Positions 1 through 64,000 of a DNA stretch of 64,000 nucleotides are shown here, piece by piece. A model generated the notes under the pieces. The model had not been told where the DNA came from and did not search any database. It saw only the letters and a list, made by a program, of their open reading frames with translations. The position numbers and the translations under genes were made by a program. Source of the stretch: Armatimonadota bacterium (lineage in GTDB: Bacteria > Armatimonadota > Fimbriimonadia > Fimbriimonadales > Fimbriimonadaceae). Position 1 is the first letter of the stretch; every line of letters starts with the position of its first letter. Location: assembly GCA_018268315.1 (NCBI GenBank), contig JAFDWU010000001.1, positions 776,324 to 840,323 on the forward strand, written 5' to 3'.

Positions 1-573
1 GCTGTAAATCACCGCAGGCACGATATTGCGGCTGAGAGTGGACATCAACACGCCGAAAGCGGTCAGCACCAAGGCGCTCATCGAAATGATGAGATACGAA
101 ATCAAGATGTCGTACCAAGTGGCTCCTCCGAGAACAACCGACACCGCCGAGGTTGGCAGTGCCAGCGCGAGCAACATCCAGATGTAGCGATAGCTGCTGA
201 TCATCTTTCCAACCAAGTAGTACTTGGGCGTGACGGGAGCCGAGAACACCAAATCTAAGGACTGCCGCTGCCTCTCGGTCACGATGGAGGTCGCCGCCAA
301 CGCGGGGGCGATCATCAAAACGCCAAAAGCCAGCAGCGAAGTGGTGAAATCTCGAAACGACTGCAACCCCCGCTGAACGTTCATTAGGGTGCGTTGTTCG
401 TCGCCAGCAAGGTTCGAGTACGTGAAGTAAGTGATGAGCAGGAGCAAGCCCAGGTAAATACCGAAGATTAGAACCGAGCGCGCGCCGCGCATCTGCACGC
501 GGAAATCGCGGGTGGCGGCGGCATTCGCCAAATAGGCTTCGCGCTGCGCGGCAATCCACGACTGGGCGGACAT
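1..573 (-). CDS. ABC-2 type transporter permease, C-terminal part cut by the window edge
   Basis: The reading frame starts at an ATG on the minus strand (571-573) and is still open at base 1, so about 190 N-terminal residues are visible. It opens with a soluble stretch and then strongly hydrophobic segments (about residues 35-50, 85-110, 140-190). A central motif SIVTERQRQSLD followed by LVFSAPVTPKYYLVGK is typical of ABC-2 permeases, where it forms the cytoplasmic coupling helix. The start codon directly abuts the stop of the ATPase gene upstream, so the two are translated from one mRNA. It is probably the second permease half of an exporter with the gene at 1481-2332. The substrate cannot be read from sequence. 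Confidence 0.85.
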   Translation of the reverse strand, partial: MSAQSWIAAQREAYLANAAATRDFRVQMRGARSVLIFGIYLGLLLLITYFTYSNLAGDEQRTLMNVQRGLQSFRDFTTSLLAFGVLMIAPALAATSIVTERQRQSLDLVFSAPVTPKYYLVGKMISSYRYIWMLLALALPTSAVSVVLGGATWYDILISYLIISMSALVLTAFGVLMSTLSRNIVPAVIYS

Positions 574-1506
574 TTAGTTAACCGCTCCTGTCGTAAGCTT
601 CATGAACACATCTTCCAGGTTTGTTTCTTCTTCCTGCAGAGACACGACTGGCAAGCCGTTCTTCACCATCATCGCGAGGAGTTCCACCTGCGCTTCAAGG
701 TCGCCAGAAAACTCGACCCGCACTTCAGGCTTGCCATCCACTAGGCTGGCGGCGGAAACCGGCGAATGCGATTCAAGAAGGCTCAACGCGTCGCTGGCTC
801 TGTCAAGAAGCTCGATCCTCAACACCCGCTGGGGGCGAATCTGCTGGACAATCTCGCTCACCGGCCCAAAGGCAAGCAAGTCTCCTGCTTCCAAAATTCC
901 GACCGTATTGCAGAAATCCGACAGCTCCGGAAGGATGTGGGAGGACACGATCACAATCTTGCCCATCCGGCCAAGCTCGAGAATCAGCTCTTTCAGTTCA
1001 GCTCGGGCCCGCGGATCAAGGCCCGAGGCGGGCTCATCCAGCAAGAGCAGAGCGGGGTCGTGCACAAGGCACCGTGCCAAGCAAAGCCTCTGCTGCATAC
1101 CACGAGAAAGCGACTGAATGAACGCATCGCGCTTTCCCGTAAGGTTAGTGAGTTCGAGAACACTGGAGATGACCGCTTGCCGCTGCTTCGGAGCAATGCG
1201 ATAGATCGTCGCGAAGAAATCGAGATATTCCCAAACCTTGACGTCGTCATAAAGCCCAAAGAAGTCGGGCATGTAACCCAACATGGCCCGCACCGCCATT
1301 GGGTCCCCAATGATGTCGGCGCCGTTCAGGGTTGCCGTTCCCGAAGTGGGCTCCAAGAGGGTGGCGAGCATACGGATTGTTGTCGTCTTGCCCGCCCCGT
1401 TCGACCCAATAAATCCGAAGACGTCGCCCGGATTCAGGCTGAAAGAAAGGTCCTTTACGGCGGTTAGCCCACCGTAAGACTTACTGAGATTCTTGAGTTC
1501 GAGCAT
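574..1506 (-). CDS. ABC transporter ATP-binding protein
   Basis: This 310-residue protein is the cytoplasmic ATPase of an ABC-2 exporter. Visible motifs in order are Walker A GSNGAGKTTT (about residues 34-43), the signature LSRGMQQRL (about 133-141), and Walker B LLLLDEPASGLD followed by the switch histidine in SSHILPE. The C-terminal 80 residues form an extra domain like the DUF4162-type tails of multidrug and Gld/NatA-like ATPases. Its start overlaps the end of the upstream permease gene by 26 bases, and its stop abuts the next permease, so it is the central gene of a four-gene operon. Family assignment is firm; the exported substrate is unknown. Confidence 0.95.
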   Translation of the reverse strand: MLELKNLSKSYGGLTAVKDLSFSLNPGDVFGFIGSNGAGKTTTIRMLATLLEPTSGTATLNGADIIGDPMAVRAMLGYMPDFFGLYDDVKVWEYLDFFATIYRIAPKQRQAVISSVLELTNLTGKRDAFIQSLSRGMQQRLCLARCLVHDPALLLLDEPASGLDPRARAELKELILELGRMGKIVIVSSHILPELSDFCNTVGILEAGDLLAFGPVSEIVQQIRPQRVLRIELLDRASDALSLLESHSPVSAASLVDGKPEVRVEFSGDLEAQVELLAMMVKNGLPVVSLQEEETNLEDVFMKLTTGAVN

Positions 1507-2332
1507 GTTTCTTTAACTTGGGAAGGAAGCGGACTTCGTTCTCCGCAAAGGTCAATGTGCGGCACGTCCAGGTTACGAGGAGAATGGTGAGGGCGGTATA
1601 GATGAAGCTGCATTGCCAGCCGCCGGTGAGGTACGGATACTCAACGTATCGCTGATTCCCTAGGTAACCCAAGGACACGAAAGGATTGAGGAAGGCGAAT
1701 CCGCCGAAAAGCGATTCGGCAGCTCCAAATGTCAGCAAGAGAAGGATCAGGACTCCATAAGCCGCGCCGAGGGCCGTAAGAGAGCGCTTGACCCTCGCGC
1801 TGAAGAAAAGAGTGAGGGCATACGCAAATAAGGAGAAGCTAAGACAAATAGCGTCGGCAGCGGGAATATTCGTCGTCTCAAACCGCCGCGGATAGGCTTC
1901 CATGTAACCGAAATAAGGCTGCTGCGAATTGACAATCGTGATGAGAACCGGAATGTGGCCAAGAGCCATCACGACGATAATCCCGAAAACCGCCGCGAGG
2001 AACTTCCCTACAACAATCTGGCTCTTGGTTATGGGGGCGACTAACAAGATATCCCATGTGCGTTTCTCGCGCTCCCCGGCAATCGCTCGAAAGCCGAGCA
2101 TCGGAACAAAGAAGGTGAGCAGGGCCAGCTCCTGCAACATGATATCAAACGGATTCCTTACCGCCGTATAGGCCTCTAAGAGAAAGAGAGCTGAGAGCAC
2201 ACCGATGATCGCCAAACCCGCCATGTTAACTGGTGATCGCAAACTGAGATAACGCCTCTGGAAGCGCCCTACTTCGCAGAGCATTGGATTCTCCACGAAC
2301 AGGTTCTTCAGAGTGCCAAGTAACCGATTCAT
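1481..2332 (-). CDS. ABC-2 type transporter permease
   Basis: The 283-residue product has about six hydrophobic segments, beginning near residue 37 after a basic N-terminus. The motif FRAIAGEREKRTWDILLVAPITKSQ is the cytoplasmic coupling element of ABC-2 permeases (here AGEREKRTWDILL). It would pair with the neighbouring permease (1-573) and the ATPase (574-1506). Its start codon overlaps the end of the DUF4350-like gene by four bases and its end overlaps the ATPase by 26 bases, so it belongs to the same operon. The architecture recalls the exporter modules related to GldF/NatB. The substrate is not predictable. Confidence 0.9.
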   Translation of the reverse strand: MNRLLGTLKNLFVENPMLCEVGRFQRRYLSLRSPVNMAGLAIIGVLSALFLLEAYTAVRNPFDIMLQELALLTFFVPMLGFRAIAGEREKRTWDILLVAPITKSQIVVGKFLAAVFGIIVVMALGHIPVLITIVNSQQPYFGYMEAYPRRFETTNIPAADAICLSFSLFAYALTLFFSARVKRSLTALGAAYGVLILLLLTFGAAESLFGGFAFLNPFVSLGYLGNQRYVEYPYLTGGWQCSFIYTALTILLVTWTCRTLTFAENEVRFLPKLKKHARTQESQ

Positions 2333-4209
2333 GGGGTTTCACTCCAGCTTGGATACAAGTTCAGGTGGATGTTGGAGCGGCGATCATCGGCAACGCCAAC
2401 TTGGGGGCCGGGGTGAAGCCCTATGATGGTCGCATCAAGACTGGTTCTGAAGATATCTCCAGGCCCCTTCTTGAACCGGAGCGGAATACTCATGCGTCCC
2501 CCGGCGTCGATCTGCGTCACCGGCCGGTCACCCTCTGCATCGTAAATCTTTCCGGCGCCGATCCGATACTTGCTGCCATTGATGATTTCGCCCATGTAAC
2601 CGGTCGGGCCGCCACGGTGAACATAGAACCGAATCGAATCAAGCGGAATCTTCTGCTCGTACGCGATGGTTTGGAACGACAAGTTCCCAAACTCCATGTG
2701 AGGAACGTGGATTTCGCCGTCGTCAACGGCGTCAAAGTCGGCGTTGTCGATGCCGTAGCGGAACCCTCGCGGGATGAGAGCATCCACACCAGAAAGACCC
2801 ATATCGTAGGCTCCCGCCGAGGGTTCAAATATGCCGGTGCGGCCATAAAACATGGCCGTCTTGTAGCCATCTTGAACGTAGAGCCAGCCGTTAGACAAAG
2901 TGGCGGCCTTCGCTTTGTAAAGATCACCTACCGAAGCAAAGAGAATTCCCCCAAAACCAAGACTGAGGATAGGAACGGTGAACCAGGCTAGCTCAGCCCT
3001 CTTAATGCGCCTAAGAAAGAGGAAGTTAATTGGGATCACGAGCACAAAGTAAGCGGCAAGCACGGCAAGGATTCGCTCAGCAGGCATGATCTTGAGCCCG
3101 AAAGGATCGTGCGGATCATCCGAAGGATCCGCTTCTGGCGCGAGGCCGTCAAATTCGCGGCTATTCGGATTCAATCCAGGTGGTCGGTACTGGGCGATGT
3201 CCGTCATTGAATCGCCTTCGTTGACCTGCTCTTCGATATCCGAGGAGGTCCTGATGCCAGCCGCCGTCACGAAGAACCTGCGTCTGCCCGCCCATTGCGA
3301 GAGCGGCGGTTCGAAAACATTGACGGCGATGTATCGAACCCTGCCCATTCCAAAACTACGGCTTGCATACAGCAATTGCTTGCCGTCATATGTGCCAACC
3401 GCGCCGGTAACGAGATCGCCGGTAGTGACGGTGGCGAGCGGCGCCTTCGATGTATGTCCCAGGCGCTTAAGCTCCTTGGCGGAAGTCAGAGCTTCCGCAT
3501 GCAGATTCTTCACGGGAAGAAGATCCCGCCAGCGTGGATCATTGAGGATAGGAGCTGAGGCGCCACCCGTCAAGATGAGCGTCCCGCCCATGAGCAGCCA
3601 CTGCTTAATAGCCTCAATCTGATCTGTGTTCAGGCGCTCAGCCGTTGCCCCCAGCACCACCGCCGAAATCCCTCGATAGCCCACCTGTCTGCTCGGCGCC
3701 AAGTTGGGCGTTACGTAGCCGTCTGAGATCGAATCGTCCAAGACTTGGGGCTGCTGCCGCGAACGCCGTATTTGTGGAACGCCGAGATTCCGTAGAAAAG
3801 CCATCTCGCCGGGCGCATCCGAAATGAGAAGGGCCCGAGTTTCGGTTTGTGGAGACACCGGATCAAGCCTTGCTTCAAGCCGCCCCGCCCCCGTTATAAG
3901 TTCTAACTTGATTGATTCGTAACTTGGGCGAAGGTACAAGGTGAGCTGTTTGTTGGAGCCGGTTGGAAGATCAATTGGATAGGAAGTTGGCTGCGCGCTG
4001 CCAATAACGTCGATCCTGCCCGACGTGTCGGGTCCATTGTTCTTCAAGATCACGCTGACCGGATAGACATCTGCGGAGGTCCAGGGCTGGTAGATACTTC
4101 TGACTTCCATCTGGAGAGGCTGAGCCTGACCCCTTGCCAGGCTAAGACCGGCCATGAAGGCAAGAAGGGCAAGTACCCTTGGCATCATCCTCCAATTCCC
4201 GTTCTTCAT
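2329..4209 (-). CDS. DUF4350/GATase-like membrane protein of an ABC exporter operon
   Basis: This is the first gene of the exporter operon. After a signal-peptide-like N-terminus (hydrophobic VLALLAFMAG, then ARG-QA) come a beta-rich domain and an alpha/beta domain with a segment around IKQWLLMGGTLILTGG. That segment resembles the glutamine-amidotransferase-like fold of DUF4350 and GldG-type accessory proteins. Two membrane helices follow (about ILAVLAAYFVLVIPINFLFL and WFTVPILSLGFGGILFA) with the basic loop RRIKRAELAW between them, then an extracytoplasmic beta-rich C-terminus. The frame extends upstream to 4263, but the signal peptide fits a start at 4209. A GGAGG touching the ATG pair at 4188 makes that start possible too. 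It probably acts as a periplasmic accessory subunit; this is inferred from context. Confidence 0.75.
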   Translation of the reverse strand: MKNGNWRMMPRVLALLAFMAGLSLARGQAQPLQMEVRSIYQPWTSADVYPVSVILKNNGPDTSGRIDVIGSAQPTSYPIDLPTGSNKQLTLYLRPSYESIKLELITGAGRLEARLDPVSPQTETRALLISDAPGEMAFLRNLGVPQIRRSRQQPQVLDDSISDGYVTPNLAPSRQVGYRGISAVVLGATAERLNTDQIEAIKQWLLMGGTLILTGGASAPILNDPRWRDLLPVKNLHAEALTSAKELKRLGHTSKAPLATVTTGDLVTGAVGTYDGKQLLYASRSFGMGRVRYIAVNVFEPPLSQWAGRRRFFVTAAGIRTSSDIEEQVNEGDSMTDIAQYRPPGLNPNSREFDGLAPEADPSDDPHDPFGLKIMPAERILAVLAAYFVLVIPINFLFLRRIKRAELAWFTVPILSLGFGGILFASVGDLYKAKAATLSNGWLYVQDGYKTAMFYGRTGIFEPSAGAYDMGLSGVDALIPRGFRYGIDNADFDAVDDGEIHVPHMEFGNLSFQTIAYEQKIPLDSIRFYVHRGGPTGYMGEIINGSKYRIGAGKIYDAEGDRPVTQIDAGGRMSIPLRFKKGPGDIFRTSLDATIIGLHPGPQVGVADDRRSNIHLNLYPSWSETP

Positions 4210-4346
4210 GTTTGCGTTGACGGAAGCTTCCGCACTTTCGTTACAAGGCGCTACTAAGAACAACTACCTGTGTAGGCTTCGAAATAGTTCCTCGATTTGG
4301 GATATCGCTCCAATACATTGCAAAAGCCTAACGCCATAATTCCCCT

Positions 4347-5732
4347 ATGAAGCGTCCTTCTTGTTGCATTCTTGCTGCGATTATAGCGGCAACGTGCGAC
4401 GCAGACCAAATCGACAAGGTCATCGCTAAGGCGATGGCTGCCCAGCACATTCCCGGCGCTTCTGTAGCGGTGCTGATTCATGGAAGGGCAATTAAGCAAC
4501 GATCCTACGGCTTTTCGGATTTGGAGCAGAAGGTAAAAGCGACAAACCAGAGCGCCTACATGGTTGGTTCGGTGAGTAAGCAGTTCGAGTCGACGGCTCT
4601 TTTGCAGCTTGCCGACGAAGGCCGCCTGAAACTGGACGATCCGATTACAAAGTATCTAGATGGCTTACCGAAAGCTTGGAGCGGCATCACCATTCGCCAC
4701 CTGATGACCCACACCTCCGGGCTGAAGGATTACGTTGGGCTGCCGGAGCACGACCAGAGCCAAGCCAAGCCAGTCACACCAAAGCAAATCATGGAGTGGG
4801 TTGGCCGATACCCCCTTGAGTTCACGCCAGGGACCCAGTGGAAGTATTGCAACACAGGCTCGTATCTGGAAGGGCTGATTATCGAGAAGGTGACCGGCAA
4901 GTCCTACGAGGAGTTCGCCAAGTCCAAGCTTTGGAGGCCGTTAGGCATGCGCAGCACTCGGCTGAATCGGTGGAAGGACGACATCCCGAATCGGGCTAAG
5001 GGATACGCCTGGGGCAAAGGCGGAAGGGAAAAGCCGACCTTCGAGGACGACACTTGGCCTTGGGCGGGCGGTGGGGTGGTTACCACCCTTGAGGACTTGG
5101 TGAAGTGGGTTCAGTGGCTTGGTTCAAAGCCCAGCAATAACCGGCTTTGGAAGCCGGTTCAGCTTGCAGGAAGTGGCAGCTACCCGTTCGGGCTGGACTG
5201 GTTTATTAGCGATCAACGCGGGACGCCGCGAATGTTTCGCACCGGAGGGATCAACGGCTTTTCCGCGATCCTGATGCGCTACCCAGCGCATGACATCACA
5301 GTCATCCTGCTGACAAATGAAGATGGAGTGCCGGTTCGCGCCTTTGCTGAAGAGATCGCCCAGGCGGTCGACCCTTCGCTTGTCCCGCCTCACGCACTTG
5401 CCGAGCGTCCGGACCCAGATAACGCGATGACCGACCGCATCACGCAGGCCCTTGCGGACATCTCCGCGTCGAATCTCGATTCGAAGGCGGCGACCAACGC
5501 ATTGGTATCGAGCACAACCAATGAAGACAAGCAGGGCATCGGCATGGCGCTGAGGGCTCACGCCAAGTTTCACTTTCTGGCCGAGGATGATATGCGATCG
5601 CATTCAGTTGAGCGATTAGGTTCGGAAATCGCCCGCATTCGCCATTACCGCATCGAGGTTGGGCCGATGAAGCTGGTCAAGGGGTTCTATCTGGATAATG
5701 AAGGACGACTCGCATTTGTTCAGGATGAGTGA
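4347..5732 (+). CDS. secreted serine hydrolase of the beta-lactamase class C/penicillin-binding family
   Basis: The 461-residue protein carries the class C serine hydrolase signature: the nucleophile motif SVSK (Ser75-Lys78), YCN (Tyr167-Asn169) matching the YxN element, and RTGG near residue 300 in place of the usual HxG/KTG strand. The N-terminus (MKRPSCCILAAIIAATCDAD) is a short signal peptide. The C-terminal 100 residues form a small added domain. Such proteins act as esterases, D-aminopeptidases or peptidases at the cell surface, and the substrate cannot be assigned here. It has no Shine-Dalgarno, but CATAAT ends six bases before the ATG, as expected for a leaderless transcript. It is transcribed away from the ABC operon. 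Confidence 0.9.
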   Translation: MKRPSCCILAAIIAATCDADQIDKVIAKAMAAQHIPGASVAVLIHGRAIKQRSYGFSDLEQKVKATNQSAYMVGSVSKQFESTALLQLADEGRLKLDDPITKYLDGLPKAWSGITIRHLMTHTSGLKDYVGLPEHDQSQAKPVTPKQIMEWVGRYPLEFTPGTQWKYCNTGSYLEGLIIEKVTGKSYEEFAKSKLWRPLGMRSTRLNRWKDDIPNRAKGYAWGKGGREKPTFEDDTWPWAGGGVVTTLEDLVKWVQWLGSKPSNNRLWKPVQLAGSGSYPFGLDWFISDQRGTPRMFRTGGINGFSAILMRYPAHDITVILLTNEDGVPVRAFAEEIAQAVDPSLVPPHALAERPDPDNAMTDRITQALADISASNLDSKAATNALVSSTTNEDKQGIGMALRAHAKFHFLAEDDMRSHSVERLGSEIARIRHYRIEVGPMKLVKGFYLDNEGRLAFVQDE

Positions 5733-5738
5733 AGCCGC

Positions 5739-6368
5739 CTACTCGTGGCCGAAGATGAAGCCCATATCGCGCTGGAGCACCCACCGTTCGTAGCAGGCAA
5801 CGCAGCAGTACGTGTCGTAGTACTCCGTCCAGAAATATTGCTTTCCCTCGTCGATGTGGACGTTGCAAACGAAGCAGTGCTCGTGGTCCCAGCCGCCTGG
5901 CACGACATACTGCGTTGCGCCTGGCTCTAGCTGCCCCTGGTAAACACGCGAGCGTCCGTTGTCGATGCCTGGTTGCAGGCTTCGAAGGCCATTTTCCAGG
6001 TTCGTTGCGTAGGCGTCGCGAGCATGGAAGGTATGTTCCGTCCAAACGAAAGTCTCATCCAGCGCAAGACGCACGTCCCGAGGCTGATACCAACCATCGG
6101 ACATCATCCAAGGCAATCCCGGATCAAAGATCGCGGGAGGAACCTCTGCCCAGTGGGGGCGAAACTCTGCTTCCTTGGTTTCCGGATTGAGGATTTTCAC
6201 GTCCCCCTGGATAAAGTGGTCAAGGTCGAAAAGCCACGATTCGGCATCAACTCCTTCAAGCGTGTTGAAGAAACCGTTATAGACCTCCCCTTGCTCGGTG
6301 GATTCGTGCTTCACCGCCCGGAATTGGGGCAGGTCGTCCAGGGTCACGTGCTTTGCTTGCTCTTTCAC
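5739..6368 (-). CDS. hypothetical protein with a C-terminal CxxC zinc-ribbon-like module
   Basis: The 209-residue protein starts at GTG. It is acidic and rich in aromatic residues with no signal peptide or membrane segment, so it is probably cytoplasmic. The last 50 residues contain HEHCFVC and, 22 residues on, YCCVAC: two cysteine pairs spaced as in zinc ribbons, near a tryptophan-rich stretch. I do not recognise the N-terminal domain. It lies end to end with the serine hydrolase gene (six bases between stops), and its downstream neighbour on the same strand is unrelated. A plausible role is a metal-stabilised binding protein; no function can be assigned. Confidence 0.7.
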   Translation of the reverse strand: MKEQAKHVTLDDLPQFRAVKHESTEQGEVYNGFFNTLEGVDAESWLFDLDHFIQGDVKILNPETKEAEFRPHWAEVPPAIFDPGLPWMMSDGWYQPRDVRLALDETFVWTEHTFHARDAYATNLENGLRSLQPGIDNGRSRVYQGQLEPGATQYVVPGGWDHEHCFVCNVHIDEGKQYFWTEYYDTYCCVACYERWVLQRDMGFIFGHE

Positions 6369-6390
6369 GGATGGGTACTAATATAACCGA

Positions 6391-6744
6391 TCACTCAGGC
6401 GTCGGCGGCTGTCTGCGGGACGTTTGCTTCCGGGTCAATCCCGACCAGACAGTAAGAGCTATACCAACCAGGCAGGCGCAAATTCCGAAGTACAAAGCGG
6501 CGTCCGGTACGGAGATCACGAACAATCCTAAACCAGATAGAGTGATCCCGAAGACAACTCCAAATGCCCGGTGCGCCTTGGCCAACCAATAGATAAGCAG
6601 CGCGGTAATTCCCAGAAGGAAGACGAGGACCCGAGCCTGATCCTCCTGAGAGGCACCAGTGGCAGCTGGCATCAAGGCCGCAAAAGCAAGCCCATCGATA
6701 ACAGTTGCCACAAGGAACCGCTTCCAAATCGCTTTGGCATTCAT
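6391..6744 (-). CDS. small integral membrane protein
   Basis: The product is about 117 residues from the ATG at 6742-6744, with four hydrophobic segments (FLVATVIDGLAFAALMPA, VLVFLLGITALLIYWLA, VFGITLSGLGLFVISV, LYFGICACLVGIALTVW) and a basic, proline-rich tail. A longer frame starting at 6795 would overlap the ankyrin gene by 26 bases. The shorter start is preferred because it leaves a basic pre-helix segment and a GGAG just upstream. I do not recognise a family. Its position right after the ankyrin and SulP genes on the same strand suggests co-transcription. Confidence 0.65.
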   Translation of the reverse strand: MNAKAIWKRFLVATVIDGLAFAALMPAATGASQEDQARVLVFLLGITALLIYWLAKAHRAFGVVFGITLSGLGLFVISVPDAALYFGICACLVGIALTVWSGLTRKQTSRRQPPTPE

Positions 6745-6769
6745 CGGCTCCGACGGGCGCTCTTTCAAA

Positions 6770-7330
6770 TCACCGAGAGAGGAGTGCATCGACATCCGCC
6801 CTTCCCGAGGGGCATTGCGCCCGCTCGACCTTCGCGCCCGCCTTGATCAGCCGCTCGATAATCTCAAGATGATGGGGGCGAGGCTCATGCGCGGCCGACC
6901 AGACGGTGAAGCCAAGCACCGTCCCCCCAAACCGGTTCAGCATTTCCATCGGCGTGCCGCGCTCGATCAGCAGCTTCACCACCTCTAGCTGGCCGCGATC
7001 CGCCGCCCAATGAAACGCCGAGCAGCCGGTCGCCTCCACCACGCTTGGGTCTCCGCCCGCTGCCAGCAAAGCGAGCACCGCCGACATGCGGCCGTTGAAG
7101 CAGGCGCACGACAGCGCCTCATCCAGCGTTTGCTTATCAAACCGCCCCTCGGCAAGCCAAATCTCTATTTGCGACGGACTGCCCGCAATTGGGGCAAACA
7201 GGGGATCGAGGGCGGAATAATCGCCTCGGTGCAACGATGCCTTTGCTTCTTCAAACGTGAGAGTTTCCAAACGTAATGTTAATCTATCACGCTTTCGGTG
7301 CCAGCAACTCCTCCGCCCGACGAACCGCAT
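6770..7330 (-). CDS. ankyrin repeat protein
   Basis: The protein has about three ankyrin repeats. The clearest run is GCSAFHWAADRGQLEVVKLLIERG, whose core AFHWAADRGQLEVVKLLIE matches the repeat consensus, preceded by FNGRMSAVLALLAAGGDPS and followed by PHHLEIIERLIKAGAKV. It is soluble and probably mediates protein binding. The ATG at 7330 would overlap the SulP gene by 44 bases. A TTG at 7270, just after the SulP stop, removes the basic N-terminal stretch encoded in the overlap and may be the true start. No Shine-Dalgarno settles the choice. It follows SulP on the same strand. Confidence 0.75.
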   Translation of the reverse strand: MRFVGRRSCWHRKRDRLTLRLETLTFEEAKASLHRGDYSALDPLFAPIAGSPSQIEIWLAEGRFDKQTLDEALSCACFNGRMSAVLALLAAGGDPSVVEATGCSAFHWAADRGQLEVVKLLIERGTPMEMLNRFGGTVLGFTVWSAAHEPRPHHLEIIERLIKAGAKVERAQCPSGRADVDALLSR

Positions 7331-8966
7331 CCGCCAGCGAGGGCACGATGTTCTCCTCCCCGAGCATCACGTGGAACTCGGCCTGGCTGAGCAGTCTTGC
7401 TGGCTGATCGCGCACCCCGCAAACCACCATCGTCCGCCCCGATTTCCGCAGCCGCTCGGCAAGATTCTCCAGCGCGTGCAGCCCAGTGGCGTCGATCGCC
7501 GTCATGTTCCGCAGCCGCAGCAGAACCACCTTCGGCAGCGAATCGAACTCCTCATCAATAAGAGCGAGCTTATCGGTCGCCCCGAACAGGAACGGCCCGT
7601 GGATGCGATAAACCGCCACCCCTTCCGGCAATGGAACGGATTGAAGGCTGTGCTTGCGCCCTTCCTCGATGTACTCCGGAGTGACCCGCGCCACCGTGGT
7701 TGTGGCGGTCACCTTCATGATGTAAAGCAGGGCCGCGAGAATCATGCCCGCCTCCACCGCCACCGTCAGGTCCGCGAAAACCGTCAGCGCGAAGGTGATC
7801 AGCCAGACTGCGATATCCGCCTTGCTTAGCTTCAAAATCTCGGGAATCTCGGACCACTCGCCCATGTTGTAGCTGACCACGAACAGGATCGCCGCCAGCA
7901 CGCAAAGCGGGATGTGCTTGGCCAGCGGCGCCGCCACTAGCAGGATCACAAGCAGCGTCAGCGCGTGGATCATGCCCGCCACCGGGGTCTTCGCCCCCGA
8001 TCGGATATTGGTCGCGGTGCGCGCCACCGCTCCCGTCGCCGGTAAGCCGCCGAATAGCGGCGAGACGATGTTCGCAATCCCTTGCGCGCAAAGCTCCATG
8101 TTCGGGTTGTGGCGGTCGCCCGACATGCGGTCCGCGACCACCGCCGAGAGCAGGGACTCGATCGCGCCCAGCATCGTCACCGTCAGTGCGGGCGAGAGCA
8201 GGGGCAGAATCAGCTCGGGCCGGAACACGGGAATGTGCATCTTGGGCAAGCCGCTCGGAATGCCGCCGAAGCGCGTCTCGATGGTCTCCAGCGGCAGCTT
8301 CAGAAACCATACGACCCCCGTGCCAACCACCAGCGCGACGATAGAACCGGGCACGCGACGAACGAACCGCGCCATCAACAGAATAAGCAGAAGCGCGCAG
8401 GTAGAAACGAGGGTCGCCTGCGGCGACCACCTGTCCATGTTCTGCGCGATGGTCGAGATTCGGCCACCGAAGTCGCTTGGGACCTTGTCGATGGCGAGCC
8501 CGAAGAAGTCCTTGAGCTGAGTGCTGGCGATAAGCACCGCGATGCCATTGGTAAACCCGATGACCACCGGCCGCGGGATGTACTTCACCGCCGTTCCAAG
8601 CCCGGTTACACCCAGCAGAACCAGGAACACGCCCGCCATCAGGGTGCAGATGAAGAGGCCATCCAGCCCGTGCTTCTGCACGATGCCCGCCACCACCACC
8701 ACGAAAGCGCCCGTCGGCCCGCCAATCTGCGTTCGGGAGCCGCCAAGCGCGGAAATGAGGAAGCCCGCGACGACCGCGCAATAGAGCCCTGCTTGCGGCA
8801 ACACGCCAGAGGAGATGGCAAATGCCATCGCCAGCGGCAACGCCACCAACCCTACGGTTAGGCCCGCGATGAGATCAGAAAGGAATTTGGAAGCGTTGTA
8901 ATCCTTCAGGCACTGAATGGACTTCGGAATCAGAGCGTCCCCATTCGTAGAAGTAGATAGGGCCAT
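7287..8966 (-). CDS. SulP family anion transporter with STAS domain
   Basis: The 559-residue protein has the SLC26/SulP layout. An amphipathic N-terminus leads to LIAGLTVGLVALPLAMAFAI, the family's first helix signature. A 12-14 helix core with GGSRTQIGGPTGAFVV (the conserved third-helix motif) and GGLPATGAVARTATNIRSG follows, then a cytoplasmic STAS domain over the last 110 residues (VVLLRLRNMTAIDATGLHAL). Family members carry sulfate, bicarbonate or other anions, usually with sodium or protons; the substrate is not clear here. The gene starts three bases after the stop of an ArsR regulator, so the pair is one operon and transport is likely controlled by that repressor. Confidence 0.95.
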   Translation of the reverse strand: MALSTSTNGDALIPKSIQCLKDYNASKFLSDLIAGLTVGLVALPLAMAFAISSGVLPQAGLYCAVVAGFLISALGGSRTQIGGPTGAFVVVVAGIVQKHGLDGLFICTLMAGVFLVLLGVTGLGTAVKYIPRPVVIGFTNGIAVLIASTQLKDFFGLAIDKVPSDFGGRISTIAQNMDRWSPQATLVSTCALLLILLMARFVRRVPGSIVALVVGTGVVWFLKLPLETIETRFGGIPSGLPKMHIPVFRPELILPLLSPALTVTMLGAIESLLSAVVADRMSGDRHNPNMELCAQGIANIVSPLFGGLPATGAVARTATNIRSGAKTPVAGMIHALTLLVILLVAAPLAKHIPLCVLAAILFVVSYNMGEWSEIPEILKLSKADIAVWLITFALTVFADLTVAVEAGMILAALLYIMKVTATTTVARVTPEYIEEGRKHSLQSVPLPEGVAVYRIHGPFLFGATDKLALIDEEFDSLPKVVLLRLRNMTAIDATGLHALENLAERLRKSGRTMVVCGVRDQPARLLSQAEFHVMLGEENIVPSLADAVRRAEELLAPKA

Positions 8967-8969
8967 GAG

Positions 8970-9323
8970 TTAGACGTCCATCCCGCGGAGCATCGCCATT
9001 GCTTCTTCCAGGTGAAGCTTGAAATACTTCTTCATGGCGTCGAGGACATCGATCAACAGGGGATCGCGCAGCGAGTAGAAGACCTGATTGCCTTCCTTTC
9101 GGCTGACCACCAACCCACGCGAGCGCAGAAGCGCAAGGTGCTGAGAAGCATTCGCGGGCTCCACGCCCACGCGCTCAAGGATCGCTCCCACCCCTAGCTC
9201 GCCTTCCTTTAGGCATTCAATGATATGAATGCGGGTGGGGTGGGCCAGAACCTGGAACACGTTCGCCTTGAACGCGCGCAACGCCTCATCTTGGGATAAG
9301 GTCTCCTTCGCCTCTGCCTTCAT
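8970..9323 (-). CDS. ArsR family winged-helix transcriptional regulator
   Basis: The 117-residue protein is a typical ArsR/SmtB repressor: FQVLAHPTRIHIIECLKEGELGVGAIL, then the recognition helix in ANASQHLALLRSRGLV and the wing RKEGNQVFYSL. The classical ELCVC metal-site cysteines are absent, and the protein contains only one cysteine. It therefore may not sense arsenic-type metals; redox or another ligand is possible. It leads an operon with the SulP transporter. The promoter TATACT sits exactly seven bases before the ATG with no Shine-Dalgarno, so the message should be leaderless. The AT-rich stretch around 9330-9360 is the likely place for its operator. Confidence 0.95.
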   Translation of the reverse strand: MKAEAKETLSQDEALRAFKANVFQVLAHPTRIHIIECLKEGELGVGAILERVGVEPANASQHLALLRSRGLVVSRKEGNQVFYSLRDPLLIDVLDAMKKYFKLHLEEAMAMLRGMDV

Positions 9324-9405
9324 TCCGTTAAGTATATTCGATTATTCTAAATTACTAAATCTACTTCTGGAGACCGATCCTGTACGTCTTTTAAGAGGTT
9401 AAACG

Positions 9406-10032
9406 ATGAAAGCAACCTCCAAACCCATCCGATCACTGTCCATCTCTCTGGCCATGGTGGCTGCCTCCGCCCAGTCATTTGCTGCACAAACCGGCGTGAA
9501 AGGGATGGCGGTTGCCTACCCGTGGGTGTTTGAGCACGGCCACAAGGATGCCTGGACGACCACAGTTTCGACCGCAGGAGAAATACTTCAAAAAGCTGGC
9601 TACGCGCCAATTCCTACTGCCACCGCACAGGCTGCCTGGACATCTCACAACTACCCTGCGCCTACGTTCGGCAATCTTCCTTCAAAGGCAAGGCTGCTGG
9701 CGTTCGGTAAGGCGCTTCACGCCCGGAAGGTGCTGTACGGATCGGTTTCATGGCACACCCGCAGCATTTGGGTGAATCTTGGTCCGAGAACGATCTCAAC
9801 CGCCACCATCAATGCTTACGTACTCGATGTTGCCACCGGCAAAGTTGAGTACACGAAGAAGAAGATCGAAGGTCGGAGCGACGAGAAGGCTAACGGTTAC
9901 AAGATTGCCGCCGACATTCTTGTAACTCCCCTGGTAACCGCCGTTAGCGGCGGACCGGCGACCCCGCAGGAGCAGCGCGCTGTGCAAATCGGCCTCGCGG
10001 TTGCCTACGAGTCTTGGATTAAGAAGAAGTAG
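9406..10032 (+). CDS. secreted hypothetical protein
   Basis: The 208-residue protein begins with a signal peptide (basic MKATSKPIR, hydrophobic core, then SFAAQT). A Shine-Dalgarno AGAGG lies eight bases upstream. The mature part alternates short beta strands with helices. It includes GKALHARKVLYGSVSWHT and LDVATGKVEYTKKKIEG, resembling the pattern of small periplasmic domains in which a helix precedes a strand pair, as in the lipoprotein and TolB-like fold seen in many stress proteins. I cannot name the family. It is divergent from the arsR-sulP operon and is followed by the tricorn protease gene. Confidence 0.75.
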   Translation: MKATSKPIRSLSISLAMVAASAQSFAAQTGVKGMAVAYPWVFEHGHKDAWTTTVSTAGEILQKAGYAPIPTATAQAAWTSHNYPAPTFGNLPSKARLLAFGKALHARKVLYGSVSWHTRSIWVNLGPRTISTATINAYVLDVATGKVEYTKKKIEGRSDEKANGYKIAADILVTPLVTAVSGGPATPQEQRAVQIGLAVAYESWIKKK

Positions 10033-10080
10033 CACATAGTGTCCTAGAGCCGGGGAAAGTAGAAATGTATACTTGCGCGC

Positions 10081-13000
10081 ATGCTTACGGCGGCGCTTGC
10101 TCTTGCGTTCATCTCAGCCCCTGCTGAAACACCTTTCCTTCGGTATCCCAGCATCCATGGCGACCAAATAACTTTTGCCAGCGAAGGCGACATTTGGGTT
10201 GGGAGCCTAAGCACAGGCGACGCCAAGCGGCTGACCAGCGATCCGGGTAACGAGTCGTATCCCGTTTTCTCGCCGGATGGCAAATCGATCGCGTTCCTTG
10301 GCGAATACGACGGCAACCGCCAAGTGTACGTTGTCCCAACCGACGGTGGGCCTGCAAAAAGGCTTACGAGCGTTGAGGGTACGCGAACGGTCACTGGCTG
10401 GACCGCCGATGGCAAGAACATCATCTTCCGCAGCATCGAGAGCCATCCGTATTCGTATTACACGATCCCCGCTACCGGCGGTGTACCCACCAAGATGCCG
10501 GTGGAGTTCGCCAGCTATATCACTCCCGGCCCTACGGCGGACAGCTTTGCGATGACCCGCTTCTATCATTGGGGCTGGAACTGGTTCCGATACATCGGCG
10601 GTGAGCAAAACCAGATTTGGGCGTTCGATAAGGGCAAGTTCAAAGAGATTACGAGCCTGTCTGGCTCCAGCGAGTACCCGGTTTGGATGGGCAATCGCGT
10701 TTACTTTGCCCACGTCGACGGCGATAAGTTCTCGGTCATGTCGGTTCCCGCTTCCGGTGGGCCCGCAAAACTTGAGTTCGGTCCGACGACCGACGAAATC
10801 CGGCGGTTAAGCGGTGACGGCGACAAGCTGGTCTTCGAGTGCGGCCGACGGCTGGAGATTCTTGATCTCGATACACACGCGGCGCATCCTCTCGACATCC
10901 ACCCGGTTTCCGATCAAATCCACATGCGGCCGGTTCGGGTCGGCGCCGAGAAATACGTTAGCGCCTATAGCATCAGTCCGAGCGGTAAGCGCGTGTTCGT
11001 GGAATCTCGCGGCCAGATTCTTAGCCTTCCCGTCGATCAAGGCGAAGCAAGGGTCTGGAAGGCAAAAGCGGGCGTTCGCTATCGCCTCCCCGCGATGTCT
11101 CCGGACGCCAAATCAGTTGCCTACGTAAGCGATGAAACGGGGCAGTCGCAGGTTTACGTTGCCAATGCCGATGGCTCTGGCGAGCGCATGCTCACCCACG
11201 ATACGAGCGGGCAAATTCCGCAAATCACCTGGCTGCCGAATAGCAAGGGCTTGGTGATTTACAGCAGCAAGGAAACGATTCGACTGGTCGATGTTGCCAC
11301 CGGTAAGCAAGATCAAATCGCCAAAGTGGCCGTTGCCTGGAACCAACCTCCACTCGATATTTCGCCCGATTCCAAGTGGATTGTTTATACAAACGTCGCT
11401 CCTGTAACCTACTTCCTCACCCTCTATCTTTATGAGGTCGCCACCGGCAAGAGCACCCAGATTTCGACTGGCTGGTCCTCGGATACGAATGTCTGCTTCA
11501 GTCAAGACGGGCAGTACCTAGCGGTTCTCTCATCGAGAAACTTTAAGGTTGACAACGACCCTGTATTGAACCAGCTAAACATGGCAGGGCCAACGACGGC
11601 CATCCTCCTGCCGCTCCGGAAGGATGTTGTAAATCCGCTGGCACTCAAAGACCCGGCCGAAGAACCCAAGGCTGAGAAGAAAGAAGAAAAGAAGGACGAG
11701 AAGAAGCCGGACGGCATCGACTTCGATGGCCTCTGGGATCGACGCATCGAGATTCCGGTTCCGCCCGATAGCTACGACGCAATTGCTATGTTCGGCGGGA
11801 AAGTGTACTTACACGCGGGTTCCAGTTTGAAGGCGTTCGACCTCGCGTCGAAGACCTTCACCGAAGTCGGCCAGTGTGCCAATTTCCAGGTAAGCGCGGA
11901 CTTCAGCAAGATGTTGCTAGCAAACGGCCCAAGCCTTTCGGTGTTCGATATTGGCGGTACGCCGGTTAAACCGGTCTCCTATGGCGATCTCTCGCTGGCA
12001 ATCGACCCGCCTCAGGAGTGGAAGCAAATCTTCTGGGATGCCTGGCGTCACCTGCGAGACTACTTCTATGTGGAGAACATGCATGGCGTGGATTGGCAGG
12101 CAGTCGGCAAGAAGTATTCGGCTTATCTGCCCAGCGTTCGCTCTCGCAACGAGCTAGATGAACTCATCCACTGGATGGAAGCCGAACTCAGCTCATCCCA
12201 CGAATACATCTCGCCGGGTGATGAGCAAAGGTTACGCCCCCCGACGCAATACGCAAGCCTCGGAGTTGAGTTGGTCGCAGATTCGAGCGGCTATTACAGG
12301 ATCGAAAAAATTCTGAGGGGCGATGGCTTCCTCAATTCAGAGCGCTCACCCCTGCTGAATGCCGATCCTTCGCTAAAGGAAGGAACTTTCCTTGTTGAGG
12401 TTGCAGGGAATCCGGTTTCGGTTGGTTCTGATCCCTTTGCGGCAATACAGAACCGAGCCGGGCAAACCATCACCGTGAAGGTGAACTCCAAGCCCACGTT
12501 GGAAGGCGCAAAGACCCTGATCGTCAAGCCGGCTCCCGACGATAACCGCATGAAGTACCTCGGCTGGGTTGAAGACAACCGCAAGTACGTGGAAAAGGCG
12601 AGCGGAGGCAAGATCGGTTATGTCCATCTTGAAGCGATGCAAAATGGAGATTTCCAAGACTTCGTAAAGCAGTATTTTCCCCAGCGAGATAAGGATGCGA
12701 TGATCATCGACACTCGCTTTAACGGCGGTGGCTACGTGCAAGAGATGATCAACCGGATTCTTGCTACTAAGCTGATGGGCTTCTTCAACTGGCGCGATTC
12801 CGAGTTCGGCTTCACCAGACAGGGCGAATTCTTCAACGGCCCCATGGCCTGCCTAATGAATGAATTCAATATCTCCTGCGGCGAAGAGTTTCCCTACCGC
12901 TTCCGGCAGCTGGGTCTTGGCCCGCTGATCGGCCGCCGAACGATGGGTGGCGAAGTGGGCTCTGATCCGGGCTGGCCGATGATCGACGGCGGCAGGGTGT

Positions 13001-13227
13001 GGGTTCCGAACTACGGCTACTGGACCCCCGGCGTTGGCTGGGAAATCGAAGGTAAGGGCGTGACGCCGGATATCGATGTGCCGTCTGATCCCAACGCCTA
13101 CATTGCCGGTCGCGATCCGCAGTTGGACAAGGCGGTTGAGGTGCTTCTGAAGAAGATTCCTGCGAATCCTCCACGGCACGCAAAGCAGCCGCCGGCCAAG
13201 GATCGTGTTAAGAATCCTGGCGGCTAG
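10081..13227 (+). CDS. tricorn protease homologue (S41 family)
   Basis: The 1048-residue protein has the tricorn layout. A short signal-like N-terminus precedes two beta-propellers with repeated PVFSPDGKSIAF-type blades (residues about 20-530). A charged linker of lysine and glutamate (about 520-545) leads to the C1 helical domain, a PDZ domain (about 720-800) and the S41 catalytic domain. Catalytic candidates are His668 in MHGVDW, Ser932 in NISCGEEFPY and an acidic residue in the WEIEGKGVTPDI tail. Family members trim peptides released by larger proteases. The usual Ser-Asp at the nucleophile is Ser-Cys here. TATACT lies seven bases before the ATG with no Shine-Dalgarno, suggesting a leaderless mRNA. 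Confidence 0.95.
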   Translation: MLTAALALAFISAPAETPFLRYPSIHGDQITFASEGDIWVGSLSTGDAKRLTSDPGNESYPVFSPDGKSIAFLGEYDGNRQVYVVPTDGGPAKRLTSVEGTRTVTGWTADGKNIIFRSIESHPYSYYTIPATGGVPTKMPVEFASYITPGPTADSFAMTRFYHWGWNWFRYIGGEQNQIWAFDKGKFKEITSLSGSSEYPVWMGNRVYFAHVDGDKFSVMSVPASGGPAKLEFGPTTDEIRRLSGDGDKLVFECGRRLEILDLDTHAAHPLDIHPVSDQIHMRPVRVGAEKYVSAYSISPSGKRVFVESRGQILSLPVDQGEARVWKAKAGVRYRLPAMSPDAKSVAYVSDETGQSQVYVANADGSGERMLTHDTSGQIPQITWLPNSKGLVIYSSKETIRLVDVATGKQDQIAKVAVAWNQPPLDISPDSKWIVYTNVAPVTYFLTLYLYEVATGKSTQISTGWSSDTNVCFSQDGQYLAVLSSRNFKVDNDPVLNQLNMAGPTTAILLPLRKDVVNPLALKDPAEEPKAEKKEEKKDEKKPDGIDFDGLWDRRIEIPVPPDSYDAIAMFGGKVYLHAGSSLKAFDLASKTFTEVGQCANFQVSADFSKMLLANGPSLSVFDIGGTPVKPVSYGDLSLAIDPPQEWKQIFWDAWRHLRDYFYVENMHGVDWQAVGKKYSAYLPSVRSRNELDELIHWMEAELSSSHEYISPGDEQRLRPPTQYASLGVELVADSSGYYRIEKILRGDGFLNSERSPLLNADPSLKEGTFLVEVAGNPVSVGSDPFAAIQNRAGQTITVKVNSKPTLEGAKTLIVKPAPDDNRMKYLGWVEDNRKYVEKASGGKIGYVHLEAMQNGDFQDFVKQYFPQRDKDAMIIDTRFNGGGYVQEMINRILATKLMGFFNWRDSEFGFTRQGEFFNGPMACLMNEFNISCGEEFPYRFRQLGLGPLIGRRTMGGEVGSDPGWPMIDGGRVWVPNYGYWTPGVGWEIEGKGVTPDIDVPSDPNAYIAGRDPQLDKAVEVLLKKIPANPPRHAKQPPAKDRVKNPGG

Positions 13228-13262
13228 TAAAACCTGCGCCGCCCAAAGCGTATTCCAAAGGA

Positions 13263-13865
13263 ATGGCAAAGATTGCGATCATTGGAAACGGGAATGTTGG
13301 CGGGACGCTTGGAAAGCGGTGGACGGAGGCTGGGCATGAGGTCGTGTTCGGCGTGCGTGATCCTGGCCAATCGACAGGAAGCGTAAATATCGCCTCGGTT
13401 GAAGAAGCCGTAGCGGGCTCGGAGATAGTGGTTTTCGCAACCCCTTACTCTGCCCTTGCCCCTCTTGCCGCGAGCCTAGAAGTAGGCGCTCGCACTCTCA
13501 TCGACTGCACCAACCCCATCAACGCCGACTTTAGCGGATTGCTCCCAATCGCAACTTCCGCCGCCGAGGAGCTTGCGGCCGCAACCGGTTCGAAGAAGGT
13601 TGTTAAAGCGTTCAACACGATCGGCTTCAACATCATGGAGAATCCGAACTTCAACGGCCACCCGGCGACGCTGCTCATCTGCGGTGATGATCAGGAAGCG
13701 AAGAAGACCGTGCGCCAGCTTGCCGAAGACATTGGGTTCGCCGCCGAAGATGCAGGCCCCCTGCTTCAGGCGAAATGGCTGGAATCCCTAGCCTGGCTCT
13801 GGATTTCGATGGCCGCCAAGTTTGGATACGGCCGAGATATCGTTTTCAATCTCGCCAAGCGCTGA
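13263..13865 (+). CDS. NADPH-dependent F420 reductase-like NAD(P)-binding protein
   Basis: The 200-residue protein is a single Rossmann domain beginning with the dinucleotide-binding loop IGNGNVGGTLGKRW. FGVRDPGQ follows strand 2, a pattern selecting NADPH in the F420H2:NADP oxidoreductase family, and VVKAFNTIGFNIMENP is the characteristic substrate-side segment. Members outside methanogens and actinobacteria are often small reductases of unknown substrate, so the F420 link is only by family. Possible signals are AAAGGA right before the ATG and TATTCC six bases upstream. It follows the tricorn gene by 35 bases on the same strand. Confidence 0.9.
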   Translation: MAKIAIIGNGNVGGTLGKRWTEAGHEVVFGVRDPGQSTGSVNIASVEEAVAGSEIVVFATPYSALAPLAASLEVGARTLIDCTNPINADFSGLLPIATSAAEELAAATGSKKVVKAFNTIGFNIMENPNFNGHPATLLICGDDQEAKKTVRQLAEDIGFAAEDAGPLLQAKWLESLAWLWISMAAKFGYGRDIVFNLAKR

Positions 13866-13929
13866 CCAAAGCCCTAGCGCTCGAACTGTTAAGCAGAAAA
13901 CTCGTCTAAACAAGCGTAGGATATTAGTG

Positions 13930-14154
13930 ATGAGTCTACTTTGGGAACGACTCTGTGTCGGTGAACCGAAGCACGAGTTTTCGGCTACAACCGTAAACCG
14001 CACCAAGGTTCCCGGCGGATGGTTAATCGCGTTATTCTGGCGTTGTGGATCCGGGCAGGCTGGAGGAACCGCCCTCTGCTTCTATCCCGACCCGGAGCAC
14101 GTTTGGGACGGCGGTACGCTTCCGGCTGACGCTGCTCTTCCAACGGCCTCGTAA
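13930..14154 (+). CDS. small conserved-looking hypothetical protein
   Basis: This 74-residue frame begins MSLLWERLCVGEP and contains VPGGWLI and CFYPDPEHVWDG. That pattern (a GGWL strand followed by a PDPEH-W-G motif) looks like a real small soluble beta protein rather than noise. I know similar short proteins of unknown function by appearance but cannot name the family. A weak AGGA lies 11 bases upstream. It lies between the F420-reductase-like gene and gap on the same strand. The overlapping minus-strand frame is arginine-rich and looks like a shadow. Confidence 0.55.
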   Translation: MSLLWERLCVGEPKHEFSATTVNRTKVPGGWLIALFWRCGSGQAGGTALCFYPDPEHVWDGGTLPADAALPTAS

Positions 14155-14184
14155 GTGCAACGACACGCGATGCTAGGCTGATTT

Positions 14185-14199
14185 TCGGCCTTCGGCCGA
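14185..14199 (+). other. short perfect hairpin upstream of gap
   Basis: TCGGCC, a TTC loop and GGCCGA form a perfect six-pair stem in the 173-base gap between the small gene and gap. No U-run follows, so it is a weak terminator at best. It may be part of a structured gap leader. I see no known riboswitch pattern. Confidence 0.4.
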
Positions 14200-14276
14200 G
14201 TACTCCCAGTTGTGCATCCCGTCCGCATTTGCGTGGTGCAAATCCTCTCCAGCCCGGCCTTCCGAGGCGTAGGTAA

Positions 14277-15338
<1,062 letters not shown>

Positions 15339-15354
15339 GGAGTAAGATCAAGCC

Positions 15355-16056
15355 GTGAATAAGGTGTATCCGGACGCAAAGTCCGCGCTTGAAGGACTAA
15401 CTTTTGATGGCATGACCGTCATGTCCGGCGGGTTCGGCCTTTGCGGCATTCCGGAGCACCTTATCGTGGCGCTCCGTGATTCTGGCGCAAAAGACCTCAC
15501 TGTCATCAGCAACAACTGCGGAGTCGATGATTTCGGCATGGGGCTGTTGCTCCAAACCCGCCAAATCAAGAAGATGCTCAGCTCCTACGTGGGCGAGAAC
15601 GAAATCTTCGAGAAGCAGTATCTGGGCGGAGAGCTTGAGATCGAGTTTAACCCGCAAGGCACGCTTGCCGAGCGCATTAGGGCCGGAGGCGCGGGCATCC
15701 CCGCCTTCTTCACCAAAACGGGTTACGGCACCCTGATTGCCGAAGGCAAGGAAACCCGCCAATTCAACGGCGAATGGTATGTGATGGAGACTGGCCTCGT
15801 CGCCGACCTCAGCATCGTCAAAGCTTGGAAGGGCGATAAGGAAGGCAACCTCATCTATCGCAACACCGCGCGCAACTTCAACCCGATGATGGCGACCGCC
15901 GGTCGCAAGTGTGTAGTTGAAGTTGAAGAGTTGGTCGAAGTCGGCGAGCTTGATCCAGACCGAATCCATACGCCCGGTATCTTCGTGGACCGCATCATCA
16001 AGGGCACGAATTACGAAAAGCGAATTGAGCGGCGCACCACCCGCAAGAAGGAATAA
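15355..16056 (+). CDS. scoA: 3-oxoacid CoA-transferase subunit A
   Basis: The 233-residue protein is the alpha subunit of a succinyl-CoA:3-oxoacid (or acetate/butyrate-acetoacetate) CoA-transferase, which activates acetoacetate or similar acids for ketone-body or butanoate use. The CoA-binding [13 protein letters not shown] and the [15 protein letters not shown] block match the family. It starts at GTG with AAGGAG overlapping the gap stop region, 12 bases upstream. Three bases separate it from the B subunit gene, so the two are co-translated. SCOT identity over the acetate-type enzymes is judged from the overall pattern. Confidence 0.95.
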
Positions 16057-16059
16057 CCC

Positions 16060-16725
16060 ATGGCACTAACCCGAGAAGAACTGGCGATGCGAGCCGCGCA
16101 GGAACTGCGCGACGGCTTTTATGTGAACCTGGGAATTGGCATTCCCACTCTGGTGGCCAATTACATTCCCAAGGGGATGGAGATCGTTCTGCAAAGCGAG
16201 AACGGCATGCTCGGCATGGGCCCGTTCCCATATGAGGGCGAAGAAGACCCCGACCTCGTCAACGCGGGCAAGCAGACCATTACCGCGCTTCCTGGCAGCA
16301 GCTTCTTCTCGTCCGCCGATTCGTTCGGCATGATCCGCGGTGGCCACATCGATCTTTCAATCCTTGGGGCGATGGAAGTCAGCGAGGAAGGCGACCTTGC
16401 CAACTGGATGATTCCCGGCGTGATGGTGAAAGGCATGGGCGGCGCGATGGACCTGGTCGCAGGCGTTCGCCGCGTGGTCGTTGTGATGGAGCACTGCAAC
16501 AAGAAAGGCGAATCTAAGCTGCTGCATAAGTGCAAGTTGCCGCTCACTGGCAAAGGCTGCGTTGACCTTATCATCACCGACATTGCGGTCTTCGAAGTCC
16601 CTGGCGATGGCACCGGCCTCAAGCTGATCGAGCTGGCGCCCGGCGTAACGGTGGACGAAGTTAAGTCGAAGACGAAAGCAACAATGACGGTTTCTCCGCA
16701 GCTCCGGGAAATCGCGCTCGCTTAA
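16060..16725 (+). CDS. scoB: 3-oxoacid CoA-transferase subunit B
   Basis: The 221-residue beta subunit carries the active-site glutamate that forms the thioester with CoA, Glu47 in the motif [11 protein letters not shown], after the GIGIPT loop. The segment [14 protein letters not shown] and the terminal block [15 protein letters not shown] are typical of SCOT B subunits. A ribosome site AAGGAA overlaps the end of scoA, three bases upstream. Together with scoA it forms the heterodimeric enzyme. Its stop overlaps the stop of the convergent lipoprotein gene by four bases, and there is no obvious terminator between them. Confidence 0.97.
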
Positions 16726-17501
16726 GTTGGGGTCTGCGAAAGCTCAAACTCTTCAAGCTGCTTGATGGCGTCGGCTGCCTTTTCGTATTCACCTGCTCGC
16801 TGATATATGGTAGTTGCCTTGCCAAAAGCTTTACGCAACAGCAAGTCCTTGGCTTGAATGAACGCCTTGCCCGCTTCATTCTTCACGTCCACCTTCACCC
16901 GCATGTGCTGGTGCGCGGCATCGATAAGCAGGGCGGCAAGCTCAGGATTGTTACCCTTGCCAAGCCCAGCGGGCACGATCTCGAATAGCACGGCGGGCAG
17001 GATCGGAGCGGCATCAATATCGCCCACATTGAAGGTTGAACGAGCCTTCTTGATGCCTTCGGTCACATCACCCATCTCGCAAAGAACCCGCGCCAGCCTC
17101 AGGTTGTCATTTACCCGCCGGTCATCGTTCACCGGGTTCTTTGTTGCTTGCAGCAAAAGCTCCTTTGCCTTGTCCCACTTGCGGCCGGTGATAAAGAGTT
17201 CGGCGTATTCCCAAGCGTTCTGGTCGGTTACTTGCGAAAGATCGAGGTAGGGCAGCAATTCATCTGCACGTTTTGCGATGAGGGTCTTGTACTCCTCGTC
17301 GGTCACTTCCCCCCGTGCCATCCGGTCGTTCAGAAAGTCAGATGCTTGTCGAAGATTGATGCGAACGATCGCCGGCGAGAGTTTGCCAACGTCGTTTGGA
17401 TCGTTCGGGTCCGGGTAAACGCCAGTTTTGCAACCCGCGAGCACGGCCAGGAAGGCAAACCTAGCGCACCATTTGATAGCGGTTTTGCTCGAAGAACGCA
17501 T
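16722..17501 (-). CDS. TPR-like lipoprotein, last gene of the pyr operon
   Basis: From the ATG at 17499-17501 the product is about 259 residues. It begins with a lipoprotein signal ([15 protein letters not shown], then the lipobox LAGC), so it is anchored in a membrane. The mature part is helical with TPR-like repeats ([23 protein letters not shown] and [21 protein letters not shown]). GGAGAG lies ten bases before this start. The open frame continues upstream to 17630, but that part is an arginine-rich shadow of pyrC. The gene overlaps the end of pyrC by 41 bases, so it is co-transcribed. Its link to pyrimidine synthesis is unclear. Confidence 0.8.
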
Positions 17502-18783
17502 CGCGATAAATCTCTCCGCCATTAAATGTGAGAACTGGCTTGCCCTTGAACGCCATTCCGTGGAACGGCGTGTTCTTGCTCTTGCTGAACGTCTTATTAC
17601 GGTCGAAGGTCCACTCAACGTTCGGATCAATGACTGTTACCTGCGCGACCGGCGTTTCGCCGGGCCTCAGCGTTCCTGCCTCGAGCCGTAAGATCTCCGC
17701 AGGCATCGTGCTCAGTTTGCGCACTGTTTCCAGAGGGGTTAAGATGCCTTTGTGAGTGAGCATGGTGAGCGTTGCCGCAACGGTGGTTTCCAAGCCCACG
17801 CTGCCAAACGGCGCTTCCTCAAACGGCACATCTACTTCGTGGCTGGCGTGCGGCGAGTGGTCGCTTGCAATGCAATCGATGGTGCCATCACTGAGGCCCT
17901 CGTAGATCATTTCGATGTCCGCTCTCGTGCGTAACGGCGGGGTGATCTTGAAGAGGGTGTCGAATTCCTTTACCGAGTCTTCGGTGAATGAGAAGTGCAT
18001 GGGGCAGACTTCGCAGGTCACCGGCGCGCCAAGATACTTCGCCTGGCGGATCATCTCTACCGCACCCCAGGAGCTAACGCGCATCACGTGCAATCGACAG
18101 CCGGTATGCAGCGCCAGAATGCAGTTGCGCATCACTGCTATCTCCTCTGCCGTTCGAGGGATGCCTTTTAGGCCCAGCATGGCGCTCATCGCGCCTTCGT
18201 TCATGCTGCCGCCTGAGCTGAGCGCCAGGTTTTCGCAATGCGCCATGATCGGCAGATCAAGCTGCACGCAAAACTCCATTGCCTGCGACATTACGTTGGC
18301 ATCTTGGATGGGGAAAGCCTCATCGCTTGCGGCAACAATGCCCGCCTTCTTCATCGCGGCAAGATCGCTAATTCGTTCGCCGGCCATTCCGACCGTCAGG
18401 GCGCCCACTGGCGCTACGAACACGCCGCCCGCTTCGGGCGAGGCCGAGCGATCCAAAATGAAGTCGATGAGCGCGGGGGTATCCAGCGGCGGATTCGTAT
18501 TCGGCATACAGCAGATCGTCGTGTATCCGCCCGCTGCAGCAGCCTGGGTGCCGCTGACAATGGTCTCCTTGTGGCTGTCGCCGGGTTCACGAAGATGCAC
18601 ATGGGGGTCCACCAAGCCGGGGGTGATCCACAGGCCGGTGCAGTCGTAAATCTCCTCGATTTCATCGGTCGCAACTTCGGGACCGACCGAGATGATCTGG
18701 TCGAACTCGATGAGGACATTCCCCACCATATCCATGCCCTGGCTGGGGTCAAGAATCCTTCCGTTCTTCAGCAATATGCTCAT
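17461..18783 (-). CDS. pyrC: dihydroorotase, class I type
   Basis: This zinc enzyme closes N-carbamoyl-aspartate to dihydroorotate, step three of pyrimidine synthesis. The 440-residue length fits the class I (PyrC of Bacillus type) group. Metal ligands are His61 and His63 in DPHVHLREPGD, a histidine in MAHCEN and the aspartate-histidine pair in CIASDHSPH. The proline-rich MPNTNPP loop is present, and APFGSVGLET precedes the C-terminal segment. It overlaps pyrB by four bases upstream and the lipoprotein gene by 41 bases downstream, so it is part of the pyrR-pyrB-pyrC operon. Confidence 0.97.
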   Translation of the reverse strand: MSILLKNGRILDPSQGMDMVGNVLIEFDQIISVGPEVATDEIEEIYDCTGLWITPGLVDPHVHLREPGDSHKETIVSGTQAAAAGGYTTICCMPNTNPPLDTPALIDFILDRSASPEAGGVFVAPVGALTVGMAGERISDLAAMKKAGIVAASDEAFPIQDANVMSQAMEFCVQLDLPIMAHCENLALSSGGSMNEGAMSAMLGLKGIPRTAEEIAVMRNCILALHTGCRLHVMRVSSWGAVEMIRQAKYLGAPVTCEVCPMHFSFTEDSVKEFDTLFKITPPLRTRADIEMIYEGLSDGTIDCIASDHSPHASHEVDVPFEEAPFGSVGLETTVAATLTMLTHKGILTPLETVRKLSTMPAEILRLEAGTLRPGETPVAQVTVIDPNVEWTFDRNKTFSKSKNTPFHGMAFKGKPVLTFNGGEIYRDAFFEQNRYQMVR

Positions 18784-19742
18784 CGGCCTACCTTCACACC
18801 CTTCTTCGCAACCGGTTTAGCTGGCTTTTCCGGTATTTCCAATTCGTTGAACACCCAGTAAAGGGCGGCCATTCTCACGAAAACGCCATTCTCAACTTGG
18901 TTGTTGATCGCTGAATGCGCGCCATCCGCCACCACGTCGTCGACCTCGATTCCTCGGTTCAACGGACCGGGGTGCATGACCATGCAGTCCGGACTAGCCC
19001 ACTTCAGTGTGTCTCTGTTCACCTGATACATCGCGGCATATTCTGAGGAAGAACTTAGGAGGCCATCCGACATCCGCTCCTTCTGTAGCCTCAGACACAT
19101 CACCACATCCGCGTCTTGAATGCCTGCCTGAAGGTCGTAGAAGACTTCGCCGGGAAGGTTGGCGGTGTTAATCGGAATCAGGTTTCGTGGGCCCACGAAC
19201 CGAACCTCGGCCCCCATCTTGTTGAGCAACCAAGCATTCGAGCGAGCCACGCGGGAGTGCTTCACATCCCCCACGATGGCAACCCGAAGGCCCTGCAAGC
19301 TGCCCTTGCGTTCGAGGATCGTCATTGCGTCGCCGAGCGCCTGAGTCGGATGCTCATGCTGGCCGTCACCTGCGTTGACGACGGGCCCGCCGAAGAAGCG
19401 AGCAGCCAGGTGGGGCGCGCCCGACATCTGGTGCCGCATTACCAAACCGTTAAGCCGCTCGTGGCGAAGCGTGAGGATGGTGTCCTTAAGGGTCTCACCT
19501 TTGCTCATGGAACTGCCGTGAGACGAGAAATTGGCCGTCTTGATGCCGAGGTAGTAAGCCGCTTGCTCAAACGAGACCCGGGTGCGCGTCGAGTTTTCAA
19601 AGAAGAGCAATCCCAGAACGCGATTGGCGATCTTCGGCACGTTCTTATTCGCGATCACCCGCTCTTTGAAATCGGCGCCGAGATCAAGCAGTTCTTGGAT
19701 GTGCTCGACCTCCAAACTGCGAATTGTGATCAGGTGCCTCAA
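18780..19742 (-). CDS. pyrB: aspartate carbamoyltransferase catalytic subunit
   Basis: The enzyme joins carbamoyl phosphate and aspartate in the second step of pyrimidine synthesis. The 320-residue protein has the carbamoyl-phosphate loop FENSTRTRVSFE, the SSMSKGETLKDT segment with the active-site serine and lysine, and HPGPLNRGIE near the C-terminus. No regulatory subunit gene (pyrI) is adjacent, as is usual when pyrB follows pyrR. Four-base overlaps link it to pyrR upstream and pyrC downstream. The C-terminal basic tail (KPAKPVAKKGVKVGR) is a small extension. Confidence 0.97.
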   Translation of the reverse strand: MRHLITIRSLEVEHIQELLDLGADFKERVIANKNVPKIANRVLGLLFFENSTRTRVSFEQAAYYLGIKTANFSSHGSSMSKGETLKDTILTLRHERLNGLVMRHQMSGAPHLAARFFGGPVVNAGDGQHEHPTQALGDAMTILERKGSLQGLRVAIVGDVKHSRVARSNAWLLNKMGAEVRFVGPRNLIPINTANLPGEVFYDLQAGIQDADVVMCLRLQKERMSDGLLSSSSEYAAMYQVNRDTLKWASPDCMVMHPGPLNRGIEVDDVVADGAHSAINNQVENGVFVRMAALYWVFNELEIPEKPAKPVAKKGVKVGR

Positions 19743-20266
19743 GACGCCCCCTTCTCCAGTACAACCAAGTCTTCTCCGTCCATCTCTTGCACCTTCACGC
19801 TTACGTGGTCTCCCTTGTCGGTCTCTACCTTCCTGCCCGTAAAATTCGGTGATATCGGGAGTTCTCGGTGACCGCGGTCGATGAGCACCGCAAGCTGCAC
19901 TTCGCTGGGCCTGCCGAATTTCAGGAGGGCGTCCAGCGAGGCGCGAATCGTGCGCCCTGTGAAGATCACCTCATCCACCAGGATGACCTTGCGACCGTTT
20001 ACTTCGAACGGAATTTCCGTCTCGTCTTCGAAGTCTTTGCCTTTCGAGTCATCTCTAAACGCGCGGGTATCGAGCTTGCCGCATGGGATGGTCGAGCCCT
20101 CGATTTGGGTCATGAGGAAGGCAAGGCGCTTAGCTACCGGATAACCGCGACGCATCACTCCAACGACTACAAGGTTTGAACCACCCTGGTTCTGCTCAAG
20201 GATTTCGTGAGCCATTCGGCCAAGAGTTCTCTTGATATCGGCTGCGTCTAACAAAACCGCGCTCAT
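19739..20266 (-). CDS. pyrR: bifunctional pyr operon regulator/uracil phosphoribosyltransferase
   Basis: The 175-residue PyrR binds pyr mRNA leaders in response to UMP in Bacillus-type bacteria and also has uracil phosphoribosyltransferase activity. The PRPP loop reads LVDEVIFTGRTIRA, and GVMRRGYPVAKRLA is also typical. It leads the pyrR-pyrB-pyrC-lipoprotein operon. The only -10-like box (CATAAT) lies eight bases before the ATG, leaving essentially no leader RNA. I see no PyrR-binding attenuator in the 160-base divergent gap. How PyrR would control its own operon here is therefore unclear. Confidence 0.95.
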   Translation of the reverse strand: MSAVLLDAADIKRTLGRMAHEILEQNQGGSNLVVVGVMRRGYPVAKRLAFLMTQIEGSTIPCGKLDTRAFRDDSKGKDFEDETEIPFEVNGRKVILVDEVIFTGRTIRASLDALLKFGRPSEVQLAVLIDRGHRELPISPNFTGRKVETDKGDHVSVKVQEMDGEDLVVLEKGAS

Positions 20267-20353
20267 CTAGGCCGATTATGATGCTTCCGACGGGCGGTTT
20301 GCTTGTGAACGGATTCAACCCAACCGACCGATATTTAAGCAATAGTTAAGTAA

Positions 20354-20384
20354 TTGCACTTTTATGGCTCTAAATGGTTATACT
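20354..20384 (+). promoter_or_regulatory. promoter of the secreted protein at 20427
   Basis: TTGCAC (20354-20359) and TATACT (20379-20384), 19 bases apart, lie 42 bases before the ATG at 20427. The leader would contain AAGGA seven bases before that ATG. The spacing is long, so the match is moderate. Confidence 0.5.
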
Positions 20385-20426
20385 CTCTCCTCCTCGGCAT
20401 GTGTCCGGGGGTGGAAGGAACAAGTC

Positions 20427-21959
20427 ATGAAATCTTATTCGACACTCTCTATCGCGTTGGCGCTCTGTTTTGGGGGCCAATCATTCCTTACTGCGAGCGA
20501 CCAAGGGTCGCCTCAGAACCCGACTCCTCAAACGGATGTGGTCGCACCAGAACCCACAAAGGTCGACCTCGGCGCTGTATTCGATGAAGTCTGGTTCTCT
20601 CACCTTCATCCGACACGACCGCTAGTCGCGATCAAAGTTCCGCTTGATAAGCTAAAGCTCGCTGCGCTATCGAATGGAGTCAATGCAAAAGCGTTTGACG
20701 CTGCCATTAAAAAGGCCGGCGATGAGCCATCTTCCTTGGTAGTCGTGAAGAATCCGGTGTACACGGCCCAGACCTACGTCATCGTCTCGGCCAAACCTGA
20801 TGGCAACAACCTGGTGGTCATCCTTCAAAACCTATCGAACAAGGAACAGAACTACAAGCCGGATTCCGAGCGGCCAGCCGCCAATCAGTTAATATCATCA
20901 AGCTACAACTGCAAGTACTTGATCGATTTCACCTTTATGGTGGATGCAAAGCAGGTTTCTGGGGAGAACCTGAAATCAAATTCCATCGTCCTGGAGCATA
21001 ACAAGCTGGTCGGATTTACGAGCCGTTTCTCGGCATCTTCCGGAACAGACTTTTCCAAGAAAAGCGCAACACTTATTAGCGCCGGAAAGAATGACGACGG
21101 AACCTTTAAGACTACGAAGGATGACAAGACGTCGAAGTACTCGATAACATTCGATACAGCGCAGGCAACGCAGTATTCGGTAAACATTGGCTACGCCGCG
21201 TTTACAAATTTCCTTCAGAAAGCTCTTTTCTGCGAGGACAGCTACTACGAATTCAGCGCCGCGCTCACCATCTCAGATCAGAAATACGATCCCAAGAGCA
21301 ACATCACATTACAAGGAAAAGGCGTCACGAACCTTGTGCGTGGTCCGGCAATTCTCATCAACGCATGGACACTACAAACAACTCAAGCTGGCATTACCGG
21401 CCAGCTCTTTGCTGAACCTGGGTTGAGGTTCGGTGATCGTCGATCCCACGGTCTCGGCATAGGCAAGGTGTATGAAAAGTACAACTCCATGCTCCCCTAT
21501 TCTGGGGATGCATCTCCGGTGCCAAAGGACGCATTCTTTCCAGCAAGCAAGACTCTTGACCCCATTTATCTTGAACTTACCTGCAGACTTGGAACAAAGT
21601 GGACGAACAGCAATTCGGACGTTCCGGACCCAACAACATTTGATCCAATTACCGGGATAGTCATGCCTTACAGGCGGTCTCAGGAGGGACTCGTGGTCCC
21701 TAAAATAACGGTTGGATTCAGCGACTTCCTCGGTGAGAGTTCCTTGGTCCATATTACCGGCACGGCTTCGGCAAGTTATGCGCGGCATCGATGGGGCGCC
21801 GGCTCTGACCAGGACGGGTACAAGAACGAGTTTGATATAACCACTAGCCTTGGGAACAATAAGGAGATTGCTTTCCAGGTATCCGGTGGTACCAACCCTG
21901 CTCAGGGATACGTTAAGGTTAAGCCAACTTACAGCCTCAAGTTCAATCTCAAGTTCTAA
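20427..21959 (+). CDS. secreted hypothetical beta-rich protein
   Basis: From the ATG at 20427 (AAGGA seven bases upstream) the product is 510 residues with a signal peptide (MKSYSTLSIALALCFGG, then SFLTAS). The mature part is mostly beta strands with many serine, threonine and asparagine residues. It has no hydrophobic C-terminal helix. The last strands (ASYARHRWGAGSDQDGYKNEF and VKPTYSLKFNLKF, ending in phenylalanine) suggest an outer-membrane-associated or surface barrel-like protein. The terminal LKFNLKF is compatible with an outer membrane beta-signal. I do not recognise a family. The in-frame extension to 20364 lacks a ribosome site. Confidence 0.8.
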   Translation: MKSYSTLSIALALCFGGQSFLTASDQGSPQNPTPQTDVVAPEPTKVDLGAVFDEVWFSHLHPTRPLVAIKVPLDKLKLAALSNGVNAKAFDAAIKKAGDEPSSLVVVKNPVYTAQTYVIVSAKPDGNNLVVILQNLSNKEQNYKPDSERPAANQLISSSYNCKYLIDFTFMVDAKQVSGENLKSNSIVLEHNKLVGFTSRFSASSGTDFSKKSATLISAGKNDDGTFKTTKDDKTSKYSITFDTAQATQYSVNIGYAAFTNFLQKALFCEDSYYEFSAALTISDQKYDPKSNITLQGKGVTNLVRGPAILINAWTLQTTQAGITGQLFAEPGLRFGDRRSHGLGIGKVYEKYNSMLPYSGDASPVPKDAFFPASKTLDPIYLELTCRLGTKWTNSNSDVPDPTTFDPITGIVMPYRRSQEGLVVPKITVGFSDFLGESSLVHITGTASASYARHRWGAGSDQDGYKNEFDITTSLGNNKEIAFQVSGGTNPAQGYVKVKPTYSLKFNLKF

Positions 21960-21968
21960 AAAGAGAAA

Positions 21969-21994
21969 GGGAGCCGTCCTGCTGGACGGCTCCC
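21969..21994 (-). terminator. bidirectional intrinsic terminator
   Basis: An 11-pair perfect stem (GGGAGCCGTCC, loop TGCT, GGACGGCTCCC) sits between the convergent genes at 20427 and 22022. On the minus strand it is followed by TTTCTCTTTTT, a good U-rich tail for the kelch gene. On the plus strand the tail is weaker (CCTTGTCTCC). Confidence 0.85.
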
Positions 21995-22021
21995 CCTTGT
22001 CTCCTCCTAGTTACAGAATGA

Positions 22022-23470
22022 CTAGGTGCCGTTCTTCGGCGTCTTGCTCAGAAGGTTCGTGATAATCACGTTCGTCTTCTTCGAAGGGATGCCGTTCGCG
22101 ATGATCTCAACCGAAGTGAGGCCCGGAGCGATCTGCTGCGGAATCGTCACGTTCGTCGAAACGATCTGGCTGCCGGTGGCAACTGCCATCGTGCTGTGGC
22201 CCGAGGTTCGAGCGTACTTAACCGCACCCGTCGCGATGTTCGTCAAGCGAACCAGCGGGTAGTTGGAAGCATTCGAATAGTCGTCGCCGTACGCGTTGCA
22301 CTGCGAAAGACCATTGAACTGCGTTCCTTGGAACGTGTAAGTCTGACCTGCGGTCAGAGCGTTCTGCGGATTAGTCCATGTCGGCCTCCAAGCATCCTGA
22401 GGACCGCCTGCGGGCGTGTAGATCTGAACGTTCGAACCTTGCTCGGTTACAAGAACCTGGCCGTTAGGAAGCACCAACATGTCGACGAAGAACGAGGACT
22501 GGAACGGAGCATCCGGGTGACCGACAACTTCCGTAAAGGTGTTCGTGTTGGGATCGTACTCAAAGTAATGAGCACCCGAGTTGAACACGCCGGGGCTTGC
22601 CACACAGAACACCTTGCCGTTTGGCAGCAAGCTTGCGGGACCGTCAGCTTCATCAAGGCCATTCGGGAAGTCGGGAGCAGCACTCCACGTACCGCTTGCC
22701 ACATCGTAAACCGCATTGTGAGTGGTAGCGCCGATGGCAAGAACCTTATTGTTCGTCATCAGCACCTGAGGGCCAAGCTCTTGTGAGCCCGGATCCGCCA
22801 GTGACTGCGGCGTGTTACCTGCTTGCAGCCACGCAGACGCGAACGGAATGTACCTTTCGGTCTTCGGCGCTGCAATTGCGTCACACGTCAAGATGCTGCC
22901 GTCGGGAAGAAGGGTCCAGCCTTCTTCGTCGTTACGGTCATTCTTCGTTGGAGCGTAATTCGTCCAGGTGTAGGTGTGCTTATCAAGGACCGCAATGCGG
23001 TTATCAATGATCTGCGCCAGCAAGAAATTGCCGTTCGGAAGGACGGTGCACTGGGCATCGCCTACATAGGGCCAACCAGCCGGGGCCGGCAAGAACGTCC
23101 AGGTGTCGGCAATCGGATCATAAACATATCCGGTGGTTTGCCATACAGCCGAGCCGAAGTTGTACTCGCCGCCGATGGCGATAACGCGACCGTCATCCAT
23201 CACTGCCGAAGCGAAGTAGTCCGGGCCAAAGTTAGCCGGAGCAAGCGTGGTCGGCTTCCAGGTTCCGTTAATGTAGGAACCGTTGATATCCGGAATGAGC
23301 CGATACCAATCGCGATTGCCCACGTTCTGGACGAGGACAGAGCCGTCGGTCAACAGAAGCGCGACACCCGCGCTAAAGTTGGGTTGGTGGTTGAGAGGCG
23401 TCCAAGACTGACCAAACGAGGTCGCCATGGAGGCAAGAGCTAACGCTCCAATAAAGAATTTTTTAAACAT
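22022..23470 (-). CDS. secreted kelch/galactose-oxidase-like beta-propeller protein
   Basis: The 482-residue protein has a clean signal peptide (MFKKFFIGALALASMATSFG). A seven-bladed-type propeller follows with repeated elements such as AVMDDGRVIAIGG, TVLPNGNFLLAQ, TLLPDGSILTCD, SLLPNGKVFCV and MLVLPNGQVLVTEQG. The last 120 residues form an immunoglobulin-like domain with LVRLTNIATGAVKYARTSGHS and VEIIANGIPS, seen in secreted kelch proteins of soil bacteria. The copper ligands of galactose oxidase are not evident, so a binding or structural role is more likely than oxidation. A promoter (23513-23540) and AAAGGGGG leader precede it. Confidence 0.88.
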   Translation of the reverse strand: MFKKFFIGALALASMATSFGQSWTPLNHQPNFSAGVALLLTDGSVLVQNVGNRDWYRLIPDINGSYINGTWKPTTLAPANFGPDYFASAVMDDGRVIAIGGEYNFGSAVWQTTGYVYDPIADTWTFLPAPAGWPYVGDAQCTVLPNGNFLLAQIIDNRIAVLDKHTYTWTNYAPTKNDRNDEEGWTLLPDGSILTCDAIAAPKTERYIPFASAWLQAGNTPQSLADPGSQELGPQVLMTNNKVLAIGATTHNAVYDVASGTWSAAPDFPNGLDEADGPASLLPNGKVFCVASPGVFNSGAHYFEYDPNTNTFTEVVGHPDAPFQSSFFVDMLVLPNGQVLVTEQGSNVQIYTPAGGPQDAWRPTWTNPQNALTAGQTYTFQGTQFNGLSQCNAYGDDYSNASNYPLVRLTNIATGAVKYARTSGHSTMAVATGSQIVSTNVTIPQQIAPGLTSVEIIANGIPSKKTNVIITNLLSKTPKNGT

Positions 23471-23512
23471 AAGTTCGAATGAACCCCCTTTCCAAAAACT
23501 GGTTCAGCTTCC

Positions 23513-23540
23513 ATTCTACTAAGGCTTGGCAAATTCACAA
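23513..23540 (-). promoter_or_regulatory. promoter of the kelch protein gene
   Basis: On the minus strand TTGTGA (23535-23540) and TAGAAT (23513-23518), 16 bases apart, precede the gene by 42 bases. A purine-rich AAAGGGGG lies about 14 bases before the ATG. Confidence 0.55.
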
Positions 23541-23586
23541 GGACAGAACACGTAGTGGAGCACAGAATATGGTGTTTCTACTAGGT

Positions 23587-24069
23587 TTAACCGACCCTGA
23601 TCAATCCTAACAGGACGCGCATGGCGCCAAGATGAAAGGCCGCGTGGGCCACGTTCGCCATAGAGAACATGAGGGCATCATCCTCATCGGGCAGCTCCCC
23701 GCGCTGATACCAGGCATAGCACGTTTCAAACTCTTCCTCGAACTGACTTAAGAACACCTGCCACTCCTCATTTGAAAACGGCCCATGCTGCCAGCTTCCT
23801 TCCCAATCTGGTCGCGGATGCTCTCCGCGAATATTCTGATTGAGCAGCGTCAAGTAGTAGCAGGTGTGCCAAGCGTGATCCGCTAACGTTGCGCGGCTCC
23901 CCTTAATCGGCCGGGATGCTTCTTCGCCGGTGACTTCCCTCAAAGTGGGAAAAATCGCTTCCTTCCCTTGCACGTACCACGTGCCATCCGCGCCGGGTTT
24001 CACCCCTTGATAGGATTCTCGAAAGAGCTCCGTCAGGAGCTTGAACATCGGTGCGCCTCGATCCTCCAT
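23587..24069 (-). CDS. DinB-like four-helix metal-binding protein
   Basis: The protein is 160 residues, or 153 if the second methionine at 24048 is used, which has GAGG nine bases upstream. DHAWHTCYYLTLL and NVAHAAFHLGAMRVLL place histidines in helices two and four, as in the DinB/YfiT superfamily, where three histidines bind a metal ion. Members include thiol transferases and proteins induced by DNA damage; the substrate is unknown. It lies seven bases after the stop of purC on the same strand and may be co-transcribed with it. Confidence 0.8.
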   Translation of the reverse strand: MEDRGAPMFKLLTELFRESYQGVKPGADGTWYVQGKEAIFPTLREVTGEEASRPIKGSRATLADHAWHTCYYLTLLNQNIRGEHPRPDWEGSWQHGPFSNEEWQVFLSQFEEEFETCYAWYQRGELPDEDDALMFSMANVAHAAFHLGAMRVLLGLIRVG

Positions 24070-24076
24070 TGCGGCT

Positions 24077-24976
24077 TTAGCCTGCTACGAGGAGCTCGTG
24101 GCCGGTCACCCTGCGGAAGGCTTCTAGATACTTCTCCCTGGTCTTGGCCACGATTTCGGCCGGTAGCTCAGGGCCAGGCGGGCGCTTGTCCCAATTCAGC
24201 GTCTCAAGGTAGTCCCGCACAAACTGCTTGTCGAAGCTGGGCTGCGGCTTGCCGGGTTCGTAGGAATCGGCGACCCAATAGCGGGACGAGTCAGGTGTCA
24301 ATGCTTCGTCGATCCAGATGATTTCGCCATCAACGAGGCCGAACTCAAACTTGGTATCCGCAAGAATAAGGCCCACGCTCTGGGCATGTTTCTGAGCCTC
24401 GCTAAAGATGGCGAGCGTTACCTCTCGCAGCTTCTCCGCGGTTTCTTTCCCAACAAGGTTTGCCGCTTCATCAAAGCTCAGATTTTCGTCGTGCCCCTCC
24501 TCTGCCTTCGTGGCAGGCGTGAAAATCGGCTCAGGCAGCTGTGAGCTTTGGATCAATCCTGGCGGAAGATTGAGCCCGTGGACATTGCCACCAAATTTCT
24601 GATAATCCTTGAGCAGCGATCCCGAAATATATCCTCGCGCCACACACTCGATGGGAAATGGCTCTGCTTTGCGGGCAAGAAGGCTTCTGCCCCGCAGTTC
24701 TGGAAGCTTTTGGCCGATTCGTCCGGCAATGACGTCGTCGTCAACGCTTATCACCTGGGTGGGGCATAAGTGGCCGAGCTTTTCGAACCAGAAAGCGCTC
24801 ATCTGGTTCAGCACCACGCCTTTATCGGGGATGCCGTTGGCCATGATCACGTCGAATGCGCTGATGCGATCCGTTGCAATGATGAGCAACTCGCTTCCGA
24901 GATCGTAAACTTCGCGCACCTTGCCTTGTTTAGGGGCAGGCAAACCGTCAATATGAGTGTGAAGCAGGGCGGCCAT
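24077..24976 (-). CDS. purC: phosphoribosylaminoimidazole-succinocarboxamide synthase
   Basis: This purine synthesis enzyme joins CAIR and aspartate with ATP to give SAICAR. The 299-residue length matches the longer, yeast-type form. Motifs are QGKVREVYDLG at the start (ATP loop), TDRISAFDVIM, ECVARGYISGSLLKDY and KFEFGLVDGEIIWIDEALTPDSSRYW, which contains the metal- and nucleotide-binding acidic residues. No other pur genes are adjacent. GAAGG sits directly before the ATG and TACTTT lies seven bases upstream, so ribosome loading could be of either kind. Confidence 0.97.
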   Translation of the reverse strand: MAALLHTHIDGLPAPKQGKVREVYDLGSELLIIATDRISAFDVIMANGIPDKGVVLNQMSAFWFEKLGHLCPTQVISVDDDVIAGRIGQKLPELRGRSLLARKAEPFPIECVARGYISGSLLKDYQKFGGNVHGLNLPPGLIQSSQLPEPIFTPATKAEEGHDENLSFDEAANLVGKETAEKLREVTLAIFSEAQKHAQSVGLILADTKFEFGLVDGEIIWIDEALTPDSSRYWVADSYEPGKPQPSFDKQFVRDYLETLNWDKRPPGPELPAEIVAKTREKYLEAFRRVTGHELLVAG

Positions 24977-25005
24977 CCTTCACAAAGTATGGCCCAAGAA
25001 AGCCG

Positions 25006-26439
25006 TTACTGACCCTGACCCAACGTATATCCTGGCTTCCCATCGAAGAGGCAAAGCTGCTCGGTCTTGATGAAGTCAATTCCCTTATCCTTAATCCTCT
25101 GCAGAAGATCGATGAGGTCCTGCTTATCCACGTTCGTCCCTTCGAATCGGCAACGCCAGTGGTCCACCAATCGCGTTTCCGGATGGCGCTGCGGCCACAC
25201 GCGAAGCCCGCGGTTTGTGATCATCTTGAGCTGCAGTTTGTCGCCTTGGCAGGCAACCAAGATATCGCCCAGCGGTTCTGGCGTATCGTGCCACTCCACG
25301 AACACATCCACTCCAACAAGCTTCTTCGTTTGCTGTGGTCCACCGGCGCCGGGAATCTCGGGAATCTGCACTGCTAAAGTTTCAGCGTATGGCTCCAAGT
25401 GCTGCGGCTTTTTATCGAGTCTGGCGACTACCGCTGCTGCTTGCTCGCCAGCCGTCATCGATCCGCCGATCACGCCGTCCTCGATTGCCGCGAGAACTGC
25501 GTTGCGAATTCTCTCCGCAACTTCTGAAACCTGAAGATAATCCAGCATCATGCAAGCGGAGAGAAGCAGGGCGGCTGGGTTTTCGCGATCTTCGGTAGAG
25601 GATCGATCGCACAAGGGCTCAAAACATCCGAATCGCTGACTGAAGTTCGCCGACGGCACATAAGACTGCGTCCCCGTCACTGCTGCCAGCAAGTTGGCGA
25701 TTAAGTCGCCATACATGTTCGGTGTAACCACCACATCCAGTTCCTGGGGCTTGGTCGCAGCAAGATTTAAGCCCTCATCCACTCGCAAGTGTTGGCGCTG
25801 AATATGCGGATATCGATTCCCTATCTCTTCAAAGACCTGTAGGAATAGGCCATCCGTTTGCCTCATCAGATTGTCCTTGGTAAGGCAGGTAACGCACTTC
25901 CTTCCGTTAGCGACGGCGAATTCAAAGGCATACCGGACTACGCGCTCGCATCCAGACCGCGTAATCAACTTTAAGCACTGGGCAACATCGTTAGTCTGGC
26001 GATGTTCAACCCCCGCGTAAAGGTCCTCCTCGTTTTCGCGTATCACCACAACGTCAATCTGACCATGCAGGGTGTAGTCGCGAATCGGGATTACGCTCGC
26101 GAAGAGTGCGAGAGACTTGCGGAGCGTTACATCTAAGTTTTTGAAGCCATGCTCATCTGGCGTGGAGCACGGCGCTTTAAGGAGGGCTCGACATTCGCGC
26201 AGGACCGCCCAGGAATCTTCGGCAATGCCTGAGGAGGTTCCCGCTAAGAAGATATCTCGCCCCATCGTAACTTGCCGAAAGTCCAGAGGAGCTCCGGCAG
26301 CCACCAGGACCCGGAGGGTTGCCGACATGATCTCCGGCGCGTCTCCTGCCGCAACCGCGATCGGAATGAGGTTATTTGAACCTGACGTCGTTCCTTGTGC
26401 TTCTTTATTTGCGACTTTCATTTCGTATATAGATATCAT
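25006..26439 (-). CDS. isocitrate dehydrogenase-like protein with altered active site
   Basis: The 477-residue protein aligns along its length with Thermus-type NADP isocitrate dehydrogenase, including the extra C-terminal domain (DVFVEWHDTPEPLGD, VDHWRCRF, FDGKPGYTLGQGQ). Conserved active-site elements are Arg134 and Tyr141 in IRENEEDLYAG, Lys188 in TKDN, Asp221 and Asp245. Others are changed. The substrate-loop SxN becomes Asn101-Asp103, and the second binding arginine (canonical RP) is Ile117. The last metal aspartate is Asn249, the N-terminal GDGIGPEV is AAGDAPEI, and the nucleotide loop HGSAP is CDRSS. It may have lost activity or changed substrate. A winged-helix regulator is divergent to it. 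A start at 26421 is also possible. Confidence 0.88.
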   Translation of the reverse strand: MISIYEMKVANKEAQGTTSGSNNLIPIAVAAGDAPEIMSATLRVLVAAGAPLDFRQVTMGRDIFLAGTSSGIAEDSWAVLRECRALLKAPCSTPDEHGFKNLDVTLRKSLALFASVIPIRDYTLHGQIDVVVIRENEEDLYAGVEHRQTNDVAQCLKLITRSGCERVVRYAFEFAVANGRKCVTCLTKDNLMRQTDGLFLQVFEEIGNRYPHIQRQHLRVDEGLNLAATKPQELDVVVTPNMYGDLIANLLAAVTGTQSYVPSANFSQRFGCFEPLCDRSSTEDRENPAALLLSACMMLDYLQVSEVAERIRNAVLAAIEDGVIGGSMTAGEQAAAVVARLDKKPQHLEPYAETLAVQIPEIPGAGGPQQTKKLVGVDVFVEWHDTPEPLGDILVACQGDKLQLKMITNRGLRVWPQRHPETRLVDHWRCRFEGTNVDKQDLIDLLQRIKDKGIDFIKTEQLCLFDGKPGYTLGQGQ

Positions 26440-26471
26440 AGCGGAAATTGGCTTCGTATGTCAACATTGTC

Positions 26472-26486
26472 GTCGATTTCATCGAC
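26472..26486. promoter_or_regulatory. palindromic operator candidate
   Basis: GTCGAT and ATCGAC are perfect inverted arms around TTC, in the divergent gap between the isocitrate-dehydrogenase-like gene and the winged-helix regulator gene. Size and symmetry fit a dimeric winged-helix regulator. Confidence 0.4.
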
Positions 26487-26564
26487 AACTTCTATTTCGC
26501 GTATCCAAACTGACGAAAACTAGGGGACAATACTGACGCAAGCGGTAACGCACTAAAGGAGCAC

Positions 26565-26885
26565 ATGCCTACCTCGGTAGCTATGGATAAACAGGACATC
26601 GGAAAAACGAGCGCTACGTCGGGGTGGACATTCTTGACCAATCACTCGCACGTACTAATCTGTCTGGTTCAAGACCCTTACTCGCTAATGCGGGAGATCT
26701 CGCTTAAAGTTGGGATTACTGAGCGCGCAGTGCAGCGCATTATCGCTGATCTTGAGAAGGCCGGGGTGATTAAGAGGATCAAAGACGGTCGAAGAAACCG
26801 CTACCAAATAGATTTCGCTCCCAATCTAAGGCATCCGCTTGAATCAGATCGCACGGTAGGCGAGTTCCTCGCGTTCATGCGCTGA
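26565..26885 (+). CDS. winged helix-turn-helix regulator
   Basis: The 106-residue protein has a single winged-helix domain: WTFLTNHSHVLICLVQDPYSLMREISL, the recognition helix in ITERAVQRIIADLEKAGVI, and a wing KRIKDGRRNRYQI. This is the compact MarR/Lrp-like DNA-binding form found in small stand-alone regulators with almost no ligand domain. AAAGGAG lies three bases before the ATG; a second ATG seven codons in has no better site. It is divergent from the isocitrate-dehydrogenase-like gene, with a palindrome between them, so that gene is the likely target. Confidence 0.85.
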   Translation: MPTSVAMDKQDIGKTSATSGWTFLTNHSHVLICLVQDPYSLMREISLKVGITERAVQRIIADLEKAGVIKRIKDGRRNRYQIDFAPNLRHPLESDRTVGEFLAFMR

Positions 26886-26906
26886 AAGACCTAGTAAGGC
26901 ACTTTT

Positions 26907-26935
26907 TTACTTTCTTGCGCTATCCCATATATAAT
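26907..26935 (+). promoter_or_regulatory. promoter of the 376-residue unknown gene
   Basis: A perfect TATAAT (26930-26935) follows TTACTT (26907-26912) by 17 bases. The predicted mRNA starts near 26942 and carries AAGGAG nine bases before the GTG start at 26983. Confidence 0.65.
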
Positions 26936-26982
26936 GGGTCTGGGCAGCGCAACTGCGCGGTTCAGCCAAGGAGTGGTGCAAA

Positions 26983-28113
26983 GTGCCATCTGTAGACTCA
27001 AAGACCGGAAAGAACTCGGTTATTACGGAAGAAACGGCGCGGACAAGTTTGGCAAGCGGTGCCAGCGCCGCAACGCTTGCCGCTGCGCGCCAAGTCTCTG
27101 AACAGATCATCCAGGGCAAGAACATTTTTGGCTTGCGCCTCTTGCGATTTGAGCACGGGCCATTCCCACTTAAGAACGAGACGGGCATCTATGGGCACCA
27201 ACTTGAGATTGGCATGCCTCATGGTGGACTCAAAGACTATCAAAAGGCTCACCTTGAAGTTCTCTGCCAAGCGCAAAGCTACTGGCGCGGCGTAGTCGTC
27301 GAGACAGAAGTTAAAGGGGACCGCGTTGTTCTCTCGTTCACGCTGACGGAAGAATCCGAACTGCGAGATCACTCCGGCGTCATGGAGGGCGAGGGCTTCA
27401 TCTCCCGGCTCCTGAAAGGTAAGGAGTATCGCGCATGCAAGGCAGCAGGTGTGATACTGACCGAGCAAGGGTTCAAGGTGCGTGAACCTGTCGCCGCAAC
27501 CCTATCTACCCTCAACAAGAACTATCACGGCTTTGCCCTTGTCGTGCGGTTTCCAGAGCAAGCTAAATCCGGCGAGATCGGCTTAGATCGAGCGTACGCC
27601 GCTTGGATTCCAATCCTTGCCGACACTTGCGCCCGCGACTTCCATCTTAACGGCGAAGCCATCGCGCAGGACGGCGGCGCTTCGATCTTCATGACCAAAG
27701 ATCGGGATTACGTTAGCCAGCTCTTTGATCCCAAGCCAAACATCCGCCTGGTTGTAAGGCGTCAGCGAAGCCTCGCCACAATGACGGAGGGCATCTTCTT
27801 CCGCACTTCAACCTTCCGCGCATGCCGCGAACTCGCCAAGAAGTACTCAAAAGGTTTTGACGTGGTCCGTAAGCCGGTTCAACTAATGGGCGGCACCGGC
27901 CACATGGTCGTGCTGAGATACCGGGCGCTGGCAGGTGGCAAGGTTATCGATGATTCCTATGGCGCATCCGTGCGAAAGATGTGCGATTTCCTGATGCAGA
28001 AGTATCACGTCTACGCGTGGATCGATCATCGACCGGAAATCCGGTGCCTAGCGGTCACATTCTCGCCGCCGACCTCCGCACGCCCACAGCAGTCGGGCGC
28101 ATCGCTTCTATAA
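26983..28113 (+). CDS. hypothetical protein, 376 residues
   Basis: The frame starts at GTG with AAGGAG nine bases upstream and a good TATAAT promoter, so expression is well supported. The protein is soluble, mixed alpha/beta, with a low-complexity serine and alanine N-terminus (about residues 15-45). Segments such as YHGFALVVRFPE, PNIRLVVRRQRSL and KVIDDSYGASVRKMCDFLMQKYHVYAW look like a folded enzyme or binding protein. There is no signal peptide, no membrane helix and no motif I recognise. The final 15 residues are disordered. A strong hairpin terminator follows. No function is assigned. Confidence 0.8.
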   Translation: MPSVDSKTGKNSVITEETARTSLASGASAATLAAARQVSEQIIQGKNIFGLRLLRFEHGPFPLKNETGIYGHQLEIGMPHGGLKDYQKAHLEVLCQAQSYWRGVVVETEVKGDRVVLSFTLTEESELRDHSGVMEGEGFISRLLKGKEYRACKAAGVILTEQGFKVREPVAATLSTLNKNYHGFALVVRFPEQAKSGEIGLDRAYAAWIPILADTCARDFHLNGEAIAQDGGASIFMTKDRDYVSQLFDPKPNIRLVVRRQRSLATMTEGIFFRTSTFRACRELAKKYSKGFDVVRKPVQLMGGTGHMVVLRYRALAGGKVIDDSYGASVRKMCDFLMQKYHVYAWIDHRPEIRCLAVTFSPPTSARPQQSGASLL

Positions 28114-28117
28114 AGCA

Positions 28118-28145
28118 GTTGGGCCGCGCTTTAGCGCGGCCCAAC
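28118..28145. terminator. strong bidirectional hairpin terminator
   Basis: GTTGGGCCGCGC and GCGCGGCCCAAC form a 12-pair perfect stem with a TTTA loop, between the convergent stops at 28113 and 28170. Outer AAAGCA and TGCTTT extend the symmetry. It lacks a long U-run on either side. Confidence 0.75.
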
Positions 28146-28169
28146 AAGTAATTGCTTTAGAATCTAGGG

Positions 28170-29111
28170 TTAGACAGAAGCCGGAGCGCCCATCACCTGA
28201 TTCAGAACATCCTTGAGCGCCTGTGCAGACTTGCGCAGGCCCTCTTCTTCCTCAGCCGAAACCTTCGGAGTCAAGACCTCTACCGCGCCGAGGCGGCCAA
28301 CGCGAGTCGGCAGCGAGAGAGCGATATCGTTAATTCCAAGCGGTCCATGCTGCACAGAAGAGATCGGCATGATCGCCATCGAGTCGAGTGCGATCGCTTC
28401 GACCACAACCTTAATGCTGACGCCGACTGCGCGGCCCGCGCCGCCCTTCAGCCGAATAACTTCAGCGCCGGACTTCTTCGTGAAGTCAAAGATGCCCTTA
28501 ACCTTGTCTTCGCTGTAGCCAGGAATCGAGGCAAGCGGCACGCCGGCAATCGTCGCGCTAGAAAGGATCGGCACCATTGAATCGCCATGCTCGCCAAGAA
28601 TGAGCGCGCTAACATCGGTCGCGCCAACCTTAAAGTTGTCCGCCAGTAGGGAGCGAAAACGGCAAGTGTCAAGCACGGTTCCTAGACCGATCACTTGGCT
28701 CTCCGGCAGAATGCCAGACTTAGCCGCGAGTTGGGTCAGGATGTCAACCGGGTTGGAAACCACCAGGATCGTCGCGTCTTTCGCAAGCTTCACGCCCTTC
28801 AGCGAGTCAAGAATCTTCTTAAACAGGTCAACGTTTCGGTTGATAAGCTCAAGTCGGCTCTCGTCCGGCTTGCGGCGAAGACCCGCAGTGATGACGACGC
28901 AATTCGCGCCCTCAAGAGCTTCGTAGCCGCCGCTGGTAATGACCTGACTTGAGGTGAGGGCTGAGCCGTGCCGCAGGTCAAGGGCTTCGCCATCAGCCAT
29001 GTCCTGATTCATGTCGACCAGAACGATTTCGTTTACGATTCCGCCAAGTTGCAATGCGTAAGCTGCGTCGGAACCAACGCGTCCGCCTCCGCCAATAATT
29101 CCTACCTTCAT
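28170..29111 (-). CDS. mdh: malate/lactate dehydrogenase family protein, malate type preferred
   Basis: The 313-residue enzyme reversibly oxidises a 2-hydroxyacid with NAD. The NAD loop is GIIGGGGRVGSDAAYAL. Catalytic residues are His175 in GEHGDS, Asp148, and Arg86 and Arg151 for substrate carboxylate binding. At the specificity position before KP the residue is Arg80, as in malate dehydrogenases, where lactate dehydrogenases have glutamine. The rest of the loop (KPDESRLEL) resembles the LDH-like MDH group. It is probably a TCA-cycle malate dehydrogenase. A GGAGG lies 18 bases before the ATG, too far to be optimal. Confidence 0.9.
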   Translation of the reverse strand: MKVGIIGGGGRVGSDAAYALQLGGIVNEIVLVDMNQDMADGEALDLRHGSALTSSQVITSGGYEALEGANCVVITAGLRRKPDESRLELINRNVDLFKKILDSLKGVKLAKDATILVVSNPVDILTQLAAKSGILPESQVIGLGTVLDTCRFRSLLADNFKVGATDVSALILGEHGDSMVPILSSATIAGVPLASIPGYSEDKVKGIFDFTKKSGAEVIRLKGGAGRAVGVSIKVVVEAIALDSMAIMPISSVQHGPLGINDIALSLPTRVGRLGAVEVLTPKVSAEEEEGLRKSAQALKDVLNQVMGAPASV

Positions 29112-29221
29112 GGGTTTATTAATTCAATTCCTCCAGGGGATAGGTTGATTATGACCTATGAGGCCTCACCCTAGCAGGGCGGTCTCATTGGGGTCGGGGG
29201 TGGAGCGCAATCGCCTTGGAA

Positions 29222-29608
29222 TTAGGCGACGCGCTCTTGCTGATTCACAAAATCAGCGAGTTGTTCCGTATCCATGATGTAGCTCTTGGATCGGTAGTTG
29301 ATGACTATTTTTGACCATTTGTTGGTCTGGAGCCAGCGATAAGCTTCGCGGATGCTCAGTTCGTCAATCCACATCTCGGGCGTCAGTTCGATCGCCTCCG
29401 AAAGCACTCGCGAGTGCGTGTAGATCGGCAGAATTGTCGTTCCATCCTTCTGCGTGAACGCCACCGGTGCGGGGTAACCGCATTTTTCCCAGTAGGGCGC
29501 CACGAAGACTGCATTATTTAGCGCTTCGAAAAACGCTTTCTTTTCGTCGTTTGCGCTTCCATTGCGCAACATCTCCAGAACCTGATCATTTGAGGTTCGG
29601 TTCGGCAT
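29222..29608 (-). CDS. SseB-like domain protein
   Basis: The start at 29608 is set by AAAGGAGG five bases upstream, giving 128 residues; the longer frame to 29773 is unlikely. The segment VFVAPYWEKCGYPAPVAFTQKDGTTILPIYTHSRVL, of which TILPIYTHSRVLSEAI is the core, and the tail WSKIVINYRSKSYIMD follow the SseB N-terminal fold. That fold occurs in small cytoplasmic proteins and in enhanced-serine-sensitivity proteins of unknown mechanism. It is divergent from the nitroreductase gene. Confidence 0.75.
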   Translation of the reverse strand: MPNRTSNDQVLEMLRNGSANDEKKAFFEALNNAVFVAPYWEKCGYPAPVAFTQKDGTTILPIYTHSRVLSEAIELTPEMWIDELSIREAYRWLQTNKWSKIVINYRSKSYIMDTEQLADFVNQQERVA

Positions 29609-29749
29609 ATTGCCTCCTTTGTCCATACATTGTTGGCAAGGGATGACGGCTATTAAGACACTGTCTGAGGTTTTTTCACAATGACCTAACTCTTCCGTGA
29701 ACCCGGCCAACCTTTCTTCTTTTGACGCCTCCAGCTTCATAATGATCTC

Positions 29750-30553
29750 ATGTCCCATGAGACCTACTCGCAAGCCTGGCGTCTTCGTTACGGTAGCTCA
29801 ACTCCTGAGGGGCATCCTTGCCTGGAGCGTTTCTTAAGCCACCGTAGCATTCGCAAGTATTCCCTAAAACCGGTCTCAGAAGCAACTATCCGCACTTTGG
29901 TGGCTTGCGCGCAAAGCGCTTCCACTAGCAGCAACTTACAGCTTTACAGCATTATTTCCGTAGAAGAGCCCAACCTTCGCGAGGAGGTCGCTAAGCTCTG
30001 CTCCGACCAAGATCAGGTTCGAAAAGCCCCCTGGTTCTTCCTTTTCTGCGTCGATCATTACCGTTTGAGACAGGCGGCTAACCAGGTAGGCGAAGAGGCT
30101 CTTGGCCTGAGCTACACCGAGTTCTATACGATGGCGACGATCGATGCCGCCCTTGCCGCAGAGCGAATGGTCTCCGCCGCGGAAGCGCTTGACCTTGGAA
30201 TTTGCTACATCGGAGCCGCCCGAAATCATCCTGAAAAAATGTCTGAACTGCTAGGTCTTCCGACCGGGGTATTCGGCGTTTTCGGGCTTTGCATCGGCTA
30301 TCCGGCTGAGGATCTCAAGGCGGATATTAAGCCGCGCCTTGCGCAAGACGCGATCTTCTTCCGTGACAAATATGAGGCCGACATCAGCGTTGAGGATTAC
30401 AACGTGAGAATGGCCGAGTTCTATACGGCTCAAAAGATGAAAGGGGATATCAATTGGGCCATGCGCTCCGGGCGGCGGGTGGATGAACACCACATGGATG
30501 GCCGCGAAGGGCAAAAGCCGTTCTTGCTTGAAAACGGATTCATTGTTAAGTAG
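29750..30553 (+). CDS. NADPH-dependent nitroreductase/flavin reductase family oxidoreductase
   Basis: The 267-residue protein is an FMN-binding nitroreductase. RFLSHRSIRKYSLKPVSEATIRTLVACAQSASTSSNLQ, with core HRSIRKYSLKPV and SASTSSNLQ, forms the flavin phosphate site. AAEALDLGICYIGAARN and VFGLCIGYPAED are the second flavin-binding segments. It reads like the NfsA/Frp group, which uses NADPH on nitroaromatics, quinones or flavins. CATAAT ends six bases before the ATG with no Shine-Dalgarno, so it is likely leaderless. Its stop is immediately followed by the ATG of the antiporter gene. Confidence 0.92.
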   Translation: MSHETYSQAWRLRYGSSTPEGHPCLERFLSHRSIRKYSLKPVSEATIRTLVACAQSASTSSNLQLYSIISVEEPNLREEVAKLCSDQDQVRKAPWFFLFCVDHYRLRQAANQVGEEALGLSYTEFYTMATIDAALAAERMVSAAEALDLGICYIGAARNHPEKMSELLGLPTGVFGVFGLCIGYPAEDLKADIKPRLAQDAIFFRDKYEADISVEDYNVRMAEFYTAQKMKGDINWAMRSGRRVDEHHMDGREGQKPFLLENGFIVK

Positions 30554-31771
30554 ATGACCATCTCCAGCTTCGCGATTCTCCTGCTGGTCGCCTCCCTCGT
30601 GGCGCTGGTATCAAGGCGCGTGCGGTTTCCCTACTCCGTCGGCTTATTCCTAACCGGCGCGCTGATGGCCGCACTTGGTTATTCAGGCAATGTGGAACTC
30701 ACCGGCGATCTCATTTTCAATGCCTTCCTGCCTCCCCTGATCTTCGAGGCAGCGTTCGCCCTGCAATGGAAGGAGATACGGCCGCAACTTGCGCGAGTTC
30801 TTCTGCTTGCCACCCTTGGCGTGGTGCTCTCGGCAGTGTTGGTTGCGTACGCCATGCACGGCATGATCGCCTGGGCGCTGCCAACCGCCTTTGTCTTCGG
30901 CTCCCTCATCGCCGCCACTGATCCTGTTGCCGTTCTGGCGATCCTGAAAGAGGTTCGGGTTAGACAAGATCTAAGCGTCCTCCTCGAATCCGAAAGCCTG
31001 TTCAATGATGCAATTGCGGCGGTAGTTTTTGGCGTTGCCATGGCGGGGCTTTCCGGTCTTTCGCCCACCGTTCCGGAGGTGGCGCTTGGGGTCGCTCGGG
31101 AGCTTGTGGGCGGGTTGGTCATCGGCTTTGTCGTCGCAAAGGCGCTCGTCTTTATGGCGGGCAAGACCAACGACCATTTAGTCGAGATCATGCTGACTTC
31201 GGTAGCTGCCTTTGGCTCCTTCGCCATCGCTAGCCACTTCCACGCATCCGGCATCTTGGCAAGCCTCGTCGCAGGTCTTCTTCTAAGCGATTCGGATCAG
31301 TTCACCGGGCACGATGGCGCGGGCAAAGAGACGGTCACCGCGTTTTGGCAATATGCCGCCTTCGTGGCCAACTCGATTCTCTTTCTGCTCATCGGTATCC
31401 AAGGCTACGGCCTCATCGCCGCCCATCCGAATCGGCTGCTGATCGCTGGCGCGGCCATCCTGGCCGCGGTTGCCGCCCGTGCCGCGACGGTCTACGTCCT
31501 ATCCGGCAGCTTGCGCTGGTCAAGAGCGCGCGTCCCTATGGCATACCAGCATCTGCTGTTCTGGGGTGGATTGAGGGGCGCCCTCGCCGTCGCTTTGGCG
31601 GTGAGCATTCCAGAAACCATCAGCGCGGCAGCCGATATTCAGGTCGCAACATACGGCGTGGTGGCCTTCTCGGTAGTGATGCAAGGGCTCACGTTCAAGC
31701 CGCTAATAAAGAAACTAGGCGTTGGCGGCGACGAAGCCAGGGTCTTGCCAATTACTGTTGGGGAGGGCTAG
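30554..31771 (+). CDS. Na+/H+ antiporter, CPA1 family
   Basis: The 405-residue membrane protein has about 11-12 helices. The CPA signature ATDPVAVLAI, with the ion-binding aspartate, is followed by ESESLFNDAIAAVVFG. LRGALAVALAVSIPE is the conserved arginine-containing helix near the C-terminus. It exchanges cytoplasmic sodium (or potassium) for protons in pH and salt homeostasis. The C-terminal cytoplasmic tail is very short compared with NhaP types. It starts on the base after the nitroreductase stop, so the two are one transcript. Its 3' end overlaps the convergent acetyltransferase gene by 57 bases. Confidence 0.95.
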   Translation: MTISSFAILLLVASLVALVSRRVRFPYSVGLFLTGALMAALGYSGNVELTGDLIFNAFLPPLIFEAAFALQWKEIRPQLARVLLLATLGVVLSAVLVAYAMHGMIAWALPTAFVFGSLIAATDPVAVLAILKEVRVRQDLSVLLESESLFNDAIAAVVFGVAMAGLSGLSPTVPEVALGVARELVGGLVIGFVVAKALVFMAGKTNDHLVEIMLTSVAAFGSFAIASHFHASGILASLVAGLLLSDSDQFTGHDGAGKETVTAFWQYAAFVANSILFLLIGIQGYGLIAAHPNRLLIAGAAILAAVAARAATVYVLSGSLRWSRARVPMAYQHLLFWGGLRGALAVALAVSIPETISAAADIQVATYGVVAFSVVMQGLTFKPLIKKLGVGGDEARVLPITVGEG

Positions 31772-32158
31772 CCTCATGCACTTTCCGGGAGGTATCACCT
31801 CGAACCCATGCCGTGCGTAAACCTCTTGGGCGTCGCGGGTCATTAGCAGCCATTTACGCAGGGTTGAGAATTGAGGGTCGGCTAGAACAAAGTCCAGCAT
31901 TTGTTTGGCCACTCCTCTGCCGCGACAAGCTTCATCCACGTATACATCGGCAAAATAGCCAACCGTAGCGTAATCGGTAAGGACGCGCAGCATGCCAACC
32001 TGCCTTGCCCCCTCATAAGCCCCAAGCGAAAGGCTGTTTTGGAACGACTTCTCAACAACCTCCGGCCGAATGCCCGGCGACCAATAGGTTGACCTCAGCA
32101 CGCGCTTGACCCACTCCTGATCCATCCTTTCCCAGCCGTAAGCAAGCTCAATCTGCAC
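31715..32158 (-). CDS. GNAT family N-acetyltransferase
   Basis: Starting at the GTG at 32158 (AAAGG overlapping the stop of the HAD gene upstream) the product is 147 residues. The acetyl-CoA loop is YVDEACRGRGVAKQML, and the terminal strand is YARHGFEVIP. The open frame continues to 32374, but that part is a shadow of the HAD gene. It is coupled to the HAD gene by the ten-base gap. The substrate is unknown. The 3' end runs 57 bases into the antiporter gene on the other strand. Confidence 0.85.
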   Translation of the reverse strand: MQIELAYGWERMDQEWVKRVLRSTYWSPGIRPEVVEKSFQNSLSLGAYEGARQVGMLRVLTDYATVGYFADVYVDEACRGRGVAKQMLDFVLADPQFSTLRKWLLMTRDAQEVYARHGFEVIPPGKCMRLALPNSNWQDPGFVAANA

Positions 32159-32168
32159 GAGAATAAAG

Positions 32169-32795
32169 TTACCTTTGCGCCGCGTCGAGGCAAGATAACA
32201 GTTCGCGCATCTCAATAGCCGGATCGCCATGGGGATCGATGACGTGGCTGATCCAGCCCGCTTCTCGGGCGGCAAGCACGTTCGCTTCCAGGTCGTCGAA
32301 GAAGCAGATTTCCTGGCCCGAAAAACCGGATTGCTCCTCAAACGCCTTATAGATTTCTGGCGAAGGCTTTTCAAGCCGCGCTAGATGCGAGGCGACCTTC
32401 ACTCCAAGCCGCTCTACGTTCGGGAAGCGGCCGGTTTCCAACATTTCCACCCAATGCGAATGGTTCGTGTTGGAAAGGCAGGCGGTAACAAGGCCCTGCG
32501 TCTCCAAATCTTCAATCAGCTCCAGCGTCCCCACGTAGGGCGCTTCCAAGACGCCATTGTGGACCCTCTCAGCTTCTTCCTCGCTCACGTTCAGCCGGGC
32601 GGCAAGGCGCGTGAAGTAAGTCGGCTCGTCCCATTCGCCGCGCTGGAAGCGATTGAATTCATCTAGCTCCCATATATGAATGGGTGGTTCTGCATCAAGG
32701 GCAATGGAGATGCCATGAACGGATGCAGCGTGCTGCCAGGTGCGGCAAATCTTGACCAGCACCCCACCAAGATCAAAGCAGACACAGCGCAGCAC
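32169..32795 (-). CDS. HAD superfamily hydrolase
   Basis: The 208-residue protein has HAD motif I DLGGVLVKI (with the second aspartate replaced by glycine, as in epoxide hydrolase/YihX-like phosphatases), motif II SNTNHSHW, a conserved lysine near SHLARLEKPSPEIY and motif IV CFFDDLEANVLAAREAGW. The alpha cap follows motif I. It probably dephosphorylates a small metabolite, as in the YihX (alpha-D-glucose-1-phosphate phosphatase) group. It starts at GTG with a CAGAAT box six bases upstream and no Shine-Dalgarno. The acetyltransferase gene follows in the same operon. Confidence 0.9.
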   Translation of the reverse strand: MLRCVCFDLGGVLVKICRTWQHAASVHGISIALDAEPPIHIWELDEFNRFQRGEWDEPTYFTRLAARLNVSEEEAERVHNGVLEAPYVGTLELIEDLETQGLVTACLSNTNHSHWVEMLETGRFPNVERLGVKVASHLARLEKPSPEIYKAFEEQSGFSGQEICFFDDLEANVLAAREAGWISHVIDPHGDPAIEMRELLSCLDAAQR

Positions 32796-32855
32796 CCGAA
32801 GATTCTGGCAGAGAAAGGGCCCGACGGTCTTTAAGGCCGCCGAGCCCTCATCCCC

Positions 32856-34469
32856 TTACTTGTTAGGCAAGCAAAGGCACGACGACGTTGCCGGCTCGCC
32901 ATCCTTCGACCAGATGGCCTTGTACTGAGCCATCCACTTGGCCGCATTCTTCTGGTCGCCAAGCTGCTTGTAGGCATTGGCCAGGCCGAGCGTGGACCAC
33001 CCGTTGCCATTAATCCGGCGCAGGTCCTCTTTGTAAACCAGAATCGCGTCAACCGGCTTATGCGCCTTCAGCAGAGCCGCGCCAAGCGTGTGGCGGCATG
33101 GCTGGATCCAATCTGGCGGCTCGTCGTATCTCAACTGATCTTCCGCCTCTACTGCCTTTCTGAGCTCGGCAATGCTCTCGTCCATCTTGTCCTGCTGGAC
33201 CAGAAGCTCACCGCGCGTTAGATGCTCGTAAACATCCAGCACGGGTCCGGCGGTGTTGTTCCCAAACACGGCGTCTCGCGGAACCGCCTTCTTAAGCTCC
33301 ATGAACTTATCGAACTCTGCCTGAGCCTCCGCATGGCGCTTCAGGGCGGCGTAAGCCACCGCGCGATCTGCATGCCAACTTGTGCGTGTGATGGGCAAGA
33401 ACTCCGGCGGTTCTGGGGCGCTCAACACCTTGTCCCAGTGCCCGAAGCGCTTCTCTACATCGAGCGGCATACCAACGATCCAATCCAGGATCGGCGCCAT
33501 CTGCTTCATGATGTCCGGCGGAACAAGCGTGTTCCAATCCGAGAACGCCCACTCGGCAGCCTTGTAAGAGCCGTTCATCGCGCCCGCATAAGCCATCATC
33601 ATTCGGTTGTGCCCCATGTAGGGCAAATAGGTCGGTGGCAGGCCGCGCTTAGCTACAAACGCCCTATCGGAGATGATCGCCTCCCGGTTTTGCTCGATAG
33701 CCTGATTCCACTTGCCGGTACGCACGTAGATGTGCGACGGCATGTGGACCAGGTGGCCCAGCGTCGGCGTGAGCTTGCAAAGCAAATCCGCTGAACCGGT
33801 AGCCAACTCAGGATGGGGACCCGCTTCCACCGTGTGAATCCAAAGGTGGTTGGCCATCAGGTGCTTCGGAGACAATTTCATCGCATGCCGAAGAACGTCC
33901 ATCGCTTCGGTGGTGCCCGGTACCGGCTTGCCATCCGGCTCCCACTGATGCCAGGGGCTCAGAATCAGAATCGCTTCGGCGTAGAGCGAAGCCACATCGG
34001 GGTCGTTGGGATACTTCTTGTAAAGCTCCCGCATCCGGTCCGCGTAAGCCTTATCCAGCGCCGAGCGGTCCGCAGGCGCGGGCGAAGCATAGCGCAAGGC
34101 GCAGGCGTTGATGAGATCAGCTTCTAGCCCGGGTTTAGCGAGCGCCTTGGCTTTCTCAAGCGCCGCAATCGCTTTCTTGCTGGATTCGTCGTCCACCGCG
34201 GTGAAGTTGATATCGGGCGCGCAAGACATGGCAATTCCCCAGTAGGCCATCGCGCAGGTCGGGTCGAGGCGAGCAGCTTCTTCAAAGAAAGTCCCGCTAT
34301 TCGTCTTGTGAAAGGCATAGAACAGGGCGAGGCCCTGGTCGAAATACTTCTGAGCTAGGGCGCTTTGAGTGGCCACCGGCTTGTGATAATCGCCTGCTCC
34401 GGTGAGGAGCGCGGGCGGCTTGGGGCCGCTAACCAAAGCAAGCGCCGCAATGGCAAGAAAAGATGTCAT
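32856..34469 (-). CDS. secreted TPR-repeat protein
   Basis: The start at 34469 has GGAGG seven bases upstream and gives 537 residues with a signal peptide (MTSFLAIAALALVSGPKPP). The mature part is helical, with tetratricopeptide-like repeats (ALAQKYFDQGLALFYAF, TFFEEAARLDPTCAMAYWGIAMS, ELLVQQDKMDESIAELRKAVE). TPR-rich proteins of this layout, with WGIAMS and HLWIHTVEAG elements, are frequent in soil bacteria and are of unknown function. It is probably periplasmic and binds other proteins. The in-frame extension to 34553 has no ribosome site. Confidence 0.88.
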   Translation of the reverse strand: MTSFLAIAALALVSGPKPPALLTGAGDYHKPVATQSALAQKYFDQGLALFYAFHKTNSGTFFEEAARLDPTCAMAYWGIAMSCAPDINFTAVDDESSKKAIAALEKAKALAKPGLEADLINACALRYASPAPADRSALDKAYADRMRELYKKYPNDPDVASLYAEAILILSPWHQWEPDGKPVPGTTEAMDVLRHAMKLSPKHLMANHLWIHTVEAGPHPELATGSADLLCKLTPTLGHLVHMPSHIYVRTGKWNQAIEQNREAIISDRAFVAKRGLPPTYLPYMGHNRMMMAYAGAMNGSYKAAEWAFSDWNTLVPPDIMKQMAPILDWIVGMPLDVEKRFGHWDKVLSAPEPPEFLPITRTSWHADRAVAYAALKRHAEAQAEFDKFMELKKAVPRDAVFGNNTAGPVLDVYEHLTRGELLVQQDKMDESIAELRKAVEAEDQLRYDEPPDWIQPCRHTLGAALLKAHKPVDAILVYKEDLRRINGNGWSTLGLANAYKQLGDQKNAAKWMAQYKAIWSKDGEPATSSCLCLPNK

Positions 34470-34506
34470 CGTAGATCCTCCGATACCAGCAATCTTACTG
34501 CATTCG

Positions 34507-34932
34507 TTATGACAGTTTGGCTTCGAATACAATCTGGCGCTTCGCTTCCTCAAAGCCTATCGCGCGGTAGAAATCGGGTGCTTCTTTGCGGTCGACCCGT
34601 GTCCTCACTCGGATGGTCTTCGCGCCCTTCTGAGCAGCCCACTGCTTGGCGAAGTCCACCAGTTGCTGCCCCACCCCCTGCCTTCTGAACTTCTCTCCCA
34701 CCACCAGTGCCGTGATGTGCCCACGCGGCGGGCCGGTGATCTCATCTTCCAGCACGACTTCGATCCAACCGGCGGCTTCGCCGCCGACATCCGCGATTGC
34801 GAAGGCGCGGTGCTCATCCGTTTGAGAGTGGCGGCGCACATTTTCGGGTGCAAGCTCATATCCCCACTCCCGGCCTAGCGCGATGATGGCTTCAAGATCG
34901 GCGGGTTCAGCGGGGCGGATGGTTACCGGCAT
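34507..34932 (-). CDS. GNAT family N-acetyltransferase
   Basis: The 141-residue protein opens with the GNAT strand TIRPAEPADLEAIIALG. The acetyl-CoA loop is VVGEKFRRQGVGQQLVDFAKQWA (core RRQGVG), followed by RTRVDRKEAPDFYRAIGFEEAK. The acceptor is unknown. TATTCT lies eight bases before the ATG and there is no Shine-Dalgarno. It is divergent from the FMN reductase gene. Confidence 0.92.
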   Translation of the reverse strand: MPVTIRPAEPADLEAIIALGREWGYELAPENVRRHSQTDEHRAFAIADVGGEAAGWIEVVLEDEITGPPRGHITALVVGEKFRRQGVGQQLVDFAKQWAAQKGAKTIRVRTRVDRKEAPDFYRAIGFEEAKRQIVFEAKLS

Positions 34933-35008
34933 GGCTTAAGAGAATACGCGAACTGTCATGCGAAACGACGACAGGCCCTACCGCTCGCGCATAGATAACC
35001 TGAGCGAG

Positions 35009-35611
35009 ATGTCGCGGGTTCTTATTATCAATGGTTCACTCGGGGGCCGGCAGGGCAACACGGCTGAACTCCTCGCGATTGCCTCAGATGCGCTTGAACC
35101 GAAGGCGCAGGTCTCACACCTAGAACTCGTTCGAGAGCCTTCGATGGACAGAATCCTCGAGGAAGTCCAGAAGGCGGACGGCTTCTTGTTCGGCACCGGA
35201 ACCTATTGGGACTCGTGGGGCTCGCCGATGCAGCGATTCCTGGAAATGACCGCGCACACCGAGGGCTCGGTGCTATGGTTCGGCAAGCCCGCCGGGGTTA
35301 TTGTCACCGCGCACGCGGTTGGCGCGAAGTCTGTTGTTAGTCGGCTTTTTGGGGTGCTGAACATGTACGGGATGCTCATCCCGCCGATGTCGGGGATGGC
35401 GTACACGTTCGTGAACGAGGTGGCGCTGCAAACGGCTTCTGATCATTTACGCGACGAGCTTTGGAAAGCCGAGGACGCGCTGGTGGTGGTCCACAACCTG
35501 CTTCAGGCGGTAGAAGGTGGGAGGGATTGGCGGAGTTGGTCGACTTGCGAAGGGCAAAGCGGCGAGAAGTGGCTGTTCGCATACTCGGGCAGGGAGCCTT
35601 CACCGAGTTAA
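35009..35611 (+). CDS. NADPH-dependent FMN reductase/flavodoxin-like protein
   Basis: The protein begins at the flavin-phosphate strand MSRVLIINGSLGGRQGNTA, which is why the start at 35009 is chosen; an in-frame ATG at 34958 adds 17 residues. GFLFGTGTYWDSWGSPMQRFLE is the second flavin-binding loop and has the usual tryptophan/tyrosine stacking positions. It is about 200 residues. Members reduce FMN or quinones. The following 210-base gap carries a large palindromic element. Confidence 0.85.
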   Translation: MSRVLIINGSLGGRQGNTAELLAIASDALEPKAQVSHLELVREPSMDRILEEVQKADGFLFGTGTYWDSWGSPMQRFLEMTAHTEGSVLWFGKPAGVIVTAHAVGAKSVVSRLFGVLNMYGMLIPPMSGMAYTFVNEVALQTASDHLRDELWKAEDALVVVHNLLQAVEGGRDWRSWSTCEGQSGEKWLFAYSGREPSPS

Positions 35612-35670
35612 GCCCAAACCTAGTCCGGGCCGCCTCCAGCACCGCAAACCTCCCCAAAAGCCACCCCACA

Positions 35671-35777
35671 CGCAACCGTCCGGGCGCAGTCCCGCCTTCG
35701 CTAAAGCTCAGGCGGGCCCCTGCCCGGCGGAGCTTCAGCGAAGGTTGGAAGGGCGTGGCCCCGGGCAGACGGTTGCG
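35671..35777. repeat. compound imperfect palindrome (REP-like element)
   Basis: Nested inverted arms in the gap between the FMN reductase and AIM24 genes. The outer arms CGCAACCGTC (35671-35680) and GACGGTTGCG (35768-35777) match perfectly. The middle arms CCTTCGCTAAAGCT (35695-35708) and AGCTTCAGCGAAGG (35731-35744) match at 13 of 14. The inner CGGGC and GCCCG close the loop. The whole could fold into a 107-base hairpin. The core resembles REP-like hairpins common in environmental bacterial genomes. Confidence 0.7.
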
Positions 35778-35821
35778 CCAGAGAACATCCACCGCCGCCA
35801 GCCGTCCCTAAATGCAACGTA

Positions 35822-36514
35822 ATGGCCATCCCCACACTTAAACCCACCAACGTCCAAGGCGAGAACTATGCCGGAGTCACCTATCACATCGAAGGCGAGC
35901 TTGTCCCCGTTCTCCATCTCCAGCTCGGCGCCATGCCCGTCTACTTCGAGCACAACATTCTGCTGTGGAAGGACCCGGCCGTTAACATCGTTGTCAAGTC
36001 GATGTCCGGCTCCATGAAGCGCATGATCGCCGGACTCCCGCTATTCATGACCGAGACCGCGGGCCAAGGCAACATCGCCATGAGCCGCGATGGCGCCGGT
36101 CACGTGTTCGGTCTTCACATGCGCCAGTCGGAAAGCATCGACGTGCGCGAGCACCAGTGGCTCGCCGCCACCTCCACCATCGGTTACACCTTCACTCGCA
36201 TCAAGGGCTTCGCGAATATGATGCTGGCGGGTTCAGGGTTCTTTATCGACACCTTCACATGCAACGCGCCGGAGGGCATCCTGTGGATGCACGGCTACGG
36301 CAACGTCTTCGAACTCACCCTCGCTCCTGGTGAGCAGATCGACGTCGAACCGGGCGCATGGATTTACAAAGACGCCTCCGTGAAGATGGATACCGTGGTG
36401 CAGAAGCTCGCCACCGGCATGTTTGCAAGCGGCGGGCAGCTCGTGTTCAACCGCTTCACCGGCCCCGGACGCCTCGCCATCCAGTCGATGTCCTTGCACT
36501 TCGGCACGGAGTAG
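35822..36514 (+). CDS. AIM24 family protein
   Basis: The 230-residue protein belongs to the AIM24/TIGR00266 family of soluble beta-sandwich proteins. The repeated GAMPVYFEHNILLW and MKRMIAGLPLFMTETAGQGNIAMSRD, with core GLPLFMTETAGQG, are the family signature. LAPGEQIDVEPGAWIYKDASV and FNRFTGPGRLAIQSM complete it. In yeast mitochondria the homologue helps inner-membrane organisation; the bacterial role is unknown. It is followed by the tRNA-Val gene on the same strand. TAAAT lies about eight bases before the ATG and there is no ribosome site. Confidence 0.92.
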   Translation: MAIPTLKPTNVQGENYAGVTYHIEGELVPVLHLQLGAMPVYFEHNILLWKDPAVNIVVKSMSGSMKRMIAGLPLFMTETAGQGNIAMSRDGAGHVFGLHMRQSESIDVREHQWLAATSTIGYTFTRIKGFANMMLAGSGFFIDTFTCNAPEGILWMHGYGNVFELTLAPGEQIDVEPGAWIYKDASVKMDTVVQKLATGMFASGGQLVFNRFTGPGRLAIQSMSLHFGTE

Positions 36515-36573
36515 CTTCTGCCCGAAATCGCCCTTGGTTGGCATTCGCCGGTGCGGTAGAATTCTCTCCCCAA

Positions 36574-36648
36574 GGGCGGTTAGCTCAGTGGTAGAGCACT
36601 TCGTTCACACCGAAGGGGTCACAGGTTCAAATCCTGTACCGCCCACCA
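36574..36648 (+). tRNA. tRNA-Val (anticodon CAC)
   Basis: A full cloverleaf is visible. Acceptor arms GGGCGGT and ACCGCCC pair in seven base pairs. The D-arm is GCTC with loop AGTGGTA and GAGC. The anticodon stem CTTCG/CGAAG closes the loop TTCACAC (anticodon CAC, reading GTG codons). The T-arm ACAGG TTCAAAT CCTGT is standard. The encoded CCA end is at 36646-36648. It is a single tRNA, with no neighbouring tRNA. Confidence 0.97.
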
Positions 36649-36671
36649 ACCGGTTACATGGTGGCGCTGGA

Positions 36672-37316
36672 TTATGATTGGCTCGAAACAAGCCTCTTTG
36701 GGCTCTTGAACTCATATTGCGCCGTGTACGCCTCGTAAATCGCTGCGTAAAGCAAATAGTACAGGACCACGAATCCGAGAGCCTCTCGACTGGCCAGCCT
36801 ACCGAACGCCGAACCTATGCCCTGCGGGTTCGTGAGAAGGTCCCAGCTGTTAAGCCGCAAGAACCGTCCGAAATACACTCCCACCGAGACCAAGACCAGA
36901 ATGCCGTGCGCGGCAGCCGCGCTCCGGAGCTTGCCGATGGAACCGGCAAGCAGGACCTGAAATTCTCGGAGACTGATGAGGCCGAGCGTCACGCAAACCC
37001 AGATGTAGGCTACGAGCAGAGCGACGTCGTACCACTTGCTGATGCCCCATGCGCCTTGCAGATGCGCCAGATCGGTCACAACGTAAAACGCATTCGGCAG
37101 GAAAAGAAGCCAGGGCGTAAAGATGAGCCAAAAGCGAGCCACGAAACCAACCTTGGGCAGCCACTTGCCAAGGACGTACGGAACCCACGCGAGCACCAGA
37201 TTCCAAAGCATGTAGGCAAACTGCGCATTCGGCGCAAGGGCTAGCCTTGCCAACGTCACCGCTACACAGTAGCCTGAAGCGATCAGCAGCCCCGTGGTGG
37301 CGCCTCTTGTCTTCAC
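36672..37316 (-). CDS. DUF1361 membrane protein
   Basis: The 214-residue protein starts at GTG with GAGGAA six bases upstream. It has about six hydrophobic segments. The motif LWNLVLAWVPYVLG and WLLFLPNAFYVVTDLAHL match the DUF1361 family of uncharacterised bacterial membrane proteins, followed by SLREFQVLLAG and VGVYFGRFLRLNSWD. The function is unknown. It is convergent with the tRNA-Val gene. Confidence 0.9.
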   Translation of the reverse strand: MKTRGATTGLLIASGYCVAVTLARLALAPNAQFAYMLWNLVLAWVPYVLGKWLPKVGFVARFWLIFTPWLLFLPNAFYVVTDLAHLQGAWGISKWYDVALLVAYIWVCVTLGLISLREFQVLLAGSIGKLRSAAAAHGILVLVSVGVYFGRFLRLNSWDLLTNPQGIGSAFGRLASREALGFVVLYYLLYAAIYEAYTAQYEFKSPKRLVSSQS

Positions 37317-37502
37317 TTTTGCTTCCTCATGTTGGATTCAACACCGTTGAACTGCGGTTTGATCCATAGCCTCGGCGGTGCCTAGCATCGACGGACGCCT
37401 TCGTGTAAAGTGGCTCAAGCCACGGGAGCATTGGTGAATTCGTCACAGAATGTCAAATTGCCGCCAGCCGAAGCCGTAACTTGCGCCTCAAACTACTCTA
37501 AG

Positions 37503-38069
37503 ATGTCCGATCCGCTTAGATTCGAAACCGCCCGCCTGATCCTAAGGCCGTGGGACCCAGCTGTCGATCTTGAAGATGCATTTCGAATTTACAGCGACCC
37601 CGAAGTATTGAAATACATTGGCGGTGAGGAGCGGCGCGTCAAGAGCCTGGATCAACTAAGAGATCGAATGGGCTCAATCATGAAAGTTGGGGAAGACGGC
37701 CTTGGCCGATGGGCCATCGAGGTCAAATCGGATCGCCGCGTTCAGGGCACCATCATTTTGCAGCACATTCAAAAAGGATTCGGAGAGGCATTCGAAGACG
37801 TTGAGATCGGCTGGCACTTGGGCCGCGAGGCTTGGGGAAAAGGCTATGCCAGCGAAGCTGCCAAGACGCTGCTGCGGCACGGATTTGAGACCCTCGGCCT
37901 TGCCGAGATCGTGGCAGTGCTTGCGAAAGAGAACGAGGCGAGCGCCAGAGTGGCACAGCGAATAGGCTTGAAGAGGATCGGGGAAACGGATCGCTACTAC
38001 GACCAACTGCTTGAGGTTTACAAACTCACCCAACCCGAGTTTCGAGCTCTGCAATCCGCAATATCCTAA
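37503..38069 (+). CDS. GNAT family N-acetyltransferase, RimJ/RimL type
   Basis: From the ATG at 37503 the product is 188 residues: FETARLILRPWDPAVDLEDAFRIYSDPEVLKYIGG is the RimL-type opening (core TARLILRPW). The CoA-binding loop is GREAWGKGYASEAAKTLLRHGFE, and the C-terminal part is NEASARVAQRIGLKRIGET. These enzymes modify ribosomal proteins or small amines. The frame extends to 37410 with a stretch of no clear family. No Shine-Dalgarno is seen at either start. Confidence 0.88.
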   Translation: MSDPLRFETARLILRPWDPAVDLEDAFRIYSDPEVLKYIGGEERRVKSLDQLRDRMGSIMKVGEDGLGRWAIEVKSDRRVQGTIILQHIQKGFGEAFEDVEIGWHLGREAWGKGYASEAAKTLLRHGFETLGLAEIVAVLAKENEASARVAQRIGLKRIGETDRYYDQLLEVYKLTQPEFRALQSAIS

Positions 38070-38123
38070 AAGTGTTCCGATGGGCTCCTAGCCCGCAGAT
38101 GCTCGCTGGTTCAGCTCCCGCAG

Positions 38124-38218
38124 CATAGACCTCCAGCTCATCGGCATGACGGGGAAGGTGGAGACCTTCACGGGCAAAGACTGGGGCCAGAATCGGCAGC
38201 CATTCCTTTGACCTCAGT
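38124..38218 (+). pseudogene. fragment of a third copy of the DUF1080-like lipoprotein gene
   Basis: About 95 bases match the gene at 39173 (its bases near 39278-39370) at high identity. The run ATGACSGGGAAGGTGGAGACC with one ambiguous base is shared. The translated DLQLIGMTGKVETF matches DLKLIAMTGKVETF. An extra A in GGCAAAGAC then shifts the frame, and a TGA follows. No start or end of the gene is left. It lies just upstream of the ferritin-like gene, on the opposite strand to it. Confidence 0.75.
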
Positions 38219-38234
38219 CAAGCGTGCGCCAAGA

Positions 38235-39008
38235 CTACTCGTAGGATGATGGGTCCGCGATTGCCATACCGCGCCGAAATGCAAGCCATGTCTCCTTAGC
38301 AAATCGCCTGGCATGGTAACCACCGGCGAGATATGCCCTTCGATGCCTCACCCAGACAATCGGAAGCACCGCAGTCATCAAGCTGTACTGAAAGCAATTC
38401 CGAAGCAACCTCGCGAAGGCTCCGTGTTTCCGAGCGAAGATCGCTAGCCGTTCACATTGGAACCTAACATGCTCGGCTTCATCCTTCAAGATTTGATCAC
38501 AAATCGCTCTCAACACAGACGAGTTAGTTGCATCACGCAGGGCGTCGTAGTAGACCTGCGCCACTATCTCGGCGCAAAGTAAGACCCTTATCGAGAGTTC
38601 TAGGCCGGCCATTCGCCGCACTCTCCGGAACAAGGCATCGGTCCAAGACTTGCTGATAAGACCAATCCCATTGAGCTTCAAGAAATCGGCAAGGTTGCTC
38701 GCATGTCGCTGCTCTTCCTTAGTGAATAACCGGATTGCCTCAGGGTAGTCACGATCGCCAGTCTTCTCAGCCCATTCTTTCGCGCAGCGTTGGAGATGCA
38801 ACCCTTCGGAACTTTCGCCTAGCTGAAAATCCTGGACGGAAGCGGCGATACTCGCTCTCTCTTCAGTTGAAAGTTCCCCACCTCGCTCCCAGGGAATGAC
38901 GCCAAGGTTCTTCGCATTGCTCTCGTAATAGGTAACCCAGGCAGCCGAATCCCAGACGGTTCGCCCAACTGGCTGACAGAATGTTGATATAACTTGCGCG
39001 CGTGCCAT
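38235..39008 (-). CDS. ferritin-like diiron protein
   Basis: From the ATG at 39008 the product is 257 residues. Helices carry the diiron pattern FTKEEQRHASNL (E-x-x-H), LCAEIVAQVYYDAL (Glu) and ILKDEAEHVRFQCE (E-x-x-H), as in ferritin-like oxidases and oxygenases. A hydrophobic helix (SLMTAVLPIVWV) near the C-terminus may form a membrane surface. The substrate is unknown; it could be a hydroxylase of the AurF or fatty-acid type. The frame extends to 39158 with a basic stretch that is probably not translated. It is convergent with the lipoprotein relic. Confidence 0.8.
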   Translation of the reverse strand: MARAQVISTFCQPVGRTVWDSAAWVTYYESNAKNLGVIPWERGGELSTEERASIAASVQDFQLGESSEGLHLQRCAKEWAEKTGDRDYPEAIRLFTKEEQRHASNLADFLKLNGIGLISKSWTDALFRRVRRMAGLELSIRVLLCAEIVAQVYYDALRDATNSSVLRAICDQILKDEAEHVRFQCERLAIFARKHGAFARLLRNCFQYSLMTAVLPIVWVRHRRAYLAGGYHARRFAKETWLAFRRGMAIADPSSYE

Positions 39009-39172
39009 ATACGGTGCATAACAACCATGGCTCTCACTGTGTGCCCGCGTCTGACGACACGATGTAGACAATGGAGAATTCTTATATCCATCGTTAGCCG
39101 AAAAGCCCGTTTTCAAGAATCGCGCACCAGATGTCTGTAGGACCAGGCGGCTTAGCATGTAAACCTAATTGC

Positions 39173-39871
39173 ATGAGCCCAAAACAATTGCTGTGCGCGA
39201 TGACAATCCTCGCGGCCGGATGCTCCTCAATCGGAGAAGACCGCCGCGTCCAAACATATCCCCTTGATTCCCTCAAAGACCTCAAACTCATCGCCATGAC
39301 CGGGAAGGTGGAGACCTTTAAGGGCAAGACCGCAGTCAGAATCGGCAACCACACCTTCGATCTTGGCCACCTCGCCGTCGTGAACGGCGCGCATCTGCGC
39401 AATGGCACCATCGATGTCGATATCGCCTCCCAGCCGAATCCGGGAGCGCCGATTGGCGTCGACGGCTTTGCCGGTGTTTTCTTCCGCGCGGTGAATGACG
39501 AAAACGTGTTCGGCGGCTTTTCTAGCTACGAATACTTCTACCTCCGCGCAACCGATGGCCGCGCGAAGGATAAAGAGACTGCGGGGCATGTGGTGCAATA
39601 CGCCTCGTTCCCAAAGTTTCCTTGGTTTTGGCTGCGCCAACAGTGGCCGGGCAAGTACGAGGCTCATGCCAACGGGGTGGATGTCGCGGTGTGGACGCAC
39701 ATGAAGATTCAGATTCACGAACGCCAGGCGAAGTTCTTCGTTGGCGACATGAAGGAGCCATGCCTCGTCGTCAACGACCTTAAGCAAGAGCCGACGGATG
39801 GCCCGGTTGGGTTCTGGGTCGGCACCGACTCAGAAGCCTGGTTTGCGAATTTGGTGATTACGCCGGAGTAA
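39173..39871 (+). CDS. lipoprotein with a LamG/3-keto-disaccharide hydrolase-like domain
   Basis: From the ATG at 39173 the product is 232 residues: MSPKQLLCAMTI then the lipobox LAAGC. The mature part is a concanavalin-like beta sandwich: LRNGTIDVDIASQ, DGFAGVFFRA, YEYFYLRATDGR, KIQIHERQAKFFVGD and EAWFANLVITPE. This matches the DUF1080/3-keto-glucoside hydrolase fold, though the glycoside-cleaving residues cannot be confirmed. It is paralogous to the gene at 40880. An esterase gene lies between the two paralogues. Both are probably attached to a membrane facing outward. Confidence 0.82.
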   Translation: MSPKQLLCAMTILAAGCSSIGEDRRVQTYPLDSLKDLKLIAMTGKVETFKGKTAVRIGNHTFDLGHLAVVNGAHLRNGTIDVDIASQPNPGAPIGVDGFAGVFFRAVNDENVFGGFSSYEYFYLRATDGRAKDKETAGHVVQYASFPKFPWFWLRQQWPGKYEAHANGVDVAVWTHMKIQIHERQAKFFVGDMKEPCLVVNDLKQEPTDGPVGFWVGTDSEAWFANLVITPE

Positions 39872-40052
39872 ATCCCACACGGCCAAGAAAGACCTTTCAT
39901 TTCGTGCGCAAGACGCAAATTGCCGCCATCGGCGCAACCAAGCCACAAGGTCTTAAAACGAACCTAGAGCACAACCCTCAAATTCAAATGGATGCGCTGC
40001 CAGGGTCCTGGGCCGCTGTTACCAATGGCGAGCAAAATGCCTTCCAACAGTT

Positions 40053-40808
40053 ATGCTGAGTCTGCTGCTCCTAACCGCCACGCTGCAAAGCCCAGAGGTT
40101 ATCCACGCCACCATCGACGGCGTTGACCGACGCGCAACCATCTTCGCCCCCACCGTGCCGAGCGCCAATCCGCCGGTCGTCTTTGCCTTCCACGGCCACG
40201 GAGGCTCCGATGAATCTGCCGCCCAGCGCATGAACATCCAGGCCGCCTGGCCACAGGCGGTAGTGGTGTACCTTTGCGGCCTCCCCATCGCCAGCGCGGG
40301 CGATCCCACTGGGCAAGCCAAAGGCTGGCTAGTCGAGCGAAGCGAAACCAACCGGGACGTGAAGCTATTTGATGCGGTTTATGCCCGCGTGATGCCCGAA
40401 TATCACTGCGACAAGCGCAAGGCATTCGCGATGGGATTCTCGATGGGCGCGATGTTCGTTTACCCGCTCTGGAGTCTGCGGGGTGACAAATTTGCCGCCT
40501 GTGCATCCATTGAAGGCTGCCTGCTGGAGAGCATGCCACTAAGCCCGAAGCCGTTCTTCATGACGATCGGCGATAAGGACAATATCGTGCCCACCGAGAT
40601 TCAGTACGACACGCTGAAGACCGTGAAACAAGCGAACGGCGCGTCAAGTACAAGCCAACCGTTTGCTGAAAAGGGCAACCTGTTTACCGGCAAAGCGCCC
40701 ACCGTTCTGTGGACCTATGAAGGTGGGCACTCCTATCCTCCGGAGTGCATTCCCGCCATGGTTCAATTCTTCCGGCAGATCGCCGACCAGGTGGATAAGG
40801 GTCGGTAA
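40053..40808 (+). CDS. secreted alpha/beta hydrolase, PHB-depolymerase/esterase-like
   Basis: The 251-residue protein has a short hydrophobic N-terminus (MLSLLLLTATLQS). VVFAFHGHGGSDES is the oxyanion loop. The nucleophile elbow GFSMG holds Ser130, the acid is in IGDKDNIV and the histidine is in YEGGHSYPP. The layout matches LpqC-like esterases and the polyhydroxybutyrate depolymerase/feruloyl-esterase group. It sits between two copies of a lipoprotein gene. No promoter or ribosome site stands out. The 181 bases before it hold nothing I recognise. Confidence 0.88.
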   Translation: MLSLLLLTATLQSPEVIHATIDGVDRRATIFAPTVPSANPPVVFAFHGHGGSDESAAQRMNIQAAWPQAVVVYLCGLPIASAGDPTGQAKGWLVERSETNRDVKLFDAVYARVMPEYHCDKRKAFAMGFSMGAMFVYPLWSLRGDKFAACASIEGCLLESMPLSPKPFFMTIGDKDNIVPTEIQYDTLKTVKQANGASSTSQPFAEKGNLFTGKAPTVLWTYEGGHSYPPECIPAMVQFFRQIADQVDKGR

Positions 40809-40879
40809 GCATGTCCATCCTAACTGGAACGTTGAAAATTGCATATAACAAGTTCCGCCGGGGAACAAAAGCAGGCCGC

Positions 40880-41578
40880 ATGAGATTGAAATACACGCTG
40901 AGCGTGCTCGCGGTCTTCTCGGCCGGATGCATGCTGGTTGGCGAGAATCACGACATGCAGAAATACCCCCTCGATTCACTTACTGGCCTTCAACTGATGG
41001 GCGTTACCGGCAGCGCCGAGACCTTTAAGGGCAAGGCCGCCGTGCGGATCGGCAACCATACCGAGGATCTCAGCCGCATCGCGCTCGTCACCGGCTCCCA
41101 TCTGCGCAACGGGACAATTGAGGTTGATCTTGCAGCCCAGCCGATCAAGGGCGCCGACCCCAGCGTGCGCGGTTTCGCCGGGCTCATATTCCGCGCGGCG
41201 ACCGACGACACTGTCCTTGGCGGCTTCTCTCGCTACGAGTATTTCTATCTGAGGGCCACAAATGGCCGCTCAACCGATCCCGAGCGGTCCGCGCATGTGG
41301 TGCAGTACGCCTCCTTCCCAAACTATCCTTGGGAGCGGCTGCGCAGCGAAGCGCCCGGCCGGTACGAGGCTCACTCCGCCGACGTGGATGTAGCGGTTTG
41401 GACGCACATGACGATCCAGGTGCACGACCGGATGGCCAAGTTCTTCATTGGCAGCGCGAAGGAGCCGTGCCTGGTGGTACACGACCTCAAGCAAGACCCC
41501 GCGGATGGCTCGGTCGGCCTCTGGCTCGGCCCCCAGTCGGAAGCTTGGTTTGCGAACTTGGTTGTCAAGCCCGAGTGA
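40880..41578 (+). CDS. paralogous lipoprotein with LamG/3-keto-disaccharide hydrolase-like domain
   Basis: From the ATG at 40880 the product is 232 residues: MRLKYTLSVLAVF then the lipobox SAGC. It aligns along its length with the protein at 39173 (YPLDSLTGLQLMGVTGSAETFKGKAAVRIGNH against YPLDSLKDLKLIAMTGKVETFKGKTAVRIGNH; the cores YPLDSL and FKGK-AVRIGNH are shared) and ends KPE. An in-frame ATG at 40811 would start earlier, overlapping nothing useful. It is the third gene of the run lipoprotein-esterase-lipoprotein. The gene pair arose by duplication. Confidence 0.83.
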   Translation: MRLKYTLSVLAVFSAGCMLVGENHDMQKYPLDSLTGLQLMGVTGSAETFKGKAAVRIGNHTEDLSRIALVTGSHLRNGTIEVDLAAQPIKGADPSVRGFAGLIFRAATDDTVLGGFSRYEYFYLRATNGRSTDPERSAHVVQYASFPNYPWERLRSEAPGRYEAHSADVDVAVWTHMTIQVHDRMAKFFIGSAKEPCLVVHDLKQDPADGSVGLWLGPQSEAWFANLVVKPE

Positions 41579-41679
41579 TACACTGAGTGCAATGTTTTCC
41601 ACCCATGTGGTTACTGGTGAGGGGTATCAATAGCATAGCGGTTGTTATGACAAACGCGTTGGATGTGGCTAAAGAAAAC

Positions 41680-42336
41680 CTAACGCCATGATCCCGAAAC
41701 GACCCATTCGTCTCTGAGCAATATCCGACCGTCGATAAGTTCAAGAATCCCTAAACTAAGCAATGCATTTAATGCACCTGCCATCTTTGCCTCGTCGAAT
41801 CCCGTTACCTTTCTTTCCGCGGTCATGATTTGGCAGACCTCGAGCAGTCTTTCTTCGGGCAGTCCGAAGAATTCATCCCGATTGTTATATACTGCCGTGA
41901 ATACGCAAGCTTCTGTCGATGTAAGAGTGACCCCTAGCGCAGTTACAAACCCATGGAGGGCTATGGAAAGACCGACAAATCCAAGAAACGTGGGAGAGGT
42001 GGCTGCTGAAAGACCAGTGAGTATCTTACCAAGTGCCAGTAGTGTCTTGCCCCAGTGTACGGTAAGCGTAAGTTTCTCCGCCCGGTAAGCCGTGACCTGA
42101 CCCGTGAGGTCATTTACGGTCACAAGTTTCCTAAGCGTGGGTTCAGCTGCTGCTGAAAACACCTCGTTAGATGTACCGACATCTACAACTGCTGGTAGGG
42201 CCATTAATAATTCTCTAATCTCACGAGAAAACTGAGGAAGTGCAGCTTCAGCACCGACTTCCTCAAGAAGTGCCTCATAATAGGCGACCATTAGTGGCGG
42301 GTCTAGGACCACGTCCGCAGAGCAGGAGTCATCCAC
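41680..42336 (-). CDS. unknown island protein with possible membrane helices and C-terminal winged helix
   Basis: The 218-residue protein starts at GTG with a poor ribosome site. The first 90 residues are acidic and helical. Residues about 98-140 contain a hydrophobic stretch (TLLALGKILTGLSAATSP, FLGFVGLSIALHGFVTALGV) long enough for one or two membrane helices. The end (VFTAVYNNRDEFFGLPEERLLEVCQ, then GALNALLSLGILELIDGRILL) has the helix-turn-helix-plus-wing pattern of a winged-helix domain. I know no family. It is divergent from the metallopeptidase operon in an AT-rich island and may be its regulator or a partner. Confidence 0.65.
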   Translation of the reverse strand: MDDSCSADVVLDPPLMVAYYEALLEEVGAEAALPQFSREIRELLMALPAVVDVGTSNEVFSAAAEPTLRKLVTVNDLTGQVTAYRAEKLTLTVHWGKTLLALGKILTGLSAATSPTFLGFVGLSIALHGFVTALGVTLTSTEACVFTAVYNNRDEFFGLPEERLLEVCQIMTAERKVTGFDEAKMAGALNALLSLGILELIDGRILLRDEWVVSGSWR

Positions 42337-42545
42337 TTGGCACCAATTCCATCACACTAGTATTGTACTTCGGGAACAGCGCTTAACGCTCCCCACCAAA
42401 TTGATTGGCTGCCACCCAGAAGGTGTGGGCTGATGCTCGTCAACCGGTAAGCAGGTTTTCGCTTCACCGGACGTACGCGCATCGTGGTAGATTAAGAAGA
42501 CGATCGATTGGAGTCGGAATTCTTGCAGAAGATAGTAAATATACG

Positions 42546-42575
42546 TAGACACACGACACCTAATCCTGACATAAT
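42546..42575 (+). promoter_or_regulatory. promoter of the metallopeptidase/dCTP-deaminase-like operon
   Basis: TAGACA (42546-42551) and CATAAT (42570-42575), 18 bases apart, each match the consensus at five of six. The transcript would start near 42582, leaving a leader of about 79 bases. Confidence 0.65.
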
Positions 42576-42612
42576 AGATGAATGCGAGAGTCACGCGCTT
42601 GAGACCAAATAG

Positions 42613-42651
42613 TCCCTGTCATACGTCAGCATTATTGATGTATGACAGGGA
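42613..42651 (+). promoter_or_regulatory. leader hairpin covering the ribosome site
   Basis: TCCCTGTCATAC (42613-42624) and GTATGACAGGGA (42640-42651) are perfect 12-base inverted arms. The stem continues after one mismatch with TCA/TGA and closes on a seven-base loop. The ribosome site (GGGAG, 42648-42652) lies in the right arm, eight bases before the ATG at 42661. It could be a translational switch or a dimeric-protein operator. Confidence 0.75.
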
Positions 42652-42660
42652 GTGTTAACT

Positions 42661-43143
42661 ATGTTTGCAATTTCTGGATCAACGGATAATATAGCTGGAC
42701 CCCTAGGATTCCTTGAGGCTGCATTTACGGCATCTGCCGCCGCTTCTGCGTTTGAAGGCATCGCTACGAAAGTGGGAAGCGCTAAGTGGGAAGGTTTAGA
42801 TTCCTCGCTGACAGTTCTCAAAGCCTTCAAAGATTTGTTGCCAGTGCTGCTTTCAGCAAGTAGTCTCGACGACGTAAAACCACAGTACGTTGACACATTT
42901 CGCCTAATAGCTGTTGATTCGGCTCTAGCGAAGAGTAGTTCGGTCGAAATAACCTACACAACCATCGATCAAGTCGCTGTCCAGCTGAAAGAGGTCGATG
43001 CCGACCTTGAGAAATTGCTCAAAGGAGAAGGTGTCGGGGACTCTCGACTTCATTTCTTGACCGACTTTTCTTCAAGATTGGCAGAAAGTTTGTTGGATCA
43101 AGTCCCAGTGCCAAATGCCCCTGGCGATGCAAGGCGAGTCTAG
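42661..43143 (+). CDS. unknown island protein A
   Basis: The 160-residue protein starts at the ATG at 42661, eight bases after GGGAG; a GTG at 42652 lies inside that site and is unlikely. It is rich in alanine and serine, with amphipathic helices (GPLGFLEAAFTASAAASAFEGIA, LTVLKAFKDLLPVLLSAS, TDFSSRLAESLLDQV). There is no clear membrane segment, cysteine or known motif. It is the first gene of a three-gene operon and ends three bases before the metallopeptidase start. Its role may be structural or inhibitory toward the peptidase; that is only a guess. Confidence 0.7.
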   Translation: MFAISGSTDNIAGPLGFLEAAFTASAAASAFEGIATKVGSAKWEGLDSSLTVLKAFKDLLPVLLSASSLDDVKPQYVDTFRLIAVDSALAKSSSVEITYTTIDQVAVQLKEVDADLEKLLKGEGVGDSRLHFLTDFSSRLAESLLDQVPVPNAPGDARRV

Positions 43144-43146
43144 CGC

Positions 43147-44520
43147 GTGCCGAGTACCTTAGCCGTTGCAACGGATATTCGGATTGGGGCAATTGAGGCG
43201 CAAGTACGCCGTATTAGACTTGGTGCTTCTCCACAAAGGGGCACTAAAGCTCTTCTCGACTTTATTGACCGACGACTCGTGCTTTGCAAATCTCAGCTCG
43301 CAGGTTCTACCGACGGTCAACTTCAGGTGAATTGCCGAGCGATTCTCCTATACTTATTTCGCTTAGTCCCTCTAGTCGGCATTGCCCAGCGGTCATCAAA
43401 TATACGTATCGGCTTCGAAATGTATGAACCTCTAAGGGAACTATGCTGTACTCTAATCTCTAGCAATGCAAGGCTGAAGACAGATATTACTCCGAGCGTC
43501 GTGATTTCATCGGAATGGGACTACTCGCCCCTATATTTCCAACCAACTCAGTCATTACTTGAACTCGTTATCCTTGGTATTCCTGCGTGTGAAAGCGATA
43601 ACGCACTGCTGTTTCCATTAATGGGCCACGAGGTCGGACATGTATTTTGGCAGAGGATTATCCTGTACGAGAGCCTCGACGGCTTGCCTTTTGCGGAGAT
43701 AAAGATGCATATTACGGCGGCCCTTTACTCGATAGTTTCCAAGAACTGGAATTCAGTAGCTCCCGCGATTCTCGCAGACCAAGACATTTCTGTCCCGCTT
43801 ACGTCGGATGAGATTGCGGAAAGCAAGACGCTTAGGAAGGCTCTCAGTCCCTTAGAGGCTATCGTTCAAGCACAGGCTGAGGAGACATTCTGCGATTTCC
43901 TTGGGATAAGACTATTCCCTTCTTCATACCTTGAAGCATTTACCCAGTACTTGGCCCCAGGCACTGAACCCGAGGCAAATCAACTATATCCATCCTGGTC
44001 ATTGCGGATTCAGAATATGGTTTGTGCAGCTAACCATTACGACTTTTCCTCAATACCCCGGACTTTTTTAGACCACTTCGGCCCACTTGGCGCAACATCC
44101 GACCTTAGATTTACTAAGGAACCATTTCCACTCCGGCAACGGTCGGACTTTTCCTCCGACTTGCAATATATGTGCCACGTCGCTGAAGTAGTAGTCTCGA
44201 CACTTTCGGAAACGCTCGCCCAGGCCGCAAATTTAGCATCCGAGAATGCTAAAATACCAATGCCAGATCAAGAAAATATCACAACTATTGAGAGAATGCT
44301 GAGAGCTGATGTACCTGGTTGTGGGAGCCTGTCGCTTGGTAATCTACTGGATGCGGCATGGCGTATTCACAGTGATTTGCTTGCAGATTTGGCGGCAATT
44401 AATCCGAACGCGGAGGATGCCCCACACCAAAGGTCGGTCGTCGAAAGCAAGGCTGCCGTTCTCAGAGAGGCCGTGCTGAAAAGTCTTGAAGTCTTGTCGC
44501 TAGAGAAACTGGCCGTCTAA
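43147..44520 (+). CDS. HEVGH zinc metallopeptidase of unknown family (island protein B)
   Basis: The 457-residue protein starts at GTG. It has the zinc-peptidase motif HEVGH (His161-Glu162-His165) in a helix ending a hydrophobic strand. About 80 residues further on, AQAEETFCDFLGIRLF places Glu245/Glu246 and Asp250 in the pattern E-x-x-x-D of the third zinc ligand helix of gluzincins. The N-terminal 130 residues (TKALLDFIDRRLVLCKSQL, NIRIGFEMYEPLRELCCTL) are helical. There is no signal peptide and no membrane segment, so it is probably cytoplasmic. The C-terminal third is helical. It overlaps the dCTP-deaminase-like gene by one base (TAATG), so the two are translationally coupled. The target is unknown. 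Confidence 0.85.
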   Translation: MPSTLAVATDIRIGAIEAQVRRIRLGASPQRGTKALLDFIDRRLVLCKSQLAGSTDGQLQVNCRAILLYLFRLVPLVGIAQRSSNIRIGFEMYEPLRELCCTLISSNARLKTDITPSVVISSEWDYSPLYFQPTQSLLELVILGIPACESDNALLFPLMGHEVGHVFWQRIILYESLDGLPFAEIKMHITAALYSIVSKNWNSVAPAILADQDISVPLTSDEIAESKTLRKALSPLEAIVQAQAEETFCDFLGIRLFPSSYLEAFTQYLAPGTEPEANQLYPSWSLRIQNMVCAANHYDFSSIPRTFLDHFGPLGATSDLRFTKEPFPLRQRSDFSSDLQYMCHVAEVVVSTLSETLAQAANLASENAKIPMPDQENITTIERMLRADVPGCGSLSLGNLLDAAWRIHSDLLADLAAINPNAEDAPHQRSVVESKAAVLREAVLKSLEVLSLEKLAV

Positions 44521-45161
44521 TGCTTACTCTTCTTGATCTGCAAAAAAGGCTTTGGAAAGGGGAACAAGATCTAAACCCAAATTGCGACCTAGCGATTGCG
44601 CCTTTCCCACGAATCGAAAAGGATGACCTGGGAAATGTCGGTCTGGATTTACACCTTGGCTCTTGGTTTGCTACGTTTCGTGAAACAGACATAACAAACC
44701 TCAAAGTAGGCCCAAGAACCGAGGAGGACCGGGTCGTTAAATCAACGTTTGTGCAGTTGGGGCACAGTATTATCTTACATCCGGGTCAATTCCTGTTAGG
44801 AATAACCTTAGAATGGTTAAGATTGCCGCACAACCTTGCTGCCCATGTCGTTGGGAAGTCTAGTTGGGGAAGAAGAGGGCTGATTATCGCGACGGCAACA
44901 GGTGTTCAGCCTGGGTTTAGTGGTTGTCTGACCTTAGAAATCGCAAATGTTGGAAGGACTCCCTTGGAATTACGGACTGCGGTCCCAATTTGCCAACTAT
45001 TCTTCGAGGAAGTATCGATGCCTTCAGAGAGTAGAAGGAGCACATTTAGTGGCTCGCGCAAACCAAGCGTCGGACCCGTGAAGGAAGATTGGCTTGGCAA
45101 AGCTATCAAAGGGCACCCTACCTTCGATCCTATTGCGGAAAGTGCTCCAAATGATGACTAA
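44520..45161 (+). CDS. dCTP deaminase/dUTPase-like protein (island protein C)
   Basis: The 213-residue protein matches the dCTP deaminase family. It opens LTLLDLQKRL, then GLDLHLGSWF, the strand HPGQFLLGITLEWLRLP, the phosphate loop GKSSWGRRGL, and PGFSGCLTLEIANVG, with the catalytic glutamate in TLE. The segment between them reads ATGVQPG where deaminases usually have AHRIDPG or AGWIDPG, so a nucleotide-binding histidine or aspartate is replaced. Activity as dCTP deaminase, dUTPase or only as a binding protein cannot be told. Deaminase enzymes of this fold deplete dCTP in known antiphage systems. The C-terminal 45 residues are an unrelated low-complexity tail. The gene overlaps the metallopeptidase stop by one base. 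Confidence 0.85.
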   Translation: MLTLLDLQKRLWKGEQDLNPNCDLAIAPFPRIEKDDLGNVGLDLHLGSWFATFRETDITNLKVGPRTEEDRVVKSTFVQLGHSIILHPGQFLLGITLEWLRLPHNLAAHVVGKSSWGRRGLIIATATGVQPGFSGCLTLEIANVGRTPLELRTAVPICQLFFEEVSMPSESRRSTFSGSRKPSVGPVKEDWLGKAIKGHPTFDPIAESAPNDD

Positions 45162-45300
45162 GTTACGTGAAGGATAGCGCGACCGTGTTAGCTACCCGGA
45201 TTTCTTGTTGTAGCTGCCCCTTTAATAGATCTCGTAGCCTGTTAGGAAACGAAATCCCCACATCTCCACTTGTCTCATCACATACTAGCAATCAACCGCG

Positions 45301-45531
45301 ATGCCCGCGCAGACCAGCCCCGCCTTGAAAGTCGGAATCGTGATCGCCATACTCCACGCCGTGCTAGCCGCGATCATCGTCAGCCTCGGCTACGGGTTCC
45401 ACCGCGACGAGATGTACTACCTGCAGTGCGGGGAGCACCTGAGCCTGGGCTATGTGGACCACCCGTTCCTCGTGCCCTGCCTGATCACCTGGTGAAGCGT
45501 CTGCGCCACTTTGAGTGGCTCACCAAGTGAG
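45301..45531 (+). pseudogene. deleted glycosyltransferase family 39 (PMT-like) remnant
   Basis: A 64-residue frame (45301-45495) starts with a membrane helix and the family's N-terminal loop (FHRDEMYYLQCGEHLSLGYVDH, cores FHRDE and GYVDHP), which holds the conserved aspartate and glutamate of PMT/ArnT-like mannosyltransferases. It then stops at TGA after about 60 residues; the intact proteins are around 500. Beyond the stop, bases 45490-45531 in another frame encode LVKRLRHFEWLTK. This resembles the C-terminal end of this family, so an internal deletion with a frame change is likely. It lies on the right border of the AT-rich island and overlaps the end of the SDR gene on the other strand. 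Confidence 0.65.
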
Positions 45532-46341
45532 GTTACGGCGCTGCCAGGTATCGGCGATCCACTCGTCTGCGTTTAGCTTGTGATACAGGTCGATCATCTC
45601 CGCCACGCCATCACCGATCGGCACCCGCATCGGCGTCTTCGGGTCCTCGATCGCGCCAATGATCGCCTCTGCCACCATAGTCGGGGTTGAGAACTTATAC
45701 GCCATCGGGGTCGCGCGCATTTGATCTCTTAGCCCCATGTAAAGGCTGGTTTCGTTCTTCATCGTCTCCGGCCACTCCACGACGATTTCGGTTTCCACGT
45801 TGCCCGGCTGAACGGAAACGCACCGAATGCCAAAGTGCCTGGCCTCCATCTGCATGGCGTGGGTGGCGGCTTCAAGAGCCCACTTGGAAGCCTGATACGG
45901 CCCACCAAACGGCGTCACGATTTCGCCGCTTATGCTGCTGACCTGCACGATGACGCCGGAGTTCTGCTGGCGCATTATGGGCAGCGCCGCCCGGCACACT
46001 CGCAGTACGCCATAAAAATTGGTTTCAAACACCCGCTTGATCGCCTCTTCGGTGGTCTCCTCCATCGGCCCGAACAGCCCATAGCCCGCGTTGTTCACGA
46101 CCGCATCCAGCCTGCCTTCCTGCTCATGGATCGTCTTAACCGCTCGAACCACGCTGGCTTCATCGCACACGTCCAGTTCGATGACCTTGCAGGTCGCGGC
46201 AAGGGCGTCGGCATGCTCTTTGTTCTTGCCTTGCGGATCGCGCATCGAGGCGTAAACGGTGTGCCCCTTAGCGGCAAGGAGTTCAACAGTGGTTCGGCCG
46301 ATGCCGCGGGAGGATCCGGTAACAAGGCAAACAAGACTCAT
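45520..46341 (-). CDS. short-chain dehydrogenase/reductase
   Basis: The 273-residue classical SDR has the nucleotide loop TGSSRGIG, the NNAGYG block, catalytic Ser in VQVSSISG, and YQASK with the active-site tyrosine and lysine. A loop ASMRDPQGKN after strand 2 suggests NADP use. The substrate is unknown. The last bases overlap the glycosyltransferase remnant. Confidence 0.95.
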   Translation of the reverse strand: MSLVCLVTGSSRGIGRTTVELLAAKGHTVYASMRDPQGKNKEHADALAATCKVIELDVCDEASVVRAVKTIHEQEGRLDAVVNNAGYGLFGPMEETTEEAIKRVFETNFYGVLRVCRAALPIMRQQNSGVIVQVSSISGEIVTPFGGPYQASKWALEAATHAMQMEARHFGIRCVSVQPGNVETEIVVEWPETMKNETSLYMGLRDQMRATPMAYKFSTPTMVAEAIIGAIEDPKTPMRVPIGDGVAEMIDLYHKLNADEWIADTWQRRNLTW

Positions 46342-46438
46342 AGGATAGATCTACGCCAGCAGTTGGACTGACGGTTTGGATTAATGACTTCCCTTCCCCG
46401 AAAACCCAGTTTGGGCACAGAATGTTGGGTTGCCAGCT

Positions 46439-46783
46439 CTAGAAAAGCCCGCCGTCTCGATCGATGCGATAGCTGGTGTTCTTCTTGTCTTCGTTGAACC
46501 CCAGCTTCAGGACCAGCCATGTCGAATAAAGGCCGGTGGTGTGCCTGGGGCCCGTCAGCGTTCCGTTCGGGTTAACGGTGTATCCCATGCCGGTCAGCTT
46601 CTGCTGGAGCGCATCTTGATCGGTGTGGTTGGCGACTTCCGTCTTCAGCATCGAGTCCATCTGGCTCATGTCGCTGCCGACCATGGCAAGCGGCACCCCC
46701 ACAAGGATTAAGATCAAGACAACGAGGCCGATAGAGCCGTAGATGATTCCTTTCTTCAAGTTCAAGTCCCCTTCTTGCGCCAA
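46439..46783 (-). CDS. small single-pass membrane protein
   Basis: The 114-residue protein has one hydrophobic helix (GSIGLVVLILILVGVPLAMVG) after a short polar N-terminus, with the rest (residues 40-114) soluble and outside. DQDALQQKLTGMGYTVNPNGTLTGP and LYSTWLVLKLGFNEDKKNTSYRI look like a small folded domain. It starts at TTG at 46783; a second TTG eight codons later follows GAAGGGG and could be the true start. No family is recognised. Confidence 0.6.
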   Translation of the reverse strand: MAQEGDLNLKKGIIYGSIGLVVLILILVGVPLAMVGSDMSQMDSMLKTEVANHTDQDALQQKLTGMGYTVNPNGTLTGPRHTTGLYSTWLVLKLGFNEDKKNTSYRIDRDGGLF

Positions 46784-46871
46784 CGATACCTAGTGTTTGA
46801 TGCTGCCGGCAGGGAGGAAGTTACTCCGGTGCATGGACAGAGCTTCACAATGCCCGAACGCTAACAAGCCT

Positions 46872-47666
46872 CTAGGCGTCGACATTCTCAAGTTCGCTCG
46901 CTTGCTGCTCTAGCTTTGCGGCTTCCTCTTCATCCCCTCGTGCCCTTGCGATCTTGGCGAGAAACGAGTAGCACTGCCCTTCCATCGAGATACTTCCGAC
47001 CGCCCTTGCGTCCTCGAGCGCCCGCATCATCTCGGGTTGGAGCGCCAACAACTCCTTGGGCGTGGTTGCCTGGTACATGGCAAGCATCGACGCCTTTGCG
47101 GCCCAACTGCGACGGCCGATCTCGCGATAAATCCGCGCGGATTCCAGCGCGCTTGCTATCTTCTCCTTCTTGCTCTTACCTTGGATCGCAAGGGAGAAGA
47201 GGGTGTCGGCGATTCCGTCGAGGTCGCCGCCTTCTTTGAACAATTCTAGGGCTTGAAGCGAGAGGCTTCGCGCCGCTTTCTTGTCGGCAAAAACAACCTT
47301 ACGCCCGCGGGCGGCAAGGGCTCGCGCAAGCTGTAAATTGTCGCCGATCTCCCGCGCCATCGCCTCCGCTTCGTCCAGCATTGGGCCCGCTGTGGCTTGC
47401 GAGGCACATGCAGTGGCCCGGATCAGCGCCGAGATTTGGCCGTGCTTATCGTCGAGCTTGCGGTAAAGCGCCAGCGCTTTCAGCGCGTACAGATGTGAAA
47501 GCGCAAATGGCTCCTCACCCTCTTCCACTGGCGCCCACTTCACGAGGTTAGAAAGATCGAGGAGGATTTTGGCGGCCGTGGCATCATCGCCCGTTTCCCG
47601 GGCTGAGGCTAGTGCTGCCCGAGCTTCGCGCAGACCCTCGGTCGTTCGCGAGTATAGCTGCTTCAC
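46872..47666 (-). CDS. tetratricopeptide-repeat protein
   Basis: The 264-residue protein is a solenoid of TPR-like helix pairs (LKALALYRKLDDKHGQISALIRATA, SLQALELFKEGGDLDGIADTLFSLA, LESARIYREIGRRSWAAKA and the C-terminal YSFLAKIARARGDEEEAAKLEQQA). No signal peptide is seen, so it is probably cytoplasmic. Its start abuts the stop of the HicB-like gene upstream, so the two are one transcript. The partner protein is unknown. Confidence 0.85.
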   Translation of the reverse strand: MKQLYSRTTEGLREARAALASARETGDDATAAKILLDLSNLVKWAPVEEGEEPFALSHLYALKALALYRKLDDKHGQISALIRATACASQATAGPMLDEAEAMAREIGDNLQLARALAARGRKVVFADKKAARSLSLQALELFKEGGDLDGIADTLFSLAIQGKSKKEKIASALESARIYREIGRRSWAAKASMLAMYQATTPKELLALQPEMMRALEDARAVGSISMEGQCYSFLAKIARARGDEEEAAKLEQQASELENVDA

Positions 47667-47867
47667 TTAGACCGCCATGCGGTCGATCCTTGCCCTTGGA
47701 TTAGGCTCTAATGGTGTTTCTTCAAGAAACAGTTGAATCGCCTCGCGGATATTCGACCTAGCTTCCTCCTCGGTTGCCCCAGCCGAAACGCATCCAGGCA
47801 ATTCAGGACACCAGACTGCGTATTCGCCCGTCTCAGTGTCTTGCTCAAGAACGATTCGCCAAGTCAT
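47667..47867 (-). CDS. HicB-like (UPF0150) protein without a HicA partner
   Basis: From the ATG at 47867 the product is 66 residues of the HicB N-terminal fold: VLEQDTETGEYAVWCPELPGCVSAGATEEEARSNIREAI, with core CPELPGCVSAGAT, is the family signature. The DNA-binding domain of full-length HicB is absent and no HicA toxin gene is adjacent, so it may be a stand-alone member rather than an antitoxin. A perfect TATAAT lies six bases before the ATG, which predicts a leaderless mRNA. The TPR gene follows at once. Confidence 0.85.
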   Translation of the reverse strand: MTWRIVLEQDTETGEYAVWCPELPGCVSAGATEEEARSNIREAIQLFLEETPLEPNPRARIDRMAV

Positions 47868-47904
47868 ATCGCTATTATAGAGAGGAGGACTCGCTGCAAA
47901 CACT

Positions 47905-48636
47905 TTACTTATTCTTGCTTCGACTGAGGTTGTAGTACGTCCAACTCTCCTTTACCCGCTTGTAAAACTGGGGATTTTGACCGTAATTGATCGTATAGTC
48001 CACGAAGAAATCTGCAAAGTCACACAAAACGTCCCAATCGGCATCAATCCTGGGCGCCAGCACCTCGCCTCTCTTGTGCCAACTCCAACTTGCTCCGAAA
48101 AGGTTGACGATTACTGATCCCACATATAGCAGGAGCAAACCAAAAATCCTCGCATGCTCGGGTTTGTCACCGTCAAAGTAGCGCAAACCGATGTGCGCAG
48201 CATACTTGTCGAGAAGCTTGAGGCTGTTCAGACTATAATTCAGCTTCAAAACGTCCACTGCGATCAGATCTGCTACCTCTTGTCGAATCCGCTCTGAACC
48301 TTCTTCCCCAATATCGGACTCCCGAAAAAACTGGTGAAGAATATCCACTCCTCCGGGGTGTTGCTTGAGGTACTCAGCCTCTGCTTTCCAAATCGACTGC
48401 AACTCCCGCAGTGCCTCAATGCTCTCATGAACGCAAACCCATGGCCGCACCTTCCGCTGACGCTCGATGATAATGACTCTCCCGTCCTTTAGCTCATAGC
48501 ATTCGAAATTACGGTCCGGCAACGCATTCTTGTACTCGTCTTCGAGCCCAGTTAGTCTGGGCGCCTGATCAGCAGCGGCAAGGGTCTTCGCCTGCTTGAG
48601 TGTAAGTCTCTTGAAAAATGGATGGGGCTTCATCAT
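47905..48636 (-). CDS. hypothetical protein, 243 residues
   Basis: The protein is soluble and helical, with charged segments (RVIIIERQRKVRPWVCVHES, LRELQSIWKAEAEYLKQHPGG) and aromatic-rich repeats at the C-terminus (FADFFVDYTINYGQNPQFYKRV). A mildly hydrophobic stretch (ARIFGLLLLYVGSVIVNLFGAS) could be a membrane helix or a buried core strand. I recognise no family. It follows the GNAT gene by 18 bases on the same strand and is probably co-transcribed with it. Confidence 0.7.
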   Translation of the reverse strand: MMKPHPFFKRLTLKQAKTLAAADQAPRLTGLEDEYKNALPDRNFECYELKDGRVIIIERQRKVRPWVCVHESIEALRELQSIWKAEAEYLKQHPGGVDILHQFFRESDIGEEGSERIRQEVADLIAVDVLKLNYSLNSLKLLDKYAAHIGLRYFDGDKPEHARIFGLLLLYVGSVIVNLFGASWSWHKRGEVLAPRIDADWDVLCDFADFFVDYTINYGQNPQFYKRVKESWTYYNLSRSKNK

Positions 48637-48654
48637 GGCGGGACACTTCGCAAT

Positions 48655-49065
48655 CTAATTGCACGACTGCCGATCGTAGTTCCGAACCGACATCGCCGAC
48701 ATCGCGCGAAACCCCAGCCGCTGATAGAACGGCTGCACGTTCTCATCGCAAACCAAGTCGATCATATACAGCGACCGCAGGCGATCCACCATCAGTCGCA
48801 CTAGGGTTGAACCGATGTCCGCCCCTCGATACGGCACTAAGACCTCCAGGTACGGAATGAAGGCGCAGGAGACGCCATCCGAAATCGCGGTGATAAACCC
48901 AACCACCTTCCCCGTACCTGAATCGAGCGCGAGAACCACAGCAAAGCTGCCGCGGAGAATTCGCAAGTGGTCGGCAGCAGAAGGCGGGTTGGGCCAGCCT
49001 TCAAAGAACCCGCCGTCAAGCTGATCGGCGGCAATCGCCGCTGCGTCGAAGCTGTACTCGATCAC
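48655..49065 (-). CDS. GNAT family N-acetyltransferase
   Basis: The 136-residue protein has the GNAT loop VLVPYRGADIGSTLVRLMVDRL (core YRGADIGSTL) and the final strand VQPFYQRLGFRAM. LLALDSGTGKVVGFITAIS precedes it. The substrate is unknown. The start is GTG, with TAGAAT six bases upstream and no ribosome site, so it is a predicted leaderless GTG start. The 243-residue gene follows in the same operon. Confidence 0.9.
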   Translation of the reverse strand: MIEYSFDAAAIAADQLDGGFFEGWPNPPSAADHLRILRGSFAVVLALDSGTGKVVGFITAISDGVSCAFIPYLEVLVPYRGADIGSTLVRLMVDRLRSLYMIDLVCDENVQPFYQRLGFRAMSAMSVRNYDRQSCN

Positions 49066-49087
49066 GCCTGGATTCTACCGAGGCCGC

Positions 49088-51127
49088 CTAGCTTGGCCCA
49101 AATACAACCCGATGCCGAGCGGTGTCTAGCACAAAGGCGCCGTTGCGGAAGCTCCAAACATCATTCAGCTTCACTGCAGGACCAAGGTCAATCGCCATCT
49201 GTTTCAGCAAATTTTCTTCCTCGGAAGGGTCCACTTCAATGCTTGCTTCCGCAAGCACTCCCCCGCGAAAGACAAGCGCCGCGGACCGCTTCTTACCCAA
49301 GAACAGAAGTTCCTTAGCAGAAGCATGGACTTCGCCAGGACCCGCGGGCGCCTCACTCCAACCCATCGAAACAGCCGCTGCCCTCACCTTCTCAATCGGC
49401 GCGCCAAACTCGAATAGGCTGGGCCGAAACTCTGCAACCAGGATGTCCCGCATGCGCGGGATATCGAAGTTGCCGGAGTCGACCTCGATCGCCCGGCGGT
49501 ATGCGGCCAGCGCCTCCTCCTTCTTGCCCAGCGAGTAGAGGGCGTTGCCCAAGTTATCCCAAGAGCGCCAAGCATAAGGTCGCATCTCGGAAAGCACACG
49601 GTAAACCTCGGCCGCATCGGCATACCGCTTCGCAGACTCCAGTGCCTCGCCCGCATGGATCATGTCAAATTCAGCGGGATCAGAAAACCATGGCACCGAA
49701 GAGAACCGCTTCTTCCTCTCCTCATAAGCCTTGCGCATGGCCGGACCGCCATCGGTAACCGCGATAATCGGCAGGCTTCGCATCTCACGGCCTTCCAGGA
49801 TCGAATCCACCGCCGGGTCCTTGCCCGCCTGCCACTCAGCAAAGGTGATGGGGGTCGGAACATCGATCGGCGTGTACATGCTTAGGTCAGTCGAGTCGGC
49901 AAGATCATGCCGCACGGTGGAAACGTGAAGCGTCATGCCAGTGCGCGGAAAATCAAACTCTTTATTGTCGCCAAAAGAGTTCAGCCCTGCGCCAGCCGGT
50001 TCGCCCAGATAGCTCGCCGTCGTATGCCCACGGAACACTCCCAGGGCAAGAATCGCCGCGCTGATCGTGCGGCCAGAAGTCAGCACGTAAAGCTCCTTCC
50101 AAGGCGGCGCATCGGAACGCTTTACGAACTCGGCGATCATGCGATTCACCACGCTCCCATCACCACCGGTGTTTCGGCGCATGTCCACGATAAGGCGTCG
50201 CGGGCGCTGCTTATCTACCTCTGCCATCGCCCGTTTCCAGAAATCGAGGAAGGATTCTGTGGGCCCATCGCCAATGTATGGAAGCTGAATGTAGTAGGCG
50301 TCCTTCTCGGGGATCGAGATGCCCGAATGAGACCGCAGTAGCGCGAAGTGTGGTGGGCGGGATTTATCGAGGGTTCTAAAGGCGTTTGTGGACAGCCCTT
50401 TGTAAGCGCTTACCCAATCGTCAAAACCCCCGATTGGCGTGCCGTACATCTCGCCTCTCCACACCCAATCCCAAGTAGAGGCGTCCAATCCGTATGAAGG
50501 TGAGTCGCTTCGGGCAGGATGCAAGGTTACGGCTTCAATTGCTCCCGATTGCCTTCGCAGCTTGAGGGTGAGATCGCCACTCGCCGCGGCGTAGCCCAAG
50601 CTCTTCATGATGGAAGAGCAGTGCAGCGGGCCAAGCTGATACTTAGCCCAACAGGGGTTATCCGCGCCGCAGATGGAGCGAACTTCTGCCAGGACCTCAT
50701 CGACCGAATGTCCCCCGATTTCCAGAACCTGCGCACCAGCCAAAGAGGCAACCGACTTATGGGCGCTCGTGATGTAAAGGCCATCGTCGAACGGGAAGAA
50801 GCGAACTGGATAGAACTGGGCAAACAGAGGGTTTGCAGGTTCAAGCTGAGTGTGAGCGTCCTGAAGGCTTGCTACGAGCCGAGCGGTCCGAATGAACCTC
50901 TGCTCTTGCGTAAGCACGGGCAGATCCTTGATCAGCGAATCGACGTTTCGCAGGAACGTGGTTCGGCCCATCTTGCCAAATGGATCCGGGTGAGTCAGCG
51001 TCAGGTCGTCAACGACCTTTTGAATATCCAGCCTCCAATCCTCAACCGTCGGAATCTGGGCGGTGGTTCTGCCGGCCAACCCGAGGGCAAGGACACAGGC
51101 AGTGAATGCAACGATAGCGCGCGACAT
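49088..51127 (-). CDS. secreted S41-type peptidase with TPR repeats
   Basis: The 679-residue protein has a signal peptide (MSRAIVAFTACVLALGLAG). The S41 core includes VLEIGGHSVDEVLAEVR (PDZ-like), RRLIVDMRRNTGGDGSVVN (family loop DMRRNTGGDG) and the catalytic-type serine in LTSGRTISAAILALG. FPRTGMTLHVSTVRHD and PIDVPTP are the closing strands. The last 170 residues contain TPR-like helix pairs (EALESAKRYADAAEVYRVLSEM, GNALYSLGKKEEALAAYRRAIE). GATACT lies six bases before the ATG with no Shine-Dalgarno. It is probably a periplasmic or extracellular protease. Confidence 0.9.
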   Translation of the reverse strand: MSRAIVAFTACVLALGLAGRTTAQIPTVEDWRLDIQKVVDDLTLTHPDPFGKMGRTTFLRNVDSLIKDLPVLTQEQRFIRTARLVASLQDAHTQLEPANPLFAQFYPVRFFPFDDGLYITSAHKSVASLAGAQVLEIGGHSVDEVLAEVRSICGADNPCWAKYQLGPLHCSSIMKSLGYAAASGDLTLKLRRQSGAIEAVTLHPARSDSPSYGLDASTWDWVWRGEMYGTPIGGFDDWVSAYKGLSTNAFRTLDKSRPPHFALLRSHSGISIPEKDAYYIQLPYIGDGPTESFLDFWKRAMAEVDKQRPRRLIVDMRRNTGGDGSVVNRMIAEFVKRSDAPPWKELYVLTSGRTISAAILALGVFRGHTTASYLGEPAGAGLNSFGDNKEFDFPRTGMTLHVSTVRHDLADSTDLSMYTPIDVPTPITFAEWQAGKDPAVDSILEGREMRSLPIIAVTDGGPAMRKAYEERKKRFSSVPWFSDPAEFDMIHAGEALESAKRYADAAEVYRVLSEMRPYAWRSWDNLGNALYSLGKKEEALAAYRRAIEVDSGNFDIPRMRDILVAEFRPSLFEFGAPIEKVRAAAVSMGWSEAPAGPGEVHASAKELLFLGKKRSAALVFRGGVLAEASIEVDPSEEENLLKQMAIDLGPAVKLNDVWSFRNGAFVLDTARHRVVFGPS

Positions 51128-51170
51128 AGCCCTAGTATCTTCAATCCGGCGTCGCGCGGATTGTAAAAAT

Positions 51171-52004
51171 CTAAGCTAAGTTCGGGCGAGCAAGAAGCGC
51201 GCTGAATTTGGAAGGCGCAACGCCTAGCTTGCCACGGAATTCCTTCACCAAATGGCTCTGGTCGAAATAGCCAGCGTCTTGAGCGATTTCCCCAAGCCGC
51301 CTCGAAGACGTCATCGCCGCCATCGCGGATTCCAAACGGCGCTGAGATCGGAAGGCGGTCGGTGAGCAGCCGTAAGCCTCGCGGAAAGCCCGGCACAGAT
51401 GGAACGGATGAATTCCCACTTCCTTTGCCACATCGCGAATCGCCATTGTCGGCGCTTCATCAAGGATCTCTTTCGCACGCTTTAGCCAGCCAGTGCTAGG
51501 CTGCTCTCGAGGGCCCACCGCAAACTGGGCGAGCAATTCCATTACCGCAACATCGATCTCTGCCGGACCCAGCCCTTGAGCGCAGACGGCAAGCAGTCGA
51601 TTCCAAGCCCTGCGGACGCCTGCATCCACAACTGCGATGGGCACGGTTGGGGCGCGCCATTCCGCCAAGGCGTCCGCCAGGCTGTCGTCAATGCTGAGCG
51701 AAACAAAGGAAGCCGGTCCCTTGCGAAATTGATCCCGATGAAACACCTGCGCCGGGTTGTAGATGAGCTGAACGTCGCGCCCTGCATCCGCTCTCTCCGC
51801 TTCCGAGAAATACTCGCCGCCGATGGCAAACATGAAGTGTGCGTTTGAATGCCCATGAGATGGCAACCGGCTTGGCTGCGGCCCAACCGGATAGGCTCCG
51901 ATCGAAAAGGGGCCTGCCGTCACCCTGAGGGTCTCGGACCCGATAAACGCTCCGTGCCCAAGTACCGTCGGGATTCCCACCGGCTTAGTGTACGGCAGGT
52001 CCAA
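51171..52004 (-). CDS. AraC family transcriptional regulator
   Basis: The 277-residue protein has an N-terminal cupin-like sensor domain (GQ-P-rich; HGHSNAHFMFAIGGEYFS) and a C-terminal double helix-turn-helix: REVAKEVGIHPFHLCRAFREAYGCSPTAF, then EIAQDAGYFDQSHLVKEFRGKLGVAPSKF, the AraC pattern. It starts at TTG with AAGGA two bases upstream. The ligand is unknown. It lies between the S41 peptidase and cytochrome genes, all on the minus strand, and may control one of them. Confidence 0.92.
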   Translation of the reverse strand: MDLPYTKPVGIPTVLGHGAFIGSETLRVTAGPFSIGAYPVGPQPSRLPSHGHSNAHFMFAIGGEYFSEAERADAGRDVQLIYNPAQVFHRDQFRKGPASFVSLSIDDSLADALAEWRAPTVPIAVVDAGVRRAWNRLLAVCAQGLGPAEIDVAVMELLAQFAVGPREQPSTGWLKRAKEILDEAPTMAIRDVAKEVGIHPFHLCRAFREAYGCSPTAFRSQRRLESAMAAMTSSRRLGEIAQDAGYFDQSHLVKEFRGKLGVAPSKFSALLARPNLA

Positions 52005-52037
52005 GTTCCTTAATGGGCCCTTGAACCTGCCTTGAAC

Positions 52038-53057
52038 TCAATTGCCCGGCTGCGCGAACATCGAATCGTCCACATCCACGTCCGGAGTGGCGCTCGTGAA
52101 CTTGTACGTAGTGACTTCACCTTCCTCGTTCGTCGCAGTGATCTTGAATGGAATGAGGACGGCGCCAACCTTGCGGTAGTCGTCGTAATCGACGAAGGTT
52201 GGAATCGGGCCTAGCGGCGACTCTGTGTAAGTAGCGACTCGAAGGAGGAGGCCCGTCTTCTCTTCAAAGTAGAGCTCTTCTTGAACGTGGTCAGTGGGGA
52301 TGCTTCCGCGAGCAACAAGGCAGCTCTTGCCGTCGACGGTTTCCCTACCGCTGATCGTCAGCTTCTCGTAGCGCGCAAAGCTCTCCTGAGTTCGGAATGT
52401 TCGTCCAGCGCGAGCTACCTGAACGGCGTTATCACCCCACATCGGGAACGCATGGCCGCTGAAGGATGCCCACGCCACCGTCCCGTTGTATCCGGTGATG
52501 ATCTCGCCAAACTTGGCGCGGAACTTATTGGGCGCGGCTTGCACTACCTCGCACGTGGCGGTGCCCTTCTCATCGGTTCGGGTTCCGGTTAGCTGAAGCG
52601 ATTTGAAATCCCCACCTACCAGGCTGGCGTATCGGCCGATCAGGTTGCCCGGTGTAACGCTGGTTTCGATGCGCTTGTGGCGAGGGTTCAAACCTTCAAT
52701 CGCTGGCAATCGCGAAGGCTCGTTGTGGCCGTTGTGGCAGCTATTGCAAGTAACACGCTGCTTGCCTTCAAAGTAAGTCTTATTGATCCCGTTCGTCATC
52801 TCAATCATCTCACGGGCGGTCTGCTTTTCCTTCTTGTTGTCGCCGGCAAAGTTCTGCTCTTCGTGGCAGAAGGTGCACTTCACCTTGAGCGAAGACGACA
52901 TGTAGCGCATGGCAGGCATTAAGTCTCTTGCTGGAGCGCCCTTAAAGGTCGATATGTTCTTGAACACCTTCTCGGCGGGCTGATCTTCTTGAACAAATGC
53001 GGTCGCGCTGCCAAGTACGGCAAGGGAGGCGATGAGAATAGATACTTTAGCCAACAT
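52038..53057 (-). CDS. dihaem c-type cytochrome of the reaction-centre cytochrome family
   Basis: From the ATG at 53057 the product has a signal peptide (MLAKVSILIASLAVLGSATA). Two haem motifs follow, CTFCH and CNSCH, separated by the helix EKQTAREMIEMTNGINKTYFEG. The block MRYMSSSLKVKCTFCHEEQNFAGDNKKEK (core MRYMSSSLKVKCTFCH) is typical of the PRC-cytochrome-like proteins in many soil bacteria. The remaining 190 residues form an outer-membrane-lipoprotein-like (LolA-type) beta domain. In-frame starts at 53084 and 53102 (TTG, overlapping the cupin stop) are possible. An inverted repeat lies right upstream. Confidence 0.9.
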   Translation of the reverse strand: MLAKVSILIASLAVLGSATAFVQEDQPAEKVFKNISTFKGAPARDLMPAMRYMSSSLKVKCTFCHEEQNFAGDNKKEKQTAREMIEMTNGINKTYFEGKQRVTCNSCHNGHNEPSRLPAIEGLNPRHKRIETSVTPGNLIGRYASLVGGDFKSLQLTGTRTDEKGTATCEVVQAAPNKFRAKFGEIITGYNGTVAWASFSGHAFPMWGDNAVQVARAGRTFRTQESFARYEKLTISGRETVDGKSCLVARGSIPTDHVQEELYFEEKTGLLLRVATYTESPLGPIPTFVDYDDYRKVGAVLIPFKITATNEEGEVTTYKFTSATPDVDVDDSMFAQPGN

Positions 53058-53061
53058 AAGG

Positions 53062-53085
53062 AATGGTCTCCGGATGGAGACCATT
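53062..53085. promoter_or_regulatory. perfect inverted repeat at the cytochrome gene start
   Basis: AATGGTCTCC and GGAGACCATT are ten-base perfect arms around GGAT. On the minus strand CATAAT overlaps the outer arm. The repeat sits four bases before the ATG at 53057. It could be an operator or a leader hairpin. Confidence 0.55.
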
Positions 53086-53098
53086 ATGCCGTCAGAAG

Positions 53099-53467
53099 TC
53101 AATCACCCGTTGGGACTATTCCAGCGTTTTCCACCATCAGGATCACCGTGCGCTGAGGCGCACGTGTGCGATGCACGACCCCTTTTGGAACCACGAACCC
53201 CTCGCCCGGTTTCAGAGAAACCGTCCGGTCTTCCAGATCAACAAGCAACTCCCCGCTCAACGTGAAGAAGAACTCATCATCGTCATCGTGCTTATGCCAA
53301 TGGTATTCCCCTTCAACCACCGCCCCGCGCACCACCGAGTCGTTCACTTTGCACAGCGTCTGGTTGAACCACTTGAACGTGCACTCATCGGCCATCTTAT
53401 TTACATCGATGAGCTCCAGCGGCTGGTAGAGGATGTTCAGGCGGGTTTCGTAAGGATAGTCGGGCAT
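53099..53467 (-). CDS. cupin domain protein
   Basis: The 122-residue cupin has the metal-binding motif YHWHKHDDDDEFFFTLSGELLVDL (core HWHKHDDDDEFF) and the second motif GFVVPKGVVHRTRAP, with the histidines and glutamate that hold a metal. It is a small cytoplasmic barrel of unknown substrate. TATAGT lies six bases before the ATG with no Shine-Dalgarno. The cytochrome gene follows, possibly co-transcribed. Confidence 0.92.
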   Translation of the reverse strand: MPDYPYETRLNILYQPLELIDVNKMADECTFKWFNQTLCKVNDSVVRGAVVEGEYHWHKHDDDDEFFFTLSGELLVDLEDRTVSLKPGEGFVVPKGVVHRTRAPQRTVILMVENAGIVPTGD

Positions 53468-53647
53468 GAAGTCACTATATCTCCCGATCTCATCCTCTCA
53501 TCACACAGCGACTAACACGCAATGGTGGCAATTGTCAGCGCTTAACGATCCTTGGGTTCGTACGCAATCACAGTGCATTTGCTGGGAATAGCCGCTAAAA
53601 TGGAAGAGTCGGATTGCACCCAAAAGGCGATCTGAGGAGGATTAGGA

Positions 53648-54286
53648 ATGTTGAGTATCAAACAAATGAGCGTTGGCGCGGTCGCGGCATTAGGGACCGT
53701 TAGCCTTGCTTCAAGCCATAAGGCAGCAGGAATGTTTCACTACGTGGGGATGTATGTGGAAGGCTGCAGCTGCTCCGCACCGTGCCCTTGTGAGCTGACC
53801 GGCGTATCTATGGGATGCGAAGGCGTTGGCTTCTTCCAGGCAAAAGCAGGCTCCAGCTATATGGGCCACTCCTTCGCAGGAGCAAGAATGGCCTACGCAA
53901 CTTCGCCCGGCAAGTATGTGGTCATCTACATCGATGCGCCTTCGGCTAAGGAGCGTCAGGCGATGGAGGGCTTTGCCCGCGCGGCGCTTGGCGGCTTTGG
54001 CAAGATCGAAGCGGTGAAGGACGCCAAGATCGCCATCGCAGGTTCCGGTGGCAACTACATGGCGTCGATTGACGGTGGCAACATCTGCACCTTCAGCAGC
54101 AAGATGATGAAGGGCGGCAATAACAAAGGGCCGATGGTCTATTCAAACATTCACGATCCGGTTCACCCGATCGTGATGCAAGGGACCACCACCTCGTGTA
54201 AGTTCAGCGACGGTGAGCACAAGTTCGATCTGAAGGATTCGAACGCCTATTACAACCCGTCGATGCACTCGAACGGCAAGATCTAA
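53648..54286 (+). CDS. secreted DUF1326-like protein
   Basis: The 212-residue protein has an AGGAGG ribosome site and a signal-like N-terminus (MLSIKQMSVGAVAALGTVSLASS). The cysteine cluster CSCSAPCPCELTG near residue 38 is the hallmark of the DUF1326 family, in which CxCxxxCxC probably holds a metal. The rest (PGKYVVIYIDAPSAKERQAMEGF, GFGKIEAVKDAKIAIAG) fits the same family. Homologues are of unknown function. A terminator follows. Confidence 0.85.
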   Translation: MLSIKQMSVGAVAALGTVSLASSHKAAGMFHYVGMYVEGCSCSAPCPCELTGVSMGCEGVGFFQAKAGSSYMGHSFAGARMAYATSPGKYVVIYIDAPSAKERQAMEGFARAALGGFGKIEAVKDAKIAIAGSGGNYMASIDGGNICTFSSKMMKGGNNKGPMVYSNIHDPVHPIVMQGTTTSCKFSDGEHKFDLKDSNAYYNPSMHSNGKI

Positions 54287-54305
54287 GCCCACAAAAACCA
54301 GAAAC

Positions 54306-54346
54306 GCCACCCGCAATTCCTAAATGGAATGGGTGGCATTTCTTTT
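54306..54346 (+). terminator. intrinsic terminator
   Basis: GCCACCC and GGGTGGC flank an inner stem ATTCC/GGAAT with a TAAAT loop, followed by ATTTCTTTT. It ends the DUF1326 gene and can also serve the convergent helicase gene. Confidence 0.8.
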
Positions 54347-54366
54347 GCCTAATTAAGCTTTACAGC

Positions 54367-55602
54367 TTAGCGGCGGCCAAAGCGCTGGAACGGCTTGCGG
54401 CCGCGAGACCTTCCGCCTCCGTGCTGCTGGGCGGGCGCTTGTGGCCTGTCCAGAGTAAGGACGGAATCCTTGGAAACCGGAAGCTGAGTCTTAAGCAGCC
54501 TTTCGATGTCCTTTACGTCTCGGTGCTGATCCGGCGTTGCGAAGGTAACCGCGCGTCCGCTGGCGCCTGCACGGCCGGTTCGGCCGATTCGGTGCACGTA
54601 ATCCTCAGGGTTCTCCGGGATGTCGTAGTTCACCACCATGGCGATGTCCTTAACGTCGATTCCTCGCGAAGTGATGTCGGTTGCGACCAACACGCGATAC
54701 TCGCCGGTTTTGAAACCGTGAAGAGCAGCCCTGCGCTGAGCAAGCGTTCGATCCGAGTGAATCTCCGCTGCGGAGTGGCCGTTGAAGCGAACCGCGCTGG
54801 CAAGCTTCCGCGCGCCGTGCCGGGTTCGGGTGAAGACGAGGACTGCGCCGTTGTTCTTCTGAAGAATCGTCTGCAGAAGGTCGCTTTTGCCTTCCTTCTC
54901 GACCACGTAAAGCTCTTGCTCCACGTTGTCAGGGGTCGTTCCGGCTCGGCTGAGCTCCACTCGCATCGGATCTCGCAGATAGTCTTCCGCAAGGTCCGCG
55001 ATCTCGCCCGGCATGGTAGCCGAGAAGAGCAGCGTCTGGCGGTCATTTGGCGTGGCGCCTAGAATGCGGCGGATAGCGGGGGCAAAGCCCATATCCAGCA
55101 TTCGGTCGGCTTCGTCAAGGACGGCAATCTGAACGTTGTCCAGCTTGACCGTGCCCTGGTTCATGTGGTCCATGAGCCTTCCGGGGGTGGCGATGATGAA
55201 TTGCGGCCTAGAGCGCAACTGCGATAGCTGCCTGCCCATCGGCATTCCGCCGATGAGACAAACCGTGCGAACCTGGAACTTGCGAAGAGTGTCTTCGATT
55301 TGCAGGGCGAGCTCACGGGTAGGAGCGATAATTAGGCCGACCTTGCCCTGTTGTAGGTTGGCAAGCATTGGTAGACCAAAAGCGAGCGTTTTACCGGTGC
55401 CGGTTTGAGCAATTCCCACGAGGTCGCGACCTGTGAGCGCAATCGGAATTGCCTGTGCCTGGATCGGGGTTGGGGTTGTAAACCCCATTCGGTTTAAAGT
55501 CGACTGAAGGTGTTGGGGGATGTCGAAGGCGGCGAAGCCGCTGGTTTGAGATATTTCTGGCATAAAAAAGGCCGGAGCCGATATCTTCGATCCCGGATGC
55601 AT
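54367..55602 (-). CDS. DEAD-box RNA helicase, RhlE-like
   Basis: The 411-residue protein has all DEAD-box motifs: the Q-motif region with PTPIQAQAIP, motif I AQTGTGKT, Ia PTRELALQ, TPGR, motif II DEAD, motif III SAT, and the C-terminal motifs VLVFTRTRHGARKLA, ATDITSRGIDV and HRIGRTGRAGA. The basic tail (GGGRSRGRKPFQRFGRR) is typical of RhlE-type helicases acting in RNA decay and ribosome assembly. The start is either the ATG at 55602 or one at 55563; neither has a ribosome site. Confidence 0.95.
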   Translation of the reverse strand: MHPGSKISAPAFFMPEISQTSGFAAFDIPQHLQSTLNRMGFTTPTPIQAQAIPIALTGRDLVGIAQTGTGKTLAFGLPMLANLQQGKVGLIIAPTRELALQIEDTLRKFQVRTVCLIGGMPMGRQLSQLRSRPQFIIATPGRLMDHMNQGTVKLDNVQIAVLDEADRMLDMGFAPAIRRILGATPNDRQTLLFSATMPGEIADLAEDYLRDPMRVELSRAGTTPDNVEQELYVVEKEGKSDLLQTILQKNNGAVLVFTRTRHGARKLASAVRFNGHSAAEIHSDRTLAQRRAALHGFKTGEYRVLVATDITSRGIDVKDIAMVVNYDIPENPEDYVHRIGRTGRAGASGRAVTFATPDQHRDVKDIERLLKTQLPVSKDSVLTLDRPQAPAQQHGGGRSRGRKPFQRFGRR

Positions 55603-55784
55603 CTATTGTTGCATTTCCAACCGACAAATATCTACGTTTCCGGGCCATTGAGGTTCAAGCGAAGGCGCCTAACTCAAAGATTCAGGTTGCGAAAGCAATC
55701 TATTGTCACGTTCTTATCCCGGAACGACAAAGAGTTCTCAGGAGAATCAGCAGTTTAAAGATATGCGCTGATCACACAGAACCT

Positions 55785-56513
55785 ATGAACATTCGATCTT
55801 TGCGTTCTCTGACTCTTGCCGTGCTGGTGGCCGCTACAACGGTTGCCCACGCTTCGATTACCAGCTATAGCGACTTTTGCAGTGGGCAGAGCATTCTTTA
55901 CACTTCAAATTCGGGTTACTTCGACCTGAATTCCTTTAACGCGACAAACCCCTTTTCATGGTCCGACACCGGTAGCCAGTATGAAAACGGCTACAGCCTT
56001 TTTGGGTACGGCTCATATTCTTCGACATTGGCTGCTTCATCGACAAGTCTGGATCTTGTCGGCAGGGTGTACGATTATCTCGAAGCCGACAACTATTTCA
56101 CGTACAGTGGAGGCTACAGTTACGGCTCCATCTACAAGCAAGGTGGCTTTAACTTCACCCTAGATAATGCGGGAGTTGTCAATCTTAGCCAAACCACCTA
56201 CGGCGCAAACCAATCAGGCGGTGGGTACACGACCTGCTATTCCTTCCTGTACCTGGACGGAACCTATTACACCTATACGCCGGGCACCGTTTCCTTCACG
56301 GTGAATGTCTCGGCCGGGAGTCACGTCGCGTTCTTCTATTCTGGTGTTTCGGCATCAAACACGGGATACGCTTACAACAGCCAGTTCTCGTATAACAACG
56401 CAAACTACGAACTCCGAGTCGATTCGCAGCCCGTACCTGAACCCACCTCGATGGCTGTCCTCGCTCTTGGTGCGATCGGAGTAATTCGAAGACGACACAA
56501 CCGCTCGGCTTAG
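55785..56513 (+). CDS. secreted protein with PEP-CTERM sorting signal
   Basis: The 242-residue protein has a signal peptide (MNIRSLRSLTLAVLVAATTVAHA). The middle is tyrosine-, glycine- and serine-rich. The C-terminus VPEPTSMAVLALGAIGVIRRR is the PEP-CTERM sorting signal: the PEP motif, a hydrophobic helix and basic residues, cut by an exosortase. It is therefore probably surface-attached or part of an exopolysaccharide-linked matrix. No exosortase gene lies in the window. No ribosome site stands out. Confidence 0.85.
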   Translation: MNIRSLRSLTLAVLVAATTVAHASITSYSDFCSGQSILYTSNSGYFDLNSFNATNPFSWSDTGSQYENGYSLFGYGSYSSTLAASSTSLDLVGRVYDYLEADNYFTYSGGYSYGSIYKQGGFNFTLDNAGVVNLSQTTYGANQSGGGYTTCYSFLYLDGTYYTYTPGTVSFTVNVSAGSHVAFFYSGVSASNTGYAYNSQFSYNNANYELRVDSQPVPEPTSMAVLALGAIGVIRRRHNRSA

Positions 56514-56534
56514 AAAGTAGCCACCGACAAAATG

Positions 56535-56571
56535 CAGCCTTCCCGGTTTGCGGGAGGGCTGTCGTCTTCTT
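56535..56571 (+). terminator. intrinsic terminator
   Basis: CAGCC-T-TCCCG and CGGGA-G-GGCTG form a stem around GTTTG, followed by TCGTCTTCTT. It ends the PEP-CTERM gene and lies next to the convergent serS stop. Confidence 0.75.
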
Positions 56572-57847
56572 ATACTCTTATCTCTTGAGCGCCGATGTAG
56601 TGCCAGAGCGGCTCGGGCACTACTATCTTCCCATCCGGCCGATAGAATGTTTCCAAGATCGCCGCGAACAGCCTCGGCGTCGCAAGACCGCTGCCGTTTA
56701 GCGTATGCACGAACTCCGGCTTCTCGCCCTGCCCGCGCCGGAAGCGGATGTTCGCCCGCCGCGCCTGGAACGACTCGAAGTTGGAGCAAGATGAAATTTC
56801 AAGATAGCGCCCCACGCCTGGGCACCAGACCTCGAGGTCGTAGCACTTGGCGTTTGTGAAGCTCATCTCGCCGCCGCACAGCAGCGTCACCCGGTAGTGA
56901 AGGCCAAGCGTCTGTAGCACCGATTCGGCATCCGCTACCAGCGCTTCTAGCTCGTTATAGCTATCTTCCGGCTTGGCAAACTTAACCAATTCCACCTTGT
57001 CGAACTGGTGCATGCGCTGGATGCCGCGCGTGTCCTTGCCCGCGGCCCCTGCCTCGCGCCGAAAACAACCGGAAAACGCCGCCAGCTTGATCGTAAGGTC
57101 CGCGCCATCCAAAATTTCCTCGCGGTAGAGGTTGGTCACCGGCACCTCGGCGGTCGGAATCAAGTACAAGTCGTCATCTGCGAGCTTATACAATTCCTCG
57201 CCAAACTTCGGCAGCTGCCCGGTGCCGATTAGCGCCGAAGGCAGCACCATGAACGGCGGATAGACCTCGCGGTAGCCGTTCTTCAGGGTCTGATGGTCAA
57301 TCATGAAGTTGAAGAGCGCCCGCTGCAACCGCGCTCCCCAGCCGGTGTAAACAGCAAAGCCGCTGCCGGAAATCTTGCTCGCACGCGGGAGGTCGAGCAT
57401 GCCAAGCTCGGTCGCCACGTCCCAGTGCGCCTTCGGCTCGAAGTCCAGCTTCGCGGGCTCTCCCCACGTGCGAACCACCTTGTTCTCGGCCTCGGTCAGC
57501 CCATCCGGCACCGATTCGTGCGGCGGATTCGGGACGTCAAGCTCTAATTCGTAAAGCGAGGCTTCCAGATCGCGCTGCTTTTGCTCGCCGTCCTGGACCT
57601 TCTCCTTGATCTCCTTCGTTTGGGCCTTGGCCTTCTCGGCTTCTTCCTTTTGGCCCTTCGCCATGAGTTCGCCAATCGACTTGCTGATCTTGTTCAGCTC
57701 CGCCTGATGAACCTCAAGTTCGCGCAGAAGGCGCGCCCGCTCCTCAAGCATCACGACGATCTCAGGAATCGGCGCCTTCAGCCCCTTGCGAGCAATTGCC
57801 TGCTCCAGAAGCTCGGGATTTTGGCGAATGAGGTTGCGATCTACCAT
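56570..57847 (-). CDS. serS: seryl-tRNA synthetase
   Basis: The 425-residue enzyme charges tRNA-Ser. The N-terminal coiled coil (residues about 25-105, rich in Glu and Lys) binds the long arm of tRNA-Ser. The class II motifs are present: motif 2 [21 protein letters not shown] (core FRREAG) and motif 3 [18 protein letters not shown] (core [13 protein letters not shown]). The ATG at 57847 ([14 protein letters not shown]) gives the usual bacterial length; the frame runs 13 codons further up. TAAAAT lies 11 bases upstream. Confidence 0.97.
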
Positions 57848-57902
57848 GGAAGGAGTCCATTTTACCGGCCCCTCACCTTTCTCCAACTTGTATCATTAAG
57901 CG

Positions 57903-58403
57903 ATGGCGATTATTGGGCTGGGATCAAACGTGGGCGATCGCCTGACCCATCTGCGCGAAGCCGTCTTGGAACTCAAGAAGCACGGTACGGTCCAGCGCCT
58001 TAGCTCGGCTTATGAAACCGCCCCGCTTTACGTGGAGGACCAAGGCTCCTTTCTGAATGCGGTGCTCCTCTATGAAACCGACTTGGGCCCACTAGAACTG
58101 CTAAAGCAGCTCAAGCAAATTGAAAGCGAAATCGGGCGGCAAAGCCGCCAGCGATACGGCCCGCGAGAGATTGATCTTGACCTGCTGGCCTACGGCCAGC
58201 TTCAGTACGCCTTCCACAATGGCTCCCAGGTCAGGCTGCAAGTTCCTCATCCGAAGATCGTCGAGCGAAGGTTTGTATTAGAGCCGCTTGCGGAAATCGC
58301 GCCGAGCGCGGAACTCCCGGGAATGGGAATCGTACTTGAACTCGTTAGTAGCATTGAAGTGCAGAATCAGCACGTCTCAAGGTTGCCAGATGCCATTCTA
58401 TAA
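57903..58403 (+). CDS. folK: 2-amino-4-hydroxy-6-hydroxymethyldihydropteridine pyrophosphokinase
   Basis: The 166-residue HPPK transfers pyrophosphate from ATP to the pterin in folate synthesis. GLGSNVGDRLTHLREAV opens it, and RYGPREIDLDLL with its two aspartates binds magnesium and ATP. PHPKIVERRFVLEPLAEIAP completes the signature. TATCAT lies six bases before the ATG, without a Shine-Dalgarno. The 3' end overlaps the first GspF gene by 14 bases. Confidence 0.97.
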   Translation: MAIIGLGSNVGDRLTHLREAVLELKKHGTVQRLSSAYETAPLYVEDQGSFLNAVLLYETDLGPLELLKQLKQIESEIGRQSRQRYGPREIDLDLLAYGQLQYAFHNGSQVRLQVPHPKIVERRFVLEPLAEIAPSAELPGMGIVLELVSSIEVQNQHVSRLPDAIL

Positions 58404-59742
58404 GTACAAAGCGGTCGATAGCGCGGGAACTGCCGTTGAAGGCACGCTACAGGCGCGCGACGCTCGCGAGGCATCCGAAGCGCTGAAGGCGAAGAATCTG
58501 CGGGTACGCATGCTAAGCGAAGCCAACTCCGCCGCGGCCAACGCGCAGCCGCCACGACCTGCCCCGGTTGCCCGCCCAACTACGAGGCCAGAGCCCATTA
58601 TCCAAACCGCCGCCGCCCGGCCGCCAATTCCATCCGCGCGGCAAGTCATCAACGTCCCGGTAGCGCCCGCGCCGGTTGTCCACAACACAAGGCTGTTCAC
58701 AGATAAGGACCTCTATATCCTTTTCACCCAGCTAAACACCTTGTCCACGTCTGGCATCAATGCCGTTCAGGCGTTCCAGGATGTCAGCACCAGGGTCCCA
58801 AGGAGCGACTACCGCGCCTCGCTGCAAGACATTGCCGCTCGCGCGGCGGAGGGACGATCCATCGCCTCCGTGATGGAGGAGTATCCGATGCTCTACCCGC
58901 CTCATGTGGTGGGCCTCGTTAGAGCTGGAGAAGTGGCGGGTTTCCTTCCTGATGCTTTCGCAACCATCTTTGAGCAGGCCGACGCCAACCGCAGATTCAA
59001 GCGCTGGTTCACCTGGCTTGGATGGATAGCCATCGCCTGTATTCTTTGCATCCCGCCGACCAAGATGCTAACGAATGCAACTCTCATCGCGTGGGACAAG
59101 CAGGAACAGGCGGGCGGCGCTTTTGGCTTCAGCGCTTGGCAGATACTTGGAGATGCAATCAAAGAAGAACTCGCAAGTGGGCTGCTGCCGAAGCAGTTAC
59201 TTGGTATTGCCGCGGTTATCCTCTTCATCCTTTGGTACAACCGCTCGATGGCGTTGCGGCCACTTCGGCATAAGCTGGCGCTCTATACGCCTGGAGTCGC
59301 CCGGAGGGCAAAATTCGAATCGCTTGGGTTCTTTAGCTACGCGCTTGGCATGGTCAGCAAGGCGGGCATTCCCCCGCAGCGGGCCTGGGAAATGGCGACC
59401 GCCAGCATGCCCAACCTAAGCGTGCGTGACAGGATGGAGACAAGCGCGAAGACGATGACCGAGAGCACGAAGCTAAGCGACGTGCTGTATCGCAGCCGTG
59501 CGATTCCCAAGGAATTTGCGCCGATGGTGCAAACCGGGGAGATGACAGGCGACGTTGCTGGCCAATTATTAGAGATATCGCGCTCGCAGATGGAGGAGTA
59601 TCGGCTTCAGGACAAGGCCTCCAAGGTGCGCGTGGGATGCTGGATGTTCCTTGTCATGGCGATCACAAGCATGGCCATCATCGGCATATTCTACGGCGAC
59701 TTCATGATGAGGCTGATGCAGAAGATTTTGAAAACGGACTGA
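58390..59742 (+). CDS. type II secretion/type IV pilus assembly protein, PilC/GspF type (first copy)
   Basis: From the ATG at 58390 (MPFYKYKAVDSAG, the family start) the product is 450 residues. A GspF N-terminal domain (about 1-65) precedes a proline/alanine linker (about 65-115). Two T2SSF domains follow (about 120-240, with helix WFTWLGWIAIACILCIPPT; and 300-430, with GMVSKAGIPPQRAWEMAT and the final membrane helix). These inner membrane proteins form the platform for pilin or pseudopilin assembly. It overlaps folK by 14 bases, and a second PilC/GspF gene follows. Confidence 0.9.
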   Translation: MPFYKYKAVDSAGTAVEGTLQARDAREASEALKAKNLRVRMLSEANSAAANAQPPRPAPVARPTTRPEPIIQTAAARPPIPSARQVINVPVAPAPVVHNTRLFTDKDLYILFTQLNTLSTSGINAVQAFQDVSTRVPRSDYRASLQDIAARAAEGRSIASVMEEYPMLYPPHVVGLVRAGEVAGFLPDAFATIFEQADANRRFKRWFTWLGWIAIACILCIPPTKMLTNATLIAWDKQEQAGGAFGFSAWQILGDAIKEELASGLLPKQLLGIAAVILFILWYNRSMALRPLRHKLALYTPGVARRAKFESLGFFSYALGMVSKAGIPPQRAWEMATASMPNLSVRDRMETSAKTMTESTKLSDVLYRSRAIPKEFAPMVQTGEMTGDVAGQLLEISRSQMEEYRLQDKASKVRVGCWMFLVMAITSMAIIGIFYGDFMMRLMQKILKTD

Positions 59743-59746
59743 CTAA

Positions 59747-61111
59747 ATGCCAACGTTTGAATACGAAGCCGTCTCCGCAGATGGAAAGCGAGAAAAAGGA
59801 AACGTCATCGGGCAAAGCCTTGATCAGGCGCTGGAAAGCCTTACCGCGCGCGGTCTGACGGTGGAGCACATCGGGCAGGCGGTCAGCCACGGCGATCCCC
59901 TCGCGGGCTTTACCGATTTCGAGCCGGTGGTGCCCGCTTATCAGCCCACTTATGCTCCGGTCGAAGTTGCAAGGCAAGAGGTTCCCGCCTACCAGCCGGT
60001 CACGTCCTTTCCTGAACAGCCGGCGCAGCAAGAAGGACCGCCACTCGGCCCGCGCTCTGCGCTTCAAACCCAAGTTGTTGGGCGAATTGTCAGTGGCGTC
60101 GATCTGAGCCACCAGGAAATGTTCTTCCGCCAGTTCGCGGCGATGGAAAAGGCAGGCGTGCCGATGGTCAGCGCGCTTGAGACGCTTTCCAACCAATCGC
60201 ACAGCGCCAAGCTGAAAGAGATTGTGCTGGAGCTTCGCGACCACGTTAACCATGGTCGCCCGATCAGCGCGGGACTGCAACGATATCCAGAGGTCTTCTC
60301 GCCCCTCACCGTCTCGTTGGTGCGCGCGGGTGAAGCGGGCGGCTTCCTGCCCGACGCCATGCGCCAAATTGCCGACTACCTGGTGGATGAAATCGAGCTG
60401 AAGCGGCTGTACAAGAAGATCACCTTCCAGCCGAAGATGGTGCTGATCGCATCGATCGTCATCTACATCGCTACGAACGCTTTTCTTGCCTCAGTCGGCA
60501 AGGGCAAACCGCTCTACTCCCCGCTTATCGATCCCCGGGTCTGGCTCGTACTTGGGCCGGTTCTCATTGGCCTGTTTGCTTATTTCCGAATTGGCCTTGC
60601 CAATCAGGCTCTGCGATATGGCTTCGACAAGTACGTGCTGTGGGTGCCGTATCTCGGCAACACGCTCAAGCAATACTCGATGGCCAAATTTGGCCGCGCC
60701 TTTGGCGCGCTTTACGAAGGCGGCGTACCCGCGGGAACGGCCGCTGAGATGGCTGCCGACAGTTGCGACAACGAGTATCTGCGCTCACTGATCCATCCCG
60801 CCTCCCAGAAATTGCAGGAAGGCGCGCCGATCGCGCCAACGCTTGCGGTCACCGGCGCATTCGATCCCATTGTTCTGAACATGCTCGCAACGGGCGAAAC
60901 CACCGGCAACGTTAACGACATGCTGACCAAGATGGCGGATTACTACGAGGATGAAGCCAAACTGCGCTCCAAGCAGCTCGCCGAAGTCACCGGAATCGCG
61001 TTGCTGCTGTGCGCGGGAATCTACGTGCTCTTCCTTATGATAGGATTCTATGGTGGGCAAGCGGCGCAGGCCATTCAAGGCTCGGGAGCGCTTAACCCAG
61101 GCGGAGACTAG
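59747..61111 (+). CDS. type II secretion/type IV pilus assembly protein, PilC/GspF type (second copy)
   Basis: The 454-residue protein starts four bases after the first PilC/GspF gene ends. It repeats the layout: N-terminal GspF strand block (MPTFEYEAVSADGKREKG), a proline/glutamine linker (about 70-105), then T2SSF domains with FFRQFAAMEKAGVPMVSALETLS and FGRAFGALYEGGVPAGTAAEMAA and the final membrane helix (GIALLLCAGIYVLFLMIGFYG). The two copies are only distantly alike. Both may act in one platform or serve separate assembly systems. Confidence 0.9.
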   Translation: MPTFEYEAVSADGKREKGNVIGQSLDQALESLTARGLTVEHIGQAVSHGDPLAGFTDFEPVVPAYQPTYAPVEVARQEVPAYQPVTSFPEQPAQQEGPPLGPRSALQTQVVGRIVSGVDLSHQEMFFRQFAAMEKAGVPMVSALETLSNQSHSAKLKEIVLELRDHVNHGRPISAGLQRYPEVFSPLTVSLVRAGEAGGFLPDAMRQIADYLVDEIELKRLYKKITFQPKMVLIASIVIYIATNAFLASVGKGKPLYSPLIDPRVWLVLGPVLIGLFAYFRIGLANQALRYGFDKYVLWVPYLGNTLKQYSMAKFGRAFGALYEGGVPAGTAAEMAADSCDNEYLRSLIHPASQKLQEGAPIAPTLAVTGAFDPIVLNMLATGETTGNVNDMLTKMADYYEDEAKLRSKQLAEVTGIALLLCAGIYVLFLMIGFYGGQAAQAIQGSGALNPGGD

Positions 61112-61113
61112 TT

Positions 61114-62196
61114 TTGCCGACCTACTACCAAGTTCTGGGCCTCACAAGAGGATGTAAACAGGAGGAGATTCGCTCCGCCTACCGGAAGTTGGTGCTGGCC
61201 CATCACCCTGACCACTCAAGCGATCCAAAGAGCAAAGAAATCTTCATCGCAGTCACGGAAGCCTATGATGTGCTTTCCGATCCTACGAAGCGTAAAGCCT
61301 ATGACCATGCGCTGGCAGCCGATGAAGAGCGAAAGCGGCCCAAGACCGCCACCCCTCGCCCTTCGACGCCCCCGCAATCCGCCAAGAAACCCGGCGCGCC
61401 TCGGCCCGGCGCATCGGTGGATATCGCTCGCCTGACTTCCCTTTACAGTCGTGGGCGCCACGTGGATGCCGAGAACCTTGCCCACAAGATCATCGCTTCC
61501 GATTCTCGCCAGCCACTGCCTTACGCCATTCTGGGTGATCTCGCACGCACCAAGGGCAGGTTTGGCGAAGCGGCGAAGTTCTACGCTTACGCGGTTCAGA
61601 TGGACCCGCGCAACGAGCTTTATCAGCACCGGCATGAGGAAATGATTCGAGCCGCCGACCGGGCGATTCGACGCAAGACGGAGAAGAATGTCGAACGCAA
61701 CAGCGCCGCCATCATGTCGGGAGCGGCGGGCATTGTTGGGCTTACGGGAATCTATCTGATCGTCAGCAAAGAGCCGCCGCTTTTCTCAAGCATCGCCCTC
61801 ATTTCCAGCTTCACGATCGGGCTGGTGGTTATGGCGCTGATCTCTGGCATCGCACTTGGGGCCGGGCTTTCGCTGGCAGGCAATATCGACCGGTTTGTAT
61901 CCGTTTCCACTACCTCGGTCGGGCGAATTTCTCCTTCGGTGGCGCTGGGGACCGTTGCCATCTTCAATTTCTGGCTTGCGGTTGGGCTCTATTTCGTCGT
62001 GGCAACCATTCTGAACGCCCAAAACTACTCAACCGGGCGACTCCTTGCCGGAGTCGCCATTACCGTCGGCTTTCTCAGCCTCTGCTCGTACCTTTCGCCA
62101 AGCCTGAATGCCGTCCAGACTCTCATCTGGTCCGGCAATCTCATCTACATTGGCGCGCTGATGGGCTGGATGTTTATCGACTCGATGAAGGCCTAA
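61114..62196 (+). CDS. membrane-anchored J-domain protein
   Basis: The start is TTG, three bases after the PilC/GspF stop, with GGAG seven bases upstream. The 360-residue protein has an N-terminal J domain: YYQVLGLTRGCKQEEIRSAYRKLVLAHHPDHSS, with the HPD motif (core LAHHPDHSS), and ends near residue 70. TPR-like helices follow (about 105-170), then about five membrane helices. J-domains stimulate DnaK; this one probably recruits it to the inner membrane. The context suggests a link to the pilus/secretion platform, but that is inference. Confidence 0.9.
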   Translation: MPTYYQVLGLTRGCKQEEIRSAYRKLVLAHHPDHSSDPKSKEIFIAVTEAYDVLSDPTKRKAYDHALAADEERKRPKTATPRPSTPPQSAKKPGAPRPGASVDIARLTSLYSRGRHVDAENLAHKIIASDSRQPLPYAILGDLARTKGRFGEAAKFYAYAVQMDPRNELYQHRHEEMIRAADRAIRRKTEKNVERNSAAIMSGAAGIVGLTGIYLIVSKEPPLFSSIALISSFTIGLVVMALISGIALGAGLSLAGNIDRFVSVSTTSVGRISPSVALGTVAIFNFWLAVGLYFVVATILNAQNYSTGRLLAGVAITVGFLSLCSYLSPSLNAVQTLIWSGNLIYIGALMGWMFIDSMKA

Positions 62197-64000
62197 TTGC
62201 CTTCACCGTCTTCCTCGCGCGGCTGAACGCCTTCCCGAGCCTCTCTTGCCATCTGCATGATGCCTTCCTCGCTCTTCTTCTTGCGCTCCACTTCTCGCAG
62301 CGGCGCTACCACTAGCGGCGTAGCCTTCTCTGCTTCCAAGAGCTTGTTTGTAGCCACCAAGTCCTCAGCGTAGATCTTGTGAATCACGTCCATCTGAGTC
62401 TTAAGGATTGCCTCAAGGTCCCCCAAAAGCTGCTCGATCTGAGGGCTGGAGCTGCCGCCGCCCTGCAGGCGGTTTAGCACCGCGCAAAGTCGATCGTTCA
62501 GCATCGCTGGGTAGTTCAACACGTCCTCCGACGCATGAGACTTGGTCTGGTACAGCTGATTCTCGACCGCGCTTAACTTAGTGCGCAGGTCGGCGACTGC
62601 CTTCTTCGCCGGACCATCGCCCAGCTTCAACGCATCCATTTGCTTGTACAAGTCGCGAATCTGCACCACGGTGTCGTTCGCCAGGTTGGCGTCGTCGCGC
62701 ACCTGACAGGAAAGCTTGAAGGCCTTAAGTGCATCTGCTTCTGTGTTGCCTGAATCCGGATTCAGCTTCCAGTTAACCTTCTGCTCCCAAGTCTGCTTGC
62801 CCACAATCATCCGCACCGTGTACTGGCCAGGAGGGGCGTCGATCGAACCATTGGGCTGATCCCAAATCAGCATTCCTGGGAAGCCGACAACGCTTGCGTA
62901 GCTCGGGGTCATGTTGACAACACCCACGCCCGGTTCAGCGCCGTGAATCGTCCGGGTGATCAGCTTCTTGCCCGCGCTGTCGATCAGCTTGATTTCAACG
63001 TCCGTCGACTTGGCGACGCTATAGAACACTCGAATGCCAGCGGGCGGATTTTCGCCGCGCGGTCCGGTTTCTCCACGTCCAAATCCGCCGAATCCAGACG
63101 CCACATCCGGCATCGCATCCTTGACCCAAACGATGCCAGTCTCAAGGGTCGGTTTGAGGTTGCGAAGAACGCTGATGTCGTCAAGAATCCAGAACGACCG
63201 ACCGTGGGTTGCAAGGCAGAGATCGTCGCCATGAATGGTGAGATCATGGATCGGCGTGACGGGCAGGTTCGCCTTGAAAGGCTGCCAGTGGTCGCCGTTA
63301 TCCCAACTGATGTAGAGGCCGGTTTCTGTGCCCATATAGAGCATGCCCTTACGGACCGGGTCTTCGCGAACTACCCGAACGAACGCATTGCCTGCGACAC
63401 CATTCGTGATCTTGGTCCAGGTCTTGCCAAAGTCGTCGGTGCGATAAGCGTAAGGAGCAAGGTCGTCGTTCAAGTGGTTATCCACCGCCATATAGGCCGT
63501 CCCTGCCGCAAAAGGCGAAACGGAAATGATGCTGATCTTCGCGTTATGCGGCATCTGTGGCGGCGTCACGTCCACCCAAGTTCGCCCGTCATCCTTCGTC
63601 AGGTGCACAAGCCCGTCATCCGAGCCCGCCCAGATAAGGCCGCGCTGCCTTGCCGAAGGGGCAATCGTGAAGACCGTGGGATAAACCTCAGCCCCTGAAT
63701 TGTCCTTTGTAATTGGCCCGCCTGAGAAAATCTGGGTGGCCGGATCGTTGTGCGTCAAGTCCGGGCTGATGACGTCGAAGGTGACGCCGCCGTTGCGGGA
63801 ACGATGAACGTACTGCGAGCCAACGTAAACCGTGTTCGGATCAAATGGCGAGAAGGCGATCGGGTAGGTCCACTGGAAGCGATACTTCGCATCAATCGAG
63901 CCGTGCCCAATAACCGCATCAGGATAGATTGAGATATCACGGTTAGCGCCAGTTCGGTGGTTTTGCGTATTCAGTGAACCGCCGTAATTTCCGCCGTAAA
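62193..64000 (-). CDS. BNR/VPS10-like propeller protein, C-terminal part
   Basis: The frame is open to the window end, so the N-terminus and signal peptide are missing. About 600 residues are visible. Beta-propeller blades carry the BNR/Asp-box pattern (SWDNGDHWQPF, TDDFGKTWTKI, TKDDGRTWVDV). IHGDDLCLATHGRSFWILDDISVL (core LATHGRSFWILDD) is the conserved element of a large family of secreted propeller proteins, often labelled glycosyl hydrolase, in soil bacteria. The C-terminal 200 residues are helical. Its stop overlaps the J-domain gene's stop by three bases. Confidence 0.85.
   Translation of the reverse strand, partial: YGGNYGGSLNTQNHRTGANRDISIYPDAVIGHGSIDAKYRFQWTYPIAFSPFDPNTVYVGSQYVHRSRNGGVTFDVISPDLTHNDPATQIFSGGPITKDNSGAEVYPTVFTIAPSARQRGLIWAGSDDGLVHLTKDDGRTWVDVTPPQMPHNAKISIISVSPFAAGTAYMAVDNHLNDDLAPYAYRTDDFGKTWTKITNGVAGNAFVRVVREDPVRKGMLYMGTETGLYISWDNGDHWQPFKANLPVTPIHDLTIHGDDLCLATHGRSFWILDDISVLRNLKPTLETGIVWVKDAMPDVASGFGGFGRGETGPRGENPPAGIRVFYSVAKSTDVEIKLIDSAGKKLITRTIHGAEPGVGVVNMTPSYASVVGFPGMLIWDQPNGSIDAPPGQYTVRMIVGKQTWEQKVNWKLNPDSGNTEADALKAFKLSCQVRDDANLANDTVVQIRDLYKQMDALKLGDGPAKKAVADLRTKLSAVENQLYQTKSHASEDVLNYPAMLNDRLCAVLNRLQGGGSSSPQIEQLLGDLEAILKTQMDVIHKIYAEDLVATNKLLEAEKATPLVVAPLREVERKKKSEEGIMQMAREAREGVQPREEDGEGN

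Follow-up and report, generated by a model that had tools for sequence, protein, structure and literature searches.

The window analysed here, a 64,000-nucleotide stretch of an Armatimonadota genome, carries on its minus strand a degenerate homologue of Thermus-type isocitrate dehydrogenase (IDH), P0001, at positions 25006 to 26439. Its reading frame opens with ATG and continues for 477 codons with zero internal stops and no frameshift or truncation, in keeping with the first-pass annotation, which had called the gene intact. The annotated ATG falls inside the -10 box of a strong promoter match (TTGACA-18-TATGAT, 26435 to 26464, minus strand), and a second ATG at codon 7 (26421) matches the start position of icd genes in relatives; translation therefore probably begins at 26421 and yields 471 aa. 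Further upstream, an inverted repeat that occurs once in the window (TTGTCGATGAAATCGACGACAA, 26467 to 26488, minus strand) is a possible operator, and the gene for HTH1, a 106-aa winged-helix regulator, runs divergently to P0001 (26565 to 26885, plus strand). On the other side, purC begins 29 nt past the end of P0001 (window 24976-25006) in the same direction and may be co-transcribed with it.

P0001 combines the PF00180 fold (Iso_dh domain, residues 30-327, positions 25459 to 26352, minus strand) with the C-terminal domain PF18324 (residues 372-477, positions 25009 to 25326, minus strand), and both are recovered by Pfam, AlphaFold and Foldseek. The top solved structure by sequence is 2D1C, the IDH of Thermus thermophilus, which aligns to residues 22-477 (E 4.8e-93) and so upholds the earlier statement that the protein follows the Thermus-type enzyme throughout. 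Among NCBIfam models the best is NF006673 (Thermus-type IDH), to which P0001 scores 474.6 bits, below the curated cut-off of 509. The scores against TIGR00169, NF040626 and TIGR02089, the models tested for isopropylmalate (IPMDH), homoisocitrate and tartrate dehydrogenases, are 99, 208 and 110 bits, below cut-offs of 353, 540 and 470, respectively.

Active-site substitutions and retained parts of the protein

We read the key sites in an alignment of P0001 with 115 other long homologues from genomes of its family and from a scan of GTDB contigs, and number them by what we take to be the corresponding residues of E. coli IDH (S113, N115, R129, D311 and so on). All 115 are canonical at S113, N115, R119, R129, R153, Y160, K230, D283, D307, D311, H339, G340 and A342, and S341 is kept in 114. 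The GTDB scan covered the best 80 of 139 relatives, and every one of these is canonical at the checked sites; 78 entered the alignment, and the remaining two (L071 and L116) were checked separately. From S113 to G340, in the order just given, P0001 reads N, D, R, I, R, Y, K, D, D, N, C and D. The substrate Ser and Asn are thus replaced by N101 and D103 (26131 to 26139, minus strand, as are all positions in this section), the substrate Arg by I117 (26089 to 26091), the last metal Asp by N249 (25693 to 25695) and the HGSAP nucleotide loop by CDRSS (residues 277-281, 25597 to 25611), just as the first-pass annotation had reported. That annotation had passed over three further features: a two-residue deletion that turns the family's GDGIGPE into GD--APE, a set of six retained residues, and a fully conserved C-terminal domain.

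The six retained residues are R107, R134, Y141, K188, D221 and D245, equivalent to R119, R153, Y160, K230, D283 and D307 of the family. Two of the three metal Asp therefore stay (D221 and D245) and the third is Asn. K188 (25876 to 25878) and D221 (25777 to 25779) align with the Lys and the metal Asp that are lent in trans to the active site of the partner subunit. We can set aside an alignment artefact as the source of the losses because the sites lie in conserved, unambiguously aligned blocks at which every other homologue is canonical. P0001 is very probably a pseudoenzyme, or at minimum not a working IDH; the earlier expectation that it has lost normal IDH activity becomes a strong prediction.

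The divergence of P0001 is extensive and also unevenly distributed. Among 97 columns that are at least 98% conserved, P0001 departs from the consensus at 26 and the next-worst sequence at 4; among 147 columns at least 95% conserved across 128 canonical rows, P0001 departs at 43 and the worst canonical row at 11. Counted by region over these 147 columns, P0001 deviates at 11 of 34 columns within residues 25-125, at 1 of 17 within the clasp (126-165), at 6 of 25 within 166-230, at 7 of 16 within 231-260 and at 18 of 32 within 261-345; none of the 23 C-terminal columns (346-477) is changed. The clasp and C-terminal part together are changed at 1 of 40 columns, compared with 42 of 107 among the remaining columns (Fisher p 3e-6), and the C-terminal part is significant taken alone (Fisher p 2.6e-4). 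Despite its deletions, P0001 yields a confident AlphaFold model (mean pLDDT 89.9, weakest over residues 1-20 and in some loops) whose top PDB match in Foldseek is again 2D1C, with a TM score of 0.89. Taken together, the regional counts and the 2D1C-like model show that the fold and the dimer-forming parts have been preserved while the active site was lost.

This pattern can be set against the known architecture of the group. In the excerpted text of PMC3521221, IDHs of subfamily IV are homodimers of 480-500 residues in which roughly 100 C-terminal residues form a second clasp over the first. P0001 resembles these Thermus-type enzymes (2D1C, subfamily IV, NF006673/PRK09222) in whole length, fold, both domains, clasp and C-terminal dimer domain, but it lacks their catalytic Ser and Asn, R129, D311, HGSAP and part of GDGIGPE, and it falls under the curated score for the group.

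Paralogues, regulators and degenerate relatives

The genome holds five PF00180 genes: P0001, the LeuB-like L001, two short IDH-like enzymes with canonical key sites (L002 and L003; 333 aa and 337 aa among them) and L004, a canonical Thermus-type IDH of 494 aa that is 48% identical to P0001. The search for a canonical icd that the first-pass annotation had proposed is thus answered by L004, and its refuting case, a genome with no other IDH, does not apply. L004 lies on a different contig and shares no operon with P0001. A recent duplication of L004 was rejected as the source of P0001, as the tree groups L004 with L041 and a P0001-L004 clade has an AU p of 0.024, a value to be read with a long-branch warning.

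HTH1 had been described as the gene's own divergent regulator. The regulator is real, but it is not private to P0001: the same HTH stands divergently upstream, within 800 nt, at 27 of 48 own-phylum canonical icd loci (those sharing 55% or more identity with L004 and having 400 nt of upstream sequence), L004 included, and at 4 of 79 named loci, three from Acidobacteria and one from Actinomycetes. The HTH2 adjoining L004 is 51% identical to HTH1, so the IDH-HTH pair occurs twice in this genome. The intergenic stretches between icd and HTH often resemble CGACATAnnnTTCGTGTATTAT, followed within a few bases by the icd ATG. In several loci (L004, L007, L037, L168, L184 and others) this operator-like palindrome overlaps the icd promoter, and in L004 it also overlaps the HTH start codon. 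The P0001 promoter is sited like the canonical icd promoter of relatives; the right half of the palindrome is degenerate there, and the inverted repeat at P0001 is a separate element. When the own genome was searched with the operator pattern, the canonical icd was the sole good match (one mismatch); at two mismatches there were two further places, against one in a reversed-pattern control. Our literature search found nothing describing an icd-linked winged-helix regulator of this type. This regulator, together with the palindrome as its candidate operator, accompanies icd across much of the phylum and appears to be undescribed.

With P0001 as query, 82 matches at E 1e-85 or better were obtained across 80 of 291 phylum genomes, and apart from P0001 itself neither these genomes nor the GTDB contig scan contained an orthologue above 53% identity. 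Key sites were read in the IDHs fetched from matching phylum genomes, a subset of the 82 matches, and among these are two further degenerate Thermus-type IDHs. L178 (L178:1029-2510, contig G158:C55) carries N115D, R119G, D283E, D307E and D311I, with QGAL in place of HGSA, and has an HTH gene immediately downstream in convergent orientation. L180 (L180:1299-2402, contig G160:C2) carries D283V, D307E and D311M, with HGPQ at the HGSA position; it is cut by the contig end, which makes its first residues, including an apparent R153H, doubtful. Like P0001, both combine active-site losses with a kept C-terminal part (0 of 23 columns changed in L178, Fisher p 0.004; 1 of 23 in L180, Fisher p 0.07) and share their genome with a canonical IDH encoded elsewhere (L179 in G158, L193 in G160). 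Unlike P0001, they have lost different residues, and the other IDH of their genomes is of a more distant Thermus-like kind.

L178 and L180 form a pair with support of 100/97, share D307E, and differ from each other mostly at synonymous sites (pN 0.29 vs pS 0.84), which would mean that selection acted on the protein after catalysis was lost, provided their ancestor already had D307E. The best tree joins P0001 to this pair with support of 75/40, and the three share I144V, L242M and N103D, all conservative exchanges. We do not treat them as a proven single clade, since the support is only 75/40 and the shared replacements could be chance. The branch of P0001 is very long, at 2.3-3.6 changes per column (3.5 in one tree) vs a median of 0.2-0.5, and those of L178 and L180 are about twice the median.

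Possible roles of P0001

We propose that P0001 is a pseudoenzyme retained for a non-catalytic role, likeliest as the partner of a catalytic IDH in a heteromer that we infer, a reading to which we give a probability of roughly 0.4; a stand-alone pseudoenzyme ranks second and decay third. In such a heteromer, P0001 would pair with a catalytic subunit, with L004 as the first choice. One active site of the heterodimer would work, with K188 and D221 of P0001 completing it in trans, and the other would be empty or a ligand-binding pseudo-site. This pseudo-site might tune IDH activity as yeast IDH1 and animal IDH3 beta and gamma do. HTH1 and a promoter of its own would govern the expression of P0001, separately from the canonical icd promoter, and its origin would be independent of the eukaryotic regulatory subunits. 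The pattern of retained parts fits the regulatory role that the first-pass annotation had allowed for.

A precedent lies in the mitochondrial enzymes, where IDH3 beta and gamma and yeast IDH1 are, like P0001, IDH paralogues with deficient catalytic sites that accompany a catalytic one. The excerpted account in PMC5241874 has the active site of human IDH3 formed by the alpha subunit together with a Lys and an Asp contributed by the gamma subunit, and K188 and D221 are the equivalents of these trans-lent residues in P0001. In the alignment, human IDH3 gamma has Ile at I117 and Asn at N249, and so shares with P0001 the replacements of the substrate Arg (R129) and the metal Asp (D311). The resemblance has limits: of the two metal Asp compared, for which regulatory subunits have Asn or Thr, P0001 has replaced one (N249) and kept D245, an Asp that gamma lacks, and P0001 has lost the citrate-binding Ser and Asn of gamma, which makes a gamma-type citrate pseudo-site unlikely. 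According to the excerpted text of PMC6827300, human IDH3 beta carries a pseudo-allosteric site to which no activator binds, which makes a ligand-free dead site a known arrangement.

Overall similarity points in the same direction, though it should be read with care. In phmmer comparisons, the score falls from the canonical paralogue to P0001 from 265 to 175 bits against yeast IDH2 and from 236 to 155 against human alpha, the catalytic chains, and from 216 to 157 against yeast IDH1, 185 to 160 against beta and 185 to 164 against gamma, the regulatory ones. The drop is far larger to IDH2 and alpha than to beta and gamma, with yeast IDH1 intermediate. In Foldseek the first gamma chain ranks 3rd for the P0001 model and 20th for the canonical model. 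Part of this similarity is what the loss of catalytic residues would yield on its own, with no common function. Nor does P0001 belong to the clade of eukaryotic subunits, given its PF18324 domain, its 48% identity to a bacterial icd and its weaker eukaryotic matches. The catalytic/regulatory split of eukaryotic IDH arose within eukaryotes, as excerpted from PMC8333347, and P0001 sits in a bacterial group defined by the C-terminal domain, so any likeness is convergent.

Several observations weigh against a partnership with a catalytic IDH. L004 is on another contig, and the P0001 promoter lacks the right half of the canonical icd operator. The trans-lent Asp is gone in both degenerate relatives (Val in L180, Glu in L178), indicating that the lending of catalytic residues is not conserved there. 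P0001 also departs from gamma in keeping D245 and in losing the Ser and Asn for citrate, and a homodimer would require the same clasp and C-terminal surfaces as a heterodimer. This last point applies equally to an unlikely but serious alternative, in which P0001 is a stand-alone homodimeric pseudoenzyme, for example a metabolite sensor or a partner of the HTH regulator, and not an IDH subunit. The partial substrate site left by the six retained residues would suit such a function, and degenerate copies still have an HTH gene as neighbour, which runs divergently at P0001 and is convergent and adjacent at L178. The same HTH adjoins canonical icd genes as well, however, so its adjacency is inherited and not specific to P0001. 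We know of no IDH that acts on a DNA-binding partner, and our literature search found no such case.

A less likely explanation still is the slow decay of P0001 as a redundant copy, with the active site the first part to erode once the gain of a second IDH had relaxed selection for catalysis. Its very long branch, its isolation among the phylum genomes and the presence of another full-length IDH in each of the three genomes with degenerate copies would all be expected of such a gene. Against decay stands the open reading frame. When the canonical gene was mutated at random to 50% identity, at least three stops arose in 300 of 300 runs (mean 10.1), and every gap between P0001 and its paralogue is a whole number of codons; both observations show selection during most of the history of P0001, although a recent release would be compatible with them. 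The untouched C-terminal columns, the promoter match and the intact HTH1 also speak against decay, as does the synonymous bias between L178 and L180 alongside their shared D307E. The first-pass view that the gene is not simply decaying thus draws support from these relatives, while late decay of P0001 itself persists as a rival.

The same annotation had suggested a changed-substrate role, which is unlikely given the loss of the nucleotide loop and of all three substrate residues (Ser, Asn and Arg). More generally, we consider it improbable that P0001 retains enzymatic activity on another substrate or in a non-redox reaction, for example as an NAD-free decarboxylase or lyase. Y141 and K188, the Tyr and Lys of general catalysis, are retained together with two of the three metal Asp, but the third metal ligand is Asn, part of GDGIGPE is missing, and the scores fall far below the IPMDH, homoisocitrate and tartrate dehydrogenase cut-offs. 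That P0001 is an ordinary active IDH made to look otherwise by a misleading alignment is scarcely credible: the overall alignment and fold are good, but the altered sites sit in unambiguous blocks that are canonical in every other homologue, and the NF006673 score is below its threshold.

To our knowledge, allosteric control of the TCA cycle by a catalytically dead IDH subunit is known solely from eukaryotes, and our search of open-licence papers found nothing describing a bacterial regulatory IDH subunit. More tentatively than the partner reading itself, we suggest that P0001 may represent a bacterial heteromeric IDH in which a dead subunit, evolved apart from the mitochondrial ones, uses its intact clasp and C-terminal domain to control a catalytic IDH, in a phylum that allows the duplication of IDH-regulator pairs. 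If so, the degenerate copies in three genomes would amount to a recurring bacterial means of TCA cycle regulation. A bacterial parallel in another IDH subfamily would also show that homomers can repeatedly give rise to heteromers with catalytic and regulatory subunits, and it would offer small, expressible models of that transition.

Other arrangements of IDH genes

Three further ideas were tried and dropped. Genomes of family f2 (L013-L018, L142-L153) encode two different long IDHs, both apparently active, one Thermus-like and the other with a divergent C-terminal domain. We rejected their second copies as regulatory subunits, since 12 of 12 IDHs are canonical (13 regions were covered, of which L154 gave no match). 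Control of IDH at the glyoxylate branch was likewise set aside, the PF00463 match being only partial and weak, in a 307-aa frame, and a viral origin of P0001 was discarded with zero matches in viral contigs.

Split IDHs form a separate arrangement. Within the same genome as P0001, the short IDH L003 is adjoined by a stand-alone PF18324 ORF (G000:C3:83214-83498). Similar stand-alone ORFs of about 100-160 aa adjoin IDHs of 333-340 aa in many genomes of the order (for example on G030:C2, G032:C18 and G005:C2), and the second clasp of these split enzymes may be supplied in trans.
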